From: Natronorubrum tibetense GA33
GTDB lineage: Archaea; Halobacteriota; Halobacteria; Halobacteriales; Natrialbaceae
Direction of reading: 5' to 3'
Assembly: GCF_000383975.1 (NCBI RefSeq)
Contig: NZ_KB913017.1
Span: 1,123,133 to 1,187,132, forward strand
DNA: 64,000 nt
Below, in pieces: positions 1-64,000 of this stretch. Under the pieces are notes generated by a model. The model was not told the DNA's origin and ran no database searches. It saw only the letters and a list, made by a program, of their open reading frames with translations. How positions within the stretch are numbered: the stretch's first letter is position 1; each line of letters opens with the position of its first letter. A program made the position numbers and the translations under genes.

Positions 1-484
1 TGGCGAGGATACCGACGCCCCACCCCGACACGGCGACGCCGGTCGCCAGGCTTCGACGCCGCTCGAACCACCGCGGCGGCGTCGTGTACGCGACGACGAA
101 CGTGATCCCCATCCCCGCTGCGGCGACGACGCTGTAAGAGGCGAGCACCCAGTAGAACGACGGCGACCGACTCGCGCCGAGCAATCCGACACAGATCAGC
201 GCCGCGGCGAGGACCAGCAACCGCTGCAGTCCGTAGCGATCGACCGCAAAGCCGAGCACTGCGGCTCCGCTGAACGTCACGAGCGATTGGATGCTGAACA
301 CCAGCGAGGTGTTCGCGTAGCTCTGGTCGAACTCCTCGAGAACCGGCCCGAGGAAGACGCTAAAGGAGAACATCGTCCCGGCCGTCATCAGCGACAGGGC
401 GAAACAGCCGACGACGACGAACCACCCGTAGTAGATGTCGGACTCGAGGAGTCGAGCCTGTAGTGGGTTGGTGGCAGTTGACAT
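1..484 (-). CDS. MFS transporter, N-terminal part (runs off the window edge)
   Basis: The reading frame starts with ATG at 484 and stays open to base 1, giving about 161 residues of an integral membrane transporter. The start MSTATNPLQARLLESDIYYG is followed by alternating hydrophobic helices typical of the first five segments of a major facilitator superfamily protein. The loop FAVDRYGLQR after helix 2 fits the MFS A-motif region (consensus GxLaDrxGrr). The style resembles the oxalate/formate or monocarboxylate porter group, but the substrate cannot be told from the N-terminal half. The C-terminal half lies outside the window. Confidence 0.8.
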   Translation of the reverse strand, partial: MSTATNPLQARLLESDIYYGWFVVVGCFALSLMTAGTMFSFSVFLGPVLEEFDQSYANTSLVFSIQSLVTFSGAAVLGFAVDRYGLQRLLVLAAALICVGLLGASRSPSFYWVLASYSVVAAAGMGITFVVAYTTPPRWFERRRSLATGVAVSGWGVGILA

Positions 485-632
485 ACGATACGGTTCCGGG
501 TTCGGACAATAGTCGTCCACGAACCGTACGCTCTTGCCGCTTTTTCGACAGAGACGGCTCAGACGGCGCTCGACAGTGAACGGACGGGCCGCTAGCGAAC
601 AGTACTCGAACGAGCAGCGGCCGCCTGAACAC

Positions 633-1004
633 TCATCGGAGCAGTCGAGCGAGTGTCGACGACAGGCGGTAGCCGATCGAACCGTTCCGGTAGCCGTTCC
701 AGCCCCGCATGCCGCCGGCAAGGGTAGCGGCGTCGTACCCCTCCTCCTCGAGTATCGCAGTCGCTTTTTTCGCGACGATTCCCGCTTTGCAGACCGTGAC
801 GACCGTCTTTCCGTCGGGAATATCGGCGAGCGACTGTCGGAGTACGGTCTCGTCGCCGCGTCGAAGATCGTCGTAGACCGGGACGTTCTGACTGCCGTCG
901 ATGTTGCCGCGCTGGTAGCTCTCACGCGGACGGATATCGAGGACGTACGGTTCCACCCCGTTCGACAGTCTGTCGTCCAGTTCCGGCGGCCTTATCTTGC
1001 TCAT
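633..1004 (-). CDS. Rhodanese-like domain protein
   Basis: A single rhodanese (sulfurtransferase) domain of 123 residues. The CH2A-type motif region VLDIRPRESYQRGNIDGSQN is near residues 21-40, and the active-site loop VCKAGIVA puts the persulfide cysteine at residue 72. The C-terminal segment LAGGMRGWNGY is the usual end of the fold. Such proteins carry sulfane sulfur or regulate by persulfidation in the cytoplasm. I chose the ATG at 1004 because the family begins close to the first strand; an upstream ATG at 1031 would add nine unconserved residues. No operon partner is evident. Confidence 0.85.
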   Translation of the reverse strand: MSKIRPPELDDRLSNGVEPYVLDIRPRESYQRGNIDGSQNVPVYDDLRRGDETVLRQSLADIPDGKTVVTVCKAGIVAKKATAILEEEGYDAATLAGGMRGWNGYRNGSIGYRLSSTLARLLR

Positions 1005-1213
1005 GAGCCCCAATACTCCACAGCCATACAAAACGATACGGATACCGTCTTCAGTTGAGGGCGTGATCTCGCATTCGGACTCGAGTCACCGCCGACAGCT
1101 CAAGAGCGTCCCGATCGAACGGGTCGGGGCTCATACGGTTTACTGCAAGTCATTTCCGGCGCAACCGCCACTCGGGTCGCGGTTGCGCCGGTAAATCGGT
1201 ACAATAATCCGTA

Positions 1214-2431
1214 TCAATCGGCCGAAAGTGGCGGGCGCTCACGCGCTGCGATCCCCGTCGTCAGACGATCCGCCCCTCGCCGCGCTCCAGCGATATTCCC
1301 CGCGAGAGGGCCGACGGAACCTGTCGCTAATGCGCCAGTGACAAACACCGACGATCCGCGTCCGTCCGTCCTGGACCACGCCAGCGTCTCGTCGTCGAGG
1401 ACCGGCATTCCCCGATAGCCGCGCTCGAGGCCGAGTTCCGTCGCGACGCGGTCGACGAACGGATGACCGAAAACGGGGGCAAAACCGGTCGCCAGCACGA
1501 CTCGCGCCGCTGAGAGGCAGCCGCCGTCCTCGAGCAGGAGTCGAACCCGATCGTCGACCTCGCGGGCGGAGCGAACGTCGCCGTAGCGGATCGACAGCGA
1601 GCCGTCGTCGACGGTCGTCTCGAGGCGCTCGAGCAGCGTCGGCGGGACCGTCGCGTCGTTGCGCGCCTCGCGGACGGTTTCGTACCGCTCGCGCGAGCCG
1701 GGCGGGTGTCGGTGGAGATGGCGATCGATGTGATTCCAGTTGATCCAGCGCGGGTCGGCCTCGGTGGTCGCCGCCTCGAGGTCGCGTCTCGCACAGAGCG
1801 TGACGGGTTCGCGGTCGCGTTCGGCGAGACAGGTCGCGAGCTGGGCAGCCGTGACCCCGCCACCGACGACGACGGTATCGTCGGCAGGCGTCTCGGGGTC
1901 GAAGCCGTCCCAGACGTGGGTGATCGAGTCGATGCCGGCGGCCCACGGCGGCGTCCGGTACCGTCCCCCGTGACCGATCGCCAGCACACAGGTTTGGGTC
2001 TGAATGCGAGACTCAGACGTCTCGAGGACGAGCGAGTCCGTCCCGTCCGCCGACCGTCGAATCGATTCGACGGTGGCCCGTCTGTGCAGGTTCTCGAGAT
2101 TAGCACGGTCGATCACGTACTCCGCATAGTCGAGAAACAGCGACAGCGTCGGCCGACGCGGATAGCCCGGCGTCGGCCGGAGCTCATCCGTCCGGTCCCG
2201 TCCCTCGGCGAAGCTCTCGAGGCCGAACGGCTCGGTGCCGACGTGGTGGACGAACGTCGAGCGCAGTTCGTCCATCTCGCACGCGCGGGCCTTCTGCCGG
2301 AATGACTCGAGCAGTCGGTCGTGTGGATCGACGATCAGGAGGTTGTCGTGTTCGAGGTCGGTCTCCTCGAGCAGTCGCTGACAGCAGTACGTGCCGTGGA
2401 TCCCGCCGCCGACGATGACGCACTCGAGCAT
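1214..2431 (-). CDS. FAD/NAD(P)-binding oxidoreductase
   Basis: A 405-residue flavoprotein. Residues 4-13 (CVIVGGGIHG) form the N-terminal FAD-binding Rossmann loop. A second dinucleotide loop, VVVGGGVTAAQ near residues 187-197, fits NAD(P)H binding. The motif LATGFAPVFGHPF near the C-terminus is the ATG motif of flavin monooxygenases and lysine N6-hydroxylase-like enzymes. It most resembles the FAD-NAD(P)-binding group related to SidA/IucD and flavin monooxygenases. No siderophore genes adjoin it, so the substrate is unknown. It is transcribed away from the SHOCT gene at 2604. Confidence 0.8.
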   Translation of the reverse strand: MLECVIVGGGIHGTYCCQRLLEETDLEHDNLLIVDPHDRLLESFRQKARACEMDELRSTFVHHVGTEPFGLESFAEGRDRTDELRPTPGYPRRPTLSLFLDYAEYVIDRANLENLHRRATVESIRRSADGTDSLVLETSESRIQTQTCVLAIGHGGRYRTPPWAAGIDSITHVWDGFDPETPADDTVVVGGGVTAAQLATCLAERDREPVTLCARRDLEAATTEADPRWINWNHIDRHLHRHPPGSRERYETVREARNDATVPPTLLERLETTVDDGSLSIRYGDVRSAREVDDRVRLLLEDGGCLSAARVVLATGFAPVFGHPFVDRVATELGLERGYRGMPVLDDETLAWSRTDGRGSSVFVTGALATGSVGPLAGNIAGARRGADRLTTGIAARERPPLSAD

Positions 2432-2603
2432 CGAGACACGGTATGCCGAGTTATTACTTTACTTCTTCGGATTAATAATAGCTGCTACCAGGGGGACGTC
2501 TGTTGTTACTCGTGCGAACTACTGCAACATCGACACCGGAGGCTGGATTCGGCATCTCTCATCCGGACGGGGGCTTTTTATGTTCGTTCACGAACACGAT
2601 CGT

Positions 2604-3038
2604 ATGACCGGAAGCCGACCACTCGTTCGGGGAGTGACGCCGTCGGTAGCTGTCGTCACCGTCGCCGTACTGGCGACGTTCGTCGCGCTCACGGTGATCA
2701 ACTCCTCGGTCGCGATTATTCTCGCCATCTTCGGCCTGCTGTTCGGCGGCGACCTGCTCAGGGAACTCGCCGAGGCGCTCGACGGCGAGACTGAGCCGGC
2801 AGCCGAGGACGAACCGATACCCGATCACGACGCCGAAGACGCCCTCGAGCGACTGCGCGTTCGCTACGCCGACGGGGAGCTATCCGACGCGGAGTTCGAG
2901 CGTCGACTCGCGGTGCTCCTCGAGACGGAGACCGTCGCGGACGTCGAACGCTATCTCGACGAGGGTACCGCGCCGCCGCCCGCGCAGGAAACCGAAACCG
3001 AGGTCGACCGCGAACTCGAGCGCTCGTCGGGGTCGTGA
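2604..3038 (+). CDS. SHOCT domain membrane protein
   Basis: The product has 144 residues. Two hydrophobic stretches near residues 8-45 suggest a membrane hairpin. A charged linker and a C-terminal SHOCT helix pair (LRVRYADGELSDAEFERRL) follow. SHOCT domains are short oligomerisation modules often attached to membrane or toxin-like proteins. A T-rich box (cttttta, about 2574-2580) lies 25 bases before ATG 2604, which supports a leaderless start there. An in-frame ATG at 2580 falls inside that box and is less likely. It converges with the FeoB-like gene and ends six bases from its stop. Confidence 0.8.
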   Translation: MTGSRPLVRGVTPSVAVVTVAVLATFVALTVINSSVAIILAIFGLLFGGDLLRELAEALDGETEPAAEDEPIPDHDAEDALERLRVRYADGELSDAEFERRLAVLLETETVADVERYLDEGTAPPPAQETETEVDRELERSSGS

Positions 3039-3044
3039 CCAGGA

Positions 3045-4177
3045 TCAGAACAGCAGCCGCCCGCCCCACGCGATGACGAGTGCGAACCCGATCGCGGCGA
3101 CGGCCTGTCGAGCGAGCATCGTCGCGACGAACCGGGTCGAGACCTCCCGTGCGACCGTGATCACGGGCACGTTGCAGCCGAATCCCATGACGACGCGGAC
3201 GAGGTCCCGACCGGTGAGACCGACCCGTCGCATGACCGGGTGGAGCGCGGTCGTCACCCGCATCGTGAGCCCGCTGGCTGAGTACGCTCGGATAAAGAGC
3301 GCGAAGATGAGCATCGTCGGCAGGGCCCAGACGAACAGGAACGGCCCCATCGAGAGCAGGCCGTAGCCCCCGCCCAGCACGGCCGCGAGCGGCCCTGGTA
3401 GCGTTTCCGTCCAGTCGATCGCGGGCTCGAGTGCGCTCCCCACGATCGGGTCGAGTTCGCCCGCGACGGTGTTTGCGAACCAGACGGCGACGGCGGCGGG
3501 AGCCAGGAGCACGAGCGCGCTCACGACCGGGCCGAGAACCGGCCGCTCGAAGATCCGTGCAGGTGGCTCGATCTGCCAGCCCGTTTGAACGCCGGTTTCG
3601 CCGGGCAGTTTGCCGCCGGCAGAAGAGGTACTCGAGTGCCGAATCGCGGCCAGCACGTCGCGGCCGTCGGCCGCCAGCGCCGAGTAGTCGACCGCCGCGC
3701 CGTCGGTCTCGGTTCGGACGCCGCCGTCCGCCGCGACGCGATCGAGGGCTCGCGCGTCGACGGGCATCACGGGGACCGCGAGGTCGGACTCGAGGTCCGC
3801 GATCACCCCTCTGGCCTCGTCGACCGCCTCGACTCGATCCCAGTGGGTGACGACCACCGCACCCCCCGTCCCTCCACGAGCGGCAGAAGATCGTCGAGGT
3901 CCCGGTCGAGATCGGTCGCCGGAACGACGAGCACGACCGTTTCAGCCCGATCGAGGCTGTCCAACGCCTTCCGCGTCGTCTCGGTATCCGCCTCGAGCGT
4001 GATCCCGGGAGTGTCGACGATCTCGAGGTCGTCCGTTCGGTAGACCTCGCTCGAGACCGTCGACCCGCCGACGTTCTCGTCGGCCGGGGCAGCGCCCGTA
4101 AGCCCCGCCGCGAGCGCCGACTTCCCGACACTCTCCTTGCCGATCAGCACGACCCGTTCGCGGTCCGTATCAGTCAT
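3045..4177 (-). pseudogene. FeoB-like GTPase-permease, broken by a one-base frameshift
   Basis: Two overlapping minus-strand frames together encode one protein. The first (4177 to about 3868) is a G domain with the P-loop GKESVGKS and switch DTPG. The second (to 3045) continues with VVVTHWDRVE in the G4 position, a linker, and membrane helices ending in the gate-like motif MGFGCNVPVI. The join is a run of six C at 3862-3867 on the plus strand; a seventh C would restore one frame of about 377 codons. FeoB takes up ferrous iron across the membrane, but full FeoB is about 600 residues or more. This protein lacks the second gate half, so it is a short form even if repaired. It may be a true lesion or a sequencing slip. 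Confidence 0.75.
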
Positions 4178-4314
4178 TCAGCGCTGTTCCCCCGTTTCCG
4201 ACGGCGGCGCGTGACTCTCGGTGCATTCTCGACCGGGTATCGCCACGCCAATTTAATAATACTACCGTCTAAGATAATAACTAATAATAGATTGGGAGTA
4301 CCACTGTTAACCGA

Positions 4315-4480
4315 ATGCCCGACAACTCGATTCCTGTTACGGTACTGTCCGGGATCCTCAGCGCCGGCAAGACGACGCGGCCGAGAGGGCAGACACGGAC
4401 GACGCAGCCGAGGGGCGGAAACCGACGACGAGCACGAACACGATCACGACACGACGGAGGAACTGGGCATTGTGGACTGA
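4315..4480 (+). pseudogene. Remnant of a CobW/COG0523-type GTPase
   Basis: The frame from ATG 4315 encodes MPDNSIPVTVLSGILSAGKTT. This matches the N-terminus of CobW-family metallochaperone GTPases: a strand followed by the P-loop consensus SGxLGAGKTT. Directly after KTT the similarity stops. A different frame then gives an acidic His-rich tail, ETDDEHEHDHDTTEELGIVD, ending at 4480, like the metal-binding C-terminal tail of these proteins. About 300 internal codons and the frame are therefore lost. The family delivers zinc or other metals to target enzymes. The intact small gene at 4493 follows immediately. Confidence 0.6.
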
Positions 4481-4492
4481 GACGAACCCACC

Positions 4493-4729
4493 ATGACTGA
4501 CGGGAACACGGACTCCGACACCGACTCGAGTACAGATACCGACACGACGCCGCTCGGTCCGCAGTCGGACGACGGCGACGTCTCGCCGTGCTATCGGGCC
4601 TACGTCGAACGCAACGACCACCGGCCGGACGTCTGTACCATCTATTCGGCGGTAACCGCCGGTTCGATCGAGGAGACGTGGATCAGGGCGAACGGCTCGG
4701 CGTTCGTCTCTCGAGACGAGGTCCGATAG
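4493..4729 (+). CDS. Small haloarchaeal protein, DUF7511-like
   Basis: A 78-residue acidic protein. The N-terminal 25 residues are a low-complexity Asp/Ser/Thr linker. The folded part has the pattern CTIYSAV...EETWIRANGSAFVSRDEVR, which I recognise as the haloarchaeal DUF7511 style. No catalytic motif is visible and the function is unknown. It starts 13 bases after the CobW remnant, so it was probably in one transcript with it. That association hints at a metal-related role, which is inference only. Confidence 0.65.
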   Translation: MTDGNTDSDTDSSTDTDTTPLGPQSDDGDVSPCYRAYVERNDHRPDVCTIYSAVTAGSIEETWIRANGSAFVSRDEVR

Positions 4730-4859
4730 CGGCCGTTCGAAGGTCGTCCGGGTGCCAGGAGCCGACGGACTGTCGATCGATGTCGTCGCACGTTCGACCG
4801 TTGCCGGCACTGTAGCGCTTGTGCTTTTTGTACCTGTGCGTCGTAAGTCGATACTGGCC

Positions 4860-5012
4860 ATGTCCTACACCTGTTCGACCTGTGACGACTCGTTCCAGTC
4901 CGCTGCCGGCGTCACCCAGCACGTCGCGCTTCACCACAACACCTGCGCCGTCTGTGACGACTCGTTCGACGAGACCGACGAACTCCGCGAGCACGTTCAC
5001 GAAACGCACTGA
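4860..5012 (+). CDS. Small C2H2 zinc-finger protein
   Basis: A 50-residue protein that is almost entirely two zinc fingers. The first is CSTCDDSFQSAAGVTQH and a following His pair. The second is CAVCDDSFDETDELREH followed four residues later by His. Both follow the C-x2-C-x12-H-x3-5-H pattern. Single- and double-finger proteins of this size are common in haloarchaea and are thought to bind DNA or protein. I chose ATG 4860 because it directly precedes the first finger; the frame upstream looks non-coding. It is too short for most gene callers. Confidence 0.75.
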   Translation: MSYTCSTCDDSFQSAAGVTQHVALHHNTCAVCDDSFDETDELREHVHETH

Positions 5013-5140
5013 CGATCGAGTGAAACACCAACGAGCGACCCGCTGACGACCGACTGCGGTACCACTCCGTCACCGATTTCCGCGGACGCCGAAGCCCCTA
5101 TCGTGGATCGTGTCGACCGTTTCGGTTCTCTCCCCCCTTC

Positions 5141-6469
5141 TCAACAGTCGCAGTACTCCGGCTCGCAGCATTCGAGGTCCTCAAGGACCATCTGTTTCTC
5201 GCGATAGGCCTCGAGCGGTTCGGTGTCGACGCCGAGTCGATCACCGACGGTTTCGGCGACGACGGCGAACCGCTGGCGGAACTTGTAGATGAAGCAGAAC
5301 TGCTGGCCGTTGTGAGCAACCTGCGGGCCGACGAGGAACAGTCCCGGTGTCTCGGTCGACTCGCCGCGGTCGGTGAGGTCGGGACATCCGCTGTCGTCGA
5401 ACGCAAACCGGTCGTCGACGAGCGAGAGACCCCCCACGAATCCCGTCGCGAGGATCGGTGGCGTGCTCGAGCGAACCCGATCGCCGTCCTCGGTAACGAC
5501 GGCGTACCCGTCGCTATCGAGATCGATATCGGACTCCGCCGGCGAGGCTTGTTTGATTCGCTCGACGCGCGCGTCGGTGACGAGGTCGATCGGTCGGCCG
5601 GCCTCGAGCGCCGACTCGAGTCGTTCCGTCGTTCGGGGCGATAGCACCTCGCTGGGATCGGGGCTGCGGTACTGCTACGGGCCGTCGTCGTCCAGTACGG
5701 TGACCGAGAGCCCGGCATCGGCCAGGCCGAGTGCGGCATCGATGCCGCTCTCCGCGCCGCCGATGATCACGACGTCGTCCGCGGCGGGGGTCGCGACACC
5801 GGCGCCGTCGGCCGCGACCGGTGACGACGATGACGGTTCCTCCGACTCCACCTCGGTGTCGGAACCGGGGGTTGCAGCGTCGGAATCGATCGAGTGTCGC
5901 TCAGCGTGGGCCGACCACGAATCGATCGTCGACACGTGAACCGCGTGGGACGCGCCCGGAATCGATCCGCTCGAGGGGTACTGGTACTGCCCCGCTGCCC
6001 AGACGACGTACCGAGCGGTAACGGATCCCTGGCTGGTCTCGAGTGTAAACCCGCCCCGGTTCGAGCCGCCAGTTCCGTCGGGTTCGTCTCCGCGTTGCTC
6101 GTCCGCGGACCCGTCGTCGGGAACGACGGCCTTGACGTCGACGCCGGTCTCGATCGGGAGCTCGTGAAACTCCGCGACCGCCTCGAGGTAGTCGGCGTAC
6201 TGATCGCCGGTCGGGTGCTCGCGGTCCAGCGCGAGCGCGGGCGACGTATCGAGCGTGATCGCGTTCAGATCGCGCACGCCGAAGGCGTTGGCCGGAAACG
6301 ACGGCGTCAGGAGTCGCATCTCGTCGGGCCACTGTCGGAACGAGGAACCGATACGGTCGTGCTCGAAGACGGCGTACTCGAGGTCGAGGCGTTCGAACCC
6401 CACTGCAGCCCCGATTCCGGCGGGGCCAGCACCGACGATCGCGACATCGATGGTTCGTGGGAGCGTCAT
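5141..6469 (-). pseudogene. Flavin monooxygenase-like oxidoreductase interrupted by an in-frame TAG
   Basis: One reading frame of 443 codons runs from ATG 6469 to the stop at 5141, with a single TAG at 5675-5677 after residue 264. The N-terminal part has the FAD loop AIVGAGPAGIG (about residues 10-20) and a second dinucleotide loop VVIIGGAESGID (about 231-242). After the stop the same frame continues QYRSPDPSEVLSPRTTERL, with LATGFVGGL and the Cys-rich end CCEPEYCDC. Both halves are needed for the fold. The TAG is one base from TGG, and a tryptophan fits the context. A true nonsense mutation is the simplest reading; readthrough or a sequencing error is possible. Confidence 0.8.
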
Positions 6470-6658
6470 TCGGTGCTAGCAACAGCCCCACCCTCATTAA
6501 TAACTTTGGTGGAGATGTTGCTAATTATGGCCAAATATTCAATTCGGAATAGTACCGTCCCGTTCTCAGGAAGATCTACGGAAAGCAGGACTTTTGACTA
6601 CAGGTAGACTCAAACTCGTACTGATGACTCCCTATTCGCCCGAGCGGAGGTGGCTGCG

Positions 6659-7609
6659 ATGACGACCGATATCACCGAAATCACCGTGATCGGGGACGAC
6701 GACACCGGGCTCATCGCCCGGGTGACGAGCCTCCTGTTCGAGCGCGGAATCAATATCGAGGATCTTGATCAGGCCGTCCGCGACGGCGTCTTCCGCATGT
6801 ATCTCGCCGTCGACACCTCCGAGATGGTCTGTACAGAGGAGACGCTCCGCGAGGACCTCTCCGAACTCGGCGACGACCTCGGTCTCGACGTTCAGGTCCG
6901 GTTCCCAGCCGACCGCGATAGCCAGCAGATCGCCGTCCTGGTCACGAAGGAGAGCCACTGCCTCGAGGCGATGTTCGAGGCGTGGGCCAACGACGAACTC
7001 GGCGCGGACATCGGGGTCGTCATCGGGAACCACGACGACCTCCAGCCGCTGGCCGAACACTACGACGTCCCCTTCCACGACATCGGCGACGAGGGCGGAC
7101 AGCAGAACGAGGACGAACTCCTCGAACTCCTCGCCGAGTACGACGTCGATCTGATCGTCCTCGCGCGGTACATGCGCATCCTCAGCCCCAACGTGGTCTT
7201 TCGCTACGAGGACCGTATTATCAACGTCCACCCGTCGCTACTGCCCGCGTTCCCCGGCGCGGAGGCGTACCGGCAGGCAATCGAGGAGGGCGTCCGCGTG
7301 GCCGGTGTCACTGCTCACTACGTGACCACCGATCTCGATCAGGGACCGGTCATCACCCAGCGCGCGTTCGACGTCCCCGACGACGCCGAGCTAGACGACA
7401 TGAAACACCGGGGCCAGCCCCTCGAGGCGGACGCCCTGCTCGAGGCCGTGAAACTCCACCTGAACGGCGACGTCTCGGTCCACCGCGGCCGGACGTCGGT
7501 CCGGGAGAACGGCGAGGAGTACCAGCTCGGCCTGCCCGACGAAATCGACGAATTCACGCCGGACCGCCCGGTCGACGGGATCGGGAGCGTCGTCGCGAAC
7601 AACCAGTAA
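6659..7609 (+). CDS. purU: Formyltetrahydrofolate deformylase
   Basis: A 316-residue enzyme that hydrolyses 10-formyl-THF to formate and THF, supplying formate or balancing one-carbon units. Residues 1-80 form an ACT domain. The formyltransferase fold follows, with IGNHDDL at 122-128, the substrate loop NVHPSLLPAFPGA at 189-201, His220 in VTAHYV and Asp226 in TDLDQGPV. The C-terminal 30-40 residues are a haloarchaeal extension. I chose ATG 6659 because GGAGGTG (6646-6652) sits at Shine-Dalgarno distance; an in-frame GTG at 6650 overlaps that site. In haloarchaea PurU often works alongside purine synthesis enzymes such as PurC (11997). Confidence 0.93.
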   Translation: MTTDITEITVIGDDDTGLIARVTSLLFERGINIEDLDQAVRDGVFRMYLAVDTSEMVCTEETLREDLSELGDDLGLDVQVRFPADRDSQQIAVLVTKESHCLEAMFEAWANDELGADIGVVIGNHDDLQPLAEHYDVPFHDIGDEGGQQNEDELLELLAEYDVDLIVLARYMRILSPNVVFRYEDRIINVHPSLLPAFPGAEAYRQAIEEGVRVAGVTAHYVTTDLDQGPVITQRAFDVPDDAELDDMKHRGQPLEADALLEAVKLHLNGDVSVHRGRTSVRENGEEYQLGLPDEIDEFTPDRPVDGIGSVVANNQ

Positions 7610-7622
7610 CCGGTCTCTTCGA

Positions 7623-7710
7623 CTAGTACCGTTCCAAACGTCGACTGATGGGGCGAATCGGACCACACCACAGGATTCGCCCCATCAGTTCAGATTTGGA
7701 CCGCCACTAG
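7623..7710. repeat. Long imperfect hairpin, 88 bases
   Basis: An inverted repeat with a perfect inner stem of 15 pairs (ctgatggggcgaatc at 7645-7659 with its complement at 7674-7688) around a 14-base loop. Outer pairing is imperfect, through tccaaa/tttgga out to ctagt/actag at the ends. It lies 13 bases after purU and before the convergent small gene at 7739. It could act as a two-sided terminator, or it could be a miniature inverted-repeat element. Confidence 0.75.
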
Positions 7711-7738
7711 ATTCGACGGGGAAGTTCCCCCACCCTCT

Positions 7739-7921
7739 CTACATCCGTTCGTTGCGGTTGACCGACGACTCCCAACTCTCGAGGCAGTCGTCGCTACAGA
7801 AGTGCTGGTAGACCGTCTCGCCGTTCTCGAGCGTCGTGACGACGCGTTGCTCGGAAGACGATGCTACGGGGTCGCCACACGTTCGGCACTCGGGTGAGTC
7901 CTCGTCCGTCGAATCGGCCAT
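7739..7921 (-). CDS. Small zinc-ribbon protein (DUF7576-like)
   Basis: A 60-residue protein with two cysteine pairs, CRTCG near residue 12 and CSDDC near residue 42, separated by a short beta-rich stretch (RVVTTLENGETVYQHF). This is the pattern of a treble-clef or TRASH/MYM-like zinc finger ending in the ESW segment, and it resembles the haloarchaeal DUF7576 family. I chose ATG 7921 because the frame upstream is basic and unlike a haloarchaeal protein. The role is unknown; such proteins are probably zinc-dependent adaptors. It is flanked on both sides by long hairpins. Confidence 0.65.
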   Translation of the reverse strand: MADSTDEDSPECRTCGDPVASSSEQRVVTTLENGETVYQHFCSDDCLESWESSVNRNERM

Positions 7922-8071
7922 TATGTGTTCGAAGGGACAAGAGCCACTTGAACGAACCTGTTGCGGCGGAATCGGCCACGGTCGAGCGGGTGTTCGCGTT
8001 CGGGACGGATCCGTCGCGCGTCGGTGAGCAGCGACGTGAGGGTGGAGTCGGCGCGTCACAATCGGTCCAGA

Positions 8072-8167
8072 GTGATATAGTAACAACTGCAACTATTTAC
8101 ACACTGATCGCACAGCTGTCGTGCGATCAGGTGTGCATTGACTTGCAGTGGCTACTATAGTTATCAC
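8072..8167. repeat. Long imperfect palindrome, 96 bases, possible MITE
   Basis: The perfect core ctgatcgcac / gtgcgatcag (8104-8113 and 8121-8130) surrounds the loop agctgtc. The two flanks keep pairing outward with mismatches and bulges, for example actgcaa/ttgcagt and tagta/tacta, to the ends gtgata (8072) and tatcac (8167). About 40 bases on each side therefore form one imperfect inverted repeat. It lies just before the crotonase gene, so it may carry regulatory sites. I recognise the core as similar to dispersed intergenic repeats of Natrinema-type genomes, from memory only. Confidence 0.7.
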
Positions 8168-8197
8168 GCTACGGGACGAACCACGAACAGACCTCGT

Positions 8198-9010
8198 ATG
8201 GAATCCAATGCTCCACCGACCAGCCAGCCGACGGCCGTCGAGATCAGCCACGACGGACGTATCGGTCGTATCACGCTCTCTCGTCCGGACGCGATGAACA
8301 CGTTCAGTACGGAACTCGCACAGGGACTCGACGAGGCGCTCCGCTCGCTCGATGACGCGTCCGACGTGCGAGCGATCGTCGTCGACGGTGCAGGCGAGAC
8401 CTTTTCGGCCGGTATCGATCTCTCCGAGTACCGCGATCACGACACCGAAGCGGAATATGAGGAATGGGTGACGCTGATGGAAGAACCGTTCCACACCGTG
8501 ACCGAGATGCAGACTCCCGTGATCGCCGCCGCGCACGGCCACGCAGCGGCCAACGGGATCGGTCTGGTCGCCGCCTGCGATCTGGCCGTCGCCGCCGAGG
8601 GGACCAAGTTCGGAGCGACGGCTCCAAAAGTCGGCCTGTTCTGTATGGGACCGGCCGTACCGCTGATGGAGTCGCTCACCAGAAAGCGGTGTCTCGAGTT
8701 GCTTTTGACCGGCGACCTGATCGACGCCGAGACCGCACTCGAGTGGGGGCTGCTCAACCGCGTCGCGCCCGACGGGGAACACGTGACGGCGGCGATGGAA
8801 CTCGCCGAGACCGTGGCATCGAAGAGTCCGACGGCGATCGGGATGGGGAAGACGGCGTTCTACGAGATGGTCGACCGGGACTACGGGGAAGCGCTCGACT
8901 ACTCGAACGCGCGGTTCGCGGAGCTCTGTGCGACGGACGACGCGCGAGACGGTATCGAAGCCTTCCTGCAGGGTGAGCCGCTCTCCGCCGACGAGTGGCC
9001 CGAGGGATAA
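8198..9010 (+). CDS. Enoyl-CoA hydratase/isomerase (crotonase) family protein
   Basis: A 270-residue crotonase-fold protein. The first oxyanion-hole segment is GETFSAGIDLSEY. The second is AAAHGHAAANGIGLVAACDLAVA, followed by TKFGATAPKVGLFCMGP. In active hydratases the second segment carries a catalytic Glu (CEL) and the next another (PEI). Both positions look replaced here (Gly/Leu and Ala/Pro). This matches the ECHDC3-like branch, whose reaction is unclear. ATG 8198 was chosen because upstream codons run into the palindrome at 8072-8167. No fatty-acid oxidation genes are adjacent. Confidence 0.8.
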   Translation: MESNAPPTSQPTAVEISHDGRIGRITLSRPDAMNTFSTELAQGLDEALRSLDDASDVRAIVVDGAGETFSAGIDLSEYRDHDTEAEYEEWVTLMEEPFHTVTEMQTPVIAAAHGHAAANGIGLVAACDLAVAAEGTKFGATAPKVGLFCMGPAVPLMESLTRKRCLELLLTGDLIDAETALEWGLLNRVAPDGEHVTAAMELAETVASKSPTAIGMGKTAFYEMVDRDYGEALDYSNARFAELCATDDARDGIEAFLQGEPLSADEWPEG

Positions 9011-9037
9011 CGGCGGCAGTCTGCGGGCAATCCCCAT

Positions 9038-9290
9038 TCAGACGGGGAAAAAGGGACGCCCCGACGCCCGCGCGGTGGCGAGTTGCGCTCGATCAGACGT
9101 TTCCGGCTCGACCGCCACGTCTTCGAACAGCGGCTGGAGCTCCGCGTGGAGTTGCCCCTTCAGGTTCTCGACCTCGCCCCCGTCAGTACGCTAGACGAAT
9201 TCGTCGCGATCGTAGCCGGCGACGTTGTGGTCGGCGCGCTCGAGGATTCGCCTGTCAAAATCAACGGGAGATGGGACCGAAACGCGGGTT
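9038..9290 (-). pseudogene. Unidentified gene remnant with an in-frame TAG
   Basis: This fills the 327-base gap between the crotonase and amidase genes. One minus-strand frame reads VDFDRRILERADHNVAGYDR, then DEFV, then TAG (9191-9193), then RTDGGEVENLKGQLHAELQP and on to TGA at 9038. Both parts have protein-like acidic composition and haloarchaeal codon choice, which suggests the C-terminal end of a decayed gene. I do not recognise the family. No start codon or upstream domain survives, because the region upstream is the amidase gene on the other strand. Confidence 0.4.
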
Positions 9291-9337
9291 CCAGCGACAG
9301 TAGTCTTATTCAGGGCGGCGCCGTAGTTTGGTATGGC

Positions 9338-10654
9338 ATGACACAACAAGAGGGACGAGAGGCCCAACAGAAACTGTTCGTGGATCAGTACACACTTGGA
9401 CTGATCGGTCCGGACCAGGAGTGGGCGGGAACCGTCGCGGACGGCGGGACGATCGAGACGTACACGCCGCCGGGCTGCTGGGGCCCGATGGTAACGCCCG
9501 AGTTCCGCGGCGGCCACGAGGTCACCCGACCGATTCGCGTCGAGGGGGCGTCAGTCGGAGACGCGGTCGCGCTCCACATTCGGGATGTCGAGGTGACGAG
9601 CATGGCGACGAGCACGGGGTCGATGGCCGAACGGGAGGACGCCTTCGGAGATGACCCGTTCGTCGACCACCGCTGTCCGGAGTGTGGCACCGAGTGGCCC
9701 GAGACCATCGTCGAGGGAACCGGCGAGGAGTCGATCAAATGTGTGGAGTGCGGTGCGAACGCCTCCTCCTTTGGCTTCGAGTACGGCTACACCGTCGCGT
9801 TCGACGACGATCGAACGGTGGGGATCACGCTCGACGAGGACGGCGCACACGAACTCGCAAAAGACGCCGCCGAGGTGATGGACATTCCCGAGAACTCCCG
9901 CCAGCATCCCATCCTCTTGTACGAACCCGACGAGATGCCCGGGACCCTTGGACGGCTTCGACCGTTCATCGGCAACGTCGGCACTACGCCGCCGGTTACG
10001 ATGCCCGACTCGCACAACGCGGGCGACTTCGGCCAGTTCCTCATCGGAGCCGAACACGACTACGGCGTCGAGACCGAAGCCGACCTCGAGGATCGAACCG
10101 ACGGCCACATGGACATCCCGCAGGTCCGACCCGGCGCAACGCTGATCTGTCCCGTCAAGATCGACGGGGCCGGCGTCTACGTCGGCGACCTCCACGCGAA
10201 TCAGGGCGACGGCGAACTCTCCCTGCACACGACCGACGTCAGCGGGACGGTTACGATGGACGTCGAGGTCATTGAGGGCCTCGAACTCGACGGCCCCCTC
10301 CTCTTGCCGCCCGAAGAGGACCTCCCGTTCATCAGCAAACCCTACAGCGACGAAGAGCGCGAGGCAGGCCGCGAACTCGGCGCACAGCACGGCGTCGACG
10401 TTGAGGACGATATGGGGCCGATCCAGGTGATCGGCTCCGGCGCGACGGTCAACGACGCCACGCAGAACGCCTTCGACCGGGCCACCGACCTCCTCGAGAT
10501 GAGCGAGGGCGAGGTCCGTTCGCGGTGTACGTTCACCGGCGGCGTCCAGATCGGGCGGCTCCCCGGCGTCGTGCAACTCGACCTGCTCGCGCCGATGGAT
10601 GTGCTCGAGGATCGGGGTATCGACCATCTGGTACGTGAGCAGTACGGGCTGTAG
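9338..10654 (+). CDS. fmdA: Acetamidase/formamidase family amidohydrolase
   Basis: A 438-residue FmdA/AmdA-type enzyme, which hydrolyses short aliphatic amides to the acid and ammonia. Recognisable segments are TYTPPGCWGPMVTPEFRGGH, the DAVALHIRDVEV strand, RPFIGNVGTTP, the RPGATLICPVKIDGAGVYVGD core, and DLHANQGDGE with its conserved His and Asp. A cysteine-rich insert with two CxxC pairs (CPECG and CVECG, roughly residues 110-150) looks like a zinc ribbon embedded in the fold. ATG 9338 gives a start close to the domain; the open frame upstream to 9083 has no coding character. Confidence 0.88.
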   Translation: MTQQEGREAQQKLFVDQYTLGLIGPDQEWAGTVADGGTIETYTPPGCWGPMVTPEFRGGHEVTRPIRVEGASVGDAVALHIRDVEVTSMATSTGSMAEREDAFGDDPFVDHRCPECGTEWPETIVEGTGEESIKCVECGANASSFGFEYGYTVAFDDDRTVGITLDEDGAHELAKDAAEVMDIPENSRQHPILLYEPDEMPGTLGRLRPFIGNVGTTPPVTMPDSHNAGDFGQFLIGAEHDYGVETEADLEDRTDGHMDIPQVRPGATLICPVKIDGAGVYVGDLHANQGDGELSLHTTDVSGTVTMDVEVIEGLELDGPLLLPPEEDLPFISKPYSDEEREAGRELGAQHGVDVEDDMGPIQVIGSGATVNDATQNAFDRATDLLEMSEGEVRSRCTFTGGVQIGRLPGVVQLDLLAPMDVLEDRGIDHLVREQYGL

Positions 10655-10683
10655 AGCCAGATCGATAGACCGGCTCGTCTCAC

Positions 10684-11065
10684 TGCGGTGGCGCGGGCTG
10701 TACCACGGCGAGCGATCAGCGAGACGTGGGTCGAAGTCGTGCGAGGTCCTCGCGAGTAGTGCGGGACCAAAGGTCCCGCAGACTCTTCGAACGGGCGCTA
10801 CGAGGCGGTTGCACCGCCTCGAGTTCGCGGCGCGTAGCGCCGCGCACGGCCCGTGAGCAAATATTACGAGCGACTGCGTGGAAGACGCGAAGCGTCTTCC
10901 TGTGGATGTGCGAGCGACCAACGGGAACGAGCGTTAGCGCGGAACCAGCGGTTCCGCGAACCATCCACACGGCGCCTCGCGCCGTGCGGAGAAATCGGTT
11001 GGGGAGGGCGTGGCCCGCCTAGCTGCCAGTACGAGCAGAACGCTCGTTTCGTTCGACTCTGCTGT
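10684..11065. repeat. Haloarchaeal intergenic repeat with six consecutive triloop hairpins
   Basis: This fills most of the 448-base gene-free stretch 10655-11102. Six stem-loops each have a three-base loop: 10760-10780, 10802-10820, 10826-10844, 10880-10900, 10938-10958 and 10968-10986, with stems of 8-9 pairs. The start (tgcggtggcgcgggct), the stem ggaagacgc/gcgtcttcc and the later ggttggggagggcgtgg match the element at 53865-54085, so this is a dispersed repeat. No protein-coding frame is convincing. Confidence 0.75.
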
Positions 11066-11102
11066 TCGAGAGACGTAACGGTCGAGATCGAACAGCCGTT
11101 CA

Positions 11103-11372
11103 TTATTTTTGAGAGCCACCCTGAACGGCCGGCACCAGCGCCAGCGACGCGTCGTCCGAAACCGGCTCCTCGAGCCGCGCGCGCTCGCCGTCGACCGAGA
11201 CCCTGACGCTCGGTCGCAGTTCGGTACCGTCGTCGTAGAGGTACTGCACCGCTCGCGGATACGCGTTTGCGAACTCGTCGATCGCATCTACAACGGTGTC
11301 ACCATCAAACTCGAGCGACACCGTCTTCTCTCCGGTCGCGCTTCGCAACGGCCCATACACCGTGATCTCCAT
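11103..11372 (-). CDS. MoaD/SAMP-like ubiquitin-fold protein with a post-GG tail
   Basis: An 89-residue beta-grasp protein of the MoaD/ThiS/SAMP type. It begins MEITVYGPLRSATGEKTVSL and ends LALVPAVQGG followed by Ser-Gln-Lys. The double glycine is the residue pair that is adenylated and thiolated or conjugated in this family, but only when it is C-terminal. Here three residues follow it, so it would need trimming or may not be activated. In haloarchaea these proteins serve molybdopterin synthesis, tRNA thiolation or protein tagging. Its gene stands alone, with no moaE or E1 gene nearby. Confidence 0.85.
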   Translation of the reverse strand: MEITVYGPLRSATGEKTVSLEFDGDTVVDAIDEFANAYPRAVQYLYDDGTELRPSVRVSVDGERARLEEPVSDDASLALVPAVQGGSQK

Positions 11373-11521
11373 GCTCGTACGCGAGACTGGTTCCGAAGGA
11401 TCATAACGTCGATCCCCGATTCGGTCCGGCCCGACGCCGTTCGATTCGGATGAACGGAAACACGCCTCGAGAGAGGATCTCCTCGAAGAGGAACCCACCC
11501 GCAAAAAAACGAGAGCTAACT

Positions 11522-11734
11522 TCAGTCGTCGCTCGGCTCGGCACTCGGCGTTGCCGACGACGTGCTCGTGGCGCTCAACTGGTCGGCCCACGAGTCGGAG
11601 ACGAGTGGTGCAACGGCGAAGAAGACCATCGAACAGACGATCACGGCGAGCATGACGCTCGCGACGATCGCGATACCGTACGTTGGGTCAAACGGGACGA
11701 TGCTCGTGACGATTCCACTGGCAGCGAGGGACAT
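11522..11734 (-). CDS. Small single-span membrane protein
   Basis: A 70-residue protein. Residues about 18-45 (YGIAIVASVMLAVIVCSMVF and on) form one strong membrane helix. A short external stretch and a Ser/Thr/Ala-rich acidic tail follow. No known domain is recognised. ATG 11734 is the only reasonable start. The Ser/Thr-rich tail is typical of haloarchaeal surface-facing tails. The function is unknown. It lies downstream of the ubiquitin-like gene's promoter side, with no shared operon evident. Confidence 0.6.
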   Translation of the reverse strand: MSLAASGIVTSIVPFDPTYGIAIVASVMLAVIVCSMVFFAVAPLVSDSWADQLSATSTSSATPSAEPSDD

Positions 11735-11996
11735 CGGTACTCGAGCGTATGGTATTGGGCCAGTCGATATGAGGATTACCTTTCAGACATGGGATGAGAA
11801 TGGGTAGCGAACGACACAGTTAGGGGATAAAACCGACCGACTCCGCACCAACACAGCGTCGAGTCAACGAGACCCCCGTCGTGACAGCGCGTGGAGTGAA
11901 CGTTGGCAGGGACGGCGAAAGTCACAGGTCGAAACCGCCGAATCGAGTCGAGACGAGCCGGGTGACCAAATCGGGACGAAGGGAAAAGCTCCGCCG

Positions 11997-13016
11997 CTAC
12001 AGCCGCTGGACGGCACCGATCGCACTCGAAAGCGGCGGCGCGTCGAACAGCTCCTGGCCGGTGTAGGCGTTCGCGCCGGCACAGTAGAGATCCCGCGCCG
12101 TCTCGAGGACGCCCTCCTCGAGGGATTCGGGTGACTCGTCACAGAGGGACTTCCAATCCGCGACGTCCTCCTGCTTCGCTTCGGCTTTCGCGGCCTCGAC
12201 GGCCTGAACCCACTCGGGCTGGGTGCGCTTGTGATGCTGGCGGAGGACCTCCTTCGAAAGCTGGGTGCCCTCGTAGCTGAAGCGGTTCTCGTCGAACGTG
12301 CCGACGACGTCCGCGACGCGGATCTCGCCCTGGTAGTACAGACACTCGATCTTGCCGTCTTCGTGGACCAGCCCGGCCGACTCGGCCTGCTCGGTGACGA
12401 TCCGGTTGACCTCGCGAGCGACGGACTCGAGGGCCTCGATATCGGCCCGTCCGGCGATGGTATCAGCCTCCTCGCGACCGAGTTGCCGGTCGCCCTCCTC
12501 GTACTTCGTCGTGAATTCGACGATCGGCTCTGCGAGGTCGACGGCCTCCTCGGGCCAGCTCTCGAACTCGAGACTGTGGTCCGCGGGATTGGTCCGCCGA
12601 CGGAGGCTCGAGCCGACCGGCACGCGATTGCGGAAGACGACCTCGAGCGGGATTAGGTAATTCTCGCCGGCCGCGTCGTGGTAGTGGTCGTAGTCGTACT
12701 CCCGACCCTCGTTGGGCAGGTCGGGTACCTGCGTGAGATCGATGGCCATCTCCCACGGCGGGCGCGACGACTCGGCGAGGGGGATGACCTCACCGTCTTC
12801 GACAACACCGCGGTAATGGGTCGGGACGCCCTCGGACTCGAGCAGTTCGAAGTTGAACGCGCCCATCGCACAGAGGCTCGCGCCCTTCTCGGGGATCTGG
12901 TCGGGCATCTGTCCCCAGTCGAACACTGAGTAAGCGTCGGTGAAGACGAACGAGCCTTCGCCGAGTTCCTCGTTGGTTGCCGCCTCTTCGATGCGGAACT
13001 CTTTGACACTCGTCAT
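11997..13016 (-). CDS. purC: Phosphoribosylaminoimidazole-succinocarboxamide synthase
   Basis: A 339-residue SAICAR synthase, which joins CAIR and aspartate with ATP in purine synthesis. Recognisable segments are EGSFVFTDAYSVFDWGQMPD (the nucleotide-binding start), KGASLCAMGAFNFELLE, the CAIR-binding segment PLEVVFRNRVPVGSSLRRR, and KIECLYYQGEIRVADVVGTFDENRF. The archaeal form is longer than the bacterial form of about 240 residues, as seen here. ATG 13016 was chosen over 13025 because the family starts at MTSVKEF. It shares the purine/one-carbon theme with purU at 6659. Confidence 0.93.
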   Translation of the reverse strand: MTSVKEFRIEEAATNEELGEGSFVFTDAYSVFDWGQMPDQIPEKGASLCAMGAFNFELLESEGVPTHYRGVVEDGEVIPLAESSRPPWEMAIDLTQVPDLPNEGREYDYDHYHDAAGENYLIPLEVVFRNRVPVGSSLRRRTNPADHSLEFESWPEEAVDLAEPIVEFTTKYEEGDRQLGREEADTIAGRADIEALESVAREVNRIVTEQAESAGLVHEDGKIECLYYQGEIRVADVVGTFDENRFSYEGTQLSKEVLRQHHKRTQPEWVQAVEAAKAEAKQEDVADWKSLCDESPESLEEGVLETARDLYCAGANAYTGQELFDAPPLSSAIGAVQRL

Positions 13017-13127
13017 ACGAGACACCTCAGGACGTAGCCGCCGCCGCGGTTCATACCCCAGTTGCCGTGGCCGGACCCTAAGAAGGTTTCAGTATCCGGT
13101 GGCACCTCGAGTCCACCGAAATTCGCC

Positions 13128-13298
13128 TCACGATCCGCTGAATTGGCGTCGCTCGGCGAGCGAGACGCCGACGATCACCGACGCGGCGACGAGTAGGATG
13201 CCGACGATGACGAGGATCGCGGCGTCGACCGACACCTCGTCGATACCGACGCCCAACAACGCCGGGCTGATCGCTCGATTGGTCGAATCGCTCCACAA
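13128..13298 (-). CDS. Possible small membrane protein (TTG start uncertain)
   Basis: The minus frame ending at 13128 encodes one good transmembrane helix, AAILVIVGILLVAASVIVGV, followed by SLAERRQFSGS. No ATG lies close; a TTG at 13298 would give 56 residues, and the open frame reaches further upstream. Haloarchaeal codon bias in the helix region supports coding. It sits in the 321-base space between the divergent purC and cofH, and its promoter would overlap that of cofH. Function unknown. Confidence 0.4.
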   Translation of the reverse strand: MWSDSTNRAISPALLGVGIDEVSVDAAILVIVGILLVAASVIVGVSLAERRQFSGS

Positions 13299-13337
13299 TC
13301 CACACGCTTTTCTCGCTGTACTGGTATTGATACGCCG

Positions 13338-14720
13338 ATGGAGCGACCGGTGACGGAGGCAGACCTCGTGTTCGAGCACGTTCCCGAGACCGACCAGTCG
13401 TTCGAGAACGCACTCGAGAAATCACGCGCCGGCGACCGACTGACGGTCGACGACGCCATCGAGTTACTCACGACGGGAACGGACATCGAAGGCATCGATC
13501 GGACGCGCAAGGAGCGGGTGCTCGAGGCGGCCGACCGACGGCGCGCCGAGGTCGTCGGCGACGAGGTTACCTTCGTCGCGAATATTAACAACAACGTCAC
13601 GACGGCCTGCAACGTGGGCTGTCTGTTCTGTAACTTCAAGGACGCGGCACACACCTTCGAACGGGACAGCGAGGTCGAAACGGCGGGCTTTACGAAGACG
13701 CCCGGCGAATCGCGCGAAATCGTCGCGGATGCCGTCGAACGTGGCGTCTACGAGGTCACCTCCGTCTCCGGTCTCCACCCCGCGTTCACACTCGACGAGG
13801 AACACCGCGAAATCCTCGAGGCCCACCCCGAGCCGAAAGAAGTCAACTACAAGCCGCCCGAACGATACGCGACCGATCCCGGCACCTACGCCGAGCAGAT
13901 GGAGGCGATGAGCGTCGACGACGTCCACGTCCACTCGATGACGCCCGAAGAGGGCTACCACGCCCGACGGGGTACCGACTGGTCCTACGAGGAGGTCTAC
14001 GGCCGTCTCAAAGATGCCGGACTCGACACGGTTCCCGGCACAGCCGCCGAAATTCTCGTCGACGAGGTCCGGGACGTCATCTGTCCCGGCAAGATCGGGA
14101 CTGACGACTGGCTCGAGGCGATGGAGGCCGCCGCGAACGTCGGCCTCGGACTCACTGCGACGATCATGTACGGCCACGTCGACAACGAGGCCCACCGCGC
14201 GATGCACCTGAAACGGGTTCGCGACCTCCAAGAGCGCGTCGACGGCGCAATCACGGAGTTCGTGCCGCTTTCGTTCGTCCACCAGAACACGCCCCTGTTC
14301 GAACACGACGTCGTCTCCGGCGGGGCGAGCATCGACGAGGACGAACTCATGATCGCCGTCGCCCGCCTCTTCCTCGACAATATCGACCACGTCCAGTCGT
14401 CGTGGGTCAAGTACGGCGACGAACAGGGGCTGAAGATGCTCTCCTGTGGCGCCGACGACTACATGGGGACGATCCTCTCGGAAGAGATCACGACCCGCGC
14501 CGGCGGCGAACACGGCGAGTTCCGTTCGTTCGAGGATTACGTCGAAATGATCACCTCGATCGGCCGCGTTCCGGTCGAGCGCTCGACCGACTACGAGACG
14601 CGCCGCGTCATCGATCCCGACGATCCGCCGTTCGGTCCGCAACTCGGCCCGAAAGCCGACGGGACGCCGCTGCTCGACGCGGACGAGCGCGCGGAGCGAA
14701 CGGTGCCGGCCGACGACTGA
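13338..14720 (+). CDS. cofH: FO synthase subunit CofH (radical SAM)
   Basis: A 460-residue radical SAM enzyme. With CofG it makes 7,8-didemethyl-8-hydroxy-5-deazariboflavin (FO), the chromophore of coenzyme F420, from tyrosine and a ribityl-uracil. The [4Fe-4S] site is C91-x3-C95-x2-C98 in CNVGCLFC. The segments VTSVSGLHPAF, DTVPGTAAEILVDEVRDVICPGK and GLTATIMYGH are typical of CofH/MqnC-type enzymes. The short N-terminal extension and acidic C-terminus fit haloarchaeal versions. CofG (17343) and CofC (18605) lie nearby but on the other strand. Confidence 0.93.
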   Translation: MERPVTEADLVFEHVPETDQSFENALEKSRAGDRLTVDDAIELLTTGTDIEGIDRTRKERVLEAADRRRAEVVGDEVTFVANINNNVTTACNVGCLFCNFKDAAHTFERDSEVETAGFTKTPGESREIVADAVERGVYEVTSVSGLHPAFTLDEEHREILEAHPEPKEVNYKPPERYATDPGTYAEQMEAMSVDDVHVHSMTPEEGYHARRGTDWSYEEVYGRLKDAGLDTVPGTAAEILVDEVRDVICPGKIGTDDWLEAMEAAANVGLGLTATIMYGHVDNEAHRAMHLKRVRDLQERVDGAITEFVPLSFVHQNTPLFEHDVVSGGASIDEDELMIAVARLFLDNIDHVQSSWVKYGDEQGLKMLSCGADDYMGTILSEEITTRAGGEHGEFRSFEDYVEMITSIGRVPVERSTDYETRRVIDPDDPPFGPQLGPKADGTPLLDADERAERTVPADD

Positions 14721-14783
14721 CGGGCGAAGTCGAACGACAAATCGGGGGACGGGTTTTTGCGGATTCCGGTCGTAGATGAGGGT

Positions 14784-15056
14784 GTGAACCACCTCGTACC
14801 GCTCGACGACGGGAACTGGCGGCTGCCGAACCACGCCCACGTCGTCGTCTACGACCGCGAGCCGAGAGACGGCGGCCTGCTGACGATTTACGACTGCGGA
14901 GCCGCCCAGAAACCGCCGAAAGCCCAGTTGCTCGGTACCCTCGAGTCGATCGACGCCAGCGCCGAGGTCGAGTCGACGCCGACGGGCCAGGTCGTGACGC
15001 TGCACGAGTCGGCGACGCTCACTGAGACCGGTTCGAAGCGGTTCCACATTCGATAG
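14784..15056 (+). CDS. Small conserved protein of unknown function
   Basis: A compact 90-residue protein, probably beta-rich: LVPLDDGNWRLPNHAHVVVY, then a Gly-rich turn (PRDGGLLTIYDCGAAQKPP) and a C-terminal strand pair. No membrane segment, signal peptide or catalytic motif is seen, and I do not recognise the family. The start is uncertain: GTG 14784 fits the conserved-looking beginning, while an in-frame TTG at 14757 would add nine residues. It follows cofH by 63 bases on the same strand and may be co-transcribed, but a role in F420 synthesis is only a guess. Confidence 0.6.
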   Translation: MNHLVPLDDGNWRLPNHAHVVVYDREPRDGGLLTIYDCGAAQKPPKAQLLGTLESIDASAEVESTPTGQVVTLHESATLTETGSKRFHIR

Positions 15057-15132
15057 CAGTAGATAGTAGTGTGGTTTCTTTATTCAGTACCTCACCTGAA
15101 ACTGGAACCAGGAGTTCGATCACTACACGTGC

Positions 15133-15348
15133 TTACTGTTCGATTGAGAGTGACTCTTCAATATGCAAAATAGCTGTGAGAATTTTATATAGTACTCTAA
15201 TAACTATTAACAGAAGTGTCACTATAAGGGCAAGTAGTAATTCTCCGAGAATGTATCCATAAAAGAGAACAGCAGCGAAAACCACCACTCCAACGATTAT
15301 CAACAAATCATGTTTTAAATCAGGTTCCCAATTGTTTGTCTCTGTCAT
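15133..15348 (-). CDS. Small AT-rich membrane protein
   Basis: A 71-residue protein with two closely spaced hydrophobic helices (LLIIVGVVVFAAVLFYGYI, then GELLLALIVTLLLIVIRVLY) and short charged ends. The DNA is markedly AT-rich compared with its neighbours and uses codons such as ATA and TTA that are rare here. That suggests recent acquisition, or a gene kept under a different base regime. It resembles the small membrane protein at 22737 in size and composition, but not clearly in sequence. Function unknown. Confidence 0.6.
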   Translation of the reverse strand: MTETNNWEPDLKHDLLIIVGVVVFAAVLFYGYILGELLLALIVTLLLIVIRVLYKILTAILHIEESLSIEQ

Positions 15349-15612
15349 AATTCACATTTTAATTGTAAACTCAAATACTTTTCTCAATCTCAATGTTGAG
15401 GACTGTATTCCCTGTCAGAGTTATTCGGGATGTTCATCACCTATACTGAACGCGATTTCACGAACCATTCTGAATAAAGAAATCGTACTACGACTGATAG
15501 TCCGAACGAATCGGAAGATCGGCTCAGGCCCGGTCGGTGACCCGTTCCACTCGAGGCGGCAGCCCGGTACCGCGGAGCGATGCTTTATCATGGTTCTCGG
15601 AAACGTGTGCGT

Positions 15613-16371
15613 ATGCGACTCGAAGGCAAGACAGCATTTATCACGGGATCCGGATCCGGACTGGGCCGCGAAGCCGCGCACCTGTTCGCCGAGGAGGGTG
15701 CGACGGTCGTCGGTGCCGATATCAACCTCGAGGGCGCTGAGGAGACGATCGGACGCGTCGAAGCGGCGGGCCAGGCGGGAACCGCACTCGAACTCGACGT
15801 TACCGACGCGGACGCGGTCCACGCGGCTATCGACGAGACGGTCGCGGAGTACGGCCTCGATATCGTGCTCAACAACGCGGGGGTCAGCCACCAGCGCGCG
15901 AACGTCGAGGATATCGACGAGGACGAGCGCGACCGAATCATCGACGTCAACGTCAAGGGCGTCTGGAACGGCTGTCACGCCGCCATCCCCCACTTCAAGG
16001 AGCAGGGGTCGGGAGCGATCGTCAACACGGCGTCGCTCGCGGGCGTCATCGGCGCGCCACAGCTCGGGGCCTACTCGCTGACCAAAGGGGCCGTCGTCAA
16101 CTTCACGCGCACGGTCGCCGCGGAGGTCGGTCCCCACGGCGTGCGCGCGAACGCGGTCTGTCCGGGCGTGACGGATACGGCGATGCCTCGAGAGAATCGC
16201 ACCGAGGAGGAGTGGGAAGCGACCAAGGCGGAGATGTCGAAGTACTACCCGCTGAAGCGACTCGGTCGGCCGGAGGACGTCGCCAACGCGATGTTGTTCC
16301 TGGCGAGCGACGAGGCCGACTGGATCACCGGGCAGGCGCTCGTCGTCGACGGCGGCTTCTCCTGTACCTGA
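15613..16371 (+). CDS. Short-chain dehydrogenase/reductase (SDR)
   Basis: A 252-residue classical SDR, an NAD(P)(H)-dependent oxidoreductase. The cofactor loop TGSGSGLG is at residues 11-18, the NNAG motif near 86, and the active site NTASLAG...AYSLTK carries the YxxxK pair near residues 153-157. The C-terminus WITGQALVVDGGFSCT is typical. The sequence resembles the FabG/3-hydroxyacyl or glucose dehydrogenase group, but the substrate cannot be decided. ATG 15613 is chosen because MRLEGKTAFITG begins the fold. The next gene starts 49 bases later and may share its transcript. Confidence 0.88.
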   Translation: MRLEGKTAFITGSGSGLGREAAHLFAEEGATVVGADINLEGAEETIGRVEAAGQAGTALELDVTDADAVHAAIDETVAEYGLDIVLNNAGVSHQRANVEDIDEDERDRIIDVNVKGVWNGCHAAIPHFKEQGSGAIVNTASLAGVIGAPQLGAYSLTKGAVVNFTRTVAAEVGPHGVRANAVCPGVTDTAMPRENRTEEEWEATKAEMSKYYPLKRLGRPEDVANAMLFLASDEADWITGQALVVDGGFSCT

Positions 16372-16420
16372 TCGCCGGGGTAGAGACAGGCGTTTTACCG
16401 CCGGCGACGAAGGGCGATCC

Positions 16421-16873
16421 ATGCCACCCGACGAGTCCTTCATCCGAGACGCGATCGACCTCGCACAGTCCGCGGTCGACAACGGAAACACGCCGTTCGG
16501 ATCACTGCTCGTCGTCGACGACGCGGTCGTCCGGACGGCCGAAAACACGACTCGCACCGACGACGATATCGCCGCCCATCCGGAATTCAAACTGGCGCGG
16601 TGGGCCGCCCGCGAACTCGAGCCGGGCGAGCGCGAGGCGTGTACGATGTACACCAGCACGGAGCCGTGTCCAATGTGTGCGAGCGCGATCGTCTACGCGG
16701 GACTCGGGCGGGTCGTCTACAGCGTCTCCGTCGACTCGCTCGCGGCGATTCGGGACGATGGGGTGATCGAAATCCCCTGCGAAGAAGTGATCGAGCGAGG
16801 CAATGGATTGACGACGGTCGAGGGGCCAGTTCTCGAGAGCGAAGGGCTTGCGGTTCACGAAGCGTTCTTTTGA
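16421..16873 (+). CDS. Nucleoside/nucleobase deaminase
   Basis: A 150-residue zinc-dependent deaminase of the cytidine/guanine deaminase family. The zinc and proton-shuttle motif is AAHPEFKLARWA near residues 50-61, where HPE replaces the more common HAE. The second zinc motif is TEPCPMCASAIVYAGLGRVVYSVS. The N-terminal helix DAIDLAQSAVDNGNTPFGSLLV also fits. It probably deaminates a free base or nucleoside such as guanine or cytosine in salvage; tRNA editing is less likely given the short length. It follows the SDR gene closely. Confidence 0.85.
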   Translation: MPPDESFIRDAIDLAQSAVDNGNTPFGSLLVVDDAVVRTAENTTRTDDDIAAHPEFKLARWAARELEPGEREACTMYTSTEPCPMCASAIVYAGLGRVVYSVSVDSLAAIRDDGVIEIPCEEVIERGNGLTTVEGPVLESEGLAVHEAFF

Positions 16874-17003
16874 CGACTGTTTCGGCGTCGTTCACGAAAC
16901 TCGAGGGACGGGTCGATGAGAGGACTACAACAGATGCTCAGCGTGACCGATACTGCAGCGATCCGCTCGACAACGATTTGTCGGTTGATACCAACGAACC
17001 AGT

Positions 17004-17285
17004 ATGATAAGAGGACTGTTCAGAGAGCCCGACGGATGGCAGTCGGGAGGACTGTTGATCGCCATCGGTCTCTTTTTCCTCGGACTGTACGCGTTCTACG
17101 GCCTTGTCGGCGCGGTAGGAACATCGTCAGCACTCCACTTCGGCGTACTGTGGCTGTTGCTGGGGATTCCGGAACTCCTGCCGAAAGAGCGGACGTGCAT
17201 CGCCGGCGGGCTGCGAATTATCGGACTGGTGTTCGCCGTCGCGTTGCTGATCTTCTACCTCTCGCGGCTGTCGATCTTCCAGTAG
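17004..17285 (+). CDS. Small three-helix membrane protein
   Basis: A 93-residue protein with three predicted membrane helices: GGLLIAIGLFFLGLYAFYGL, then ALHFGVLWLLLGIPELL, then GLRIIGLVFAVALLIFYLS. The PELLPKERT loop lies between the last two. It has GC-rich haloarchaeal codon use and a plausible T/A-rich region upstream. No family is recognised and no partner gene is evident; it converges with cofG. Function unknown. Confidence 0.65.
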   Translation: MIRGLFREPDGWQSGGLLIAIGLFFLGLYAFYGLVGAVGTSSALHFGVLWLLLGIPELLPKERTCIAGGLRIIGLVFAVALLIFYLSRLSIFQ

Positions 17286-17342
17286 CGTCGGTGAGATGAG
17301 CGCCGTCGCTCGAGACGCGGCCGTACCGCCGAATCGGATTCG

Positions 17343-18533
17343 CTACCGCGACACCGCAGTCGTCTCGCTTCGAAGCACCGACCGATACCGTTCGCCAGCG
17401 TCGCCGTCAGCCTCGAGCGCCTCGCGAATCGTCGGGGAGATCCACTCGCGATCCGCGTTCGGGTCACGACCGTCGCCCGCCTCGGCCGTTCCGTCGGCGG
17501 CCACGCCGTCGAAGCCGTCGGTTCGCAGGTCGGCCGGCAGGAACCGTTCGTAGACCGGCAGCCGTTCGCCGAGCGGCAAGTCGGCGGCGGCCGCGATCTC
17601 CTCGAGTTCGCGCAGCGCGGGCCATTTGTAGTCGGGGTTGACATGATCGTCCGTGATCGGAGACACCCCGCCGAGATCGTCGACGCCGCAGTCGATCAGG
17701 TCGCGGGCGGGCGCGAGGTTCGGCGGCACCTGCACTGAAATCTCCTCGGGCAAGGCGACGCGGGCCATCGCCGTCACCCGGCGCATCGTCTCGAGGTCGG
17801 GCGAGCCGTCCGACCAGCGCTCGTTGTTCATCACGGGCTGGACGATCACCTCCTGGATATGGTCGTAGCGTGCGTGTAACTCACGAATCGCGAGCAGGCT
17901 CTCCGCACGATCGCGCCACGTCTCGCCGATGCCGACCAGAATGCCCGTCGTGAAGGCGACGTCGAGTTCGCCCGCGTTTTTGATCGTCCGCAGGCGCTGT
18001 CCCGGCTCTTTCCGCCGGGGGCCGGCGTGAGCGCCGACCTCGGCCGTCGTCTCGAGCATCACGCCCATACTGGCGTTGACGTCCGCGACCTCGGCCAGCT
18101 GATCGCGCGTCTGGTCGCCCGGATTGGCGTGGGGCAGGAGGCCTTCCTCGAGGGCGACCTCGCAGGCCTCGCGCAGGTAGGTGTGAATGGAGTCGTGGCC
18201 CCACTCCTCGAGTTGCTCGTGGATCTCGGTGTAGCGGTCGTCGGGATCGTCTCCGAACGTAAAGAGGGCCTCCGTACAGCCAGCGTCGGCCCCGCGAGCA
18301 CAGATGTCACGGACTTCCTCGAGCGTGAGGAGGGAGGCCTGTCCGGGCGCGTCGAAGTACGTACAGTAGGTACAGGTGTAGCGACACGCCGTCGTCAGCG
18401 GGACGAAGACGTTTCGCGCGAAGGTCAACGCCGGCGGTGCCTCGGCGTCGTCGGGCGTGACTGAAAGGAGATGGTCGACCGCCGCGTCGTCGACTGCGAT
18501 GTCGACGCCGTACTCGCTCGCCCCGGGGAACAT
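17343..18533 (-). CDS. cofG: FO synthase subunit CofG (radical SAM)
   Basis: A 396-residue radical SAM partner of CofH in FO synthesis. The cluster motif is C50-x3-C54-x2-C57 (CRYTCTYCTYF). Further family segments are RDICARGADAGCTEALFTFGD, LLPHANPGD, MLETTAE and ITTGILVGIGET-like TGILVGIGETW. It is transcribed in the same direction as cofC and begins 72 bases after that gene ends, so cofC-cofG probably form one operon. ATG 18533 gives the usual N-terminus. F420 is used in haloarchaea by F420-dependent reductases. Confidence 0.93.
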   Translation of the reverse strand: MFPGASEYGVDIAVDDAAVDHLLSVTPDDAEAPPALTFARNVFVPLTTACRYTCTYCTYFDAPGQASLLTLEEVRDICARGADAGCTEALFTFGDDPDDRYTEIHEQLEEWGHDSIHTYLREACEVALEEGLLPHANPGDQTRDQLAEVADVNASMGVMLETTAEVGAHAGPRRKEPGQRLRTIKNAGELDVAFTTGILVGIGETWRDRAESLLAIRELHARYDHIQEVIVQPVMNNERWSDGSPDLETMRRVTAMARVALPEEISVQVPPNLAPARDLIDCGVDDLGGVSPITDDHVNPDYKWPALRELEEIAAAADLPLGERLPVYERFLPADLRTDGFDGVAADGTAEAGDGRDPNADREWISPTIREALEADGDAGERYRSVLRSETTAVSR

Positions 18534-18604
18534 TACTGCAGAGTGGCGTCGCTCGACACATAAGGCTTCACTTCTTTCGAATGTCGCTCGTCGCTCGGTC
18601 CCGG

Positions 18605-19312
18605 CTACCGTTCCCGCGTCGAGTCATCAGCCCCGCGTCTGGCGACGCCAACGCGGCCGTCCCGTCGCTCGAGTTCGAATCCAAAATCGCGAAGCGTCGC
18701 GAGTGCGCGAGTGCGCTCGTCGCCGTGGACGAGCACCTCGACGAGATCGTCGGGTTCGTCGATATCGGTCGCCAGCCGGAAGGAATCGATCGTCTCGAGG
18801 CTTGCACCCACTTCCTCTGCGATCTTGCGGTGGTCCAGATAGGACGCCCCGTGGTAGTCCACCCGAAACCCGGGGTGGCGAACGACGAGTGCGTTCGTGC
18901 CGCCGCCCCGACCGGGAGTGATGGCGACCTCGCCACCGGCCGCGAAGAGGTCCGCGAGCGCGTCGGTCGTCGCGAGCGCAAGGTCGGCCATGACAACGGC
19001 GACGGCGTCGTCCGTGTCACCGTCGTTGTCCCCACTGTCGGTCTTGCTCGGCAGACGCGCGTTGACCGCGTCGGTGAGCGGGCGGTCGTCCACTGCGACC
19101 GACACCGACTCGAGAACGTGCGTCGGAAGGTCGAGTTCGGCGGGATCGATCGCTGCCGTCGCCACCACCGTCGGCTCCCGGCCCGCTTCAACGATCGAAC
19201 ACAGGACATCCGCGAGCATGGCCCGTGCGAACGCCGCCCGCTCCGTGGGGGAGAGCACCGACTCGAGGCGCGTCTTCGGGTCGGTCGCGGCGAACGGGAC
19301 GACGACGTGCAT
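18605..19312 (-). CDS. cofC: 2-phospho-L-lactate guanylyltransferase
   Basis: A 235-residue nucleotidyltransferase that activates 2-phospholactate (or phosphoenolpyruvate) with GTP for F420 side-chain assembly. It has the N-terminus [22 protein letters not shown] with the P-loop-like basic segment, [14 protein letters not shown] in place of the usual DLPL stretch, and [15 protein letters not shown], which is diagnostic for CofC. An acidic Asp/Gly insert ([11 protein letters not shown]) sits in the middle. It precedes cofG in the same direction. Confidence 0.92.
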
Positions 19313-19466
19313 CTATCGAAGGTTGTCCGGACGCGGGCAAAAACACGTCGAAGCCGAGACCGAACGCACAGCAAGACACCGAATTCGTCGACACCAGACA
19401 TCACTATCGTGCCCCCCGACACGAGCGCGGCCGCTGGGGTCGTCGAGCCACAAAAGAACGGTGAGC

Positions 19467-20648
19467 CTAAAACAGCGGCTCGAGTTCGTCCTCGTCGTCT
19501 TCGACGAGTTCTTCGAGGTTCTCCTCGCTCTCTTGCTGGATGTCGTCCATGTTCTCCTGGGCCTCGATGGCGACCTGCTGGAGACGCTTGATTCGCGGAA
19601 CGTTCGTCACGCCCGAGAGCAGAAGTGCTGCGGCCACTTCCGGCTCTTCTCGCGGGAAGTCGCCACCGCGAACTTCCATGCTTCCCGTTTCCTCCTCGAG
19701 CCACTTCCGCCCGCGCTCGATGCCTTTCCGGTTGAGATACTCCGACGGACCGGAGACGACGAGCAGCGCGCGCTCGGTGCCTTCGATCTCACACGGGAGC
19801 GTCAGCCGCCCGAGTGCGGCCTTGCGGACGAGGCTCGTGATGCGGTTGGTCGTGTTCGCGGCGTCCAAATCGTCGGTGCTGCCGCCACCGTCGCCGGTAA
19901 AGCGCGAGAGTAGACCACCGCTCGTGTTCAGGTCGACTTCCTCGCTGGCGAAGCCGACGGTCGAGACGCCGCCGCCCGAGAGCGTGTTGATGATTTCCGA
20001 GGAGTCGACGACGCTCTCGGCGACTTCCTGTCCATCACCGACCTCACCTGCACCGAAGAGAATGCCGAATCGTCGGACGATCTCCTCGTTAATTTGATCG
20101 TAGCCGCCTTCGACGGACTCGCCGGTCTGTCGCCAGGAGTCGTTGTCGAAGACCATCAGATTGTCCACTTCGCGGACGAAGGTCTGGAACGATCTGGCCG
20201 CGTTGAGGGTGTAGATCCCACCCTCGTCCGTGCCCGGGAGCACGCCGAGACCGTAGACAGGAATCGTGTAGATACGCTTTAAGTGTTTGGCGAGGACGGG
20301 TGCACCGCCGGATCCGGTTCCGCCGCCCATACCGGCGACGACCAGGAACGCGTCAACCTCGTGGGTCGGAATCGCGTCGATAGCGTTTTGCACCTCGTCG
20401 ATGTCCTCCTCGGCGACTTCCGCGCCGAGTTCGTTGTCTGCACCCACGCCGTGGCCCTTTACGCGGGCCTGGCCGATGAGTACGCGGTTCTCCTCCGGAA
20501 TATTATCGAGACCGATGAGGTCCGCTTTCGCGGAGTTGACGGCTATCGCCGCGCGGACGATTCCGCTACCCGTCCGATCGTCGTAATCGAGGAATCGATC
20601 GACGATCTTGCCACCAGCCTGTCCGAATCCGATCATCGCCAGCTTCAT
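19467..20648 (-). CDS. cetZ: CetZ-family tubulin-like GTPase
   Basis: A 393-residue member of the archaeal tubulin/FtsZ-like CetZ family, which controls cell shape and motility rather than division. The tubulin signature GMGGGTGSGG is at residues 106-115. GFGQAGGKIVDRFL forms the N-terminal nucleotide loop. The acidic C-terminal tail (EENLEELVEDDEDELEPLF) is typical. CetZ1 proteins are close to this length, but I cannot assign a paralogue number without a tree. The gene is monocistronic, with a 335-base gap upstream. Confidence 0.92.
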   Translation of the reverse strand: MKLAMIGFGQAGGKIVDRFLDYDDRTGSGIVRAAIAVNSAKADLIGLDNIPEENRVLIGQARVKGHGVGADNELGAEVAEEDIDEVQNAIDAIPTHEVDAFLVVAGMGGGTGSGGAPVLAKHLKRIYTIPVYGLGVLPGTDEGGIYTLNAARSFQTFVREVDNLMVFDNDSWRQTGESVEGGYDQINEEIVRRFGILFGAGEVGDGQEVAESVVDSSEIINTLSGGGVSTVGFASEEVDLNTSGGLLSRFTGDGGGSTDDLDAANTTNRITSLVRKAALGRLTLPCEIEGTERALLVVSGPSEYLNRKGIERGRKWLEEETGSMEVRGGDFPREEPEVAAALLLSGVTNVPRIKRLQQVAIEAQENMDDIQQESEENLEELVEDDEDELEPLF

Positions 20649-20983
20649 AATTTGTCAGGGGGCTCCGTTGAATTGGTACAGAGTGATCAAGGGCATAAGT
20701 CTTTTGTTGAGTTGAATGTCTCTTCTTCTTTTGTGTTCCGGGAAATCGGATGCAGGCGGTGGATTTCGGCTCGAAAAAACTCGCGAGAAACGAGTCGGTT
20801 TCGATGTCAGTTCTGTTCTTTATACTAAATTTTTGGGCCAATCTGTCCACCCTTGAGTTCGCCGTACAGAACCGCAAGCCGCCGATACGTCGACCGACCG
20901 ATTTCAGACCGGCGTCGAACGTGTCAGTCGCCTCGAGATCATATCAGCCAGCAATTGAATACGTCAAGCAGACACTGAACGTC
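20649..20983. other. Intergenic region between divergently oriented control regions, no gene seen
   Basis: This stretch holds the promoter side of cetZ (minus strand, starting at 20648) and the downstream end of the reductase gene at 20984. It is less GC-rich than the surroundings near 20690-20840. I see no convincing coding frame, repeat or RNA gene. Confidence 0.5.
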
Positions 20984-21904
20984 TCAGGCGGATTCGGGCT
21001 GTGGCTCTCGAGGCTCGTGGATACCGACCTCGAGATACGCGCCGAGCGTCGTCAGTTCGTCCTCCGAGACGCCGAATGCGCTCACGTCGTTGGTGACGAC
21101 GGTGTTGTTTATTTCGAGCGAGCGGGCCTGATCCGGGCCGAACGGAACGAACGGAACCGCGCCGGCCGCGGTCAGCCCGAGTTTCGCCATTGAGAGGGGG
21201 ACCGAGAGGATTTTGACGGATTTCCCCTCGGCCGCGTAGGCCAGCCGCGTCGCGTCCGCGAGCGTGACGATCTGCGGACCGGCGATTTCGTAGATCTCGC
21301 CGACGTGTCTGGAGTCCGCGAGCGCGTCAGCGAGCATGGGAACTACGTCGCCGATCCAGATGGGCTGGAATCGCGTTTCGCCGCCGTTCGGAAGTCCCGT
21401 CACGTACGGCGTCGTGACCTGTTTGGTGAACTCGAGGAACTCCGCGCCGTCGCCGAAGACGACGGAAGGGCGGAAGATCGTCCACGCGAGGTGTGAGTCG
21501 CGGACGACGTTCTCAGCGTTCCCCTTCGCCCGAAGGAAGTCGGTGGGCGCGTCCGGATCCGCGCCGAGTCCGCTCATCTGGACGAATCGATCGACGCCAC
21601 CCTCTTCGGCGGCTCGAACGAGATTGGCCGTACCGCCGAGGTGGACGGTCTCGTGGTCGAGGTCGCCCGGCGGCTTGTACAGCGGCGAGAGCGAGACGAG
21701 ATTGACGACGGCGTCGTGGCCCGCGACGGTGTCGACGATGGAGTCGTAGGCGCTGGCGTCGCCCATCGCACGGTCGACCCCCTCCGGAAGGTCGGCGTCG
21801 CTGGGATCGCGAGCGAGCGCCGTCACGTCGTGGCCGCGGTCGTCGAGTTCCGTACAGAGATTCATCCCGATGAAACCAGTGCCGCCGGCGACGAGCACCT
21901 TCAT
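20984..21904 (-). CDS. NAD(P)-binding protein, NDUFA9/atypical SDR family
   Basis: A 306-residue atypical short-chain dehydrogenase of the complex I NDUFA9-like group. Residues 4-13 (LVAGGTGFIG) are the dinucleotide loop. VVNLVSLSPLYKPPGD, RFVQMSGLGADPDAPTDFLR and IFRPSVVFGDGAEF follow, as in that family. The catalytic Tyr of classical SDRs is not conserved, so a structural or reductase role is possible. ATG 21904 is chosen because the fold begins there; the upstream frame is non-coding. A T/A-rich tract near 21925-21935 may be its promoter. Confidence 0.88.
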   Translation of the reverse strand: MKVLVAGGTGFIGMNLCTELDDRGHDVTALARDPSDADLPEGVDRAMGDASAYDSIVDTVAGHDAVVNLVSLSPLYKPPGDLDHETVHLGGTANLVRAAEEGGVDRFVQMSGLGADPDAPTDFLRAKGNAENVVRDSHLAWTIFRPSVVFGDGAEFLEFTKQVTTPYVTGLPNGGETRFQPIWIGDVVPMLADALADSRHVGEIYEIAGPQIVTLADATRLAYAAEGKSVKILSVPLSMAKLGLTAAGAVPFVPFGPDQARSLEINNTVVTNDVSAFGVSEDELTTLGAYLEVGIHEPREPQPESA

Positions 21905-22007
21905 ACACTGAATATCCTCGCGCAGCGATAAATAGCTGATCGCCTCCGTGGTTTGGTACGCGACGGTTCTCGACAGATAGTTGTAGCTCTCTCTACGAGG
22001 TGCGAGC

Positions 22008-22607
22008 ATGCTGGTCACGCTCGAGGGATTGGACGGCAGCGGCAAGACGACGGTCTGGGAGGCCCTACAGGACTCTTACCCCGACGCGACGTTCACTCGC
22101 GAACCGACGAACGACTCCTGGTACGGCGACGCCGTCTACCGATCGATCGACGACGACGAGGCCGACTCGCTCGCGGAACTGTTTCTCTACACCGCCGATC
22201 ACGCCGACCACCTCTCGCGCGTAATCGAACCGGCGCTCGAGCGCGGCGACCTCGTGGTCTCCGATCGCTACTCGGACTCCCGCTACGCATACCAGGGCGC
22301 GACTCTCGAGTCGTATGACCGCCTCGAGGTCGATCCCCTCGAGTACGTCGTCGACATCCACGAGCCGTTCACTATCGATCCCGACCTGACGATCTACCTC
22401 GATCTCGACCCCGAGACGGCCGCGGAGCGCGCCGGCGCGACGAACAAGTTCGAACACGCAGACTACCTCGAGTCGGTGCGCGCGAACTACGAACGGGTGC
22501 TCGAGCGCGACCCGGACCGGTTCGTTCGCGTGGATGCGATGCAGGAGCCGGCACGAGTGCTTGAGGACGTACAGGACGTGCTGGCCGATGTCGTTGGTGA
22601 GGAGTAA
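22008..22607 (+). CDS. tmk: Thymidylate kinase
   Basis: A 199-residue dTMP kinase, which phosphorylates dTMP to dTDP with ATP. The P-loop [10 protein letters not shown] is at residues 6-15. The DR-type motif [17 protein letters not shown] carries the catalytic Arg, and [22 protein letters not shown] contains the lid region. The length is normal for the family. It is transcribed divergently from the NDUFA9-like gene across about 100 bases. No operon partner follows. Confidence 0.93.
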
Positions 22608-22736
22608 CGGAACTGTTCTCCATTGAGAACGGGTTTGCTATCGACCGAGAAGTACAGATGCTGTACTTACTGTTTGTCAGGTAGTCATAGAGAGGCTACG
22701 AACCAGTTCCATGACGCTCTCTCGTATGCCTGAATG

Positions 22737-22997
22737 TTAGCTTTTCAGCCATTTGTAAAGTCGTATAATCCCGAAAAGACCGAAGACGATCCACATCACC
22801 GAGGTTAGCACTGTGATTATAACAGCAAAATAAACCCGTCTTTCTGCACTAGACACAGTATTCCAATCAAAAATACCAAATATATCCCATAAACCAATCC
22901 AATTGCTACCGAGAATGATTGTGGTAAAAACAAATACCAGCAATATCCGGTTTCGGATGCGTCGTTTAATGTTCTGCGTAAGTGAGCCCTCTTCCAT
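22737..22997 (-). CDS. Small AT-rich two-helix membrane protein
   Basis: An 86-residue basic protein with two long hydrophobic helices: ILLVFVFTTIILGSNWIGLW, then VYFAVIITVLTSVMWIVFGL. A cytoplasmic-style basic N-terminus (QNIKRRIRNR) and a Lys-rich C-terminus flank them. The base composition is AT-rich, and the protein lacks the acidic bias of the neighbouring genes, which suggests transfer from a mobile source. No family is recognised. It stands alone beside the repeat at 23140. Confidence 0.6.
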   Translation of the reverse strand: MEEGSLTQNIKRRIRNRILLVFVFTTIILGSNWIGLWDIFGIFDWNTVSSAERRVYFAVIITVLTSVMWIVFGLFGIIRLYKWLKS

Positions 22998-23139
22998 TAG
23001 CGATACATGATCCCATATATTTTAGCTGTCTTTGTAGGTTTCGCTCATAGAATGCGGTAAGTACGCAGTTGTAGTGAACGATCGTTCGATCTCTGAATGG
23101 ATTCTACGGCCGGGAGCACGACCCGAGCACTGCGAGAGG

Positions 23140-23350
23140 CGCGCGACCCGGAGAAGGGCAGGCTATTGCCCAGAAAATCACCGCGAGCGATCGTAGGGAG
23201 CGAGCGGGCCGACGACTGATGTGAGCGAACGACTGGAAGGAGTGAGAGAACGGAAAGAGGAGTGCTTTTGGTCCAGGTTTTACCGAGGGACACCGCGCTG
23301 TGCGGCAGCTCTGCTGCCGTCAGCGCGGCAGACTGCAGGGTAAAAGCTGG
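23140..23350. repeat. Haloarchaeal intergenic repeat with GC-rich hairpin
   Basis: Part of the 358-base gene-free stretch 22998-23356. It contains cgcgagcgatcgtagggagc followed by gagcggg, a module shared in form with 55896-55924 and 10909-10933. A hairpin then pairs ccgcgctg...cggcag with ctgccg...cagcgcgg (about 23289-23329), flanked by ttttacc and ggtaaaa, which also pair. It ends just before the stop of the RAM gene and may serve as its terminator. I recall similar sequences from other haloarchaeal genomes. Confidence 0.65.
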
Positions 23351-23356
23351 GTTCCT

Positions 23357-23587
23357 CTAGTCCATCGCGATGTACGTCTGTGTGTCCTCGATGCCGTCGA
23401 TGCCCTGAATCTGGGTCGCAGCGATTTCCTTGACCGCTGCGGGCGTCTCGACGCTGGCTTTCGCAATGATGTCGACGTCGCCGGCGACGATGTGTGCCGA
23501 CTGGACGCCGTCGATCGATTCGATACTGTCTCGGAGCCGATCCGCCTCGCCCGTGTTCGCTTTGACCATGATGAATGCGGTTACCAT
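23357..23587 (-). CDS. Stand-alone RAM (Lrp/AsnC C-terminal) domain protein
   Basis: A 76-residue protein that is just the ligand-binding RAM domain of the Lrp/AsnC family, without the DNA-binding helix-turn-helix: MVTAFIMVKANTGEADRLRD, then IDGVQSAHIVAGDVDIIAK and TQTYIAMD. Such SraA-like domains form octamers and bind amino acids or other small ligands. Its ATG overlaps the TGA of trkA by one base (TGATG), so the two are translationally coupled and probably act together. A paralogue sits divergently at 24428. Confidence 0.88.
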   Translation of the reverse strand: MVTAFIMVKANTGEADRLRDSIESIDGVQSAHIVAGDVDIIAKASVETPAAVKEIAATQIQGIDGIEDTQTYIAMD

Positions 23588-24306
23588 CAGTTGACACCTC
23601 CAGTGCCCGACGTCGCGTCCGAACCCGCGTTTGCGGCCGCCTGTGCGTCCGATTCGCCAACGAGCAGCTGGCGGACCTGGCTCAGCACGTCGTAATCCGC
23701 GAGCACGACGAGTCGGTCGCCGTCCTCGAGCGAGAGGTCTTCGTCCGGCAGCCCGAGGTCCTGGTCGCGTTTGCCGAAGGCGAGCACGGTCGCGCGGGCG
23801 GGCAGTTGCAGTTCGCTGATCGTGTAGCCGTTGACCGGGGCTCCGTTTGCAATCGTGAGTTCGACGACCTGCAGGTGCGGCGCGATATCCGCGATGGCGC
23901 GGATGGTGCCGCCGAGCAGGGCGTTTTTCGCGCCGATGGCACCGAGGCGTTCGGGGTAGATCACTTCGTCAACTTCGTCGGCGTACTTGCGGTAAATCCC
24001 CTCGCGGTAGGCCTCGTCGATGCGCATAATCGTCCGACAGCCGTAGTGGTTGGCGATCATACACGCCGTGAAGTTGACGTTCAGATCGCCGGTCAGCGCG
24101 CCCAGCGCATCAGCGTCGGCGATGCCGGCTTCCTCGAGGACATCCTCGTGTGAGCCGTCACCTTCGACGACGGCGAACTCCTGATTGCGGGCCCGACGTA
24201 TCATCGCCTCGTCTCGTTCGATTACCGACACCTCGTGGCCCTCTTCTCGAAGAACGCGCGCCGTGCGCAGGCCAACTCGTCCTGCCCCGATGATCACGAA
24301 CCGCAT
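23587..24306 (-). CDS. trkA: TrkA-type potassium channel/transporter regulator
   Basis: A 239-residue RCK protein that gates Trk/Ktr potassium uptake or channels through nucleotide and ligand binding. The N-domain Rossmann loop is IIGAGRVGLRTA (residues 5-16), with the acidic end of strand 2 at SVIERDE. The segment LGALTGDLNVNFTA and a second TrkA-C domain (LQVVELTIANGAPVNGYTIS) complete it. No Trk membrane subunit is encoded here, so it must act on a distant partner. The start at 24306 lies 25 bases from a TTATTG box. It is coupled to the RAM gene at 23357. Confidence 0.9.
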   Translation of the reverse strand: MRFVIIGAGRVGLRTARVLREEGHEVSVIERDEAMIRRARNQEFAVVEGDGSHEDVLEEAGIADADALGALTGDLNVNFTACMIANHYGCRTIMRIDEAYREGIYRKYADEVDEVIYPERLGAIGAKNALLGGTIRAIADIAPHLQVVELTIANGAPVNGYTISELQLPARATVLAFGKRDQDLGLPDEDLSLEDGDRLVVLADYDVLSQVRQLLVGESDAQAAANAGSDATSGTGGVN

Positions 24307-24330
24307 GCACCGGAGTACGCTTCCCCCCGG

Positions 24331-24398
24331 CAATAAGCTTGCGCCGAATTACCATGCCAACTAGTCGAACAGTGTTGTAAGACGGGCAAAGGTTTTAG
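24331..24398. promoter_or_regulatory. Divergent promoter of trkA and the second RAM gene
   Basis: Two TATA-like boxes face apart: TTATTG on the minus strand (plus 24331-24336), 25 bases from the trkA ATG, and TTTTAG on the plus strand (24393-24398), about 30 bases from the RAM ATG at 24428. Both spacings suggest leaderless transcripts. The shared 121-base region could allow joint control. Confidence 0.5.
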
Positions 24399-24427
24399 TC
24401 ATGCGAAAGTGTACCACACCGTCGAGA

Positions 24428-24658
24428 ATGGTTCATGCGTTTATTATGATCAAGACGGCCGCCGGGAAGTCCGAGGGACTTCTCGAGTCGATTCGGGACG
24501 TCGAGTCGGTCTCCGACGCCCACATCGTCGCGGGCACGTACGATATTATCGCGGAGATCGATGCTCCCGAGGTGTACAACGTCCTCGAGGCCGTCTCCTC
24601 GGGTGTGCAGGGACTCGAGGGCGTGACGGATACGAAGACGTACATCGCGATGGACTAG
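24428..24658 (+). CDS. Stand-alone RAM (Lrp/AsnC C-terminal) domain protein, second copy
   Basis: A 76-residue RAM-domain protein, clearly paralogous to the product of 23357-23587: MVHAFIMIKTAAGKSEGLLE, VSDAHIVAGTYDIIAE, LEGVTDTKTYIAMD. The two have identical length and the same ending TYIAMD. It lacks a DNA-binding domain. I chose ATG 24428 because it aligns with the paralogue; an upstream ATG at 24401 lies within the probable promoter. Its placement back to back with trkA suggests that both RAM proteins sense the signal controlling this system. Confidence 0.88.
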   Translation: MVHAFIMIKTAAGKSEGLLESIRDVESVSDAHIVAGTYDIIAEIDAPEVYNVLEAVSSGVQGLEGVTDTKTYIAMD

Positions 24659-24680
24659 AACGAACTTTTCCGCTGTCGTT

Positions 24681-25211
24681 CTACATCGGCATGCCGCCGC
24701 TCTCGCCCTCGCTGGCCTGCTGACCGCGGCTCTGGGCGTTCTCGAGCAGCGTCGCCGCCGCCCCCTGATACTCGTAGCCGGGGATGATCCCCTGCGCGTA
24801 GGTGCCCTCGACGTACTCGATCAGGGCTTTGGCGTCGTCGGCGCCTTCGCCGGCGTCCCAGGCAACGTACTCGAGAGTCACAGTAACGTCGGTCGCATCG
24901 CGCTCGATCGCCGGCTCGTCGTTCGTGGTCGTGTGCGCGACGGTGAAGACGTCCTCGAGGCGACGCTCGAGCGTCTCGAACCAGCCGTCCTCGACGACGG
25001 GAGCAACGGCTTCGCCCGCGACGGCGGTATCGAGCGTCGGGAGCGTCACGGTTACGCGAAATGCACCGTCTCGCTTTCCTTCCGCCTCGGTCGCGGTGAC
25101 GGTCGCGTCGAAGACGGTCGTCGTGAGTTCGTAGCTGTCGTCGTCGGTAGTCGGTTCGAACGCGTCGTGTGACTCGAGTTCGCGAGCGACGGGGTCCGGG
25201 AGGTCGGTCAT
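24681..25211 (-). CDS. DUF5813 family protein
   Basis: A 176-residue soluble acidic haloarchaeal protein. The N-terminal half is built from alternating strands (YELTTTVFDATVTATEAEGK, FRVTVTLPTLDTAVAG). The C-terminal half has WFETLERRLEDVFTVAHT and IIPGYEYQGAAATLLENA, segments that I associate with DUF5813. The Gly/Gln/Met-rich tail is variable. No catalytic motif is apparent and the function is unknown. ATG 25211 is preferred over two upstream Met codons (25220, 25232) because MTDLPDPVARELE begins the conserved part. It converges with the RAM gene at 24428. Confidence 0.75.
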   Translation of the reverse strand: MTDLPDPVARELESHDAFEPTTDDDSYELTTTVFDATVTATEAEGKRDGAFRVTVTLPTLDTAVAGEAVAPVVEDGWFETLERRLEDVFTVAHTTTNDEPAIERDATDVTVTLEYVAWDAGEGADDAKALIEYVEGTYAQGIIPGYEYQGAAATLLENAQSRGQQASEGESGGMPM

Positions 25212-25580
25212 TATTTGCATAACGGGCGTCACGAAAAAGGGTGTTACGTTCCGACCTGAATCGGACGACTGTTTCGGTCTATAAAACCATTAAAACCAGA
25301 AAACCGCCCGACTGCGGCGGGATCGTTTCACGACCGTAGCCAGTAGTTTCTGGACCAAATGGGCTACATAACTACAACGGATATTGCCGTTTTTTGTCGG
25401 CATGAGTCTCGATAGACATGCTGCCGAACGACGCCGGTTCGCCCGACTCCTCGGTATCGATGGCGAACTCGGGAGTGGGTTGCCGATCGGCACCCACTCG
25501 AGTGGTCCCCTCGAGGGGGGACGCGACCGCGATCATCGCGATGATACGGACCGCGCCCAACCAACTAACCAACCGGAGCG
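25212..25580. other. Intergenic stretch with no confident gene
   Basis: A plus-strand frame from ATG 25402 to 25584 could encode about 60 residues, and another frame overlaps it. Both have mixed composition, and neither has a recognised domain. A short inverted repeat, accgcccgact/gcggcggga-like, is near 25305-25322. I would not call a gene here. Confidence 0.35.
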
Positions 25581-25970
25581 TTAATCGAGTGCTCGCTCGC
25601 CGAGAAACGAGTTGAGCGCCGTCGCAACTTCTTCGAAGTCCTTGAGCGTGAGTCCGTCCGTCGTAACGAGGACACCTTCGCTCTCGTTGGTCACGCGGAT
25701 CAAAAAGCCGTTGTCAAAGACGCGAATCGTGTAGTTGTAGTCGCCGAGTTCGGAATTTTCGTAGGCCGTCTGGGCGGTCGTAAACCCACGCCACTCGTGG
25801 CCGATGAACGTCGAGAGGTCGGCATCGCGCTCTAAGTCCTCGCGAAGATACAGCTGTTCGTAATCGTCGCGAGTGAAGTAGGTCGCCGAGCGGAAGCTAT
25901 CGCCGACGGCCGTCCGGCAGGTCGTCACGATCTGCTCCGCCGCCTCGTCGGTAAGTAACCCTGTCGCCAT
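25581..25970 (-). CDS. Conserved haloarchaeal protein, DUF7522-like
   Basis: A 129-residue soluble protein. The order of segments is AAEQIVTTCRTAVGDSFRSA, YFTRDDYEQLYLREDLERDA, then a beta sheet (DYNYTIRVFDNGFLIRVTNE, GVLVTTDGLTLKDFEEVATA). The first half with YFTxDDxEQLYLRxDL is characteristic of DUF7522 as I remember it. These small proteins resemble sensor domains that appear near histidine kinases and regulators, but no such gene is next to it here. ATG 25970 begins the conserved part. Function unknown. Confidence 0.7.
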   Translation of the reverse strand: MATGLLTDEAAEQIVTTCRTAVGDSFRSATYFTRDDYEQLYLREDLERDADLSTFIGHEWRGFTTAQTAYENSELGDYNYTIRVFDNGFLIRVTNESEGVLVTTDGLTLKDFEEVATALNSFLGERALD

Positions 25971-26031
25971 ACCGAGTGGATCGAACCCGCGACACCTTAA
26001 TAGCGAGGGAAGAGGGGCCGTGAGAACGGAG

Positions 26032-26196
26032 TTACCCGTAGGGCCAGTTAAACAACGCCCCGTCCCGGACGCTGTTCTCGACAAGGGTTCGAACGCCCAG
26101 TCGGTCGAGGGTCGTCCAGATCCGACGTCGCAAGTCGGCGGGAGCGTACAGGTCCCAGTGCGGCGATATCCAGAGCGCCGCGGTCGCATCTCTCGT
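26032..26196 (-). pseudogene. In-frame coding-like tail after the stop of the 343-residue protein
   Basis: Immediately after the TGA of the upstream gene, and in the same frame, the sequence encodes TRDATAALWISPHWDLYAPA, then RRRIWTTLDRLGVRTLVENS and ends GALFNWPYG before TAA at 26032. It looks like the conserved C-terminal end of a protein, yet it has no start codon of its own. Either the upstream gene once ran through, or this is the remnant of another gene. I do not recognise the family. Confidence 0.45.
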
Positions 26197-27228
26197 TCAA
26201 TCGTCGTCACGGTCGTCTTGCGTATCCGCCTCGAGCCACGTCGCAATGATCTCGAGGACGGTTTCGGCCTGTTCGGGATCGACCCCGAGATCGAACGAAC
26301 CGGTGGTCGGCCCGTCCTGGGCGGCGATGGCCCGCTCGACCGTCTCGTCGGACCGCTCCGATCCGTCGGCGGTAAGATACGGGTTCAGGACGTGGCCGGC
26401 CAGCGCCTTGAGCGCCCGCCCACGCAACACGGTCAGTTCGGTCGAGTCCTCGATTGCCTCGAGAAGGAGCGCTCGCTCTGTCGCATCGAACGGCTCGCGA
26501 ACGATATTTTTCGTCTCACCCGTGGTCGGGTTTCTGTGGATGTTGGAGGTGTGTTCCTCCCAGCAGTCCTGGGCCGCGTGCAGTCGGACACCCTTGTCCC
26601 CCGTCCGGACGAGCAGGGCAACGTCGGACCGGCGAATGGTCGTGTCGATGTGCGATCGAGTGCCGCCCCTGAATTCGTGATCGCGGTAGACATCGGCGAC
26701 AACGTCGGTCGCGTGGTGTCTCGGTCGGCCGTGATACGTCTCGAGGAGCGACGCTGTCGGGCCATCCCGTTCGTACAATCGCCCGACTGTTCCATCGTCG
26801 GGATCGAACTCGAGAGTGAGAAAACGGTCGACACCGTCGGGGACCGAATCGATCACCGGCGTCGGATCGAACACCATTTCGACAGGGTCGGTCGGCGACT
26901 GCTGTCCGACTCGGACGACGAGATTTCCGTGCTCCGACGAGATTGCCACCGCACCGAGACGATCTCGGAGTTCGTTTCGGAGCGTGAGCGTGTCCAGGGG
27001 CTCATCACTCGGTTCGTCCGACGCTCCGTACTCCATGGGGAGGATATCCGACATCCACCGTCGGCCCGCTTCGACCACGGTTCGACGCTCGTTCGATTTC
27101 GAGACCGGGCGATCGATTGCTGGCTGGCCGTACGAGATCGCGTCCACAAGCACCGAGTCGGAGCCGCGCTCGCGTGGCAACTCGACAGTGACCGTCGTCC
27201 ATCGTCGCATACGGTTCGTTGAGTTCAT
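26197..27228 (-). CDS. Haloarchaeal protein of unknown function
   Basis: A 343-residue soluble acidic protein that I do not recognise. Features seen: a strand-rich N-terminus (RRWTTVTVELPRERGSDSVL), FLTLEFDPDDGTVGRLYERD near the middle, TGDKGVRLHAAQDCWEEHTS and GETKNIVREPFDATERALLL, with an Asp-rich end. There is no signal peptide or membrane helix. ATG 27228 is supported by the TATA-like box at 27263-27271 about 35 bases upstream; ATG 27210 is an alternative. The frame continues in a coding-like manner beyond its TGA (see 26032-26196). Confidence 0.65.
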   Translation of the reverse strand: MNSTNRMRRWTTVTVELPRERGSDSVLVDAISYGQPAIDRPVSKSNERRTVVEAGRRWMSDILPMEYGASDEPSDEPLDTLTLRNELRDRLGAVAISSEHGNLVVRVGQQSPTDPVEMVFDPTPVIDSVPDGVDRFLTLEFDPDDGTVGRLYERDGPTASLLETYHGRPRHHATDVVADVYRDHEFRGGTRSHIDTTIRRSDVALLVRTGDKGVRLHAAQDCWEEHTSNIHRNPTTGETKNIVREPFDATERALLLEAIEDSTELTVLRGRALKALAGHVLNPYLTADGSERSDETVERAIAAQDGPTTGSFDLGVDPEQAETVLEIIATWLEADTQDDRDDD

Positions 27229-27262
27229 ACACCCGCTGCTTCGTTGTACGGTAACGGTATCA

Positions 27263-27271
27263 GAATATAAA
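27263..27271 (-). promoter_or_regulatory. TATA-like box of the gene at 26197
   Basis: Minus-strand TTTATATTC lies about 35 bases upstream of ATG 27228. This fits an archaeal TATA box with transcription starting near 27238. Confidence 0.5.
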
Positions 27272-27390
27272 CCCACCTCCCTTCGGACGGCTCTGAACGA
27301 CATTGGACCGACCGCGGTTTCGAACGGAACGGAGTGGCGACCGTCGGCCACAACCGGCGAGAAAACTGCGTCCTCCGCTCGAGTCGGTAG

Positions 27391-28683
27391 TTACGCTGAC
27401 TCGAGTGCCTGCTCGAGATCCGCGATGATGTCGTCGACATCCTCGATGCCGACGGAGAGGCGCAGGAGATCGTCCGTCGTGCCGCTTGCGAGTTTCTCCT
27501 CCTCGGTGAGTTGCTGGTGGGTCGTGCTCGCGGGGTGGATAATCAGCGACTTCGCGTCGCCGACGTTGGCCAGGAGGCTGAACAACTCGACCTCGTTACA
27601 GACCGTTTCCGCGGCGTCGTAGCCGCCCTCGGGGCCGAACGTGATCATGCCACCGTAGCCACCTTCGAGGTACTTGCTCGCTTCCTCGTGCGTCTCGTGG
27701 CTCTCGAGGCCGGGGTAGTTCACCCAGTCGACCGCGTCGTGGTCCTCGAGGAACTCCGCGACGGCCATCGCGTTCTCGCAGTGTTTTTCCATCCGCAGGG
27801 GGAGCGACTCGAGTTTCTGCAGCGTCGTCCAGGCGTCAAAGGGTGACTGCTGGTTGCCCAGGTCGCGTAGGCCGCGGGTTCGCGCGACGATGGAGAACGC
27901 CTGCTCGCCAAAGGTTTCGTAGAAGTTGACGCCGTGGTAGGCCGGGTTCGGCTCCGAGATTTCGGGATAGTCACCCTCGTCCCACGGGAACGAGCCGCCG
28001 TCAACCAGTATCCCGCCGACCGTCGTCCCCGCGCCGTGGATCCACTTCGTTGTCGAGTTCCAGACCAGATCCGCGCCGTGCTCCAGCGGCCGGCACAGAT
28101 GCGGCGTCGCGAACGTGTTGTCGACGAACAGTGGCACGTTGTGGTCGTGTGCGATGTCCGCAATTCGTTCGATGTCGGGCGTGACAAGCGCCGGATTGCC
28201 GATCGTTTCGAGATGGACGAACGCGGTGTCGTCATCGATGGCTTCCGCGTAGGCGTCGTAGTCGAGCGTGTCGACGAACTTCGTGTCGATGCCGCGCTTC
28301 GCGACGGTGTGCGTGAGGTAGGTGTACGTGCCGCCGTAGAGCGAAGACGCCGAGACGATGTTGTCCCCGACGTCCGCGAGGATGAACGTCGCCAGATCGA
28401 ACGCGGCCATGCCCGACGCTGTCGCGAGCGCGCCAACGCCACCCTCGAGCGTCGCGATGCGCTCCTCGAGCATCGCGTTCGTCGGGTTCATAATCCGCGA
28501 GTAGATGTTTCCGAACTCCTCTAATCCGAACAGCGAGGCCGCGTGATCAGTATCGTCGAACTCGTAGGACGTTGTCTGGTAGATCGGCGGGGCGCGCGCA
28601 CCGGTGGTCGGGTCGGGTTCCTGGCCGGCGTGGACGCTGTTCGTGGCAAATTTGCGGTCGGTGTCGTCGGAATCCTCACTCAT
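27391..28683 (-). CDS. metY: O-acetylhomoserine aminocarboxypropyltransferase (sulfhydrylase)
   Basis: A 430-residue PLP enzyme of the Cys/Met metabolism family that makes homocysteine from O-acetylhomoserine and sulfide. [40 protein letters not shown] and the PLP-lysine segment [11 protein letters not shown] are present. The [15 protein letters not shown] motif near the C-terminus is typical of MetY and separates it from cystathionine gamma-synthase. The metX gene that would supply its substrate is not in the window. ATG 28683 is chosen because MSEDSDD is a usual acidic N-terminus. Confidence 0.92.
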
Positions 28684-28801
28684 GTGACTACACCCCACAC
28701 AGCGAGTAGCAAAAGCCTTGGCGAAAATCGCTACGAGGGAGGAGGAGAGCCGGGTTGCCCGATTCCGATCGGTGAGTGAGCGAACGAGGAGTCTCGAACT
28801 G

Positions 28802-30379
28802 TTACTCGAGCAACGACTCGCCAGTCATCTCCGGCGGCTGATCGAGGCCGATCAACTCGAGCATCGTCGGCGCGATGTCGGCGAGCGTGCCGCCCCCACG
28901 GACCGTTCGACCACCGTCGGAGCCAGACTCCGACAAGGATCCCGAACTGTCATCGGTTCGCTCACCACCGTCGGAGCCGTTAGCATCCGCGTAGACGAAC
29001 GGAACGAGATTGTACGTGTGTGCCGTGTGTGGATCCTCCTCCGTACCCATATCGTCGGCGTTGCCGTGATCTGCGGTAATGAGGACGTTCGAGCCGGCAG
29101 TCTGAAGCGCGTCCGTCAGCCGACCGAGTTCCGTATCCACGGCCTCGACGGCCTCGATAGCGGCCTCGTAGTCGCCGGTGTGGCCGACCATGTCGGGATT
29201 GGCGTAGTTGAGCACGAGCACATCCGGATCGTCGGATTCGATGGCGGAAATCGCGGTGTCGGTCACCTCGGGCGCGCTCATCTCGGGCTGGAGATCGTAG
29301 GTCGGCACGTCCGGACTCTCGACGATCTTCCGGATCTCGCCGTCGAACTCGACCTCGCGGCCACCGTTCAAGAAGTAGGTGACGTGGGCGTACTTCTCGG
29401 ATTCGGCGATCCGAAGTTGGGTCTTGCCTGCGTCGGCGAGCACCTCGCCGAGGACCTGTTCAGGCTGGTTCGGCGGGTAGGCGATCGGGAGGTCGAACGT
29501 CTTGTCGTACTGAGTCAGCATTACCACCTCCGTCTCCGGAGGGTCGGTCTCGAACTCGCCGGCCCAGTCCTCGGGACGAATGTCTGCGAGCATCCGCGTG
29601 AGTTGGCGAGCGCGGTCGGATCTGAAGTTGAACCAGACGACCGAGTCGCCATCCTCGAGCGCCGGCTGGCCGGTTATCGTGGTCGGCTCGACGAACTCGT
29701 CCATCACGTCCCGGTTGTAGGACGCCTCGACGGCCGCGACGGCCGACTCGGCGGTCCAATCACCCTCGCGCTCGACGATGGCGTCGTAGGCGCGCTTCGT
29801 CCGGCCCCAGTTCTGGTCGCGATCCATCGCGTAGTACCGGCCCGAGACCGTCGCCACGTCGCCTGTGCCGTGTTCGTCGACGACATTCTCGAGCGTGGCG
29901 AGATACTCCCGCCCACCCGTGGGCGACGTGTCTCGCCCGTCGGTGAAGGCGTGAGTGACGGCCTCGACGTCGCGGTCAGCCGCCAGTTCGATCAGCGCGT
30001 GGAGATGTTCTTGATCGGCGTGAACCCCGCCGTCGCTGACGAGACCGAGGAAGTGGACTCGACCGCCATTTTCGCGGGCATGGTCGAAGGCCGCGTTGAT
30101 CGCGTCGTTCTCCCGGAAGGAGCCGTCGGCAATCGAGTCCGAGATCCGCGTGTACTCCTGGTGGACGACCCGTCCGGCCCCGATGTTCAGGTGGCCGACC
30201 TCGCTGTTTCCCATCTGGCCGTCGGGGAGCCCGACCCGTCGGCCCGCGACCTCGAGCGAGCCGTAGGCACCTGTCTCCGCGAGTCGGTCAAAATTCGGTG
30301 TTGCGGCCGCTTCGACCGCGTCCCTGCTCGTCCCATCGCCGAGTCCCCAGCCGTCGAGGATGATCAGCGCTGCGTCCAT
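28802..30379 (-). CDS. gpmI: 2,3-bisphosphoglycerate-independent phosphoglycerate mutase
   Basis: A 525-residue two-manganese enzyme that interconverts 3- and 2-phosphoglycerate. The metal site starts with ILDGWGLGD. The phosphoserine is Ser59 in QMGNSEVGHLNIGAG. FTDGRDTSPTGG and ITADHGNADDMGTEEDPHTA hold further ligands. An acidic Gly/Ser/Asp insert (about residues 466-492: SDGGERTDDSSGSLSESGSD and on) interrupts the region before GGTLADIAPTML and is not part of the usual fold. The rest matches the usual length of about 510 residues. Confidence 0.94.
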   Translation of the reverse strand: MDAALIILDGWGLGDGTSRDAVEAAATPNFDRLAETGAYGSLEVAGRRVGLPDGQMGNSEVGHLNIGAGRVVHQEYTRISDSIADGSFRENDAINAAFDHARENGGRVHFLGLVSDGGVHADQEHLHALIELAADRDVEAVTHAFTDGRDTSPTGGREYLATLENVVDEHGTGDVATVSGRYYAMDRDQNWGRTKRAYDAIVEREGDWTAESAVAAVEASYNRDVMDEFVEPTTITGQPALEDGDSVVWFNFRSDRARQLTRMLADIRPEDWAGEFETDPPETEVVMLTQYDKTFDLPIAYPPNQPEQVLGEVLADAGKTQLRIAESEKYAHVTYFLNGGREVEFDGEIRKIVESPDVPTYDLQPEMSAPEVTDTAISAIESDDPDVLVLNYANPDMVGHTGDYEAAIEAVEAVDTELGRLTDALQTAGSNVLITADHGNADDMGTEEDPHTAHTYNLVPFVYADANGSDGGERTDDSSGSLSESGSDGGRTVRGGGTLADIAPTMLELIGLDQPPEMTGESLLE

Positions 30380-30909
30380 GTGCGAGGGGTCACCTGCGCT
30401 CCGTAATTAGCTGTCGTTGTCGGGTGACGGCTCCGTCGCCGACGAGCTGGACCGGGGTGCGAAGTCGTCGGCCGCCCCCGGAATCGGCATCGATCAGCCG
30501 TCGGTCGACACTCGAGTCGAGCAGGTACGGGCAATGGTGACCGAAGCCCGCTGAAATCGCGGTCACTCGCTCGAGGACGCGTAATGCGTTGTCGTCGACG
30601 GGCCGTTCCCCCGCGGTACTCGTCGTCCGCTATGAGGACGCCTCGAGTAGCAATTTCAACCCTCTAGAGGTGTTCATATTGGTATGTTAGGATAGACGAA
30701 TGTTCATTCAGAACGCGAAGCAACTCATTCAATATCGCCTTACTTTCCTTGTCGGCAGGGGGTTCGTCCAAGGACACGCTGGAGTGTGGGCGTTCGCTAA
30801 TCCTGTTCGCGAATAATGTCAGAACGATTCAGTAATAATTAATTATTGTCACACTTCTATTTCCAGTCAACAAATACTAAAGATTTGATCGAATGTGGGT
30901 CCGTTTGCA
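30380..30909. other. 530-base intergenic region, AT-rich in its second half
   Basis: Between gpmI (minus) and the LVIVD gene (plus), so it holds both promoters. Bases 30380-30600 are GC-rich and look weakly protein-like in two opposite frames, but without a start or a recognised domain. Bases 30640-30890 are AT-rich. I see no RNA gene, and the aatacta box near 30874 may belong to the downstream gene. Confidence 0.4.
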
Positions 30910-32184
30910 ATGTCATCAGGACGAAACGGGAAGGAAGGTGGAACAGGTCGACGACAATTCCTTCGAACCACAGGTGCAGCGGCGCTTGGCGCGAGCGTCG
31001 TCGCAGCCGGATCCACAGGAGCGTCGCCGAACAATACCAACAGCAACCCGCGGCTCGAGCTCGTCGGGCATACCACACTCGGTCCGCGCGACGGTGCGAA
31101 TACCCACGCCGCGGTAAACGAGGATCTCGACCTCGCGGCGGTGGGGTCGTTCGTCTCGGTCGACCCCGAAGTACGGATCGTGGATATTTCGGATCCGACC
31201 GATCCGGAGATGACTGGGGTTGTTGAGACCGGTGCAGGCGGCGACATCCGAAACTCGGACATTCATCCCTCGGAGCCGTACGTGTTCACCGCCAACGAAG
31301 GATCGGTCGACGAAGACGGCGAAGGTGCGGGCTGGGCCATCGTCGACGCGAGCAATAAGGAGGATCCCGAACTCCTCGGCAACTACACCGTCGACGGCGC
31401 AACCAGCGGTACCCACAACGTCCAGGCTTTCGGCGATGATTACCTCATCACATGCGGCCACGGGCGCGGGTTCGTTGTCTTCGACATCAGCGATCCCACA
31501 GCGCCAGAGGAGGTGTCGGACTTCCAAGTCGGCGATCACACCGTTCACGCCGCACACGTTCGCGGTGACTACGCGTTTCTCGCCCACTGGGGCGCGGGGC
31601 TGTGGATCCTCGACATGACCGACCCCGGGGACCCCGACGTGGTCGGATCGTTCGACTACCGGGAGCGACAGGATGACGCTGACGTACCGCTTCGGGCGTG
31701 CCACCACACGGTTCCGCATCCCTCGAAAGACATCGTTCTGATCGGGGAAGAGGTAGGCGGCGGCGAACCGGGCTACAAACACATTGTCGAGTTCGATCTC
31801 GACACCGGCGAGACCGAACTCCGGTCTTCGTTCCAGTTCCCCCAGCACGCCAACCAGCCGACCGGACGCCAGGGCTTCTGGTGGACGGGCCACTTCTCCG
31901 ACTGGGGTGTCGGCGACCAGGAGGACGTCGTCTTCAGCGGCGACTACAAGGCTGGCGTCCAGACGTTCGACGTTTCGGATCCCGCAGACCCCCGACGTAT
32001 CGATCAGTACATGCCGACCGAAGGGGTCGGTGAAGTTCGTCGAGAAGATCCAGTGCGGTCCGACCTGCTGGACAACGTTCCGTTCACGTGGGGCGCGGAA
32101 AGCCAGCTCGCGGGAGACAGCGGGCGCGTTTACGCCGCCGACGCCACCACCGGGTTCTACGTTCTGGAACTCGAGGGATACTGA
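30910..32184 (+). CDS. Tat-exported LVIVD-repeat beta-propeller protein
   Basis: A 424-residue secreted protein. The signal carries the twin-arginine motif GRRQFLRTTGAAALGASVVA. The mature part has LVIVD-type propeller repeats such as VRIVDISDPTDPEMTG, WAIVDASNKEDPELLG, FVVFDISDPTAPEEV, LWILDMTDPGDPDVVG and VQTFDVSDPADPRRID, each followed by a His/Asp-containing strand. Such propellers bind ligands or proteins on the cell surface. The start is ATG 30910; the in-frame GTG at 30895 is five codons upstream. No operon partner is evident. Confidence 0.85.
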   Translation: MSSGRNGKEGGTGRRQFLRTTGAAALGASVVAAGSTGASPNNTNSNPRLELVGHTTLGPRDGANTHAAVNEDLDLAAVGSFVSVDPEVRIVDISDPTDPEMTGVVETGAGGDIRNSDIHPSEPYVFTANEGSVDEDGEGAGWAIVDASNKEDPELLGNYTVDGATSGTHNVQAFGDDYLITCGHGRGFVVFDISDPTAPEEVSDFQVGDHTVHAAHVRGDYAFLAHWGAGLWILDMTDPGDPDVVGSFDYRERQDDADVPLRACHHTVPHPSKDIVLIGEEVGGGEPGYKHIVEFDLDTGETELRSSFQFPQHANQPTGRQGFWWTGHFSDWGVGDQEDVVFSGDYKAGVQTFDVSDPADPRRIDQYMPTEGVGEVRREDPVRSDLLDNVPFTWGAESQLAGDSGRVYAADATTGFYVLELEGY

Positions 32185-32392
32185 CGGCGTCATCGCTGGT
32201 CAACCGCTTTTTCTTCGCCGCCCGCGCGTCGATACTGGCGCTCGTTCGGATCAGTGAGCGCGAGTAGTCTTTGTAGCGTCCCACTCGCAAGCGGGTCGAG
32301 CGAGGATTCGCAGTACGACGTGGCTGGTCGCGAGCGTCGTTCTCGCCCGATCGGAACGCTGAACTATCGGACGGCCCAACTCGAGGTAACTA

Positions 32393-32809
32393 ATGTCCTC
32401 CGACGTGCCAGACGATGCCCCGATCGTGCTCTTCGACGGCGTCTGCAACCTCTGTCACGGCTTCGTGCAGTTCATCGTTCCTCGAGATACGGAGGGTCAG
32501 TTCCACTTCGCGTCCCTGCAGTCCGACGTCGGACAGCAGTTGCTCGCCGATCACGGACTCGAGGGCCACGACCTCGACTCCGTCGTCCTGATCGAGGGCG
32601 ACGACGCCTACGTAAAATCCGCCGCGGTGATCCGCATCGCCCGGCGACTGGGCGGAATCTACCGCTTGCTCGGCCCCACCCGATACCTCCCGCGGCGACT
32701 GCGCGACTGGGCGTACGACCTCGTCGCCGAACATCGCTACCGAATCTTCGGCCAAAAAGAGCAGTGTATGATGCCGACGGGGAACGTCCAGGAACGGTTT
32801 CTCGAGTAA
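32393..32809 (+). CDS. DCC family thiol-disulfide oxidoreductase (DUF393)
   Basis: A 138-residue protein with the family motif DGVCNLC (Cys18 and Cys21) near the N-terminus, which gives the DxxCxxC name. FHFASLQSDVGQQLL and YVKSAAVIRIARRLGGIYRL follow, as in DUF393 proteins. The fold is thioredoxin-like with a predicted redox role in the cytoplasm or at the membrane face. The C-terminal YRIFGQKEQCMMP holds another conserved Cys. It has no obvious partner gene. Confidence 0.88.
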   Translation: MSSDVPDDAPIVLFDGVCNLCHGFVQFIVPRDTEGQFHFASLQSDVGQQLLADHGLEGHDLDSVVLIEGDDAYVKSAAVIRIARRLGGIYRLLGPTRYLPRRLRDWAYDLVAEHRYRIFGQKEQCMMPTGNVQERFLE

Positions 32810-32839
32810 GCTGCCGGCGAGAGTCGGCCGTCACTCCGT

Positions 32840-33829
32840 CTATCTCGACCCCGTAGTCACGGTGATATCCTCACGCCAGGTGCCCGTGGCCGTCACGCGG
32901 TCACCGTCGACATCGAGCGAGCGCTCGTCAGCAGAGGTGCCGATGAGTTCCTCGAGCGTCGCCTCGTCCGGATCGTCGACGAGCGCCGCGAACTCGCCGG
33001 TAGCCGTCTCCGCGTCCGCGGCGGTGAGCGACGAGACGACCCCCTCGGCGTCCTCGAGTCCGTCGAACGCGAACTCGGGGTCGGACGGATCGCCGTACTG
33101 GCCGACGGCGACATCGCCGCCCCCGGCGCTCTCGAGGAGCCACTCGAACGTCTCGGACTCCTCTGTCGCCCGTTCGACGTCGCCCGCCGCGGCACCGACG
33201 GTCGTCTCGAGCGCCGTCGTCGGCTCGGTCTCACTGCCGAGTTCCGCTGCGGTGGCAACCACGAGTGAATCGTCGTCGACGGCAATGGCCGCGTCATCGG
33301 TCCCGTCGACTGGAGTGAAGACGTCCGCGCCTGCGATTTCATCGGTCGACTCGAACTGTCTGATGAACTCCGCTTCAGGCTCAGCAGTGAGTTGCTCGTC
33401 GATCTCTTCCGGTATCAGGTCGCCAGTAACGACGAACGCGGCGGGCGTCTGTAACAGCCCCTCCACGGTCGACTCGAACGCGGTCTCCTCGAGGAGTCGG
33501 CCGAGTCGGAACTGGCCGAGCGAAAGCCCGACGAACAGGTACGTCGAGAGCGCTCCTTCCGAAACGGGCCCGATCATCGGGTCTGTCTCGTACTCCGCCG
33601 GAACCTCCTCAGCGGGATCCGCCTCCTCGAGATCAGTCTGAATGACCTCGCCGAGAGTCCCCCAGTCGAGGTACGCGAACTCGAGTGCGCCGTCCTCGAG
33701 CGTGAGCCACTGGCCGTACGCCGGAAGGTCGTCGTTGGGGTCTTCCTGGGCGACAACCGCGGGTCCGGTAACAGTCACTGCTGTAGTGGCCCCTGCGAGT
33801 TTCAGCACGTCTCTTCGACACAGCATCAT
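32840..33829 (-). CDS. Tat-signal exported protein of unknown function
   Basis: A 329-residue acidic protein with a Tat-like signal (LCRRDVLKLAGATTAVTVTG, then an AVVAQ cleavage region). The mature part is low in aromatic residues and rich in Asp/Glu/Thr/Ala. It has repeated strand-like elements such as FVVTGDLIPEEIDEQL, AAIAVDDDSLVVATAAELGS and DVAVGQYGDPSDPEFAFDG. I do not recognise a domain. It lies directly downstream, in the same direction, of an ABC exporter operon and may be co-transcribed with it. ATG 33829 or the adjacent ATG 33826 begins the signal. Confidence 0.7.
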   Translation of the reverse strand: MMLCRRDVLKLAGATTAVTVTGPAVVAQEDPNDDLPAYGQWLTLEDGALEFAYLDWGTLGEVIQTDLEEADPAEEVPAEYETDPMIGPVSEGALSTYLFVGLSLGQFRLGRLLEETAFESTVEGLLQTPAAFVVTGDLIPEEIDEQLTAEPEAEFIRQFESTDEIAGADVFTPVDGTDDAAIAVDDDSLVVATAAELGSETEPTTALETTVGAAAGDVERATEESETFEWLLESAGGGDVAVGQYGDPSDPEFAFDGLEDAEGVVSSLTAADAETATGEFAALVDDPDEATLEELIGTSADERSLDVDGDRVTATGTWREDITVTTGSR

Positions 33830-33946
33830 GAAACGGTTCCACACCGCCGGTCCCAATATAGCCCGTCCCCTCGTTCATCGCGCGAAGAGTGTCGACGCGT
33901 GAGTGTCAGGGGCCACAGCACGTAGACAGGAGAAGGGGGTGCGGCC

Positions 33947-34729
33947 TCAGATGTCTCGGCGCGTAAAGACAACAGTGGCGACGACGATCAAAACGAGAAA
34001 GACCGCCAGGAGGAGCCCGGCGTCGAGGAACGCATACTCTTCGTGGACAAGAATGTTCGTCTCTTCGTAGTATCGGCTCGGGGTGAACGTACCGATCCAC
34101 TCATAGTCCGGGTCTATACGGGAGACGCTATCGACCAGCCAGAGGGCGAATACAAGGGTCAAGGCCGTCGATCTGGCGCGTCTCACGCGGTCGACGACGA
34201 CGGACAACACGACTCCGATCCCGGCACAGACCAGCAGGTAGGGAATCGAGAGCAGGTGAACCATCGCGAGCGCGACGGGGTTGAACGATTCGCCGATGAC
34301 GAGTGCGCCGACGTAGACGATAATCGGGACCCCGACGTTCAACGCGACCAGGGGAACCCACAGAGCGGCGACTTTCTGGAGCACGACCGATTCGCGAGAA
34401 ACCGGGTTCGAAAGCGTGAGGTCCATCCTTCGTTCCTGAACATCACTTGCGATCAGCCCGGCCCCGACGTACGCAAAGTAGATGGCGAGAAGGAGGCTCC
34501 AGAAGAACGAGTACAGTTCGGCAGCGATGAAGCCCTCGATCGTGTGGAGTTCCTCGATTCCAAACATGTCGAACATGTACTCCGGGAACGCGGCCTCGAA
34601 GACATCCATCTCCTCCTGTATCCCGGGAAACATCGAGAAGTAAAGCGCCGACAGTACGGCGAAGACGGCGATCAGGACGACCGACCCGCGGACGCGTTTT
34701 CTGGACTCGAGTCGGAGGATAGCCGTCAT
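33947..34729 (-). CDS. ABC-2 type permease, copy B
   Basis: A 260-residue ABC-2 family membrane protein with six predicted helices. The segment DVQERRMDLTLSNPVSRESV is the cytoplasmic coupling region. VVLQKVAALWVPLVALNVGV and ALTLVFALWLVDSVSRIDPD follow. It is strikingly similar over its full length to the product of 34731-35513, and the two were made by tandem duplication. It begins one base after the stop of that gene, so both are in one operon behind the ATPase. The pair may form a heterodimeric exporter; the substrate is unknown. Confidence 0.85.
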   Translation of the reverse strand: MTAILRLESRKRVRGSVVLIAVFAVLSALYFSMFPGIQEEMDVFEAAFPEYMFDMFGIEELHTIEGFIAAELYSFFWSLLLAIYFAYVGAGLIASDVQERRMDLTLSNPVSRESVVLQKVAALWVPLVALNVGVPIIVYVGALVIGESFNPVALAMVHLLSIPYLLVCAGIGVVLSVVVDRVRRARSTALTLVFALWLVDSVSRIDPDYEWIGTFTPSRYYEETNILVHEEYAFLDAGLLLAVFLVLIVVATVVFTRRDI

Positions 34730-34730
34730 G

Positions 34731-35513
34731 CTAGATATCCCTCCGGACGAAGACGAGGACGGCAACGCCGACCAGAAGGAGAAACGTCACGAGGAGGATC
34801 GTCGCGTCTGTCAGGGCGTACTCCTCGTGGACGAGGATCGCCGACGGATCGTAGTATCGACTTGGAGTGATCTCACCGACCCACTCGAAGTCAGCGTTCA
34901 TTTGAGAGAGGCCGTCGACCAGCCAAAGCGCGAACACCAGGACCAGCGCCGTGGTCTGGGCGGTTTCGACGCGATCGACGACGACCGACAGGAGGATACC
35001 GATCCCAGCACAGACCAGCAGGTAGGGAACTCCAAGCAGGTGGACCATCCCGAGAGAGACGGGATCGATCGGCTCACCGAGGGCGGTCGCGCCGGCGAAT
35101 AAGACGGCCATCATCCCGACGTTCAACGCCACCACGGGGACCCACAGGGCGGCGACTTTCTGGAGGACGACCGACTCGCGCGAGACCGGATTGGAGAGCG
35201 TGAGATCCATCCGTCGCGTGCGGATATCTCGCGAGATCATGCCCGCGCTGACATATGCGAAGTAGATCCCAGCCAGCAGGATCCAGACGAACGGGAAGAT
35301 GTAGCCGCCGATGAACCCCTCGATCGTGTGGAGTTCTTCGATCCCCAGAAGGGCGAGCAAGTAGTCCGGATACACCGCCTCGAACAGCTCCGCCTCCTCC
35401 TGGATACTCGGGAAGACGACGAAGAAAAACGCAGAGAGTACGACGAGGAGCCCGGTCAGGATCACCGTTCCCCGGACCAGCTTCCGCGACTCGACGCGCA
35501 GGATGGCCGTCAT
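34731..35513 (-). CDS. ABC-2 type permease, copy A
   Basis: A 260-residue membrane protein with the same architecture as copy B: LRVESRKLVRGTVILTGLLV, IEELHTIEGFIGGYIFPFVW, RTRRMDLTLSNPVSRESVVL and the C-terminal YALTDATILLVTFLLLVGVA...RRDI. Its ATG overlaps the stop of the ATPase gene (ATGA). The ATPase and two permeases fit the drug or lipid exporter type in which two half-permeases pair. The charged signature NPVSRES is identical in both copies. Confidence 0.87.
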   Translation of the reverse strand: MTAILRVESRKLVRGTVILTGLLVVLSAFFFVVFPSIQEEAELFEAVYPDYLLALLGIEELHTIEGFIGGYIFPFVWILLAGIYFAYVSAGMISRDIRTRRMDLTLSNPVSRESVVLQKVAALWVPVVALNVGMMAVLFAGATALGEPIDPVSLGMVHLLGVPYLLVCAGIGILLSVVVDRVETAQTTALVLVFALWLVDGLSQMNADFEWVGEITPSRYYDPSAILVHEEYALTDATILLVTFLLLVGVAVLVFVRRDI

Positions 35514-36451
35514 CCTGTCTCTCCGAGGGGACTGTCCCCGTAATAGTGTTTGAAAATGTCGTCGAGCTGTGGATCCCCGATCTCGACATCCTCGACGTCG
35601 AACCGAGCGAGGTGACCCAACAGCGCGTTGGCCTCGCCGGTGTAGGTGAACCGAACCGTCCGATCGACGGCCTCGACGTCGATCATCTCGTCCGTGGTGA
35701 ACTGCTCCTCGTCGACCGGTTTCGTCAGGTGTACCCGGACCTGTTTTCCGCCCCGTTTGAGCAAGTCATCGATGTCCTCGAGGGCGGCCAGTTCGCCGTC
35801 GCGGATGATCCCCACTCGGTCGCAGACGCGCTGGACCTCGCTGAGGACGTGCGAGGAAAAAAAGATCGTCTTCCCGGCGTCGCGTTCGTTCTCGAGGAAG
35901 GCGTGCAGTCGGTCCTGTTTGAGCGGGTCCAGACCGGATGTTGGCTCGTCTAGGATCGCGAGCGTCGGATCGTGCATGAACGCCTGGACGATGCCGAGCA
36001 TTCGCTTGTTCCCGTGTGAGTACGTCTCGACCGGCTTCTCGAGCGGCGGATGAAACAACTCCAGTAGTTCCGCTCGCCGTTCGTCGCCACGCATTCGGGC
36101 GAAGTAGTCGAGTACTTGCTGCCCGGTTAGTCGCTCCTCGAATCCGAGGGAATCCGGTAGATAGCCGATGTCGGCTTTCACTTCGGTGAGCGCCCGTCGG
36201 TCGCGGATGTCGGCACCGAGTACGTTTGCAGTACCGGAGGTCGGGTTGATGAGTCCGAGCAATAGCCGAATGGTCGTCGTCTTCCCCGCGCCGTTCGGAC
36301 CGAGGTAACCGAATATCTCGCCGGCGTGGACGTCGAAACTGACCGCATCGTTGGCGGTGACCTCACCGTAGTGTTTCGTGAGTTCGTCTAGTCTGATCGT
36401 CGCCGCGTCACGGTCCGAATCGGTCTTGCCAACGTCGGTCTGAGCGCACAT
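35510..36451 (-). CDS. ABC transporter ATP-binding protein
   Basis: A 313-residue ATPase of the CcmA/DrrA exporter type, serving the two permeases that follow. The Walker A GPNGAGKT is at residues 51-58. The Q-loop region LPDSLGFEERLT, Walker B ILDEPTSGLDP and the H-loop FFSSHVLSEV are clear. The signature segment reads YSHGNKRML instead of the canonical LSGGQ, which is usual for this exporter subfamily. A C-terminal extension after ELAALEDIDDLLK is an accessory domain. It leads the operon at 33947-36451. Confidence 0.9.
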   Translation of the reverse strand: MCAQTDVGKTDSDRDAATIRLDELTKHYGEVTANDAVSFDVHAGEIFGYLGPNGAGKTTTIRLLLGLINPTSGTANVLGADIRDRRALTEVKADIGYLPDSLGFEERLTGQQVLDYFARMRGDERRAELLELFHPPLEKPVETYSHGNKRMLGIVQAFMHDPTLAILDEPTSGLDPLKQDRLHAFLENERDAGKTIFFSSHVLSEVQRVCDRVGIIRDGELAALEDIDDLLKRGGKQVRVHLTKPVDEEQFTTDEMIDVEAVDRTVRFTYTGEANALLGHLARFDVEDVEIGDPQLDDIFKHYYGDSPLGETG

Positions 36452-36613
36452 AGCTGATCACTGATTCAAAGGTACCGGAGACCGCTCCGTTCGTCTCGCT
36501 CGAGTGAACGTCAACCAGCTATAAAGTAGTCTTCACCCCGACGGTGACTATCACCACGGGAAGAAGACAATCGCTCCAACTCGAGACGCGGTCGCGAAAA
36601 TCACGCCGGACGA

Positions 36614-36865
36614 TCAGTGTTCGAACGTCGCACCGCAGTCGCCACAGATCGTGCTGTGGCCCGGCGCGGTCCGCTGGGCGAAGACGGCCCCACAGTCGTC
36701 ACAGATCATGAAGAGCCGGTGTTCGGGCCGGACGCCGGCTTCGAACGTCATGTGGACCCAGGCGTCGGGGTTAGTTTCGTCGTAGAGCGTGACGCCGCCG
36801 CCCTTTTGCCGCCAATTGATCGGCCGTCCGTCAGTTTCGACCGTCTGCCTTCCTCGCTTGGACAT
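36614..36865 (-). CDS. Small zinc-ribbon protein
   Basis: An 83-residue protein with a C-terminal zinc ribbon formed by CDDCG and CGDCG pairs (MICDDCGAVFAQRTAPGHST, then ICGDCGATFEH). The N-terminal half is Arg/Lys-rich then acidic, with WRQKGGGVTLYDETNPDAWV. It looks like a compact nucleic-acid or protein-binding module. I chose ATG 36865, where MSKRGRQTVE begins; an upstream Met at 36883 adds a hydrophobic stub. It is transcribed divergently from nurA. No family name is certain. Confidence 0.75.
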   Translation of the reverse strand: MSKRGRQTVETDGRPINWRQKGGGVTLYDETNPDAWVHMTFEAGVRPEHRLFMICDDCGAVFAQRTAPGHSTICGDCGATFEH

Positions 36866-37001
36866 CGGGATAAACGGCATCACATCGCCAGTACATATAA
36901 TTTTTCTGATGGTAATTTACACGTCCTCGAGTTAACGATGAGCGCGGCTCGAGCCACCCCCGACCGCTGACTTTTTGCGGGTGGACTGTGCGCGACAGAA
37001 T

Positions 37002-38276
37002 ATGACGCTCGATCCGGTCCACTACGACGGCATCGCGCGACTCGCGAGGCGGATCGATCACGGCGCCGACGAGCGCGACCGTCGCGCGTTCGCCGAGACG
37101 GTCTGGGCGGAGTTTCTGGATCCGCTCCTCGACGACGGACGGACCGTCGTCGACCCGGTCGGCGAGCAGCGCCGGCGGTACGTCGACTGCGAGGATGTCG
37201 CCCTCCACGACCGGCCGTTTCCGACCGAACACGGCCTCGACGCCGGAACGATCAACCCGACGACGTTCAAGAACGGCCTGGTCATCGACATCGCGCAGGC
37301 GGCGATGAGCGCGACGCCGAGCGACCTCGACCTCCACCGCTCGCGGACCACCGTGATGACGGTCCACTCGAACGACGAGACGATGACCGTCGACGAAAAC
37401 TGGGGAAAATTCGACGAGGGCTACAGCCGGAGTCGCGCCGTGAAGATCCCGCCGCTTCCGCGATTCGCCGAGGGCGTCGTTCACGCGCTCGCGCTCTACC
37501 TCGCCGAGAGCAAACACGCCTGCGACCACGCCGAAGACGTCGAAGACCTGCTCGTGCTCGACGGCCCCCTCTACCCGCGCGGGCTGCTCCGCTGGGCCGA
37601 CCAGCACCCCGACCTCGCGGACTTCCTGCTCGAGGATCCGCGACCCACGACGGTGCTCGAAAACTACGTGCGGCTGGTCGAACGCTTCGTCGAGCGGGAG
37701 GTACCCCTCGTGGGATTCGTCAAGAACCCGGCGACGCGGGTCATCACGCGGACGCTGAAGTCCCGTCGGGATGTCGACATCAGCGCCCCATGGAACGACG
37801 ATTCGGCGCTGTTCACCCGACTTCTCGAGCGCGGAGAGTACGTCGACGACGTCGAGGGCGAGCGCTGGGACCGAGACACGTCGGCGCTGACCTACACCAA
37901 CTGGTTCCGGTCGCGTGGCGGTGTCGACCGGCCGCTCTCGGTCGACGGCGACGCGCTCGGGGTCGAGCGCGAACTGCCACACGAGACCTACGAGGTGACA
38001 TTCTTTATCGTCTACGACCCCCGCGACGACCTCGTCTACCGGATCGAGGCCCCCTACGCGTTCACGCGGGATCCCGAACTGCGCGAACGGTTGACGATCC
38101 AACTGTTACAGAACGTCGCGGTCGCCCACGGGCCGCCGACGATCGTCCAGAAGGCCGACGAACTCGCCCGGATCAGCCGCTCGGAGAAACGGTCGCTGCG
38201 CGAGACGCTCGAGGCGCAGTTCGACACGTCTCAGGCACGGACCTACGACGATCACCGGTGGGACGAGGAGTACTAG
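37002..38276 (+). CDS. nurA: NurA-type nuclease for double-strand break repair
   Basis: A 424-residue haloarchaeal NurA, a 5'-3' single-strand nuclease that works with the HerA translocase at DNA ends. The N-terminal helix region (DPVHYDGIARLARRI) precedes the RNase H-like fold with LDAGTINPTTFKNGLVIDIA. The following segments VLDGPLYPRG, VGFVKNPATRV and EAPYAFTR carry the usual acidic and His residues. ATG 37002 is chosen because the fold starts there. The likely partner herA is 4.8 kb downstream rather than adjacent. Confidence 0.87.
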   Translation: MTLDPVHYDGIARLARRIDHGADERDRRAFAETVWAEFLDPLLDDGRTVVDPVGEQRRRYVDCEDVALHDRPFPTEHGLDAGTINPTTFKNGLVIDIAQAAMSATPSDLDLHRSRTTVMTVHSNDETMTVDENWGKFDEGYSRSRAVKIPPLPRFAEGVVHALALYLAESKHACDHAEDVEDLLVLDGPLYPRGLLRWADQHPDLADFLLEDPRPTTVLENYVRLVERFVEREVPLVGFVKNPATRVITRTLKSRRDVDISAPWNDDSALFTRLLERGEYVDDVEGERWDRDTSALTYTNWFRSRGGVDRPLSVDGDALGVERELPHETYEVTFFIVYDPRDDLVYRIEAPYAFTRDPELRERLTIQLLQNVAVAHGPPTIVQKADELARISRSEKRSLRETLEAQFDTSQARTYDDHRWDEEY

Positions 38277-38383
38277 TCCGGTACGTGTGACTACGTCGTC
38301 CATTCAACATTGGATGTGTAAAAAGTATCCACAGAGGTTGTCGGATGTAAATCTATTAGTGGCTGCTATCGATGAGTGTCACC

Positions 38384-40579
38384 ATGACACGAACATCTGG
38401 CGAGGTCGAGAGTCACGAAGACGAATCCGCCGTCGACTCGAGTCGACGCCGATTTCTCGGGACGACCGCCGGCGTGTCGGCCGCGGCGCTCCTGCCGACC
38501 ACGGCGAGCGTGGCGGCGCAATCAGCCGACGAGACGGTGACGCTCGTCCACGACACCCACTTCCACGGACGATTTGAAGACGCCCAGGAGTCGGATCTGA
38601 ATATCGCGCGATACTATACGGTCGTCCAAGAGGCACTCGACGAAGCGGAGCAGTCGATGTTCGTCGGGAACGGCGACGAAATCGCGCCCTCGGTGCTCGG
38701 ACTCGAGTTCGAGGGCGAGCACATGATCGAGGCGCTGAACTACATGGATATCGACGTCGTCGGCGCCGGCAACCACGAGTACGACTTCGGTGCCGACGTC
38801 GCGACTGCTCGATTCGAGGAGAGCGAGTTCCCCTGGGTCGTCGCGAACCTGCTCGACGACGAGGGCGCGCCGGTCCCGGGGACGGAACGCTGGCGGACGT
38901 TCGAGCAGGGGGACCTGACCGTCGGCGTCTTCGGTCTCGTCTCCGAGGGCTTTCACTCGCTGACCGACTATCCCGAGGAGTGGGAGGTGCTCGGCTACGT
39001 CGAGGGCTCCCAGGAGGCGGTCGACGCGCTTCGGGACGAGGGTGCGGACGTCGTCGTCTGCGCTTCCCACGTCTCGACGGGCGTCCACTACACGCTCGCC
39101 GAGGAGGTCGAGGGGCTCGACGCGATCGTTGGCTCACACTCCGGCGTCGTCTTCGACGAACCGGAGGTCGTCGACGGGACGATCATCAGCGAGTTCGGCG
39201 ACGAGTTCGACCACGTCGGCTCGATCACGCTCGACGCGAACGGCGACCTCGCCGACTGGCAGCGGACCGACCTGCTGCTCCCCGAGTGGGACCCCTCGCC
39301 GGCGGCCGAGGAGTACGACGAGATCACCGTCCGCTACACTGACGAAATCGAGGAGGACGAGTATCTCGCCGACCTGACCGACGAGTGGACCGGCGAACTC
39401 GAGGACGAACTCGGCCAGCCGGTGGTCGAGAGCGAGGTCGAACTGAACGCCACGTTCGACAACTACGCCGTCGAGACCAACTGGGGGAACTTCATGACCG
39501 ACGTGATGCGCACCGTCGGCGACACGGCCGATATCGAGGTCGATATCGCCGCACAGAACGGCGGCGGCATTCGCGGCGACTCGACGCATGGACCGGGCGA
39601 GATCACGGGCATGGCCATCATGGACATTCTGCCCTTCCCGAACGAGATCGAGGTGCTCGAGGTGACCGGCGAGGACGTCGTCGACTACCTCGAAGAAGAG
39701 CTGCGCGCCCACCCGGACGACGCCTTCGGCGCACAGCCGGCGATTCAGGTCTCGGGCGTCTCCTACGAGTGGAAAGGCCACGAGGACGATCTCTGGGTCG
39801 ACAACGTCTTCATCGGCGGCGAACCCGTCGACGAGGACGAGACGTACTACTTCGCGCACAACGACTACTCGATCGAAAACTCACCCACCCTCTCCGAGGC
39901 CGAGCGGATCCTCGCGTCCGGCCAGTTCCAGGGGCCGCTGCTCCTCGAGTACCTCGAGGACGTGGACACCATCGCGCCCGAGCGCGAGAACCGGATCCTC
40001 CGCGTCGACGAGACGGTCGACGAGGCGACGGTGGCCGGCGACGGCGACGAACGCACCCTCACTATCGACGTGCCCGACGGCGCGTCGGAGATCCAGCCCG
40101 ACTCGTTCCGCGCGGTGGTCCGCACCGGCGACGACCTCGAGGCCGAGTCGGCGACCGTCGACGGCGACAGCGTCGCAGTCGCGTTCGACGCGGAGGACCT
40201 GCTCGCGCTCATCGAGGACATTGACGACCCCGAACTTCGACTGTTCGGGGAGTACGAACCGGATCAAGACCACTGGCCCTACGAGTTCGACGTGCCGACG
40301 TCCGACGGCTACGACCACTTCAAACTGCGCGCAGACGTCGACGCCGCGGCCGTCGAGGACCCGAGCGACGACGATTCGGGCGTCGACGGCGATCCCGACA
40401 ACCACGCCGACGATGACGACTCCGACGACGGCGACGGCATGCCCGGCTTCGGACCGCTCGGCGCGGTCGCCGGCGGGGGTGCCGGCGCGTACCTCTACGC
40501 GCGAACTCGCTCGAGCGACGACAACGACGGCGAACGGACGGCGAACGCCGACCGACCGTCCGACGGCGACGACAGTTAA
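38384..40579 (+). CDS. Tat-exported bifunctional 5'-nucleotidase/metallophosphatase
   Basis: A 731-residue secreted enzyme of the UshA type, which removes phosphate from extracellular nucleotides. The Tat motif SSRRRFLGTTAGVSAAALLP leads it. The metallophosphatase domain has LVHDTHFHGRF, VGNGDEIAPS, GAGNHEYDFG and VCASHVSTG, with GSHSGV. The C-terminal nucleotide-binding domain has AQNGGGIRGDS. The end has GMPGFGPLGAVAGGGAGAYL, a PGF-CTERM-like archaeosortase signal, followed by an unusually long hydrophilic tail of about 20 residues. The next gene is another exported protein 30 bases downstream. Confidence 0.88.
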   Translation: MTRTSGEVESHEDESAVDSSRRRFLGTTAGVSAAALLPTTASVAAQSADETVTLVHDTHFHGRFEDAQESDLNIARYYTVVQEALDEAEQSMFVGNGDEIAPSVLGLEFEGEHMIEALNYMDIDVVGAGNHEYDFGADVATARFEESEFPWVVANLLDDEGAPVPGTERWRTFEQGDLTVGVFGLVSEGFHSLTDYPEEWEVLGYVEGSQEAVDALRDEGADVVVCASHVSTGVHYTLAEEVEGLDAIVGSHSGVVFDEPEVVDGTIISEFGDEFDHVGSITLDANGDLADWQRTDLLLPEWDPSPAAEEYDEITVRYTDEIEEDEYLADLTDEWTGELEDELGQPVVESEVELNATFDNYAVETNWGNFMTDVMRTVGDTADIEVDIAAQNGGGIRGDSTHGPGEITGMAIMDILPFPNEIEVLEVTGEDVVDYLEEELRAHPDDAFGAQPAIQVSGVSYEWKGHEDDLWVDNVFIGGEPVDEDETYYFAHNDYSIENSPTLSEAERILASGQFQGPLLLEYLEDVDTIAPERENRILRVDETVDEATVAGDGDERTLTIDVPDGASEIQPDSFRAVVRTGDDLEAESATVDGDSVAVAFDAEDLLALIEDIDDPELRLFGEYEPDQDHWPYEFDVPTSDGYDHFKLRADVDAAAVEDPSDDDSGVDGDPDNHADDDDSDDGDGMPGFGPLGAVAGGGAGAYLYARTRSSDDNDGERTANADRPSDGDDS

Positions 40580-40609
40580 TCGAACGCTCATGAGCCCGAA
40601 CGCTACGAG

Positions 40610-41416
40610 ATGATCTCGAGTCCCACTCGCCGATCGATCGCCGTCGGTGCCGGCACCGTACTCGTCGCGACGGCGCTCGCGTTCCTCGTCGTCGCGACGC
40701 TGGGGCTCGCCGCCGGGACGGCCGTCGCCGGCGATCAGTCGGCGGTGCTCCGCCCGTCGCCGTACGCGATCGACGCGGATCCCGGCGAGGAGTTCACCGT
40801 CGAGATCACCATGCAGAGCCAGGGCGGTCACGGCGGCGAAGGCGTCGAATCGGTCGCGCTCGCCGCGCAGTACCACCCCGACTACCTCGAGATCACCGAT
40901 ATCGAGCGAGGACCGTGGCTCGAGCAGGGGCCGGAGACCGACGTCGAGGCCGAAGGAGTGCTCGCTCACGATGACGGCACCGCCGTCCTCGAACAGTGGC
41001 GAGATCCCGTCGAAGACGGCGCGACGGGCAACGCCAAACTCGCGACGATCACCGTCGAAGTGGCCGACGACGCGCCGCCGTCGGAGACGACGATCGACTT
41101 CGGCGAGAGCCGCGTCGAACTCCCGCGGCAGATGCCGTTACCGATCTTCGATCAGGACGCCACCGTCACCATCGACGGCGGAGAGGACGCGGCACCGGCG
41201 TTCGACCACCCGAACCCGCACGACCTCGAGACGGACGCAGTCGTCGACGACGGAGAGAGCGACGATGCACCCGGAACGAACTCGACGACGACAGGCGACG
41301 GGGACGAAACTGACGATGGCGATGCGGTCCCCGGTCTCTCGGCACCGGCAACGGCGGTGATCGTCGTCGGGACGGTACTGGCGTTCGTCGGCGGACGATC
41401 GGTCGGGAAACAGTAG
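40610..41416 (+). CDS. Cohesin-fold surface protein
   Basis: A 268-residue exported protein. An N-terminal hydrophobic signal (VGAGTVLVATALAFLVVATL) leads to a cohesin-like jelly-roll of about 140 residues: VLRPSPYAIDADPGEEFTVE, VALAAQYHPDYLEITDIERG, AKLATITVEVADDAPPSE. This is the fold that anchors dockerins in cellulosomes and occurs in archaeal surface proteins. An acidic Thr/Asp spacer and a C-terminal helix (VPGLSAPATAVIVVGTVLAF) resemble a sortase-type anchor. It follows the 5'-nucleotidase by 30 bases, probably in the same transcript. Confidence 0.78.
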   Translation: MISSPTRRSIAVGAGTVLVATALAFLVVATLGLAAGTAVAGDQSAVLRPSPYAIDADPGEEFTVEITMQSQGGHGGEGVESVALAAQYHPDYLEITDIERGPWLEQGPETDVEAEGVLAHDDGTAVLEQWRDPVEDGATGNAKLATITVEVADDAPPSETTIDFGESRVELPRQMPLPIFDQDATVTIDGGEDAAPAFDHPNPHDLETDAVVDDGESDDAPGTNSTTTGDGDETDDGDAVPGLSAPATAVIVVGTVLAFVGGRSVGKQ

Positions 41417-41474
41417 TACAGGCGAAAACGCACGCAAAGCTGAATTTCAGGGGCTTAGCGTCGGGAAACCACGA

Positions 41475-41822
41475 TTACGCATCGGTGGCGTCGCCGTCAC
41501 GTTTCTCGACCTCGAGTTCGACGTCGACCGGATCGATACCGATCCGGGCGAACTGCGTTCGAACGTGTTCTTTGGCCCCCTCGAGAGCCTGATCTCGAGT
41601 ATCGAAGCCGCGGGGCATGGGCGACTCGAACGCGAGGTTCACCTCGCGCCCGTCGACCAGTTGCGTCGACCCGCCGCTGTCGACCTCGTAAAACTCGTCA
41701 CAGACCCAGACGTACGCGGCGTTTTCGTCGGGCGCGCCGCGAAACGAGGGCGCTCGTTCACCTCGTTCGTACAGCGTGCCAGTCAGTTCGGTGCCGCCGG
41801 CACGACCGCGTACCAGGATCAT
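41475..41822 (-). CDS. DUF7113-like haloarchaeal protein
   Basis: A 115-residue soluble protein. Its conserved body reads ILVRGRAGGTELTGTLYERG, PSFRGAPDENAAYVWVCDEF, EVDSGGSTQLVDGREVNLAF, then SPMPRGFDTRDQALEGAKEH and RTQFARIGI. I associate this with the DUF7113 family, present in nearly all haloarchaea. No catalytic motif or membrane segment is seen. A CTTTTTGC box on the minus strand (41848-41855) lies about 27 bases before ATG 41822, supporting that start. Function unknown. Confidence 0.78.
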   Translation of the reverse strand: MILVRGRAGGTELTGTLYERGERAPSFRGAPDENAAYVWVCDEFYEVDSGGSTQLVDGREVNLAFESPMPRGFDTRDQALEGAKEHVRTQFARIGIDPVDVELEVEKRDGDATDA

Positions 41823-42138
41823 AACCCGAGTACGTCTCGTGACTGCAAAAAGACAGTGGCACGGGAGTCCGGTCGGTCGACCGGTCGACAGTCTCGAACC
41901 GCCGGCGACGCGGCCCGGCGAACGGCAAGACTGGTTCGTGTGTCTTTGATACCGAAACCGGTTGGAACTCCCCACTGTCCATCTTATATTACGGTTTCTG
42001 ACGCCCGAACCATTGCCGCTACGCCGGAATTTCGCCCCTCTTGGCGAGTTATCCCAGTCTTACGAGAGTAATCACAGATTCCGGAGCCAAATCGTTTTGG
42101 AAGCGGGCTTATGGGCACTGCAGCAGTGGGTGTTAGTA
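41823..42138. promoter_or_regulatory. Divergent promoter region between the DUF7113-like and winged-helix genes
   Basis: This 316-base region contains no convincing gene. A minus-strand T-rich box is at 41848-41855 for the left gene. A plus-strand CTTATGGGC box is at about 42109-42117, some 25 bases before ATG 42139. Between them lies a less GC-rich stretch with cttatatta near 41983-41991. Confidence 0.45.
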
Positions 42139-42765
42139 ATGAGTTCGGAAGCATCCTCCGGCGGCGGAAGCAAACAGGACCCGTTAGCAGACGTTCCGAC
42201 GGAGTGTTACGACGTTCTCCGTCATCCACGACGCCTTCGCCTCCTCGAGGTACTCGGCACCTACCGGACGCGACTCACTCTCGAGGAGCTCACGACGGAA
42301 CTCGTCGAGCGCGAGTCTCTCGAGGTCTCGACGGGACAGGCGCGACACGACGTTCGCGTCAGCCTCGTTCACAACCACCTCCCGCGACTGGCCGAGTACG
42401 ACATCGTCGAGTGGGACGCGGAAACCGGGGCCGAACTGGTCGACGATCCGCCGGTCCACCCCGCCGATCTCGCGAGACTGCTCGCGCTCTGTGAGGGCGA
42501 CCGCGGACAGGAGCTACTCGACGCGATCGTCCACCCCGTCCGGATGCCGATCGTCTCGGTCCTGTCCGACCACAAACGACCGCTCTCCGTCGAACAGCTC
42601 GCATCGGAGCTCGTCGCACACGATACCGACGTCGACGCGGAGCGCGCAACTCTCTCGCTCTACCACTCGCATCTCCCGATGCTCGCCGACGCCGGCGTGC
42701 TCGAGTTCGACCACGAGTCCGGGCTGATCGTTCGAGACGAACAGGAACTGTCGACGATCCAGTAA
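42139..42765 (+). CDS. Tandem winged-helix (DUF7344-type) regulator
   Basis: A 208-residue soluble protein made of two similar winged-helix units of about 90 residues each. The first reads VLRHPRRLRLLEVLGTYRTR, LTLEELTTELVER, VSLVHNHLPRLAEYDIVEWD. The second reads AIVHPVRMPIVSVLSDHKRP, LSVEQLASELVAH, LSLYHSHLPMLADAGVLEFD. The matching pattern (HPxRxxxxxVL..., L-HxHLPxLA) shows an internal duplication. It probably binds DNA as a compact pseudo-dimer. The target genes are unknown; herA is downstream but 275 bases away. Confidence 0.82.
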   Translation: MSSEASSGGGSKQDPLADVPTECYDVLRHPRRLRLLEVLGTYRTRLTLEELTTELVERESLEVSTGQARHDVRVSLVHNHLPRLAEYDIVEWDAETGAELVDDPPVHPADLARLLALCEGDRGQELLDAIVHPVRMPIVSVLSDHKRPLSVEQLASELVAHDTDVDAERATLSLYHSHLPMLADAGVLEFDHESGLIVRDEQELSTIQ

Positions 42766-43040
42766 CCGCACTCCCCGGAGCCGCCCCTCGCGGTCGAGCG
42801 GCGGCGTACCGAACCCTGCCGCTGTTTTGCTTCCGCTCGGTTTCGGTTCGCGTTTTCGATCCCCCCGTTTTCCACCCATTCTCGGCGTTAGCCGAGCGAT
42901 TATCCCGATATTACCGCCGCGAGGGAACCCGTAGTTCCGGTTTATTGGCCCTTGCTCTCGAGTAGGTCCGTGTTACCGGGTCGCTGTTACGGCCGGGGCG
43001 GAGGGAAACGGGTTTGAGGACCCGGGCAGATGGAGTTGAT
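42766..43040. other. Intergenic region with pyrimidine-rich tract
   Basis: Bases 42821-42875 are strongly pyrimidine-rich on the plus strand, with several runs of four T. This fits a T-rich archaeal transcription terminator for the winged-helix gene. The remainder carries the promoter of herA. No gene is seen. Confidence 0.4.
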
Positions 43041-44894
43041 ATGACCGATCTGGGTGACTTCGGTGAGTTCAGCGCCGACGCTGACGCCGATTCGTCCGCG
43101 TTAGACGACGTCGAAGCCGATTCGAGCAGATCCGAGTCGGCGACCTCGAGTGCCGACGGGTCGACAGGAACGAACACGGAACCGACCGACGACTTCGAAG
43201 CGACGAGCGTCGAACCTCGCGGCGAGGATGTCGGCATCGGTGCGCTCTGTGTCTCCCAGGGGCTGCGCGTCGCGGAGGACGAAGAGGAGACCTCGCTGCG
43301 CGCCTACGTCACCCACGGCAACCGCTCGTCGATCCGCATCGGCAGCTACCTGCTCGCACCCTACCCCGACGGTGAGACGCTGTTCTGTCGGATCACCGGC
43401 CTCGAGTACGCCCAGCAGTACCACGCCGACGACGCGACGGAGATCCACGCCCGGCGTGCGATGCGAACCGAGGAGGTCGACGAGTCGGATTACAAGTTCG
43501 TCGCCGAACTCGAGCCGGTCGCGGTTCTGTACGACGACGACGGAGAGCTGAAGCGACGAATGACCGACCGTGTCCCGAAACCCCAGACGGTGATCGCGAT
43601 GGCTGACGACACCGAGCAGATCAAGACGGGGCTCAAGATGCCCGAAGAGGGGGTCTTCCTGGGCCACCTCTCGGTCGGCGGCGAGAAGGTCAGGACCGCG
43701 GCGTCGCCGCCGACGATCGACTACCGGATCAAGGACGACTACGAGGCGGGCGATCCGCTGATCTTCCGGCACACCCTGATCGCCGGCGGCACGGGGTCGG
43801 GGAAGACCCACGGCGCGAAGAACATCCTTCGGCAGTTCCTCGCCGAGGAGCGGACGTACCCGATGGACGACAGCCGCGAGGTCAGCCCCGCCGTCGTCCA
43901 GTTCGACCCGCAGGACGAGTACGCCCAGATGCACGACGACAACCCCGACTTAGACGACGAGTTCGCGCGCCGTCTCGAGCGCGAGGGCGTCGCCTACGGC
44001 GGCCACGACGAGACGACGGCGTTCGTCCCGAAGGTCGGCGACGCGTCGTACGCCGCGGGCCACCACAGCGCACAGCAAGTCGAGTTCACGATTCCGTTCA
44101 CGATGTGTCGAACGCGGCCGTGGCTCGTCTCGGGCGGCTCGCTCAACGACAACCAGTACGGCGCGCTCACGTTCCTGATCGACCGATTCTTCACCGATTA
44201 CGGGGACGACGGCACCTACGCGGAGTTCAAATCCTTCCTCGACGACCCCGCGCTGCGCGAGGAACTCGACGAGTCCGGGCGCGTCCACGAGGCCACCTAC
44301 GACGCCGTCCGCCGGCGCGTCTTCGGCTTCGAGGACGTCTTCGACCAGGACGCCCGGCCGATCACCGAACTGATCCACCAGTTCGTTCGCCCCGGCGGGC
44401 TCTCGGTCGTCCCGACCTACCACGTCAACGATACGCGGGCGACGGAGGCTGTCGTCCTCGCGCTCTCCTCGCTGCTGATCGACGAGAAGCTCTCGAACGA
44501 TCCGTTCTTCGACCGGATCAAGGAGACGCCGCTCGTGTTGGGGATGGACGAGGCTCACAACTTCCTCACCGACGCCGACAGCGTCCAGGCCCGGAAGGTC
44601 ATCTCCAAGTTCACGGAAGCCGCCAAGCAGGGCCGCAAGGAACGACTCGGCCTCTTTCTCATCACCCAAGACCCCCAGGACATCGACGACGCCGTTTTCA
44701 AACAGATCAACACCACCGTCGTCCTGAACCTGGGCGACGAGGACGCGATCAAGAGCGTCAACATCCCGAGCACACTCGAGTCGAAAGTGCCCTACATGGA
44801 GAAAGGGCAGATGGTCGTCTACTCGCCGGACAACTCCGAGCCGGTGGAGTTAGTCGGCCTGCCGAAGTGTTTGACTAGACACGGTCGGGATTGA
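43041..44894 (+). CDS. herA: HerA-type ATPase (DNA end-resection translocase)
   Basis: A 617-residue hexameric FtsK/HerA-family ATPase that pumps DNA with NurA. An acidic N-terminal 60 residues are low-complexity. Then come a HAS-barrel-like region (GNRSSIRIGSYLLAPYPDGE), the Walker A GGTGSGKTH at residues 249-257 and the Walker B PLVLGMDEAHNFL near residue 503. Sensor and arginine-finger segments FLITQDPQDIDDAVFKQINT and NLGDEDAIKSV follow. ATG 43041 is chosen over 43014. It lies 4.8 kb from nurA on the same strand. Confidence 0.87.
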   Translation: MTDLGDFGEFSADADADSSALDDVEADSSRSESATSSADGSTGTNTEPTDDFEATSVEPRGEDVGIGALCVSQGLRVAEDEEETSLRAYVTHGNRSSIRIGSYLLAPYPDGETLFCRITGLEYAQQYHADDATEIHARRAMRTEEVDESDYKFVAELEPVAVLYDDDGELKRRMTDRVPKPQTVIAMADDTEQIKTGLKMPEEGVFLGHLSVGGEKVRTAASPPTIDYRIKDDYEAGDPLIFRHTLIAGGTGSGKTHGAKNILRQFLAEERTYPMDDSREVSPAVVQFDPQDEYAQMHDDNPDLDDEFARRLEREGVAYGGHDETTAFVPKVGDASYAAGHHSAQQVEFTIPFTMCRTRPWLVSGGSLNDNQYGALTFLIDRFFTDYGDDGTYAEFKSFLDDPALREELDESGRVHEATYDAVRRRVFGFEDVFDQDARPITELIHQFVRPGGLSVVPTYHVNDTRATEAVVLALSSLLIDEKLSNDPFFDRIKETPLVLGMDEAHNFLTDADSVQARKVISKFTEAAKQGRKERLGLFLITQDPQDIDDAVFKQINTTVVLNLGDEDAIKSVNIPSTLESKVPYMEKGQMVVYSPDNSEPVELVGLPKCLTRHGRD

Positions 44895-45017
44895 TACGAG
44901 TCTCGAGAAGTCGGTATAGCGGTAGCGACGCGAAATCTACCCGCTCACTGCAAACGCCTGGGGCAGATACTGGCGTCACGTAGTCGGAATCCGGTGCGAG
45001 TCGTCGTGTCGAATACC

Positions 45018-45812
45018 TTAGTTACCGTTTCCGGCGGCGTCGTCGCTTTCGTCTTCTGAATCAGTACCGTCGCTATCTCCCCCCTCGCCGTTTTCGTCCT
45101 CGTCAGCGGTGTACTCTTCGTCACCGTAGAGAACCCGCGTCCCGCTGGCTACCGGGCGGATGATGTACTTCCCTTGCCCCGTTCGGAACGGAGCGAAATC
45201 AGCGATGAATCTCGTGGTTTCCTCGGCGCGGATCTCGAACGCCTCCTGGAATTGGAGCGGCGCGTTGCCCGGCGTCTCGACTACCGGCTCCTCGTCACTG
45301 TCTTTGAGGGTGCCGTCCGCCTCGCTTACGTCCAGTTGGAGGAACTGATAGTCACCGACCTCGACCTCGGCCTCGTCGATGAGTTGTGTGTTATCTCCTT
45401 GCAGTTCGACCAGATCTGCGGTTTGTGGGTCCTCGAACTCGATGTAGTAGCGGCCCGAACTCTGGTCCGCGTTGGTATCTTCTTCGTCGTCCTGCGTTTC
45501 CTCGTCTTCTTCGTCGTCTTCGGTATCGCCGTTTTCGGTTTCCTCGTCTTCGGTCTCCACTGTGTCGTCGTCTTCGGCCTCGTCGTCTTCCGCGTCGGCC
45601 GGCTTGATCCAGACGCCTTGAATCGTCACGTCGAGCGATTCGAAGTGGTCGATGTCGTTTGGCTGGTCGGTTATACTCGTCGAGAGAACCCCGTACTCCG
45701 TTTCATCGTCGTCTCCACCGTCGTCGGTATCCGACTCACCACCTGTACAGCCTGCAACCGTAGTGGCCGCAACGACTGCACCGACGCTTCCGAGATATGT
45801 TCGTCTATCCAT
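45018..45812 (-). CDS. DUF4382-like exported lipoprotein
   Basis: A 264-residue lipoprotein. A short Tat-type signal (DRRTYLGSVGAVVAATTVAG) ends in the lipobox cysteine Cys22. A DUF4382-like beta domain follows (VLSTSITDQPNDIDHFESLD, VTIQGVWI, then after a long insert FIADFAPFRTGQGKYIIRPV). The insert of about 45 residues is almost all Asp, Glu and Thr (ETENGDTEDDEEDEETQDDE). The C-terminus is also acidic. It lies in the membrane surface layer; function unknown. The Asp/Glu insert is extreme even for a haloarchaeon. Confidence 0.8.
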   Translation of the reverse strand: MDRRTYLGSVGAVVAATTVAGCTGGESDTDDGGDDDETEYGVLSTSITDQPNDIDHFESLDVTIQGVWIKPADAEDDEAEDDDTVETEDEETENGDTEDDEEDEETQDDEEDTNADQSSGRYYIEFEDPQTADLVELQGDNTQLIDEAEVEVGDYQFLQLDVSEADGTLKDSDEEPVVETPGNAPLQFQEAFEIRAEETTRFIADFAPFRTGQGKYIIRPVASGTRVLYGDEEYTADEDENGEGGDSDGTDSEDESDDAAGNGN

Positions 45813-45990
45813 ACATCTATTAGTCGAGACAGTCATATACTCCTTCCGTTTTATATTAGGCCAATAATATGCATTGAATCACATACATATTTGAGTGAGG
45901 ATACTGCTTGCTAGAGTGGACGTGCGAAGGTCGCTTTTGTAACAATAGACCCACGACCATTCGAAGTAACGACGTTTTCGTTGGCTGTGA

Positions 45991-46623
45991 CTACGGCGAC
46001 TGGAGCACGGCCCCTTCGAAAAACGTACTGACTTCGTCGGCGATTTTCGCGTTCTGCCCGACAAAAAAGTGATCGCCTGGAAGCGGGGTGACCTCGTCGT
46101 CGTGCTCGCGGGCACGGTCGACAACCGGCTCCCAGTCGACGGTCGAATCGCGTTCGCCGTAACAGATCTGGACGGGCGATTCGATTCTATCCAGTGCTGC
46201 GACGACGTCGAGGTCGTTGGCGAGTCGGGCAGTCGGCGCGAGTGCGGAGACGGCCGCAGTGCCATCGATGTCAGCCGCGGCGAGCAGGGCCAGACTTCCG
46301 CCGAAACTGTAGCCGAAGACGCCGACGGGCAAGCCGTCTGCGCCCGCACCGCCAAATCGGTCCTCGCTACGTGCCCACCGAATCACGTTGCGAACGTCTT
46401 CGCGCTCTCCGTAGCCCTCGTCCCACGGGCCGTAATCGAATCGGAGACACGCGATACCGGCCTCGACTAGCGCGTCACTGACGGCAATGAGTCGGCCGTC
46501 GCTTCGCGATCCTCCGTGCTGAGGGTGCGGTGGACAGGCGACGACGATCGCGTTCGTCTCGCCATCAGGTTCCTCGAGCGTTCCGCGGACGTCCCGACCA
46601 CCGGGAACGAGCACGTCGGTCAT
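45991..46623 (-). CDS. Alpha/beta hydrolase (dienelactone-hydrolase-like)
   Basis: A 210-residue compact hydrolase. CPPHPQHGGSRSDGRLI is the oxyanion segment. The nucleophile elbow is GYSFGGSLAL, with FDYGPWDEGYGEREDVRNVI before it. ICYGERDSTVDW and PLPGDHFFVGQ carry the acid and histidine of the triad. This matches the short alpha/beta hydrolases (DUF1749/YqiA-like) that cleave small esters or thioesters. The true start is ATG 46623. It is divergent from pspA. Confidence 0.87.
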   Translation of the reverse strand: MTDVLVPGGRDVRGTLEEPDGETNAIVVACPPHPQHGGSRSDGRLIAVSDALVEAGIACLRFDYGPWDEGYGEREDVRNVIRWARSEDRFGGAGADGLPVGVFGYSFGGSLALLAAADIDGTAAVSALAPTARLANDLDVVAALDRIESPVQICYGERDSTVDWEPVVDRAREHDDEVTPLPGDHFFVGQNAKIADEVSTFFEGAVLQSP

Positions 46624-46712
46624 GGGTGGACCGACGACCCGGTACCTAATCAACGCGGCGAGAATCGTCCCGTTTATCCCCGCTATCGTCATCGTCTGTC
46701 GCTGATGTGATG

Positions 46713-46720
46713 TTTTTAAG
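46713..46720 (+). promoter_or_regulatory. TATA-like box of pspA
   Basis: TTTTTAAG about 25 bases before ATG 46744 predicts a leaderless pspA transcript. The aggag at 46738-46742 is only one base from the start, too near to act as a ribosome site. Confidence 0.5.
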
Positions 46721-46743
46721 GGCAACGAGCGATACGTAGGAGT

Positions 46744-47559
46744 ATGGGCATCCTCTCTCGGACCTCCTACGTCATCCGGTCGAAAATCAACTCGGTGCTC
46801 AACCGGGCTGAGGATCCGACGCAGACGCTCGACTACTCCTACGAGCAGATGCGCGACCAGCTCCAGCAGGTCAAACGGGGCATCGCCGACCTCACGACAC
46901 AGAAAAAGCGCCTCGAGATGCAGAAACGCCGTCTCGAGGAGAACGTCGACAAACACAACGATCAGGCCCGGACGGCCGTCCAGCAGGGGCGAGAAGATCT
47001 GGCGCGACGCGCCCTGGAGAAAAAGAAGACGAAGATGAACCAGATCGAGGATCTGGAGCGCCAGATTTCCCAGCTGCAGAGCCAGCAGGACAGCCTGATC
47101 GATCAGAAAGACGAGCTCCAGAACCGCATCGAGGAGTTCCGCACAAAAAAGGAGACGATGAAGGCTCGCCACGAGGCCGCGAAGGCGAGTTCGACCGTTT
47201 CGGAGGCGATGACGGCCACGGGCGAGGAGTTCGAGGACGTCGGCCGCGCCATCGAACGCGCCGAGGAGCAGACCGAGGATATGGAGGCGCGCGCCGCCGC
47301 GCTCGACGAACTCCACGAGTCCGGCGCGTTTGACGACGTGCTCTCGGACAAGGACAACATCGACCGCGAACTCGAGCAGCTCTCAACCGGCAGCGGGGTC
47401 GACGCCGAACTCGAGACGCTCAAATCCGAACTGGGCGAGGGCGAGACGGAGACGTCCGAACCGGCCGCCGACGAGGAGGAACTCGACGACGTCGAGACCG
47501 AGGTCGACAGCGAGGTCGAGGCCGAACTCGCGGAGTTACAGGACGAAGAGAACGCCTGA
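46744..47559 (+). CDS. pspA: PspA/IM30 family membrane-stress protein
   Basis: A 271-residue ESCRT-III-like protein that coats and repairs membranes. The amphipathic N-terminal helix (ILSRTSYVIRSKINSVLNRA) is followed by a long coiled coil: YSYEQMRDQLQQVKRGIADL, KKRLEMQKRRLEENVDKHND, LEKKKTKMNQIEDLERQISQ. A C-terminal helix and an acidic tail close it. It is predicted to be cytoplasmic and membrane-associated, and induced by envelope stress. A TATA-like box precedes it. Confidence 0.9.
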   Translation: MGILSRTSYVIRSKINSVLNRAEDPTQTLDYSYEQMRDQLQQVKRGIADLTTQKKRLEMQKRRLEENVDKHNDQARTAVQQGREDLARRALEKKKTKMNQIEDLERQISQLQSQQDSLIDQKDELQNRIEEFRTKKETMKARHEAAKASSTVSEAMTATGEEFEDVGRAIERAEEQTEDMEARAAALDELHESGAFDDVLSDKDNIDRELEQLSTGSGVDAELETLKSELGEGETETSEPAADEEELDDVETEVDSEVEAELAELQDEENA

Positions 47560-47700
47560 TCGCGATCAGTGAGACTTGCCCTCCGCCCACGCTTAGAAAC
47601 GTGGCGGACGGTGTGAGCGGTTCGGCGCTCGTTTTCGTACCGATTTGCGCAGCGTGTATACAAGAGCAACGACTACCACGGTCGATGCGAAAGAGACTGT

Positions 47701-48042
47701 ATGGGCACGGAACAGGCGTTCGAGACGCTGTCACTCACCAATCAGGTCGTCCTCCTCGGGGTTGTTGAACTGGATCGAGACGACGAGACACCCGTCCAGA
47801 CACACGAACTTCGACACGTGTGTAAAACGCAACTCGAGCACGTCGACACGGAAGTCGTCGGCACGATTACCGAGGCGGACGTCATGCGCTCGCTGTACCG
47901 TCTCGAGGACGAGGGGTTCGTCGAGGAGGTCGATATCGACGGGACGTCGCCGACGGGGAAGGGGCGGCCGGCGTACACGCTCGCGCTCGGGCCGGACGAG
48001 GTTCGCGAGGGGGTCGACGACGCCCTCCTCGAGGACGAATAA
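47701..48042 (+). CDS. Winged-helix protein resembling the Orc1/Cdc6 C-terminal domain
   Basis: A 113-residue protein. LSLTNQVVLLGVVELDRDDE, then TPVQTHELRHVCKTQLEHVD, then GTITEADVMRSLYRLEDEGF and TGKGRPAYTLAL give a winged-helix arrangement. It resembles the DNA-binding C-terminal domain of archaeal Orc1/Cdc6, but no AAA+ domain is present. A stand-alone DNA-binding role is the likely reading. The resemblance is by motif order only and is not proven. It lies 140 bases after pspA on the same strand. Confidence 0.65.
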   Translation: MGTEQAFETLSLTNQVVLLGVVELDRDDETPVQTHELRHVCKTQLEHVDTEVVGTITEADVMRSLYRLEDEGFVEEVDIDGTSPTGKGRPAYTLALGPDEVREGVDDALLEDE

Positions 48043-48090
48043 CGACCTGAGGCGCTACGCTCGGTTTTCTCTCGGCACGATCTCGAACCG

Positions 48091-48663
48091 TTACGCTCGC
48101 GCATCTCGCGGTTTGAATCCGAACCACTCGGCGAGCGTCGAAATGACGCGGTCGTGGAGATACCACAAGATAGCGACGGCTATGACGATGATGACGCCAT
48201 CCTCGAGACCGCCCATCAGCCCGAGCGCGACGATCAGCGTCGTCGCACACGCCGCCGCGTGATTCGTCTTCGTCAGCAGCATCGTCGTCGTCGTCAGCAT
48301 CATCGCGAGCGTCGCGCTCGCCGTCAGGTAGACGAGTTCCCACGAGAACGCGATGTTAGGGCGGTCGAAGACCACGTACGCGCTGACTTCGTTGCCGACC
48401 AGCGCGTAGGCGATCAGTCCGCAGACGACGGCGACCGCGTGGCCGCCGATGACGTGGTAGCCGCCCTCCGCCCGCGGCTGCTCGCCCGTCGCCATCAGAT
48501 ACGCCGACGGTCCGAGGCTCGGAAACAGGAACGGTCGGCCGGTGACCAACGTGATCGCGCCGAGCACCGTAAAGTGGAGGAAGACGTTGACCGTGGCGCT
48601 GTATTCGTCTTTCAGGTCGAAATCGGTCTCCGGCTCGTCGACCTCGAGATCGGCGTCGGGCAC
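48091..48663 (-). CDS. HPP family membrane protein
   Basis: A 190-residue integral membrane protein. After an acidic cytoplasmic N-terminus come four to five helices: VNVFLHFTVLGAITLVTGRP, FPSLGPSAYLMATGEQPRAE, GGHAVAVVCGLIAYALVGNE, TLAMMLTTTTMLLTKTNHAA. The SLGPSAY and GHAVA motifs are those of the HPP family, linked to nitrite or anion transport. The start is a GTG at 48663, supported by the acidic N-terminus following it and by no ATG nearby. It is divergent from the cupredoxin gene. Confidence 0.82.
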   Translation of the reverse strand: MPDADLEVDEPETDFDLKDEYSATVNVFLHFTVLGAITLVTGRPFLFPSLGPSAYLMATGEQPRAEGGYHVIGGHAVAVVCGLIAYALVGNEVSAYVVFDRPNIAFSWELVYLTASATLAMMLTTTTMLLTKTNHAAACATTLIVALGLMGGLEDGVIIVIAVAILWYLHDRVISTLAEWFGFKPRDARA

Positions 48664-48784
48664 GGGAGTCGAGAGACACCACGGACGGACAAAAGCGCTC
48701 GCGCTGCAGCTATTTACCCTGATCGGACCGTGGAAACAGCGAACTGCGGAGCGAAAGGCGACGCGACGTCCCGTAGTGACCGCG

Positions 48785-48792
48785 TTCTTATT
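48785..48792 (+). promoter_or_regulatory. TATA-like box of the cupredoxin gene
   Basis: TTCTTATT at about 48785-48792 lies about 27 bases before GTG 48817 and fits a leaderless start at that codon. Confidence 0.4.
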
Positions 48793-48816
48793 CCGATCGC
48801 CCGCCAACTCCGGCCC

Positions 48817-49368
48817 GTGAGCGGACGACGAACCCGACGGCGACTGCTGTCGGCGAGCGCCGCGTCCGTCGTGGCCGGATTCGCCGGCTGCCTCAAGGAG
48901 GAAGTTGGTGGGGACGACCCGTTGCTGGGCGATCCCGAAGCGTACGCCGAGGTCGAACTCTCGAGCGCCAACGCCGGGGGCCAGATCGAGCCGCCGGTCG
49001 TCCATCTCGTCGCCGGCGGAACGGTCGAGTGGGTCGTCGACAGCGGCGATCACGAGATAGTCGCGTACCACCCCGATACGCACGGCGACCAGCGACGGAT
49101 TCCCGACGGCGCGGAGCCATGGTCGAGCGGCGAACTGGGGCCCGGGGACGCCTTTGACCGCGTCCTCGACGACGAGGGCGTGTACGATTACGTCTCCGTT
49201 CCGTACGAATCGGCCGGCGCGGCCGGGAGCGTCGTCGTCGGCTGGCCGGACCCGGACGAAGAGCCGGGGCTCGATCCGCCGTCCGAGGCGTACCCGGACG
49301 CCGCGAAAGACGCCCTCGAGCGGCGCAGTGATCGGGTTCGGGCCCTGCTCGAGGAGGTCCACGAGTAA
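48817..49368 (+). CDS. Halocyanin-like lipoprotein lacking copper ligands
   Basis: A 183-residue exported protein. A Tat-type signal (SGRRTRRRLLSASAASVVAG) leads to the lipobox Cys25. The mature domain is a cupredoxin: VVHLVAGGTVEWVVDSGDHE with HPDTHGDQRRIPDGAEPWSS, then GVYDYVSVPYESAGAAGSVV. In halocyanins the last loop has Cys, His and Met at +0, +3 and +8. Here those positions are Ser127, Tyr130 and Ala135, so three of the four copper ligands are gone. A His near residue 79 remains. Electron transfer is therefore unlikely. GTG 48817 gives this start. Confidence 0.8.
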   Translation: MSGRRTRRRLLSASAASVVAGFAGCLKEEVGGDDPLLGDPEAYAEVELSSANAGGQIEPPVVHLVAGGTVEWVVDSGDHEIVAYHPDTHGDQRRIPDGAEPWSSGELGPGDAFDRVLDDEGVYDYVSVPYESAGAAGSVVVGWPDPDEEPGLDPPSEAYPDAAKDALERRSDRVRALLEEVHE

Positions 49369-49424
49369 GAACGCTCTCGGGTGCTGATCCGCCCTCTGAC
49401 CCGCCACGGTACGGTCCGTTCGAA

Positions 49425-49928
49425 TTACGTTGGCGTTCCGAGCGCGGTGATATCGTAGTCTGCGAGGTCTTCGGGAGACTCGAGGACAATGACCTGAAAC
49501 TCCCAGGTGACGCCGCCGTCCAGGTCGCCGGTCGACGAGAGGTAGCGCCCGATCTGCTCGCCGTCGTCGTTGTAGACGCGGACGCGGACCTCGGTGAGTT
49601 CGATCCGATCGTCGCCCGTGTTCTCGACGGTTCCCTGCACGGTCGAGCCGCGGTAGTCGTCCTCGAAGACGAACTCGTGGTCGGTGAGTGCGACCTCCTC
49701 GAGCGGTGTGACGCCCTCGTCGATCTCCTGTTCGGCGAGCGCCTCGGCGGCGACCTGTTCGTCCTCCGTTCGCGGTTCGCCGTCGATATCGCCGATCTCG
49801 CCCGTTTCGTACTCCGGATCGCCGCCGATTCCGGGACCGCCGTCGCCGGTGCAGCCGGCGAGTGCGGCTGCGGAGCCGACGCCGAGTGCGGCGAGCACGC
49901 GCCGACGGCTCGGTGTCGATTTCGTCAT
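49425..49928 (-). CDS. FxLYD-type exported lipoprotein
   Basis: A 167-residue lipoprotein. The signal TKSTPSRRRVLAALGVGSAA carries a Tat RRR motif and ends at the lipobox cysteine (ALAGC). The mature domain is a beta sandwich with the usual arrangement of the FxLYD family: VALTDHEFVFEDDYRGSTVQ, GTVENTGDDRIELTEVRVRV, YNDDGEQIGRYLSSTGDLDG. It is predicted to sit outside the membrane. It faces the cupredoxin gene tail-to-tail. Function unknown. Confidence 0.8.
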   Translation of the reverse strand: MTKSTPSRRRVLAALGVGSAAALAGCTGDGGPGIGGDPEYETGEIGDIDGEPRTEDEQVAAEALAEQEIDEGVTPLEEVALTDHEFVFEDDYRGSTVQGTVENTGDDRIELTEVRVRVYNDDGEQIGRYLSSTGDLDGGVTWEFQVIVLESPEDLADYDITALGTPT

Positions 49929-50147
49929 CGATACCGACCTCGCGCCAAGAGCGCCGAACGTACTCGCCGGCGGTTTGCGTAACTGAGCATGGTGATATCG
50001 TCCGCCTGAACGCATTTGAGTGTAGGCCCTGAAGGGGCAGCGTCGCGGCAGCCAAAAGCAGTCCGAACGCATCAGAGTGCGCGGAGACGCGCGGAATCAG
50101 TATGTGCAACGCAGCCGCTTATTGTCGCCTCGGCTGTCGATGCGGAT

Positions 50148-51191
50148 ATGGGGTCTTCCGAGACGGACGAGACGCTCGAGTCCTACGGTACCGAGATCGG
50201 AAAGCGAACGAACTCGGTAACTCGCGTTCGAGAATGGGTACTGGTCGAAGGGGACCGGTTGTTCATCGCTTCGCTCGTCTCAGTCGCCGTTTTCTTGCTG
50301 TTTCTCTCCATGAACGAGATCGGAATCATCTCGTTTGCCAACGACGACTCGATCACCCGGCTCGCGGGCGGGATGATCGCCGGCACCTTCTCGCTGGTCA
50401 CGCTGGTCGTCTCGATCAACCAGCTGATCCTCTCTCAGGAGTTCGCCTCCGCCGGCGACGCGCGCGAGCAACTCGAGAGCGTGATGAGCTTCCGCGAAGA
50501 CGTCTCCGAGACGACGGACGTCGCGGCGAGTCCGGCCTCGCCGTCCCGGCTGCTCGAGTTGCTTGTCGAGACGATCAACGAGCAGGCCGTTGCCCTCGAC
50601 GACGCCGTCTCGGAGTACGACGACGCGGAGGTCAGAGAGCTGATCGGGCGCTACACGAACAGCATCGAGGAGAGCACCGACCGGGTCGACGACACCTTAG
50701 AGCACACGCAGTTCGGCACGTTCAAGGCAGTTTCCGCGGCGGTAGGCTACGACGCCGCCTGGCAGCTTTACGTCGCGAGGAACCTCCGCGGGCGCTACGG
50801 TGAGTCACTCCCCGACGACGCGGTCGACGCGCTGGACGACCTGATCGGGACGCTGGAGCTGTTTAACACGACTCGCGAACACTTCAAGACGACTTACCTG
50901 CAGAAGGAGCTCACCCGGTTCTCGCAACTGACGATCTACTGCGGCGTGCCGGCGATTCTGGGGGCGATGACGCTCGGCTTCGTCTACGCGGATCTCACCG
51001 GGCCGACGATCAGCGCGGTCTACCTTCCCTTCGTCGCCAGCGCACTCATCGCGGTCGTCATCTCTCCGCTCGCCCTGCTGGTCGCGTTCATCCTCCGAAC
51101 GGCGACCGTCACCCGGCGGACGGCATCCGTCGGGCCGATGTTACCGCAGAAAGATCCCGACGCCGGGCCGTTCGACGTGACCGACGACTGA
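50148..51191 (+). CDS. Membrane protein of a triplicated family, copy 1
   Basis: A 347-residue protein with two N-terminal helices (LFIASLVSVAVFLLFLSMNE; GGMIAGTFSLVTLVVSINQL), a hydrophilic middle of about 170 residues, and two C-terminal helices. Its signature segments are SINQLILSQEFASAGDAREQ, LEHTQFGTFKAVSAAVGYDA, TREHFKTTYLQKELTRFSQL and FILRTATVTRRTASVGPM. The same segments recur in the next two genes, so this is a tandem paralogue family. I do not recognise a known family. ATG 50148 begins the acidic N-terminus. Confidence 0.82.
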   Translation: MGSSETDETLESYGTEIGKRTNSVTRVREWVLVEGDRLFIASLVSVAVFLLFLSMNEIGIISFANDDSITRLAGGMIAGTFSLVTLVVSINQLILSQEFASAGDAREQLESVMSFREDVSETTDVAASPASPSRLLELLVETINEQAVALDDAVSEYDDAEVRELIGRYTNSIEESTDRVDDTLEHTQFGTFKAVSAAVGYDAAWQLYVARNLRGRYGESLPDDAVDALDDLIGTLELFNTTREHFKTTYLQKELTRFSQLTIYCGVPAILGAMTLGFVYADLTGPTISAVYLPFVASALIAVVISPLALLVAFILRTATVTRRTASVGPMLPQKDPDAGPFDVTDD

Positions 51192-51315
51192 TCGGCGCGG
51201 CGAGTAGTTACTCTCACTGGACGAACCCCGTCGTGTTATCGTGGGAACACGCCCCAGTGCCGTCGCCTCCCGGGCCGGGTATTTTGACCACCACGGCCGT
51301 CCGTTCGAACAGTCG

Positions 51316-52341
51316 ATGAGCGACGCTGACTCGAGCGACGACTCCGGCGGGCAGGAGAGACTGGGCGGGACCCGGCTGTGGATCCTGCTGCAGTTGAACC
51401 GGTGGGCGTTCACCGTCGCGATCCTCCTGGTCGTGTACGTCGTGCTCGTCGCCGCCAGCCTGCTCGATCTCACGCCGTTGCGAACCATCGTCGAGAATCA
51501 AGACGGGATCGAGTTCCTCTTTTCGGCCTTCATCGGAGCGATTATTACGGGTACCTCGATCGTCGTCACGATCAATCAACTCGTGCTCTCACAGGAACTC
51601 GGTGCGATCGGCGATCAGCGCGAGCGCATGAGCGAAGCGATGGACTTCCGACAGACCGTCGAGGACACGATTTCCGAGGACGCGAGTCCCCCCGAACCCG
51701 GTGCGTTCCTGTTCGAACTCGTCGACGGCGTCTCCGAGCGGGCGAGGGAACTCGAGGAAGTCATGGAAGACGAACGCGACGACGAGCTCCGGAAGAAGAT
51801 CGCCGACTACGTCGACGACGCGACGGAAAACGCCGAGAACGTCAAAGGTGACCTCGAGAACGCCCAGTTCGGGACGTTTCAGGTTATCTGGAACGCGCTC
51901 AGCTTCAACTACTCGCGGAAGATCTACGACGCGCGCAAGATCCGCGACGATCACGCGGACTCGCTCTCGGACGAGGCGAACGAGAAGATCGACCACATGA
52001 TTGACACGCTGAAACTGTTCGGGCCGGCCCGCGAGCACTTCAAAACGCTGTACTTCCAGTGGGAGTTGATCAACCTCTCGCGGGCACTGCTCTACATCGC
52101 GGTGCCCGCGCTGACGATCATGGGGATCATGATCATGTACGTCGACGGGAACACGCTGCTGGGGTCGACGCTCGGCGTCGACAACCTCGTCTGGATAACC
52201 AGCGCCGGCTTCGTCGTCGGCATCTCGCCGTTCGTCGTCTTCATCACGTACATTCTCCGGATCGCTACCGTCGCGAAGCGAACCCTCGCGATGGGTCCGT
52301 TCATCCTCCGGGAGTCTGAACGGGACGAGGATCTCGGCTGA
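51316..52341 (+). CDS. Membrane protein of a triplicated family, copy 2
   Basis: A 341-residue paralogue of copies 1 and 3. The shared segments are FIGAIITGTSIVVTINQLVL, SQELGAIGDQRERMSEAMDF, ENAQFGTFQVIWNALSFNYS, AREHFKTLYFQWELINLSRA and YILRIATVAKRTLAMGPFIL. Two plus two helices flank a helical cytoplasmic-like middle. It starts 125 bases after copy 1. It is closer to copy 3 than to copy 1, judged by FKTLYFQWELINLSRA being shared exactly. The function may involve signal sensing or channel formation, but nothing proves this. Confidence 0.82.
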   Translation: MSDADSSDDSGGQERLGGTRLWILLQLNRWAFTVAILLVVYVVLVAASLLDLTPLRTIVENQDGIEFLFSAFIGAIITGTSIVVTINQLVLSQELGAIGDQRERMSEAMDFRQTVEDTISEDASPPEPGAFLFELVDGVSERARELEEVMEDERDDELRKKIADYVDDATENAENVKGDLENAQFGTFQVIWNALSFNYSRKIYDARKIRDDHADSLSDEANEKIDHMIDTLKLFGPAREHFKTLYFQWELINLSRALLYIAVPALTIMGIMIMYVDGNTLLGSTLGVDNLVWITSAGFVVGISPFVVFITYILRIATVAKRTLAMGPFILRESERDEDLG

Positions 52342-52435
52342 TTCCCGTCTCCGGAGAATCGTTCCGGACAGGCTCCCGTCGCTGACTGCAGTTTCTCCGT
52401 AGCTATTTCCGCCACATCGTGGTATCCCGCGAGCG

Positions 52436-53479
52436 ATGAGCGGCGACGGCTCACAGCCGAGCGACACGATGGCCGAGCGAAGTGCGGATCCAACCTGGAA
52501 GCACCAGCTTCTGCTGAACGCGAACCGGTGGCTCGTCACGGCCGGATTGATGGCCTTCGTCTTCGTCGGCCTGCTCGTCGTCGGGGAACTGAGTCCAATC
52601 TCGCTGCGGGCGCTAATGGGCGAGAAAGAGCCCGTTCTCACGCTCTTTCAGGCCCTCGTCACCGCCCTGATCACCGGCGTCACGCTGGTCGTCACCATCA
52701 ACTCGCTGGTGCTCTCCCAGGAGTTGGGGGCCGTCGAAGACCAGCGCGGCCGTCTCGATGGAGCCCTCGAGTTCCGCGAGGACGTCGAGAGCTCGATCGA
52801 CGCGCCGATCAGTCCGCCGGAGCCCGCGTCGTTCGTCCAGGCGATCATCGCCGCCTCCGACGAGCGCGCACGAGAGTTTCGGGAGGCCGTCTCCGACAGC
52901 CGGGACGACGAACTCATCGAGCGCGTCGACGACTTCGTCGACAACCTGACGACTCACGCCGACTCGATCCGGGACGACCTCGAGGGCGCCCAGTTCGGCA
53001 CCTACGACGTCGTCAAGGCCGCACTGGACTACAACTACTCCTGGAAAATTTTCAGAGCGCGGCGGATCAAAAACGCCCACGCCGATTCCTTCGACGACGA
53101 AGCCGAAGCAGCCTACGACGAACTGCTCGAGTCGCTGAAGCTGTTCGGCCTCGCCCGGGAGCACTTCAAGACGCTGTACTTTCAGTGGGAGCTGATCAAC
53201 CTCTCGCGGGCGATGATGTACGTCGCCGTCCCCGCGCTGGTCGTAGCCATGTCGATGCTACTCTTTTTCCACGCGGACGCCGTGAGCGGGACCGTCCTCG
53301 GCATCGACGCCATCGTCTGGGTCGTCGTCGCCACTTCGACCATCGCCGTCACACCGTTCCTCCTGTTGATCGCCTTCATCCTGCGAATCGCGACGATGGC
53401 CAAACGGACGCTCGCGATCGGTCCCTTTATTGTGCGGGACTCGAGCCGCGGCGAGGAAATCGACTGGGAGTCGGAGTAA
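52436..53479 (+). CDS. Membrane protein of a triplicated family, copy 3
   Basis: A 347-residue paralogue with the family segments LVVTINSLVLSQELGAVEDQ, LEGAQFGTYDVVKAALDYNY, AREHFKTLYFQWELINLSRA and FILRIATMAKRTLAIGPFIV. As in the other copies, a short acidic N-terminus precedes a hydrophobic pair, then a long helical part, then a second hydrophobic pair. The gap from copy 2 is 94 bases. All three probably belong to one transcription unit or have been amplified together. Function unknown. Confidence 0.82.
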   Translation: MSGDGSQPSDTMAERSADPTWKHQLLLNANRWLVTAGLMAFVFVGLLVVGELSPISLRALMGEKEPVLTLFQALVTALITGVTLVVTINSLVLSQELGAVEDQRGRLDGALEFREDVESSIDAPISPPEPASFVQAIIAASDERAREFREAVSDSRDDELIERVDDFVDNLTTHADSIRDDLEGAQFGTYDVVKAALDYNYSWKIFRARRIKNAHADSFDDEAEAAYDELLESLKLFGLAREHFKTLYFQWELINLSRAMMYVAVPALVVAMSMLLFFHADAVSGTVLGIDAIVWVVVATSTIAVTPFLLLIAFILRIATMAKRTLAIGPFIVRDSSRGEEIDWESE

Positions 53480-53547
53480 CGGAGCCGAGAAGCGCCGAAG
53501 TCGACGCCGCCCCGACCTACTTCTCGCTCGACGACGATTAGTGACGC

Positions 53548-53832
53548 ATGGCCAGCACTGCTTCCGACACCGTCCGCGTCTGGTTGGTCGAACGAACGTA
53601 TTCCGACGACGAACAGAACCTGATCATCCTCACCTACGCGACCACCGACGGGGACCGATACTTCCGCAAGGAGCGGGCGCTGACGTCGTTTACCGACGCT
53701 CGAGACACGACTGCGGCCATCGACGCCGATCCCGGTAACCTCGGTGCCGTCGGCGATGACCACCTGCAGGAGCAGTACGCCGCCGAAGCCCAGCGGATGG
53801 CCGACGCTCACGACCCCGACGACGTGATCTGA
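53548..53832 (+). CDS. Small soluble haloarchaeal protein
   Basis: A 94-residue acidic protein: VRVWLVERTYSDDEQNLIIL, TYATTDGDRYFRKERALTSF and DDHLQEQYAAEAQRMADAHD. A short beta-hairpin and a C-terminal helix are likely. I do not recognise a domain. It follows copy 3 of the membrane triplet by 68 bases and could be part of that unit. ATG 53548 is the clear start. Confidence 0.7.
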   Translation: MASTASDTVRVWLVERTYSDDEQNLIILTYATTDGDRYFRKERALTSFTDARDTTAAIDADPGNLGAVGDDHLQEQYAAEAQRMADAHDPDDVI

Positions 53833-53864
53833 CCACCGCGACTACCAGAATCGACCCGACCACG

Positions 53865-54085
53865 TGCGGTGGCGCACGCTGTGCTGTGGTGAGCTATCAG
53901 CGAGCCACAGCACGATGCCGTGCGAGGTCGTCGCGAGTGAACCGAGCGACTGCGTGGAAGACGCGGAGCGTCTTCCTATGGATGAGTGAGCGACTGAAAG
54001 GAGCGAACGAATCGGCTGGGGAGGACGTGGTAACCCTAGCCGCCAGCGTCAGCAGAGGACTCGTTTTCGTTCCCACTGACTCCAC
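53865..54085. repeat. Haloarchaeal intergenic repeat, second copy
   Basis: It begins tgcggtggcgcacgctgtgc and includes tgcgaggtcgtcgcgagtga, gcgactgcgtggaagacgcg with its stem partner gcgtcttcc, and ggctggggaggacgtggtaa. These match, in order and with divergence, the element at 10684-11065. It is shorter, keeping one of the six triloop hairpins plus a stem of ctgtgctgtgg/ccacagcac. It fills the gap before the cupin gene. Confidence 0.75.
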
Positions 54086-54122
54086 GTCAACCCACTTCAC
54101 TCCACTAAAAAACCTCAGCGAA

Positions 54123-54467
54123 TCAAAGCGGCGCGCCGACGAGCACGAGTTTGACGCGTTCGTCACCACGATTGAAGATCTGGCGGGACTCCTCGGCGTC
54201 GAGTCGAATGAGATCGTCCGCCTCGAGCGTCACCGTCTCCTCCCGGTCGGTCAACTCGATCTCGGCGGTTCCCTCCACCGTGTAGTAGATTTCCTCCTGA
54301 TCGGTGTGGGTCTCGTCGTGTTCTTTCCCCTTGCCGCCGGGTTCGAGTTCGAGGATCGAGAAGCCGAGGTGGTCGGACTCGAGGTCTTCCTTGAGAAACC
54401 ACATGCCGCCGAACTCCTCGGGGACGACTGACTCCGGATCGGTCTTGGACGCGGTGTCGTAGCCCAT
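54123..54467 (-). CDS. Cupin-domain protein
   Basis: A 114-residue single cupin. The first metal motif region reads GGKGKEHDETHTDQEEIYYT, giving the His/His/Glu set, and the second strand pair is DLIRLDAEESRQIFNRGDER. It is small, with no helix domain, and probably cytoplasmic. Such cupins bind a metal ion and a small ligand or act as isomerases. The substrate is unknown. ATG 54467 is the clear start. Confidence 0.85.
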   Translation of the reverse strand: MGYDTASKTDPESVVPEEFGGMWFLKEDLESDHLGFSILELEPGGKGKEHDETHTDQEEIYYTVEGTAEIELTDREETVTLEADDLIRLDAEESRQIFNRGDERVKLVLVGAPL

Positions 54468-54740
54468 ACCCGGCTACTCGGGTGGAACGGCTAAATCGGT
54501 GGGGAAAGCGGAAATCGCGTTTCTCGGTGCCGAGGGAGCGACCGATCGGAGTTCGATTGCTGCATTCGAACACGCCGTCACGACCGTCGCTCGCTCGCGT
54601 CCAGAAGCCTGTCTGTTGAATGACTCACACGGCCCCGGTTACGCTGGCTCGTGGTATCACGATTCTCGCAAATCGTTTACTTGAGCCGCTAATAGTCACT
54701 CCATCAACTTCGAATCAGCCACACACCATGAGAATATGAC

Positions 54741-55748
54741 ATGAGTGATACGAAAGACGTGCTGTTGTTCGGTGCGCTCGCACTTATTTGGGGGACGGCC
54801 TACACGGCGATCGAAATCGGGCTCGAAACGCTGCCGCCACTCCTGTTCGCGGCGGCCCGGTTAGACATCGCTGCCGCCGTCTTCGTCGGCATCGTTCTCC
54901 TCCGCCGTCTCGAGTGGCGACCCCGGACGAAAGCGGATCTGGCGCTCGTGCTCTCGAACGGACTCCTCGTCATCGGCGCGCACTTCGCGTTCTCCTTCGT
55001 CGGCCAGAGTTACGTCTCGAGCAGCGTCGCCGCGATCGTGCTCAGTTTCACGCCGATCATTACCCCGCTCATCGCGATTCACCTCCTCCCAACGGAACGC
55101 ATCGTCATCACCGACGTCGTCGGTCTGGGCGCCGGGCTCGCCGGCGTCATCGCGATCGCCGTCGCCGGAGGCACCTTCGACGGACAGCTCCTCGGTATTG
55201 GACTGCTCCTGGCGTCTGCAGTCGTCTTCGCGCTCGGCTCCGTGCTGACGGAACGCTGGACGCCGGTTCTCCCGACGATGTCGCTCCACGCGTGGTCGAT
55301 GGGTATCGGCGCGGTGTTCCTCCACGCCACGGCCTACGCGTATTCGGGGGCGTCGATCCGAAGCGTGACGTGGACGCCGTCGGCAGTCGCGGCGCTCGCG
55401 TACCTCGGTATCGTCGCTACTGCGGGCGGGTTCCTCCTCTATTTCGCCCTCCTGAGTCGGACCGGGGCGACGAACGTCAGCCTCATCAACTACGCGTCAC
55501 CCGTCGTCGCGACGATTTTCGGGGCGACCCTCCTCGGCGAGCAGATCACCGCGGCGACCGTCGCCGGGTTCGCACTCATCGTCGTCGGCTTCGCGCTCTG
55601 CAATATCCGTCCGCTCTGGCGGCTCACCCAGTCCACTCGGAACGCGAGCGGTGGCAGCCGGCCGCTCGAGCACGGCGAAATTCGCGTCCGGGGGAACGTG
55701 TACACGGCGACAAACGATTCCCAGACCCACCTGCAACCGAGCGATTAA
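54741..55748 (+). CDS. EamA/DMT-superfamily transporter
   Basis: A 335-residue membrane protein with ten helices in two EamA halves. The first half has LFGALALIWGTAYTAIEIGL and the second begins near LLGIGLLLASAVVFALGSVL. The segments YVSSSVAAIVLSFTPIITPL and NYASPVVATIFGATLLGEQI are typical of drug/metabolite exporters. It probably exports amino acids or metabolites. The hydrophilic C-terminal tail of about 40 residues is longer than usual. ATG 54741 gives the normal start. Confidence 0.87.
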   Translation: MSDTKDVLLFGALALIWGTAYTAIEIGLETLPPLLFAAARLDIAAAVFVGIVLLRRLEWRPRTKADLALVLSNGLLVIGAHFAFSFVGQSYVSSSVAAIVLSFTPIITPLIAIHLLPTERIVITDVVGLGAGLAGVIAIAVAGGTFDGQLLGIGLLLASAVVFALGSVLTERWTPVLPTMSLHAWSMGIGAVFLHATAYAYSGASIRSVTWTPSAVAALAYLGIVATAGGFLLYFALLSRTGATNVSLINYASPVVATIFGATLLGEQITAATVAGFALIVVGFALCNIRPLWRLTQSTRNASGGSRPLEHGEIRVRGNVYTATNDSQTHLQPSD

Positions 55749-56076
55749 CGCCGCTCGCTCGTTATCCGAGGCTCGCGGATAGCAGTACCGCTTCTTTCGC
55801 TGATTGACAATTCGTTTTCTTATCTAACGTCGGGCGTGAAACTCGCGGTAAGTGCAGGGCAAGGACTTACCGCTGCGGTCTGGTCACAAGCGCTGCACCC
55901 GCGAGCGACCAACGGGAGCGAGCGGCCTTTTTAGCGTAGATTTTTGCGCCGAGCGGTTCCGAACGAAGTGAGGAATCCCGAGGCGGAAAAAGGTACTTCT
56001 GCATCTGTAGTTACCGAGCGATTCTAAATCGAGTACCCGCAGTACTGACTGCTGAATGTATGACTTCGAGTACCGA
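55749..56076. repeat. Intergenic stretch containing a third repeat-like element
   Basis: Bases 55858-55995 hold cgcgagcgaccaacgggagc followed by gagcgg, a module shared with 10909-10933 and with 23179-23201. After it come a T-rich run (ctttttagcg, gatttttgcg) and gaacgaagtgaggaatcccg. It separates convergent genes and may end both transcripts. No gene is seen. Confidence 0.55.
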
Positions 56077-57072
56077 CTACAGCCCCGGCACCAGCGTTGC
56101 CAGATCGTCCGGCAGGTGTTCCGGGACGAGATCCTCCGGAAGCGTCTCCCAACTCAGTTCGTCGGTGCCGGGTTCGGCGTCGGTCTCGAGGTCGGCGTTC
56201 TCCGCGGGCTCTTGCTCGCGGTACTCCGGCGGCGGCGCGCCGTGGGCGTAGACGCCCTCGGGGTGGTCGACGCTCCAGACGTGCATCATACACGGCGTTC
56301 GGCAGGGAAACTCGAGACCTCCGAGCCCCTGACGGGCGAAGTCCTGCTCGTAGGCCTGCCGGTAGTACCACCAGCCGAACCGACCGGGAAGACCGGCGTG
56401 GTAATGCCACGGTGAGCAGCGACCGGGCGTCCCGCCGTGGTCGTCGTGTCCATCGTGCTCGCCCTGCTCGTGGTGATCCTCGTCGTGCCCATCGTTATCG
56501 TCGTCATCCGCCGCCTCACCGTCGATCACATCGCGCTCCGCGTCCCCGTCAGCGTCGCCGTCGTCGTACACCGCCGGCGGCGGATCGACCGGCTCGCCGC
56601 CTCGAGTCGCGATGAACATCACGCCGATCGAGCGCCAGGAGTCGTTGTCCACCAGCACGGACTCCGGTCGGTCGGGATCCAAAATCTCGTCGTCGCCGAC
56701 GTATTCGGGGTTGATCCAGTGGGACCAGCCGTCGTCGTCCCGGTTGAGCGTATCGAAGTAGGGTTTGAACCCCGCGTCGACTAACGCGGCGACGTCGGGA
56801 TACTGCTCCTCGAGCGACTCCCGAACGGCCGTCTGCAGCGCGACCGTCTCCGGGTGATCGTCGTCACAGCCGTCCATGCTCGCGCCGTCGCAGTGACCCA
56901 TGCTCGGCTCGATGGTCGCGTCGGGACAGGAGTCGTCGAACCAGGACTGCGCCCCACCGGGATCGCTCGCACTCGCTTGCCCCACACCGACCACCGAAAC
57001 CGCGCCGACACCCGCCGACGCGCGCAAAAGTGTCCGACGGGATAGGTTTCGACTGCCGTCATCGTCGTACAT
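56077..57072 (-). CDS. Tat-exported His/Asp-rich protein of unknown function
   Basis: A 331-residue secreted protein. The signal carries LSRRTLLRASAGVGAVSVVG. The mature part contains SWFDDSCPDATIEPSMGHCD, SLEEQYPDVAALVDAGFKPY, DNDSWRSIGVMFIATRGGEP, an extreme His/Asp-rich tract (near residues 192-217, DGHDEDHHEQGEHDGHDDHG), and then a conserved-looking CSPWHYHAGLPGRFGWWYYR. The tract may bind metal ions such as copper, zinc or nickel. I do not recognise the domain. A TTTATGCC box lies 25 bases before ATG 57072. Confidence 0.75.
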   Translation of the reverse strand: MYDDDGSRNLSRRTLLRASAGVGAVSVVGVGQASASDPGGAQSWFDDSCPDATIEPSMGHCDGASMDGCDDDHPETVALQTAVRESLEEQYPDVAALVDAGFKPYFDTLNRDDDGWSHWINPEYVGDDEILDPDRPESVLVDNDSWRSIGVMFIATRGGEPVDPPPAVYDDGDADGDAERDVIDGEAADDDDNDGHDEDHHEQGEHDGHDDHGGTPGRCSPWHYHAGLPGRFGWWYYRQAYEQDFARQGLGGLEFPCRTPCMMHVWSVDHPEGVYAHGAPPPEYREQEPAENADLETDAEPGTDELSWETLPEDLVPEHLPDDLATLVPGL

Positions 57073-57096
57073 ACCCGCATTTCCACACCGAGGAAC

Positions 57097-57104
57097 GGCA
57101 TAAA
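57097..57104 (-). promoter_or_regulatory. TATA-like box of the His/Asp-rich Tat protein gene
   Basis: Minus-strand TTTATGCC at 57097-57104 is 25 bases from ATG 57072, which suggests a leaderless transcript. Confidence 0.45.
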
Positions 57105-57190
57105 GGTCCGTTGACGATCCGACTGACATTCGTTCCGTGAAACTACTCGCGGAGCGAACGTTGATTCCCCACGGGCTAGTCCGGTTCCGA

Positions 57191-58231
57191 TTACCGCTGT
57201 ACGGCACCCGTCCCCGCACGCTCGAGACCGTCGAGATCGATCCGACCGTCGGGCATCGGGACGCCGTCGTACGGATCCTCGGCGAGCAACAGCGAGCCGT
57301 CGAGGTCGACGTAGTCGAGCAGCGGCGCGAGGTGACAGGCCGCCGCGATCGAAGCGTTGGACTCGGTCATACAGCCGCACATGACCTCGAGACCGTGTGC
57401 GCGGGCGGCGTGGATCATTCGTTTCGCCTCCCGGAGCCCGCCACATTTCATGAGTTTGAGGTTCGCGATGTCACAGCGGTCGGCGATCCGTGGGATGTCC
57501 TCGAGCGTGATACAGGATTCGTCGGCCGCGATCGGCAGCGGCGAGCGCTCGTAGACGAATTGCAGCCCCTCGGGGTCTTCGGCGGCGACGGGCTGTTCGA
57601 CGAACGCGAGGTCGTACTCGGTCAGTCGCTCGATCTTCGAGACGGCCTCGCGGGGCGTCCAGGCCTCGTTGGCGTCGACGAACAGCGAGACGTCGGGGGC
57701 GACCGAGCGAATCGTCTCGATAATCTCGAGGTCGCGGTCCGTCCCCAGCTTCACTTTCAGCGTGCCGTGGCCGCGCTCGAGGGCCGTCTCGGTCTTCTCG
57801 CGCATCGTCTCCGTGTCGTCGAGCCCGATGGTGTAGGAGGTCTCGAGGGTTTGCGCCGGATCGAGCCCCCAGTACCGGTAGAGGGGGACCTCGAGCCGTT
57901 TCGCCGCCAGATCGTGCAGCGCAATGCTGACGGCACAGCGGGCTGCCGGGTTCCGGTTGACGGTCTCGCGCATCCGGCGTTCGATCCGCTCGAGCTGGTG
58001 GACGTCGCCGCAGTCCTCGACGACGGCGAGCAGATCGGGGAGGACCGTCGTCACCGTGTCGACGGTCTCGCCGTAGTGGGGGGACGGGCCGGCACCGCCG
58101 ACGCCGACCGTGCCGTCTTCGTCCTCGATCCGGACCGTCACCACCTCGGCCTCGGTCGCCGTCCCGCGGGCGATGGTGAACGGGTACTCGAGCGGCAGCG
58201 CGTGTCGTTCGAATGCGGTCTCGAGCGTCAT
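57191..58231 (-). CDS. Dipeptide epimerase (enolase superfamily)
   Basis: A 346-residue muconate-lactonising-type enzyme that epimerises L-Ala-D/L-Glu or a similar dipeptide. The catalytic KxK is Lys159 and Lys161 (TLKVKLG). Metal ligands are Asp186 (VDANEAW), Glu212 (VEQPV) and Asp237 (ADESC). The second base lies in KLMKCGG near residue 262. The start MTLETAFERHALPL is standard. It directly follows the DUF1611 gene (58232), whose TAA abuts its ATG, so the two are one operon. Confidence 0.9.
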   Translation of the reverse strand: MTLETAFERHALPLEYPFTIARGTATEAEVVTVRIEDEDGTVGVGGAGPSPHYGETVDTVTTVLPDLLAVVEDCGDVHQLERIERRMRETVNRNPAARCAVSIALHDLAAKRLEVPLYRYWGLDPAQTLETSYTIGLDDTETMREKTETALERGHGTLKVKLGTDRDLEIIETIRSVAPDVSLFVDANEAWTPREAVSKIERLTEYDLAFVEQPVAAEDPEGLQFVYERSPLPIAADESCITLEDIPRIADRCDIANLKLMKCGGLREAKRMIHAARAHGLEVMCGCMTESNASIAAACHLAPLLDYVDLDGSLLLAEDPYDGVPMPDGRIDLDGLERAGTGAVQR

Positions 58232-59251
58232 TTACAGCAACACCTCGAGTAGGTCCTCGCTTCCAAAGCGGATGACATCCGACGCGGGCATGCCGAGGTC
58301 GCTCGCGTACTCGTCGACGGCCTCGCGTGCGGCCGCGTCGTCGTCGAGGTTCGACGTGTTCAGCGCGCCGGCAACGATCTCGCTATCCGCGACCGGCGCA
58401 GCGAGATTTTCATAGAGGTCGACGTACGTCGAGAGATCGGGAAGCGCGAACGATTCGTAGCCGTGGATTACCTCCCGTCCGGCGTCGTGACAGAGCACGA
58501 GTTTGTCGGCCATCGCGCCGTGGAGGATGCCGCAGGTAACCGCGGAGTACGCCGGGTGAACGATGCTTCCCTGGCCCTCGACGAAGAGGTAGTCGTGTTC
58601 GTCGCCTTTCTCGAGGATCATCTCCTCGACGGCCCCGGCGGTGAAGTCGGACACCACCCGATCGATCGGGTTCCCCCAGCCCTCGATCATGATCCCCGTC
58701 TGGCCGGTCGGAATCACGGCGGCGTCGTGGCCGGCCTCCCGAGCGTCGCGGGCGAGTTCCATCGAGACCGTCATTTTGCCAACCGAGCAGTCGGTACCGA
58801 CCGTGAGAATGATTTCGGCGTCGACCTGATCCGCGATGCCCTGACTGACCGTCAGATCCTCTGGGGGCTTTCGCACGTCCCGAATCTCGCAGTCGTTCTC
58901 GGCAGCGAGCGCCGCGAACTCCTCGTCTTCCTCGAGGAAGTAGTGCAGCCCCGAGACGACGTCACAGCCGTAGTCGAGTGCGGTTCGGACGTCCTCGCGC
59001 CAGCTTGCCTCGAAGCCGCCGCCGATGGGCGCGATCCCGATCAGCAGCGCGTCGACGTCCTCGGCCGCGAGGTCGGCCATCCCCTCACGGATCGGGGCGT
59101 CCTGGACATCGGGAACGAAATCGGAGACGCGCTGGCCGGCGTTATCGCGGTCGAGAACGGCGACAACCTCGTCGTCGGAGTATCGCAATACGCCGAGAGC
59201 GGTCTTGGCACGCCCGGGAAACTCTTCGTGGGCAAGGATTGCAATTTGCAT
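58232..59251 (-). CDS. DUF1611 family P-loop protein
   Basis: A 339-residue P-loop NTPase-like protein. The N-terminal part is Rossmann-like (ILAHEEFPGRAKTALGVLRY). The C-terminal part has the P-loop GTDCSVGKMT near residues 152-161, PTGQTGIMIEGWGNPIDRVV and FVEGQGSIVHPAYSAVTCGI. DUF1611 genes commonly sit beside dipeptide epimerases, as here, and are proposed to modify or activate an acyl-amino acid or D-amino acid. The exact reaction is unproven. It leads the two-gene operon. Confidence 0.87.
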   Translation of the reverse strand: MQIAILAHEEFPGRAKTALGVLRYSDDEVVAVLDRDNAGQRVSDFVPDVQDAPIREGMADLAAEDVDALLIGIAPIGGGFEASWREDVRTALDYGCDVVSGLHYFLEEDEEFAALAAENDCEIRDVRKPPEDLTVSQGIADQVDAEIILTVGTDCSVGKMTVSMELARDAREAGHDAAVIPTGQTGIMIEGWGNPIDRVVSDFTAGAVEEMILEKGDEHDYLFVEGQGSIVHPAYSAVTCGILHGAMADKLVLCHDAGREVIHGYESFALPDLSTYVDLYENLAAPVADSEIVAGALNTSNLDDDAAAREAVDEYASDLGMPASDVIRFGSEDLLEVLL

Positions 59252-59631
59252 ACCCGATCATGAACGAGGGCCTACTTAACGGTAGATATTCACGACATCC
59301 GTGTCGTTTCGGTTACTTGTCGACGGAAACGGAGAACCGATGGGTCGGCGATCGATCACAGCCTGGCTTCGCCGTCCTCGAGTCGGAGTGACCGCGACCT
59401 CGAGATCGAAATCGTCGGTTGCTCAAGTGCACACGCGGGGGAACAGAACCACACGATCCGCTGCGTTGGAGCCGGGATAGGTCGTGAATTGTTCGCCGCA
59501 GCGCTCACAGAAGACGGAGACAAAGTCGGATATGGCGTTCGGTCGACAGTGCGGCCGCATCGCTCAAAACGACTGGGGTTCAGTTCATCGGCGGTCACGG
59601 CTGAAGCGGCAGGCATCGACACGCGAGACGC
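59252..59631. other. Intergenic region with a possible 45-residue zinc-finger ORF
   Basis: Upstream of the DUF1611 operon. A minus-strand frame from ATG 59560 to TGA 59423 would encode a small Cys-containing peptide (FCERCGEQFTTYPGSNAADR, ending VCT), perhaps a zinc-finger remnant. After the stop the same frame still looks protein-like (FDLEVAVTPTRG). The rest holds promoters; nothing else is seen. Confidence 0.35.
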
Positions 59632-60585
59632 TTACAGTACCCGCAGATCGGTCGTCCAGAACGACCGGTGAGCGTCCTCGAGCGCCGGTTTCGGATCGCC
59701 GGTCGCGTCGACGGCAGCGGTTCCCGCTACCTCGAGTCCCGATTCCTCGACCAGCGTGTCGACGACGCCACGCTGACCGACCACGAACAGGCGCTCGACG
59801 TCGTAGTCGGCGAGGGCCTCCGTACAGCGCTCGAGGTGGTCGTCGATCTGGTCGTCCCGAATGCGCTCGAATCGAGCCTGCGAGAAGCCGCCCTTCGAGT
59901 GGTTCCCCTTGACGTCGCTCTCGAAGCCCCGGTAGTCGACGCGCTCGTCGCTCTCGTAGACGCCGAGCGCGAACAGATCGGTTCGGACGAGCGCGAGCGC
60001 GTACCGACCGGTCGGCAGGAGCCACTCCTCCTCGAGGGCGAATCGATCGGTCCACGTCACACGCGAATCGTGGTCGCCACCGAGCGCCTCGTCCGCGAGG
60101 TCCACCGGCGGCTCGAGCGTGACACCGACGAGACCGGCGTCGTCGACGCAGAGCACGCACGGGGTGGCCTCGTCGATGAGCGCAGAGCGTTCGCCGAGCA
60201 CGTCATCAAGGTCGATATCCGTCTCATCCCGGAGGTCGTCGACGGCGTCGTCGCTGTCGAGGACAGCCGTCAGCGCCCCCTCGGGACCGGTCCGGAACGA
60301 GGTCAGTCGGCCCACGACCTCCGCGAGACGGCTCCCGCGCAAGCGTTCGCGGCGACGGACCGCGAGGCTGTCACCGTCACCGTCGACGTGCTCGAGTTCA
60401 CCCTCGAGTTGGGCGATACGGTCCTCGAGCCGGTTGACTTTCTCTTCGGCGTCCTGTCTGGCCGTGGCCGCGTCGGCCCGGCGCTCGGATTCGGCCTCGT
60501 AGCGGCTCTGCAGTCGCTCGTTTTCCTCCTCGAGTTCGTCGATACGGTCTTTGAGCGAGGCGCGGCCGAGCAGCTCGTCGAGCAT
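59632..60585 (-). CDS. Vms1/Ankzf1-type peptidyl-tRNA hydrolase (release factor fold)
   Basis: A 317-residue protein with an N-terminal coiled coil (KDRIDELEEENERLQSRYEA) and a VLRF1-type release-factor domain. The diagnostic loop is NHSKGGFSQARFERIRDDQI, with the catalytic-position Gln236. Eukaryotic Vms1 and archaeal relatives cut peptidyl-tRNA on stalled ribosomes at this loop. ATG 60585 is chosen because the upstream frame overlaps the stop of the DUF5802 gene at 60615. The two genes are 29 bases apart on the same strand and probably co-transcribed. Confidence 0.87.
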   Translation of the reverse strand: MLDELLGRASLKDRIDELEEENERLQSRYEAESERRADAATARQDAEEKVNRLEDRIAQLEGELEHVDGDGDSLAVRRRERLRGSRLAEVVGRLTSFRTGPEGALTAVLDSDDAVDDLRDETDIDLDDVLGERSALIDEATPCVLCVDDAGLVGVTLEPPVDLADEALGGDHDSRVTWTDRFALEEEWLLPTGRYALALVRTDLFALGVYESDERVDYRGFESDVKGNHSKGGFSQARFERIRDDQIDDHLERCTEALADYDVERLFVVGQRGVVDTLVEESGLEVAGTAAVDATGDPKPALEDAHRSFWTTDLRVL

Positions 60586-60614
60586 TCGTTCGAAGGGGCG
60601 AAGCGAGAATACTT

Positions 60615-60992
60615 CTAGGTTCCGGCGTTTCGCAGGTCGTCGCCGGAGTCGGGCCAGCCGCCTGACCACGTGAGCAGTTGCTCGGCGTGCTCGCGCCGGG
60701 CGAGCAACACCTCCCGAAGCGACGGCGGGTTCCGGATCTCACAGCCTTCGAGCATCGGCTCCGGAAGGGCGAGCGTGTTCGTCGGCACCTTCTCGTTCCC
60801 GTGGACCGGAAAGTGCTGGCTCTCGAGTTTCATCACGAGCGGGGCGTCGAGGCGTTCGACGCCGTCGCCGGTCGCGTAGACCGCTTCGTTGATTCGCTCG
60901 TGCTGGTCGCTGTGCATGAGGGCGTGATCCCCGTCGGTCGGCGTCACGTAGAGTCGTCCGAGATAGTAGCTCCGCGAAAAGCGCTCGAACAT
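60615..60992 (-). CDS. DUF5802 family protein
   Basis: A 125-residue haloarchaeal protein: FERFSRSYYLGRLYVTPTDG, then HALMHSDQHERINEAVYATG, GVERLDAPLVMKLESQHFPV, and NPPSLREVLLARREHAEQLL near the C-terminus. This series is characteristic of DUF5802. No catalytic motif is seen. Its promoter carries GTTATATCC on the minus strand near 61018-61026, about 28 bases from ATG 60992. It leads the unit with the Vms1-type gene, which suggests a translation-related role by association only. Confidence 0.82.
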   Translation of the reverse strand: MFERFSRSYYLGRLYVTPTDGDHALMHSDQHERINEAVYATGDGVERLDAPLVMKLESQHFPVHGNEKVPTNTLALPEPMLEGCEIRNPPSLREVLLARREHAEQLLTWSGGWPDSGDDLRNAGT

Positions 60993-61415
60993 GCTATATG
61001 ATACCACGCACCAGGAGGATATAACTATTTTCGGACAGGCTTAAGTCGAAGGACTATCAGCGAAGACGGTCACCGGTAGCGAATTCCGGGGCAAACAGTC
61101 CCGGTCAAGAGACGGTTCGGCCGTCCGGTCAGTTCACGAACGATCACACCAGCGTGTGAACGATAGTCATGGAGCGAGAGCGACCCGAAAGTCTGACCGC
61201 CAGCCGTTACTCGTACGCAGGCAGCGCTCGGAGATGAACGGTCTCCCGAACGCGGCGACCGGGTTGGAACTCGGATTCAAGGGTCGGTTGGACGCCCGCA
61301 AAAACGACGCTAGCGGTCGTGAACGGTCGAAACTGAACCGACGACTCGCGAATTCGATTGAACGGTACGAACGAAGGTCAGTCTTTTTAGTATGTTCGGG
61401 ACAAGTGCCAGAGTA
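60993..61415. other. Intergenic region between divergent genes, no gene seen
   Basis: The left end holds the promoter of the DUF5802 gene. The right end has a T-rich box (ctttttag, about 61383-61390), 26 bases before ATG 61416. Small frames in between have no haloarchaeal codon pattern or recognised domain. Confidence 0.5.
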
Positions 61416-62225
61416 ATGAGAGCCAGTCGGTCGGTCGCGTTCCTCGTGCTGGTCGCCATCCTCGGACTCACGGTCGCCCCGGTCGCGAGTGGTGCCGTCG
61501 TAGGGACGCTTACCGGCGATTCCGACGGCGAGGACGAGTCGAGCAACGAGGCCGAACCGGAGATCGACGTGTCGACGTTCATGCAATCGACGGCGACCGA
61601 CGCCGAGCGGTCGGTCGAGTCCGGAATGCACGATTCGAGGTACGAGGCCGCCGACAACGAGACCCGGGCCGAGATGGTCCGCGAGCAAACGGACACCCTC
61701 GAGGAGCGACACGCCGACCTCGAGGCCGAGCACGAGGTACTTCAAGAGCAGAAAGACGAACTCCACCGGGGCGAGTACCAGGCGCGGATGGCACAGCTCA
61801 CCGTGGAGATCCAGTCGTTCGACCGTGCGATCGATCGAACCGAACAGCAGGCCACCGAAACCGGCGTCACCGACGAGCGACTCGACGAACTCAGAGAGAA
61901 CGCCGCGACGCTGTCCGGTCCGGAAGTGGCCGAGATCGAACGCGGGCTCGGCGGTCCCGACGGCACTCCCGGCGGCGGACCACCGACACACGCGAACGCC
62001 GGTAATCAAACGGACGGTGCTCTCGGCCAGGGAAACGCTAGCCAACCCGGTCAGGCCGACCCCGGCAACCAGTCGGACAACGAGAACCCGGGTCAGGGAA
62101 ACGCTAGCCCGCCAGGACAGAGCGATTTCGACGAGCAGACCGACGACGATGAAGGACAGGCGGACGACGGAACTCCTGGGCAGGGAAACGCTACCCCATC
62201 CGATCACGCTGACGCTGGCAACTAA
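61416..62225 (+). CDS. Exported coiled-coil protein with Gly-Gln-Gly-Asn repeats
   Basis: A 269-residue exported protein. The signal RASRSVAFLVLVAILGLTVA is followed by an acidic part and a long charged coiled coil (ADLEAEHEVLQEQKDELHRG, ARMAQLTVEIQSFDRAIDRT). The C-terminal 70 residues repeat the unit GQGNAS or GQGNAT three times (with PGQ spacers), matching the DNA word cagggaaacgcta at 62029, 62095 and 62181. The tail looks like an extended surface spacer with N-glycosylation sequons (NAS/NAT). I do not recognise the domain. ATG 61416 is preferred over 61392. Confidence 0.72.
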   Translation: MRASRSVAFLVLVAILGLTVAPVASGAVVGTLTGDSDGEDESSNEAEPEIDVSTFMQSTATDAERSVESGMHDSRYEAADNETRAEMVREQTDTLEERHADLEAEHEVLQEQKDELHRGEYQARMAQLTVEIQSFDRAIDRTEQQATETGVTDERLDELRENAATLSGPEVAEIERGLGGPDGTPGGGPPTHANAGNQTDGALGQGNASQPGQADPGNQSDNENPGQGNASPPGQSDFDEQTDDDEGQADDGTPGQGNATPSDHADAGN

Positions 62226-62353
62226 CGGGCGATTCGAACACCGACTCGAGCGATACTCCACGCGTTCCCACGGATCGGTACCGACCCAGACCCGGACTCC
62301 GCGTTCATACCGAGCAGACACCCTTTTCAGCGGCGACCGCTAACCCTCTCACG

Positions 62354-63010
62354 ATGGACTCCGCCGCGTTGCTGGATTTGTTAGGGAACGAAAACCGGAG
62401 ACGAATCCTCCGGTTGCTCGCCCGCAAACCCTGTTATGTAACCGAAATTTCGGAGTACCTCGGCGTGAGTCCCAAGGCGGTCATCGAACACCTCCGGAAA
62501 CTCGAGGAGGCAGGCCTGATCGAGAGCCGGGTCGACGACCAGCGCCGGAAGTACTTTCATATCGCTCGCCACGTTCGCCTCGAGGTAAACGTCTCGCCCT
62601 ACGGCTTCGCGAGCAAGAGCGCCTATCCCGCCAACAGCAGCTTCGACATCACGACCTGTCGGCACCTCACGCTCGACGTCGCCTGGGACGAGGGCGAGGA
62701 TCTCGACGACCTCCTTCACGCGCTGGAAGACCTCGAGCAGCTCGAGAACGAACTCTCGCTGGCCCAGCGGTGGGTCCAGGGGCGACTCTGTGACGTCCTC
62801 GACGGTATCTCCGAGACGGTCGGCACCGGCCCCGAGAGTCGGATCTACGCCGACGTACTGGCGAGCATTCGCTCCGAGCCGAAATCAGTCGGCGAACTCG
62901 GCGAGGATGTCGACGCGCCGCGGGAACTCGTCGCCGAACTGCTCGAGTCGATGGCCGATGAAGGGATCGTTCGCCGGACCGAGCGGGGTTGGGAGCTGAC
63001 GACGGCGTAA
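62354..63010 (+). CDS. ArsR-family winged-helix regulator
   Basis: A 218-residue transcription regulator. The N-terminal winged helix is LLGNENRRRILRLLARKPCY, VTEISEYLGVSPKAVIEHLR and LEEAGLIESRVDDQRRKYFH. A middle ligand-like region has SPYGFASKSAYPANSSFDIT with a Cys (TTCRHL). A second winged-helix-like unit is at the C-terminus (VLASIRSEPKSVGELGEDVD, LVAELLESMADEGIVRRTER). This double arrangement is common in haloarchaeal ArsR-type proteins. It may sense a metal or redox state through the Cys, but that is only a suggestion. Confidence 0.87.
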   Translation: MDSAALLDLLGNENRRRILRLLARKPCYVTEISEYLGVSPKAVIEHLRKLEEAGLIESRVDDQRRKYFHIARHVRLEVNVSPYGFASKSAYPANSSFDITTCRHLTLDVAWDEGEDLDDLLHALEDLEQLENELSLAQRWVQGRLCDVLDGISETVGTGPESRIYADVLASIRSEPKSVGELGEDVDAPRELVAELLESMADEGIVRRTERGWELTTA

Positions 63011-63037
63011 AAGGGCCTGACACCGCACGCCGGCCAC

Positions 63038-63655
63038 TCAGTCGATATCTCGGACGAGCCCATTACGGAGGTCCCGACCGAAGTAGTAGCCGATGAGACA
63101 GCCCACCAGCCCGGCGGCTACGCCGACGGCGACGACGGCCTGATAGGAGCCGGCGACCGCGAGCACGGTGTAGCTGGCCAGCGCGGAGAGTCCGCCGACC
63201 GTCGTCCCCGCGGCGGCCATCTCGAGGTAGCGCCGTTTCGATGTGAGTAATCCGACCGCGAAGGCGACGCCGAACATCCCGAGGACGCGGCCGGCGAACG
63301 GAATCGTCATTCCCCCAGCGACCAGTCCGGTTCCGGCCAGCAGGACGAACGCGAAGAACGCTCGCGGCGAGAAGTACTGCTCGAGCGAGGGTCCAGACGT
63401 GGGGATCGAGAGTCTCGATTTGAGCCTCGAGAATCGCGACGAACTCGAGTTTGCGTCGGGTTCGGCGGAGGGATCGATCGACGTGGATGCCGGCTTCTGG
63501 TCCGCGTCGACCGACCGCCGTGGCTCGCGCTCCGCTGGGGGCCGTGACTCGTCGGTATCGACGCCGCCCCCCGTTCCCGAGAGCAGTTCCTCGGTCTCCG
63601 CGAGGAGATCCTCGGTGTCGCGGCTCTCGGTCACTTCTTCCGAGCGGTCGCTCAT
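63038..63655 (-). CDS. Membrane protein, DUF456-like
   Basis: A 205-residue protein. The first 100 residues are hydrophilic and acidic (SEEVTESRDTEDLLAETEEL, then Ser/Asp-rich). Four or five helices follow: AFFAFVLLAGTGLVAGGMTI, FAGRVLGMFGVAFAVGLLTS, TVGGLSALASYTVLAVAGSY, AVVAVGVAAGLVGCLIGYYF. It resembles haloarchaeal DUF456-type small membrane proteins, but the name is uncertain. ATG 63655 is chosen because MSDRSEEVTE starts the acidic domain. Confidence 0.7.
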   Translation of the reverse strand: MSDRSEEVTESRDTEDLLAETEELLSGTGGGVDTDESRPPAEREPRRSVDADQKPASTSIDPSAEPDANSSSSRFSRLKSRLSIPTSGPSLEQYFSPRAFFAFVLLAGTGLVAGGMTIPFAGRVLGMFGVAFAVGLLTSKRRYLEMAAAGTTVGGLSALASYTVLAVAGSYQAVVAVGVAAGLVGCLIGYYFGRDLRNGLVRDID

Positions 63656-63737
63656 ACTCGTTCGTTGCATTCGAGAGCGCATGGGTTTTTCGCCGTCCGG
63701 CCACAGGGTATACGACCCCGGCACCCCCACCGAAGTC

Positions 63738-63947
63738 ATGGCGTGGCTCGCGCCGGCGACGTTCGGGCTATTCGCGGCCGGCGCCGGCACGCTGTGTTAC
63801 GTCCTCGTCGCGAACCTCGAGCCCCAACCGGAGTATCCGGCGCTGATGACGGACCTGATGCGACTGCTCAGGGCCGGCATCGCGATCTGCGGGCTCGCGA
63901 TCGGCGGCGTGTTTCTGTACGCGGCGGCGGGGCTGTATCTCGGCTAG
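63738..63947 (+). CDS. Small two-helix membrane protein
   Basis: A 69-residue protein with helices LAPATFGLFAAGAGTLCYVL and AGIAICGLAIGGVFLYAAAG joined by a short loop with EPQPEYPALMTDLMRLL. ATG 63738 is chosen; ATG 63681 in the same frame would add 19 residues that look like promoter (ggttttt near 63684). No family is recognised. It is divergent from the DUF456-like gene. Confidence 0.6.
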   Translation: MAWLAPATFGLFAAGAGTLCYVLVANLEPQPEYPALMTDLMRLLRAGIAICGLAIGGVFLYAAAGLYLG

Positions 63948-64000
63948 TCGTGGGCTCGAGGCCGGTGCCACGTCGACCATATCTCGTCAATTCTACCGGC

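Follow-up and report, generated by a model that had tools for sequence, protein, structure and literature searches.

Three tandem genes in the genome of Natronorubrum tibetense GA33 belong to an undescribed haloarchaeal family of membrane proteins with four transmembrane (TM) segments, and this family is nearly universal in haloarchaea. Many of its members lie downstream of pspA, often adjacent to it, and a second clade is coupled to small DUF4177 genes. We tentatively propose that the family is the membrane-bound part of a haloarchaeal envelope-stress apparatus, with a cytoplasmic domain that would recruit or control a soluble partner, either PspA or a DUF4177 protein. Little has been established about the detection and repair of membrane damage in haloarchaea. 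PspA is widespread and salt-induced in haloarchaea, its level rising under salinity stress in Haloferax volcanii, and most of the membrane partners known from bacteria are missing there (PMC9239133). The family described here offers a concrete candidate for this missing partner, and one that is nearly universal. Features are listed in Table 1 by their position in the window, the whole stretch of 64,000 nucleotides that was analyzed.

Table 1. Genes and promoter-region elements in the window.
Feature	Position	Strand	Remarks
pspA (PspA_IM30, PF04012, E 2.1e-34)	46744..47559	+	often found upstream of family members
HPP-type membrane protein gene (PF04982)	48091..48696		
Lipoprotein-like short gene	49425..49898	-	points away from copy 1; kept as a neighbour at 38 loci, almost all of them in Natrialbaceae
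TGTGCAACGC box (candidate)	50103..50112	+	about 45 bp upstream of copy 1; core TGCAACGC in 21/35 orthologues, mostly at -42/-43
TATA-like element TTATTGTC	50119..50126	+	-29 of copy 1; TTAT[T/C] there in 32/35 orthologues, 5% in shuffled upstream regions
Copy 1 (P0001, 347 aa)	50148..51191	+	divergent subfamily: Natrialbaceae, Halalkalicoccus-like genomes, few others
TATA-like element TATTTT	51280..51285	+	-36 of copy 2; 12/24 orthologues, 0.6% shuffled
Copy 2 (P0002, 341 aa)	51316..52341	+	core type
TATA-like element CTATTTCC	52403..52410	+	-33 of copy 3; 9/18 orthologues (-33 to -38), 0.2% shuffled
Copy 3 (P0003, 347 aa)	52436..53479	+	core type
Small acidic protein, 94 aa	53548..53832	+	not part of the unit

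Three intact copies of an undescribed family

All three open reading frames are intact, and in pairwise comparison their products align along the whole length. Identity is 46% between copies 2 and 3, compared to 33% between copies 1 and 2 and 31% between copies 1 and 3. Each protein has four hydrophobic segments around a middle of roughly 170 residues, and the segments REHFKT.Y..EL...S and LR.AT...RT...GP are both present in all three. The preliminary description, which had proposed three paralogues with a common layout, shared signature segments and a closer relationship of copies 2 and 3, is thereby confirmed on these points. Comparison with orthologues from Natronorubrum texcoconense, N. 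halalkaliphilum and Natronolimnohabitans gave dN/dS values of 0.07–0.23 per copy, a pattern of purifying selection that shows all three copies to be retained as functional proteins. A search with a profile built from the three proteins detected relatives in 173 of the 195 genomes of the order and five copies in the genome of the window (the three tandem genes and two more). Together with the dN/dS values, this spread argues that the three genes are not a chance occurrence.

The record nearest to copy 1 comes from N. texcoconense (96%). In that species and its relatives, a gene for a 188-aa membrane protein lies on the opposite strand between copies 1 and 2 (L035, about 7042-7915); the corresponding gap in the window is 124 bp and lacks this gene.

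No Pfam or NCBIfam model matched P0001–P0003 or 68 diverse members, and no PDB sequence matched the three proteins, so the earlier view that they belong to no described family stands. Searches for a known family in Pfam, NCBIfam, PADLOC, PHROGs and PDB sequences returned only sub-threshold matches scattered over unrelated families. All three copies match the 68-row family profile, which includes them, with E-values of 7e-142 to 5e-150. In a phylum-wide sample, full-length matches outside the order were confined to one genome (G212), and one other genome gave a marginal match over 46 positions (E 9e-4). Haloarchaeal plasmids often carry members, annotated there as hypothetical proteins; the bacterial coverage of the search was a plasmid collection. 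No relatives were found in phage records or viral contigs, and a viral origin was rejected on this basis.

Predicted topology and comparison with known folds

Hydropathy over the 68 sequences indicates four TM segments, at about residues 31-51, 73-84, 263-275 and 292-312 of P0002. The stretch after TM4 carries 2.8 K+R versus 0.03 D+E per sequence, and the TM1–TM2 and TM3–TM4 loops are acidic with few basic residues, suggesting that the N-terminal, middle and C-terminal parts are inside the cell. An AlphaFold2 model of P0002, built with 88 relatives, is confident and all-helical (pLDDT 83.2, pTM 0.77), with long helices extending out of TM2 and into TM3. The predicted layout is thus a TM hairpin, an all-helical cytoplasmic domain (about 170 residues) and a second TM hairpin, with both termini inside. 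Hydropathy, charge balance and the structural model, which are all predictions, fit this layout. The strongly conserved positions R29, Q88, S92, E94, R112, R239, E240, K243, T244, Y246, R315, R322, T323, G327 and P328 fall on the predicted cytoplasmic side; the basic residues among them (R29, R112, R239, K243, R315 and R322) are 91–100% conserved and flank the TM segments. Two prolines, P264 in TM3 and P305 in TM4, are also conserved.

The preliminary description had suggested a hetero-oligomeric channel. It is unlikely, in our judgement, that the proteins form a (hetero-)oligomeric ion channel or osmotic valve gated by soluble partners. Such a channel would account for the four TM segments and the long helices running between TM2/TM3 and the cytoplasmic domain, for the two conserved prolines and the conserved basic residues, and for the occurrence of solitary and plasmid-borne members close to genes for transporters, universal stress proteins and MscS-like proteins. 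However, no channel family was matched. Bestrophins (PF01062) have four TM helices with cytoplasmic helices between the hairpins, and the family is alike in outline, but profile and fold comparisons remained at noise level: Foldseek of the monomer model against BEST1 gave TM-scores of 0.19–0.20 (E 0.3–0.6), and the profile-profile (hhalign) score of 16–19 was inside the range of control membrane families. With no Pfam match to PF01062 either, membership of the bestrophin family is not supported. It should also be noted that neither PF01062 nor the bestrophin-like PF14023 gave a match over cut-off in 120 archaeal genomes or in any control genome; since both models are silent in the controls too, their absence from the archaeal genomes shows little.

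A sensor or receptor, whose helical cytoplasmic domain would bind a small anionic ligand or lipid head group and whose proximity to PspA and other genes would be incidental synteny, is similarly improbable. The conserved basic residues would suit such binding, and the middle domain overlaps best, in VIA structural comparison, with four-helix bundles, including the bacterial sensor domains of PilJ, McpS and TorS. However, these overlaps (Z up to 11.8) are within the chance level for helical bundles, and the proteins have no attached signalling domain. Tweety homologues (TTYH; Z 11.8 over 115 residues, rmsd 2.6) fell inside the same helical-bundle background. Foldseek with the AlphaFold2 model found nothing below E 0.001, and a missing fold match is not evidence for a new fold.

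In profile-profile comparison the N-terminal TM hairpin weakly resembles that of DUF2254 (PF10011; L114 and others). The similar stretch covers residues 16-87 of P0002 (about 51361-51576 in the window) and scored 33–37 in hhalign, whereas the eleven control membrane families reached no more than 26; at a probability of 13–28% this is not significant. The four TM helices of DUF2254 itself are consecutive and its C-terminal part is long, unlike the layout of the family described here, and no Pfam match to PF10011 was found over the domain. We therefore treat this possible resemblance as a lead only.

Core members are linked to pspA

PspA/IM30 is a relative of ESCRT-III and a membrane-repair protein. 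Its gene is a recurrent neighbour of the family, both in whole genomes and among 78 loci taken from named genomes. At least 28 of the 48 genomes with both genes place a member no more than 5 kb from pspA, compared to 0.45 expected by chance, a comparison that still contains shared locus ancestry. By the classification codes used, the linked genomes span seven families, and the member is always on the downstream side of pspA. In Haladaptatus, Halarchaeum, Halorientalis, Haloprofundus, Halegenticoccus and Halospeciosus the two genes adjoin and are co-oriented, with the matched domains 64–225 bp apart. In Haloarcula they are convergent and 1–3 kb apart, and several other genera, Halorubrum among them, show no linkage. 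In nine sampled genomes pspA occurs without any family member. Within the window, 2.6 kb separates pspA from copy 1, and this interval holds a winged-helix gene, the HPP-type membrane protein gene and the lipoprotein-like gene.

A hydrolase gene beside pspA is about equally well conserved as the family member, and an ancestral block of GuaA-PyrG-hydrolase-PspA-member-ThrS is visible. The adjacency to pspA could be inherited synteny, and because the block includes the hydrolase, ThrS and others, linkage alone is no proof of joint function.

A gene at the corresponding position has been noted in the literature. In Haloferax volcanii, a transmembrane protein, Hvo2637, is encoded 3' of pspA and is mentioned without further work (Popp et al. 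2022, PMC9239133). The likeness to core members is one of gene position: that study mentions the protein in a single passage and for a single genome, gives uncertain bPH_4/EphA2_TM assignments, and describes no family, topology, copy number or link to DUF4177. The bacterial Psp/Lia partners PspB, PspC and LiaI-LiaF-TM, as presented in the accessible text of a large Psp survey, are also PspA-linked membrane proteins and are thought to sense stress or tether PspA; that text gives these and other partners and names no such haloarchaeal protein (PMC11237479). The family described here differs in having a cytoplasmic helical domain between two TM hairpins and in being confined so far to haloarchaea. 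PspB, PspC and LiaI-LiaF-TM were absent among Pfam and NCBIfam matches up to E 10 for P0001–P0003 and up to E 0.1 for the 68 members.

A second clade overlaps DUF4177 genes

Members distant from pspA are often preceded by a DUF4177 gene with a product of about 60–80 aa. In 69 genomes, 49 DUF4177 genes were found; 39 of them have a member no more than 400 bp away, and 37, from 25 genomes, are directly upstream of one and co-oriented. When the start codon nearest to the DUF4177 stop is taken, the genes overlap in 44 of 47 pairs, by 4 bp (29 pairs), 8 bp (13) or 11 bp (2). Essentially all coupled members fall into a single clade (SH-aLRT 99), in which 14 of the 16 rows are coupled. Both further members in the genome of the window are of this type (L144 4007-5210 and L172 4007-5193; about 1378-1379 kb and 2684.7-2685.9 kb on C1), each with an overlapping or touching DUF4177 gene upstream, a gene pair that is met again across haloarchaea.

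As a rule, gene overlap of this kind points to coupled translation, and in many cases to a shared complex. It is therefore the strongest hint that the family works with a soluble partner, and the gene pair is a second directly testable complex and a functional lead for DUF4177. The DUF4177 model itself is weak (pLDDT 66.5), and its fold matches are not interpretable. The tight overlap of 4–11 bp, pointing to a specific partner in this clade, also counts against the quite improbable reading that the proteins are lipid- or membrane-organising structural proteins with no specific soluble partner, a reading that would agree with the pspA locus association, the multiple and plasmid-borne copies and the lack of a recognised catalytic signature.

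Proximity to pspA, or an overlapping gene pair with a tiny partner, suggests that the family is probably the membrane part of a stress machinery. In the role that we tentatively propose, the soluble partner would be recruited or controlled through the cytoplasmic domain together with its conserved basic residues at the membrane face. For core members, copies 2 and 3 included, this partner would probably be PspA/IM30; for the second clade, including the two further copies in this genome, it would be the DUF4177 protein encoded by the overlapping upstream gene. The analysis shows the family itself, its topology signals and residue conservation, the linkage and overlap of genes, and a separate promoter-like element for each copy; from these we infer a physical interaction with PspA or DUF4177, a function in stress and assembly into oligomers. 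A bolder version, which we consider rather doubtful, holds that the proteins are haloarchaea-specific receptors for the ESCRT-III-like PspA, that a second lineage swapped PspA for DUF4177, and that the system combines interchangeable soluble effectors with lineage-specific arrays of one to five paralogues.

Copy number, promoters and neighbours of the array

Copies 2 and 3 belong to a core clade together with the single genes adjacent to pspA, and copy 1 to a separate clade found mainly in Natrialbaceae and Halalkalicoccus-like genomes. Outside these two groups, a single copy near pspA is usual. Halalkalicoccus-type genomes have 3–5 members in mixed orientation. Among Natrialbaceae loci with a copy-1-type gene, 34 of 39 contain one or more further members at a distance of up to about 6 kb, which favours a joint role of the copies, and 12 of 39 have three or more.

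The TATA-like elements differ between the copies and each is conserved at a nearly fixed distance from its gene, suggesting that the three copies are probably transcribed separately. A single simple operon of three genes is disfavoured by the same observation. The triplet is one of several arrangements: the number of members near pspA ranges from one to five. With this range, and with a promoter-like element for each copy, our data do not support a three-gene unit as the essence of the system. The Natrialbaceae copies near pspA are probably diversified duplicates, which could serve different conditions or mix in one oligomer.

The small acidic protein encoded downstream of copy 3, which had been suggested as a further part of the unit, does not belong to it. 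Homologues are present in 58 of 69 genomes, nearly all unlinked to the family, and the closest (mostly 60–80% identity) are located elsewhere in other genomes. This protein has no Pfam match.

The TGTGCAACGC box upstream of copy 1 is a candidate regulator site, judging from the conservation of its core among orthologues. As a box defining a regulon it was rejected: the window has one exact site, a count not above chance. The lipoprotein-like gene, which has no Pfam match, shares the copy-1 promoter region. The HPP-type membrane protein gene is a repeated companion of the family, present close to members at 28 loci and also on a plasmid.
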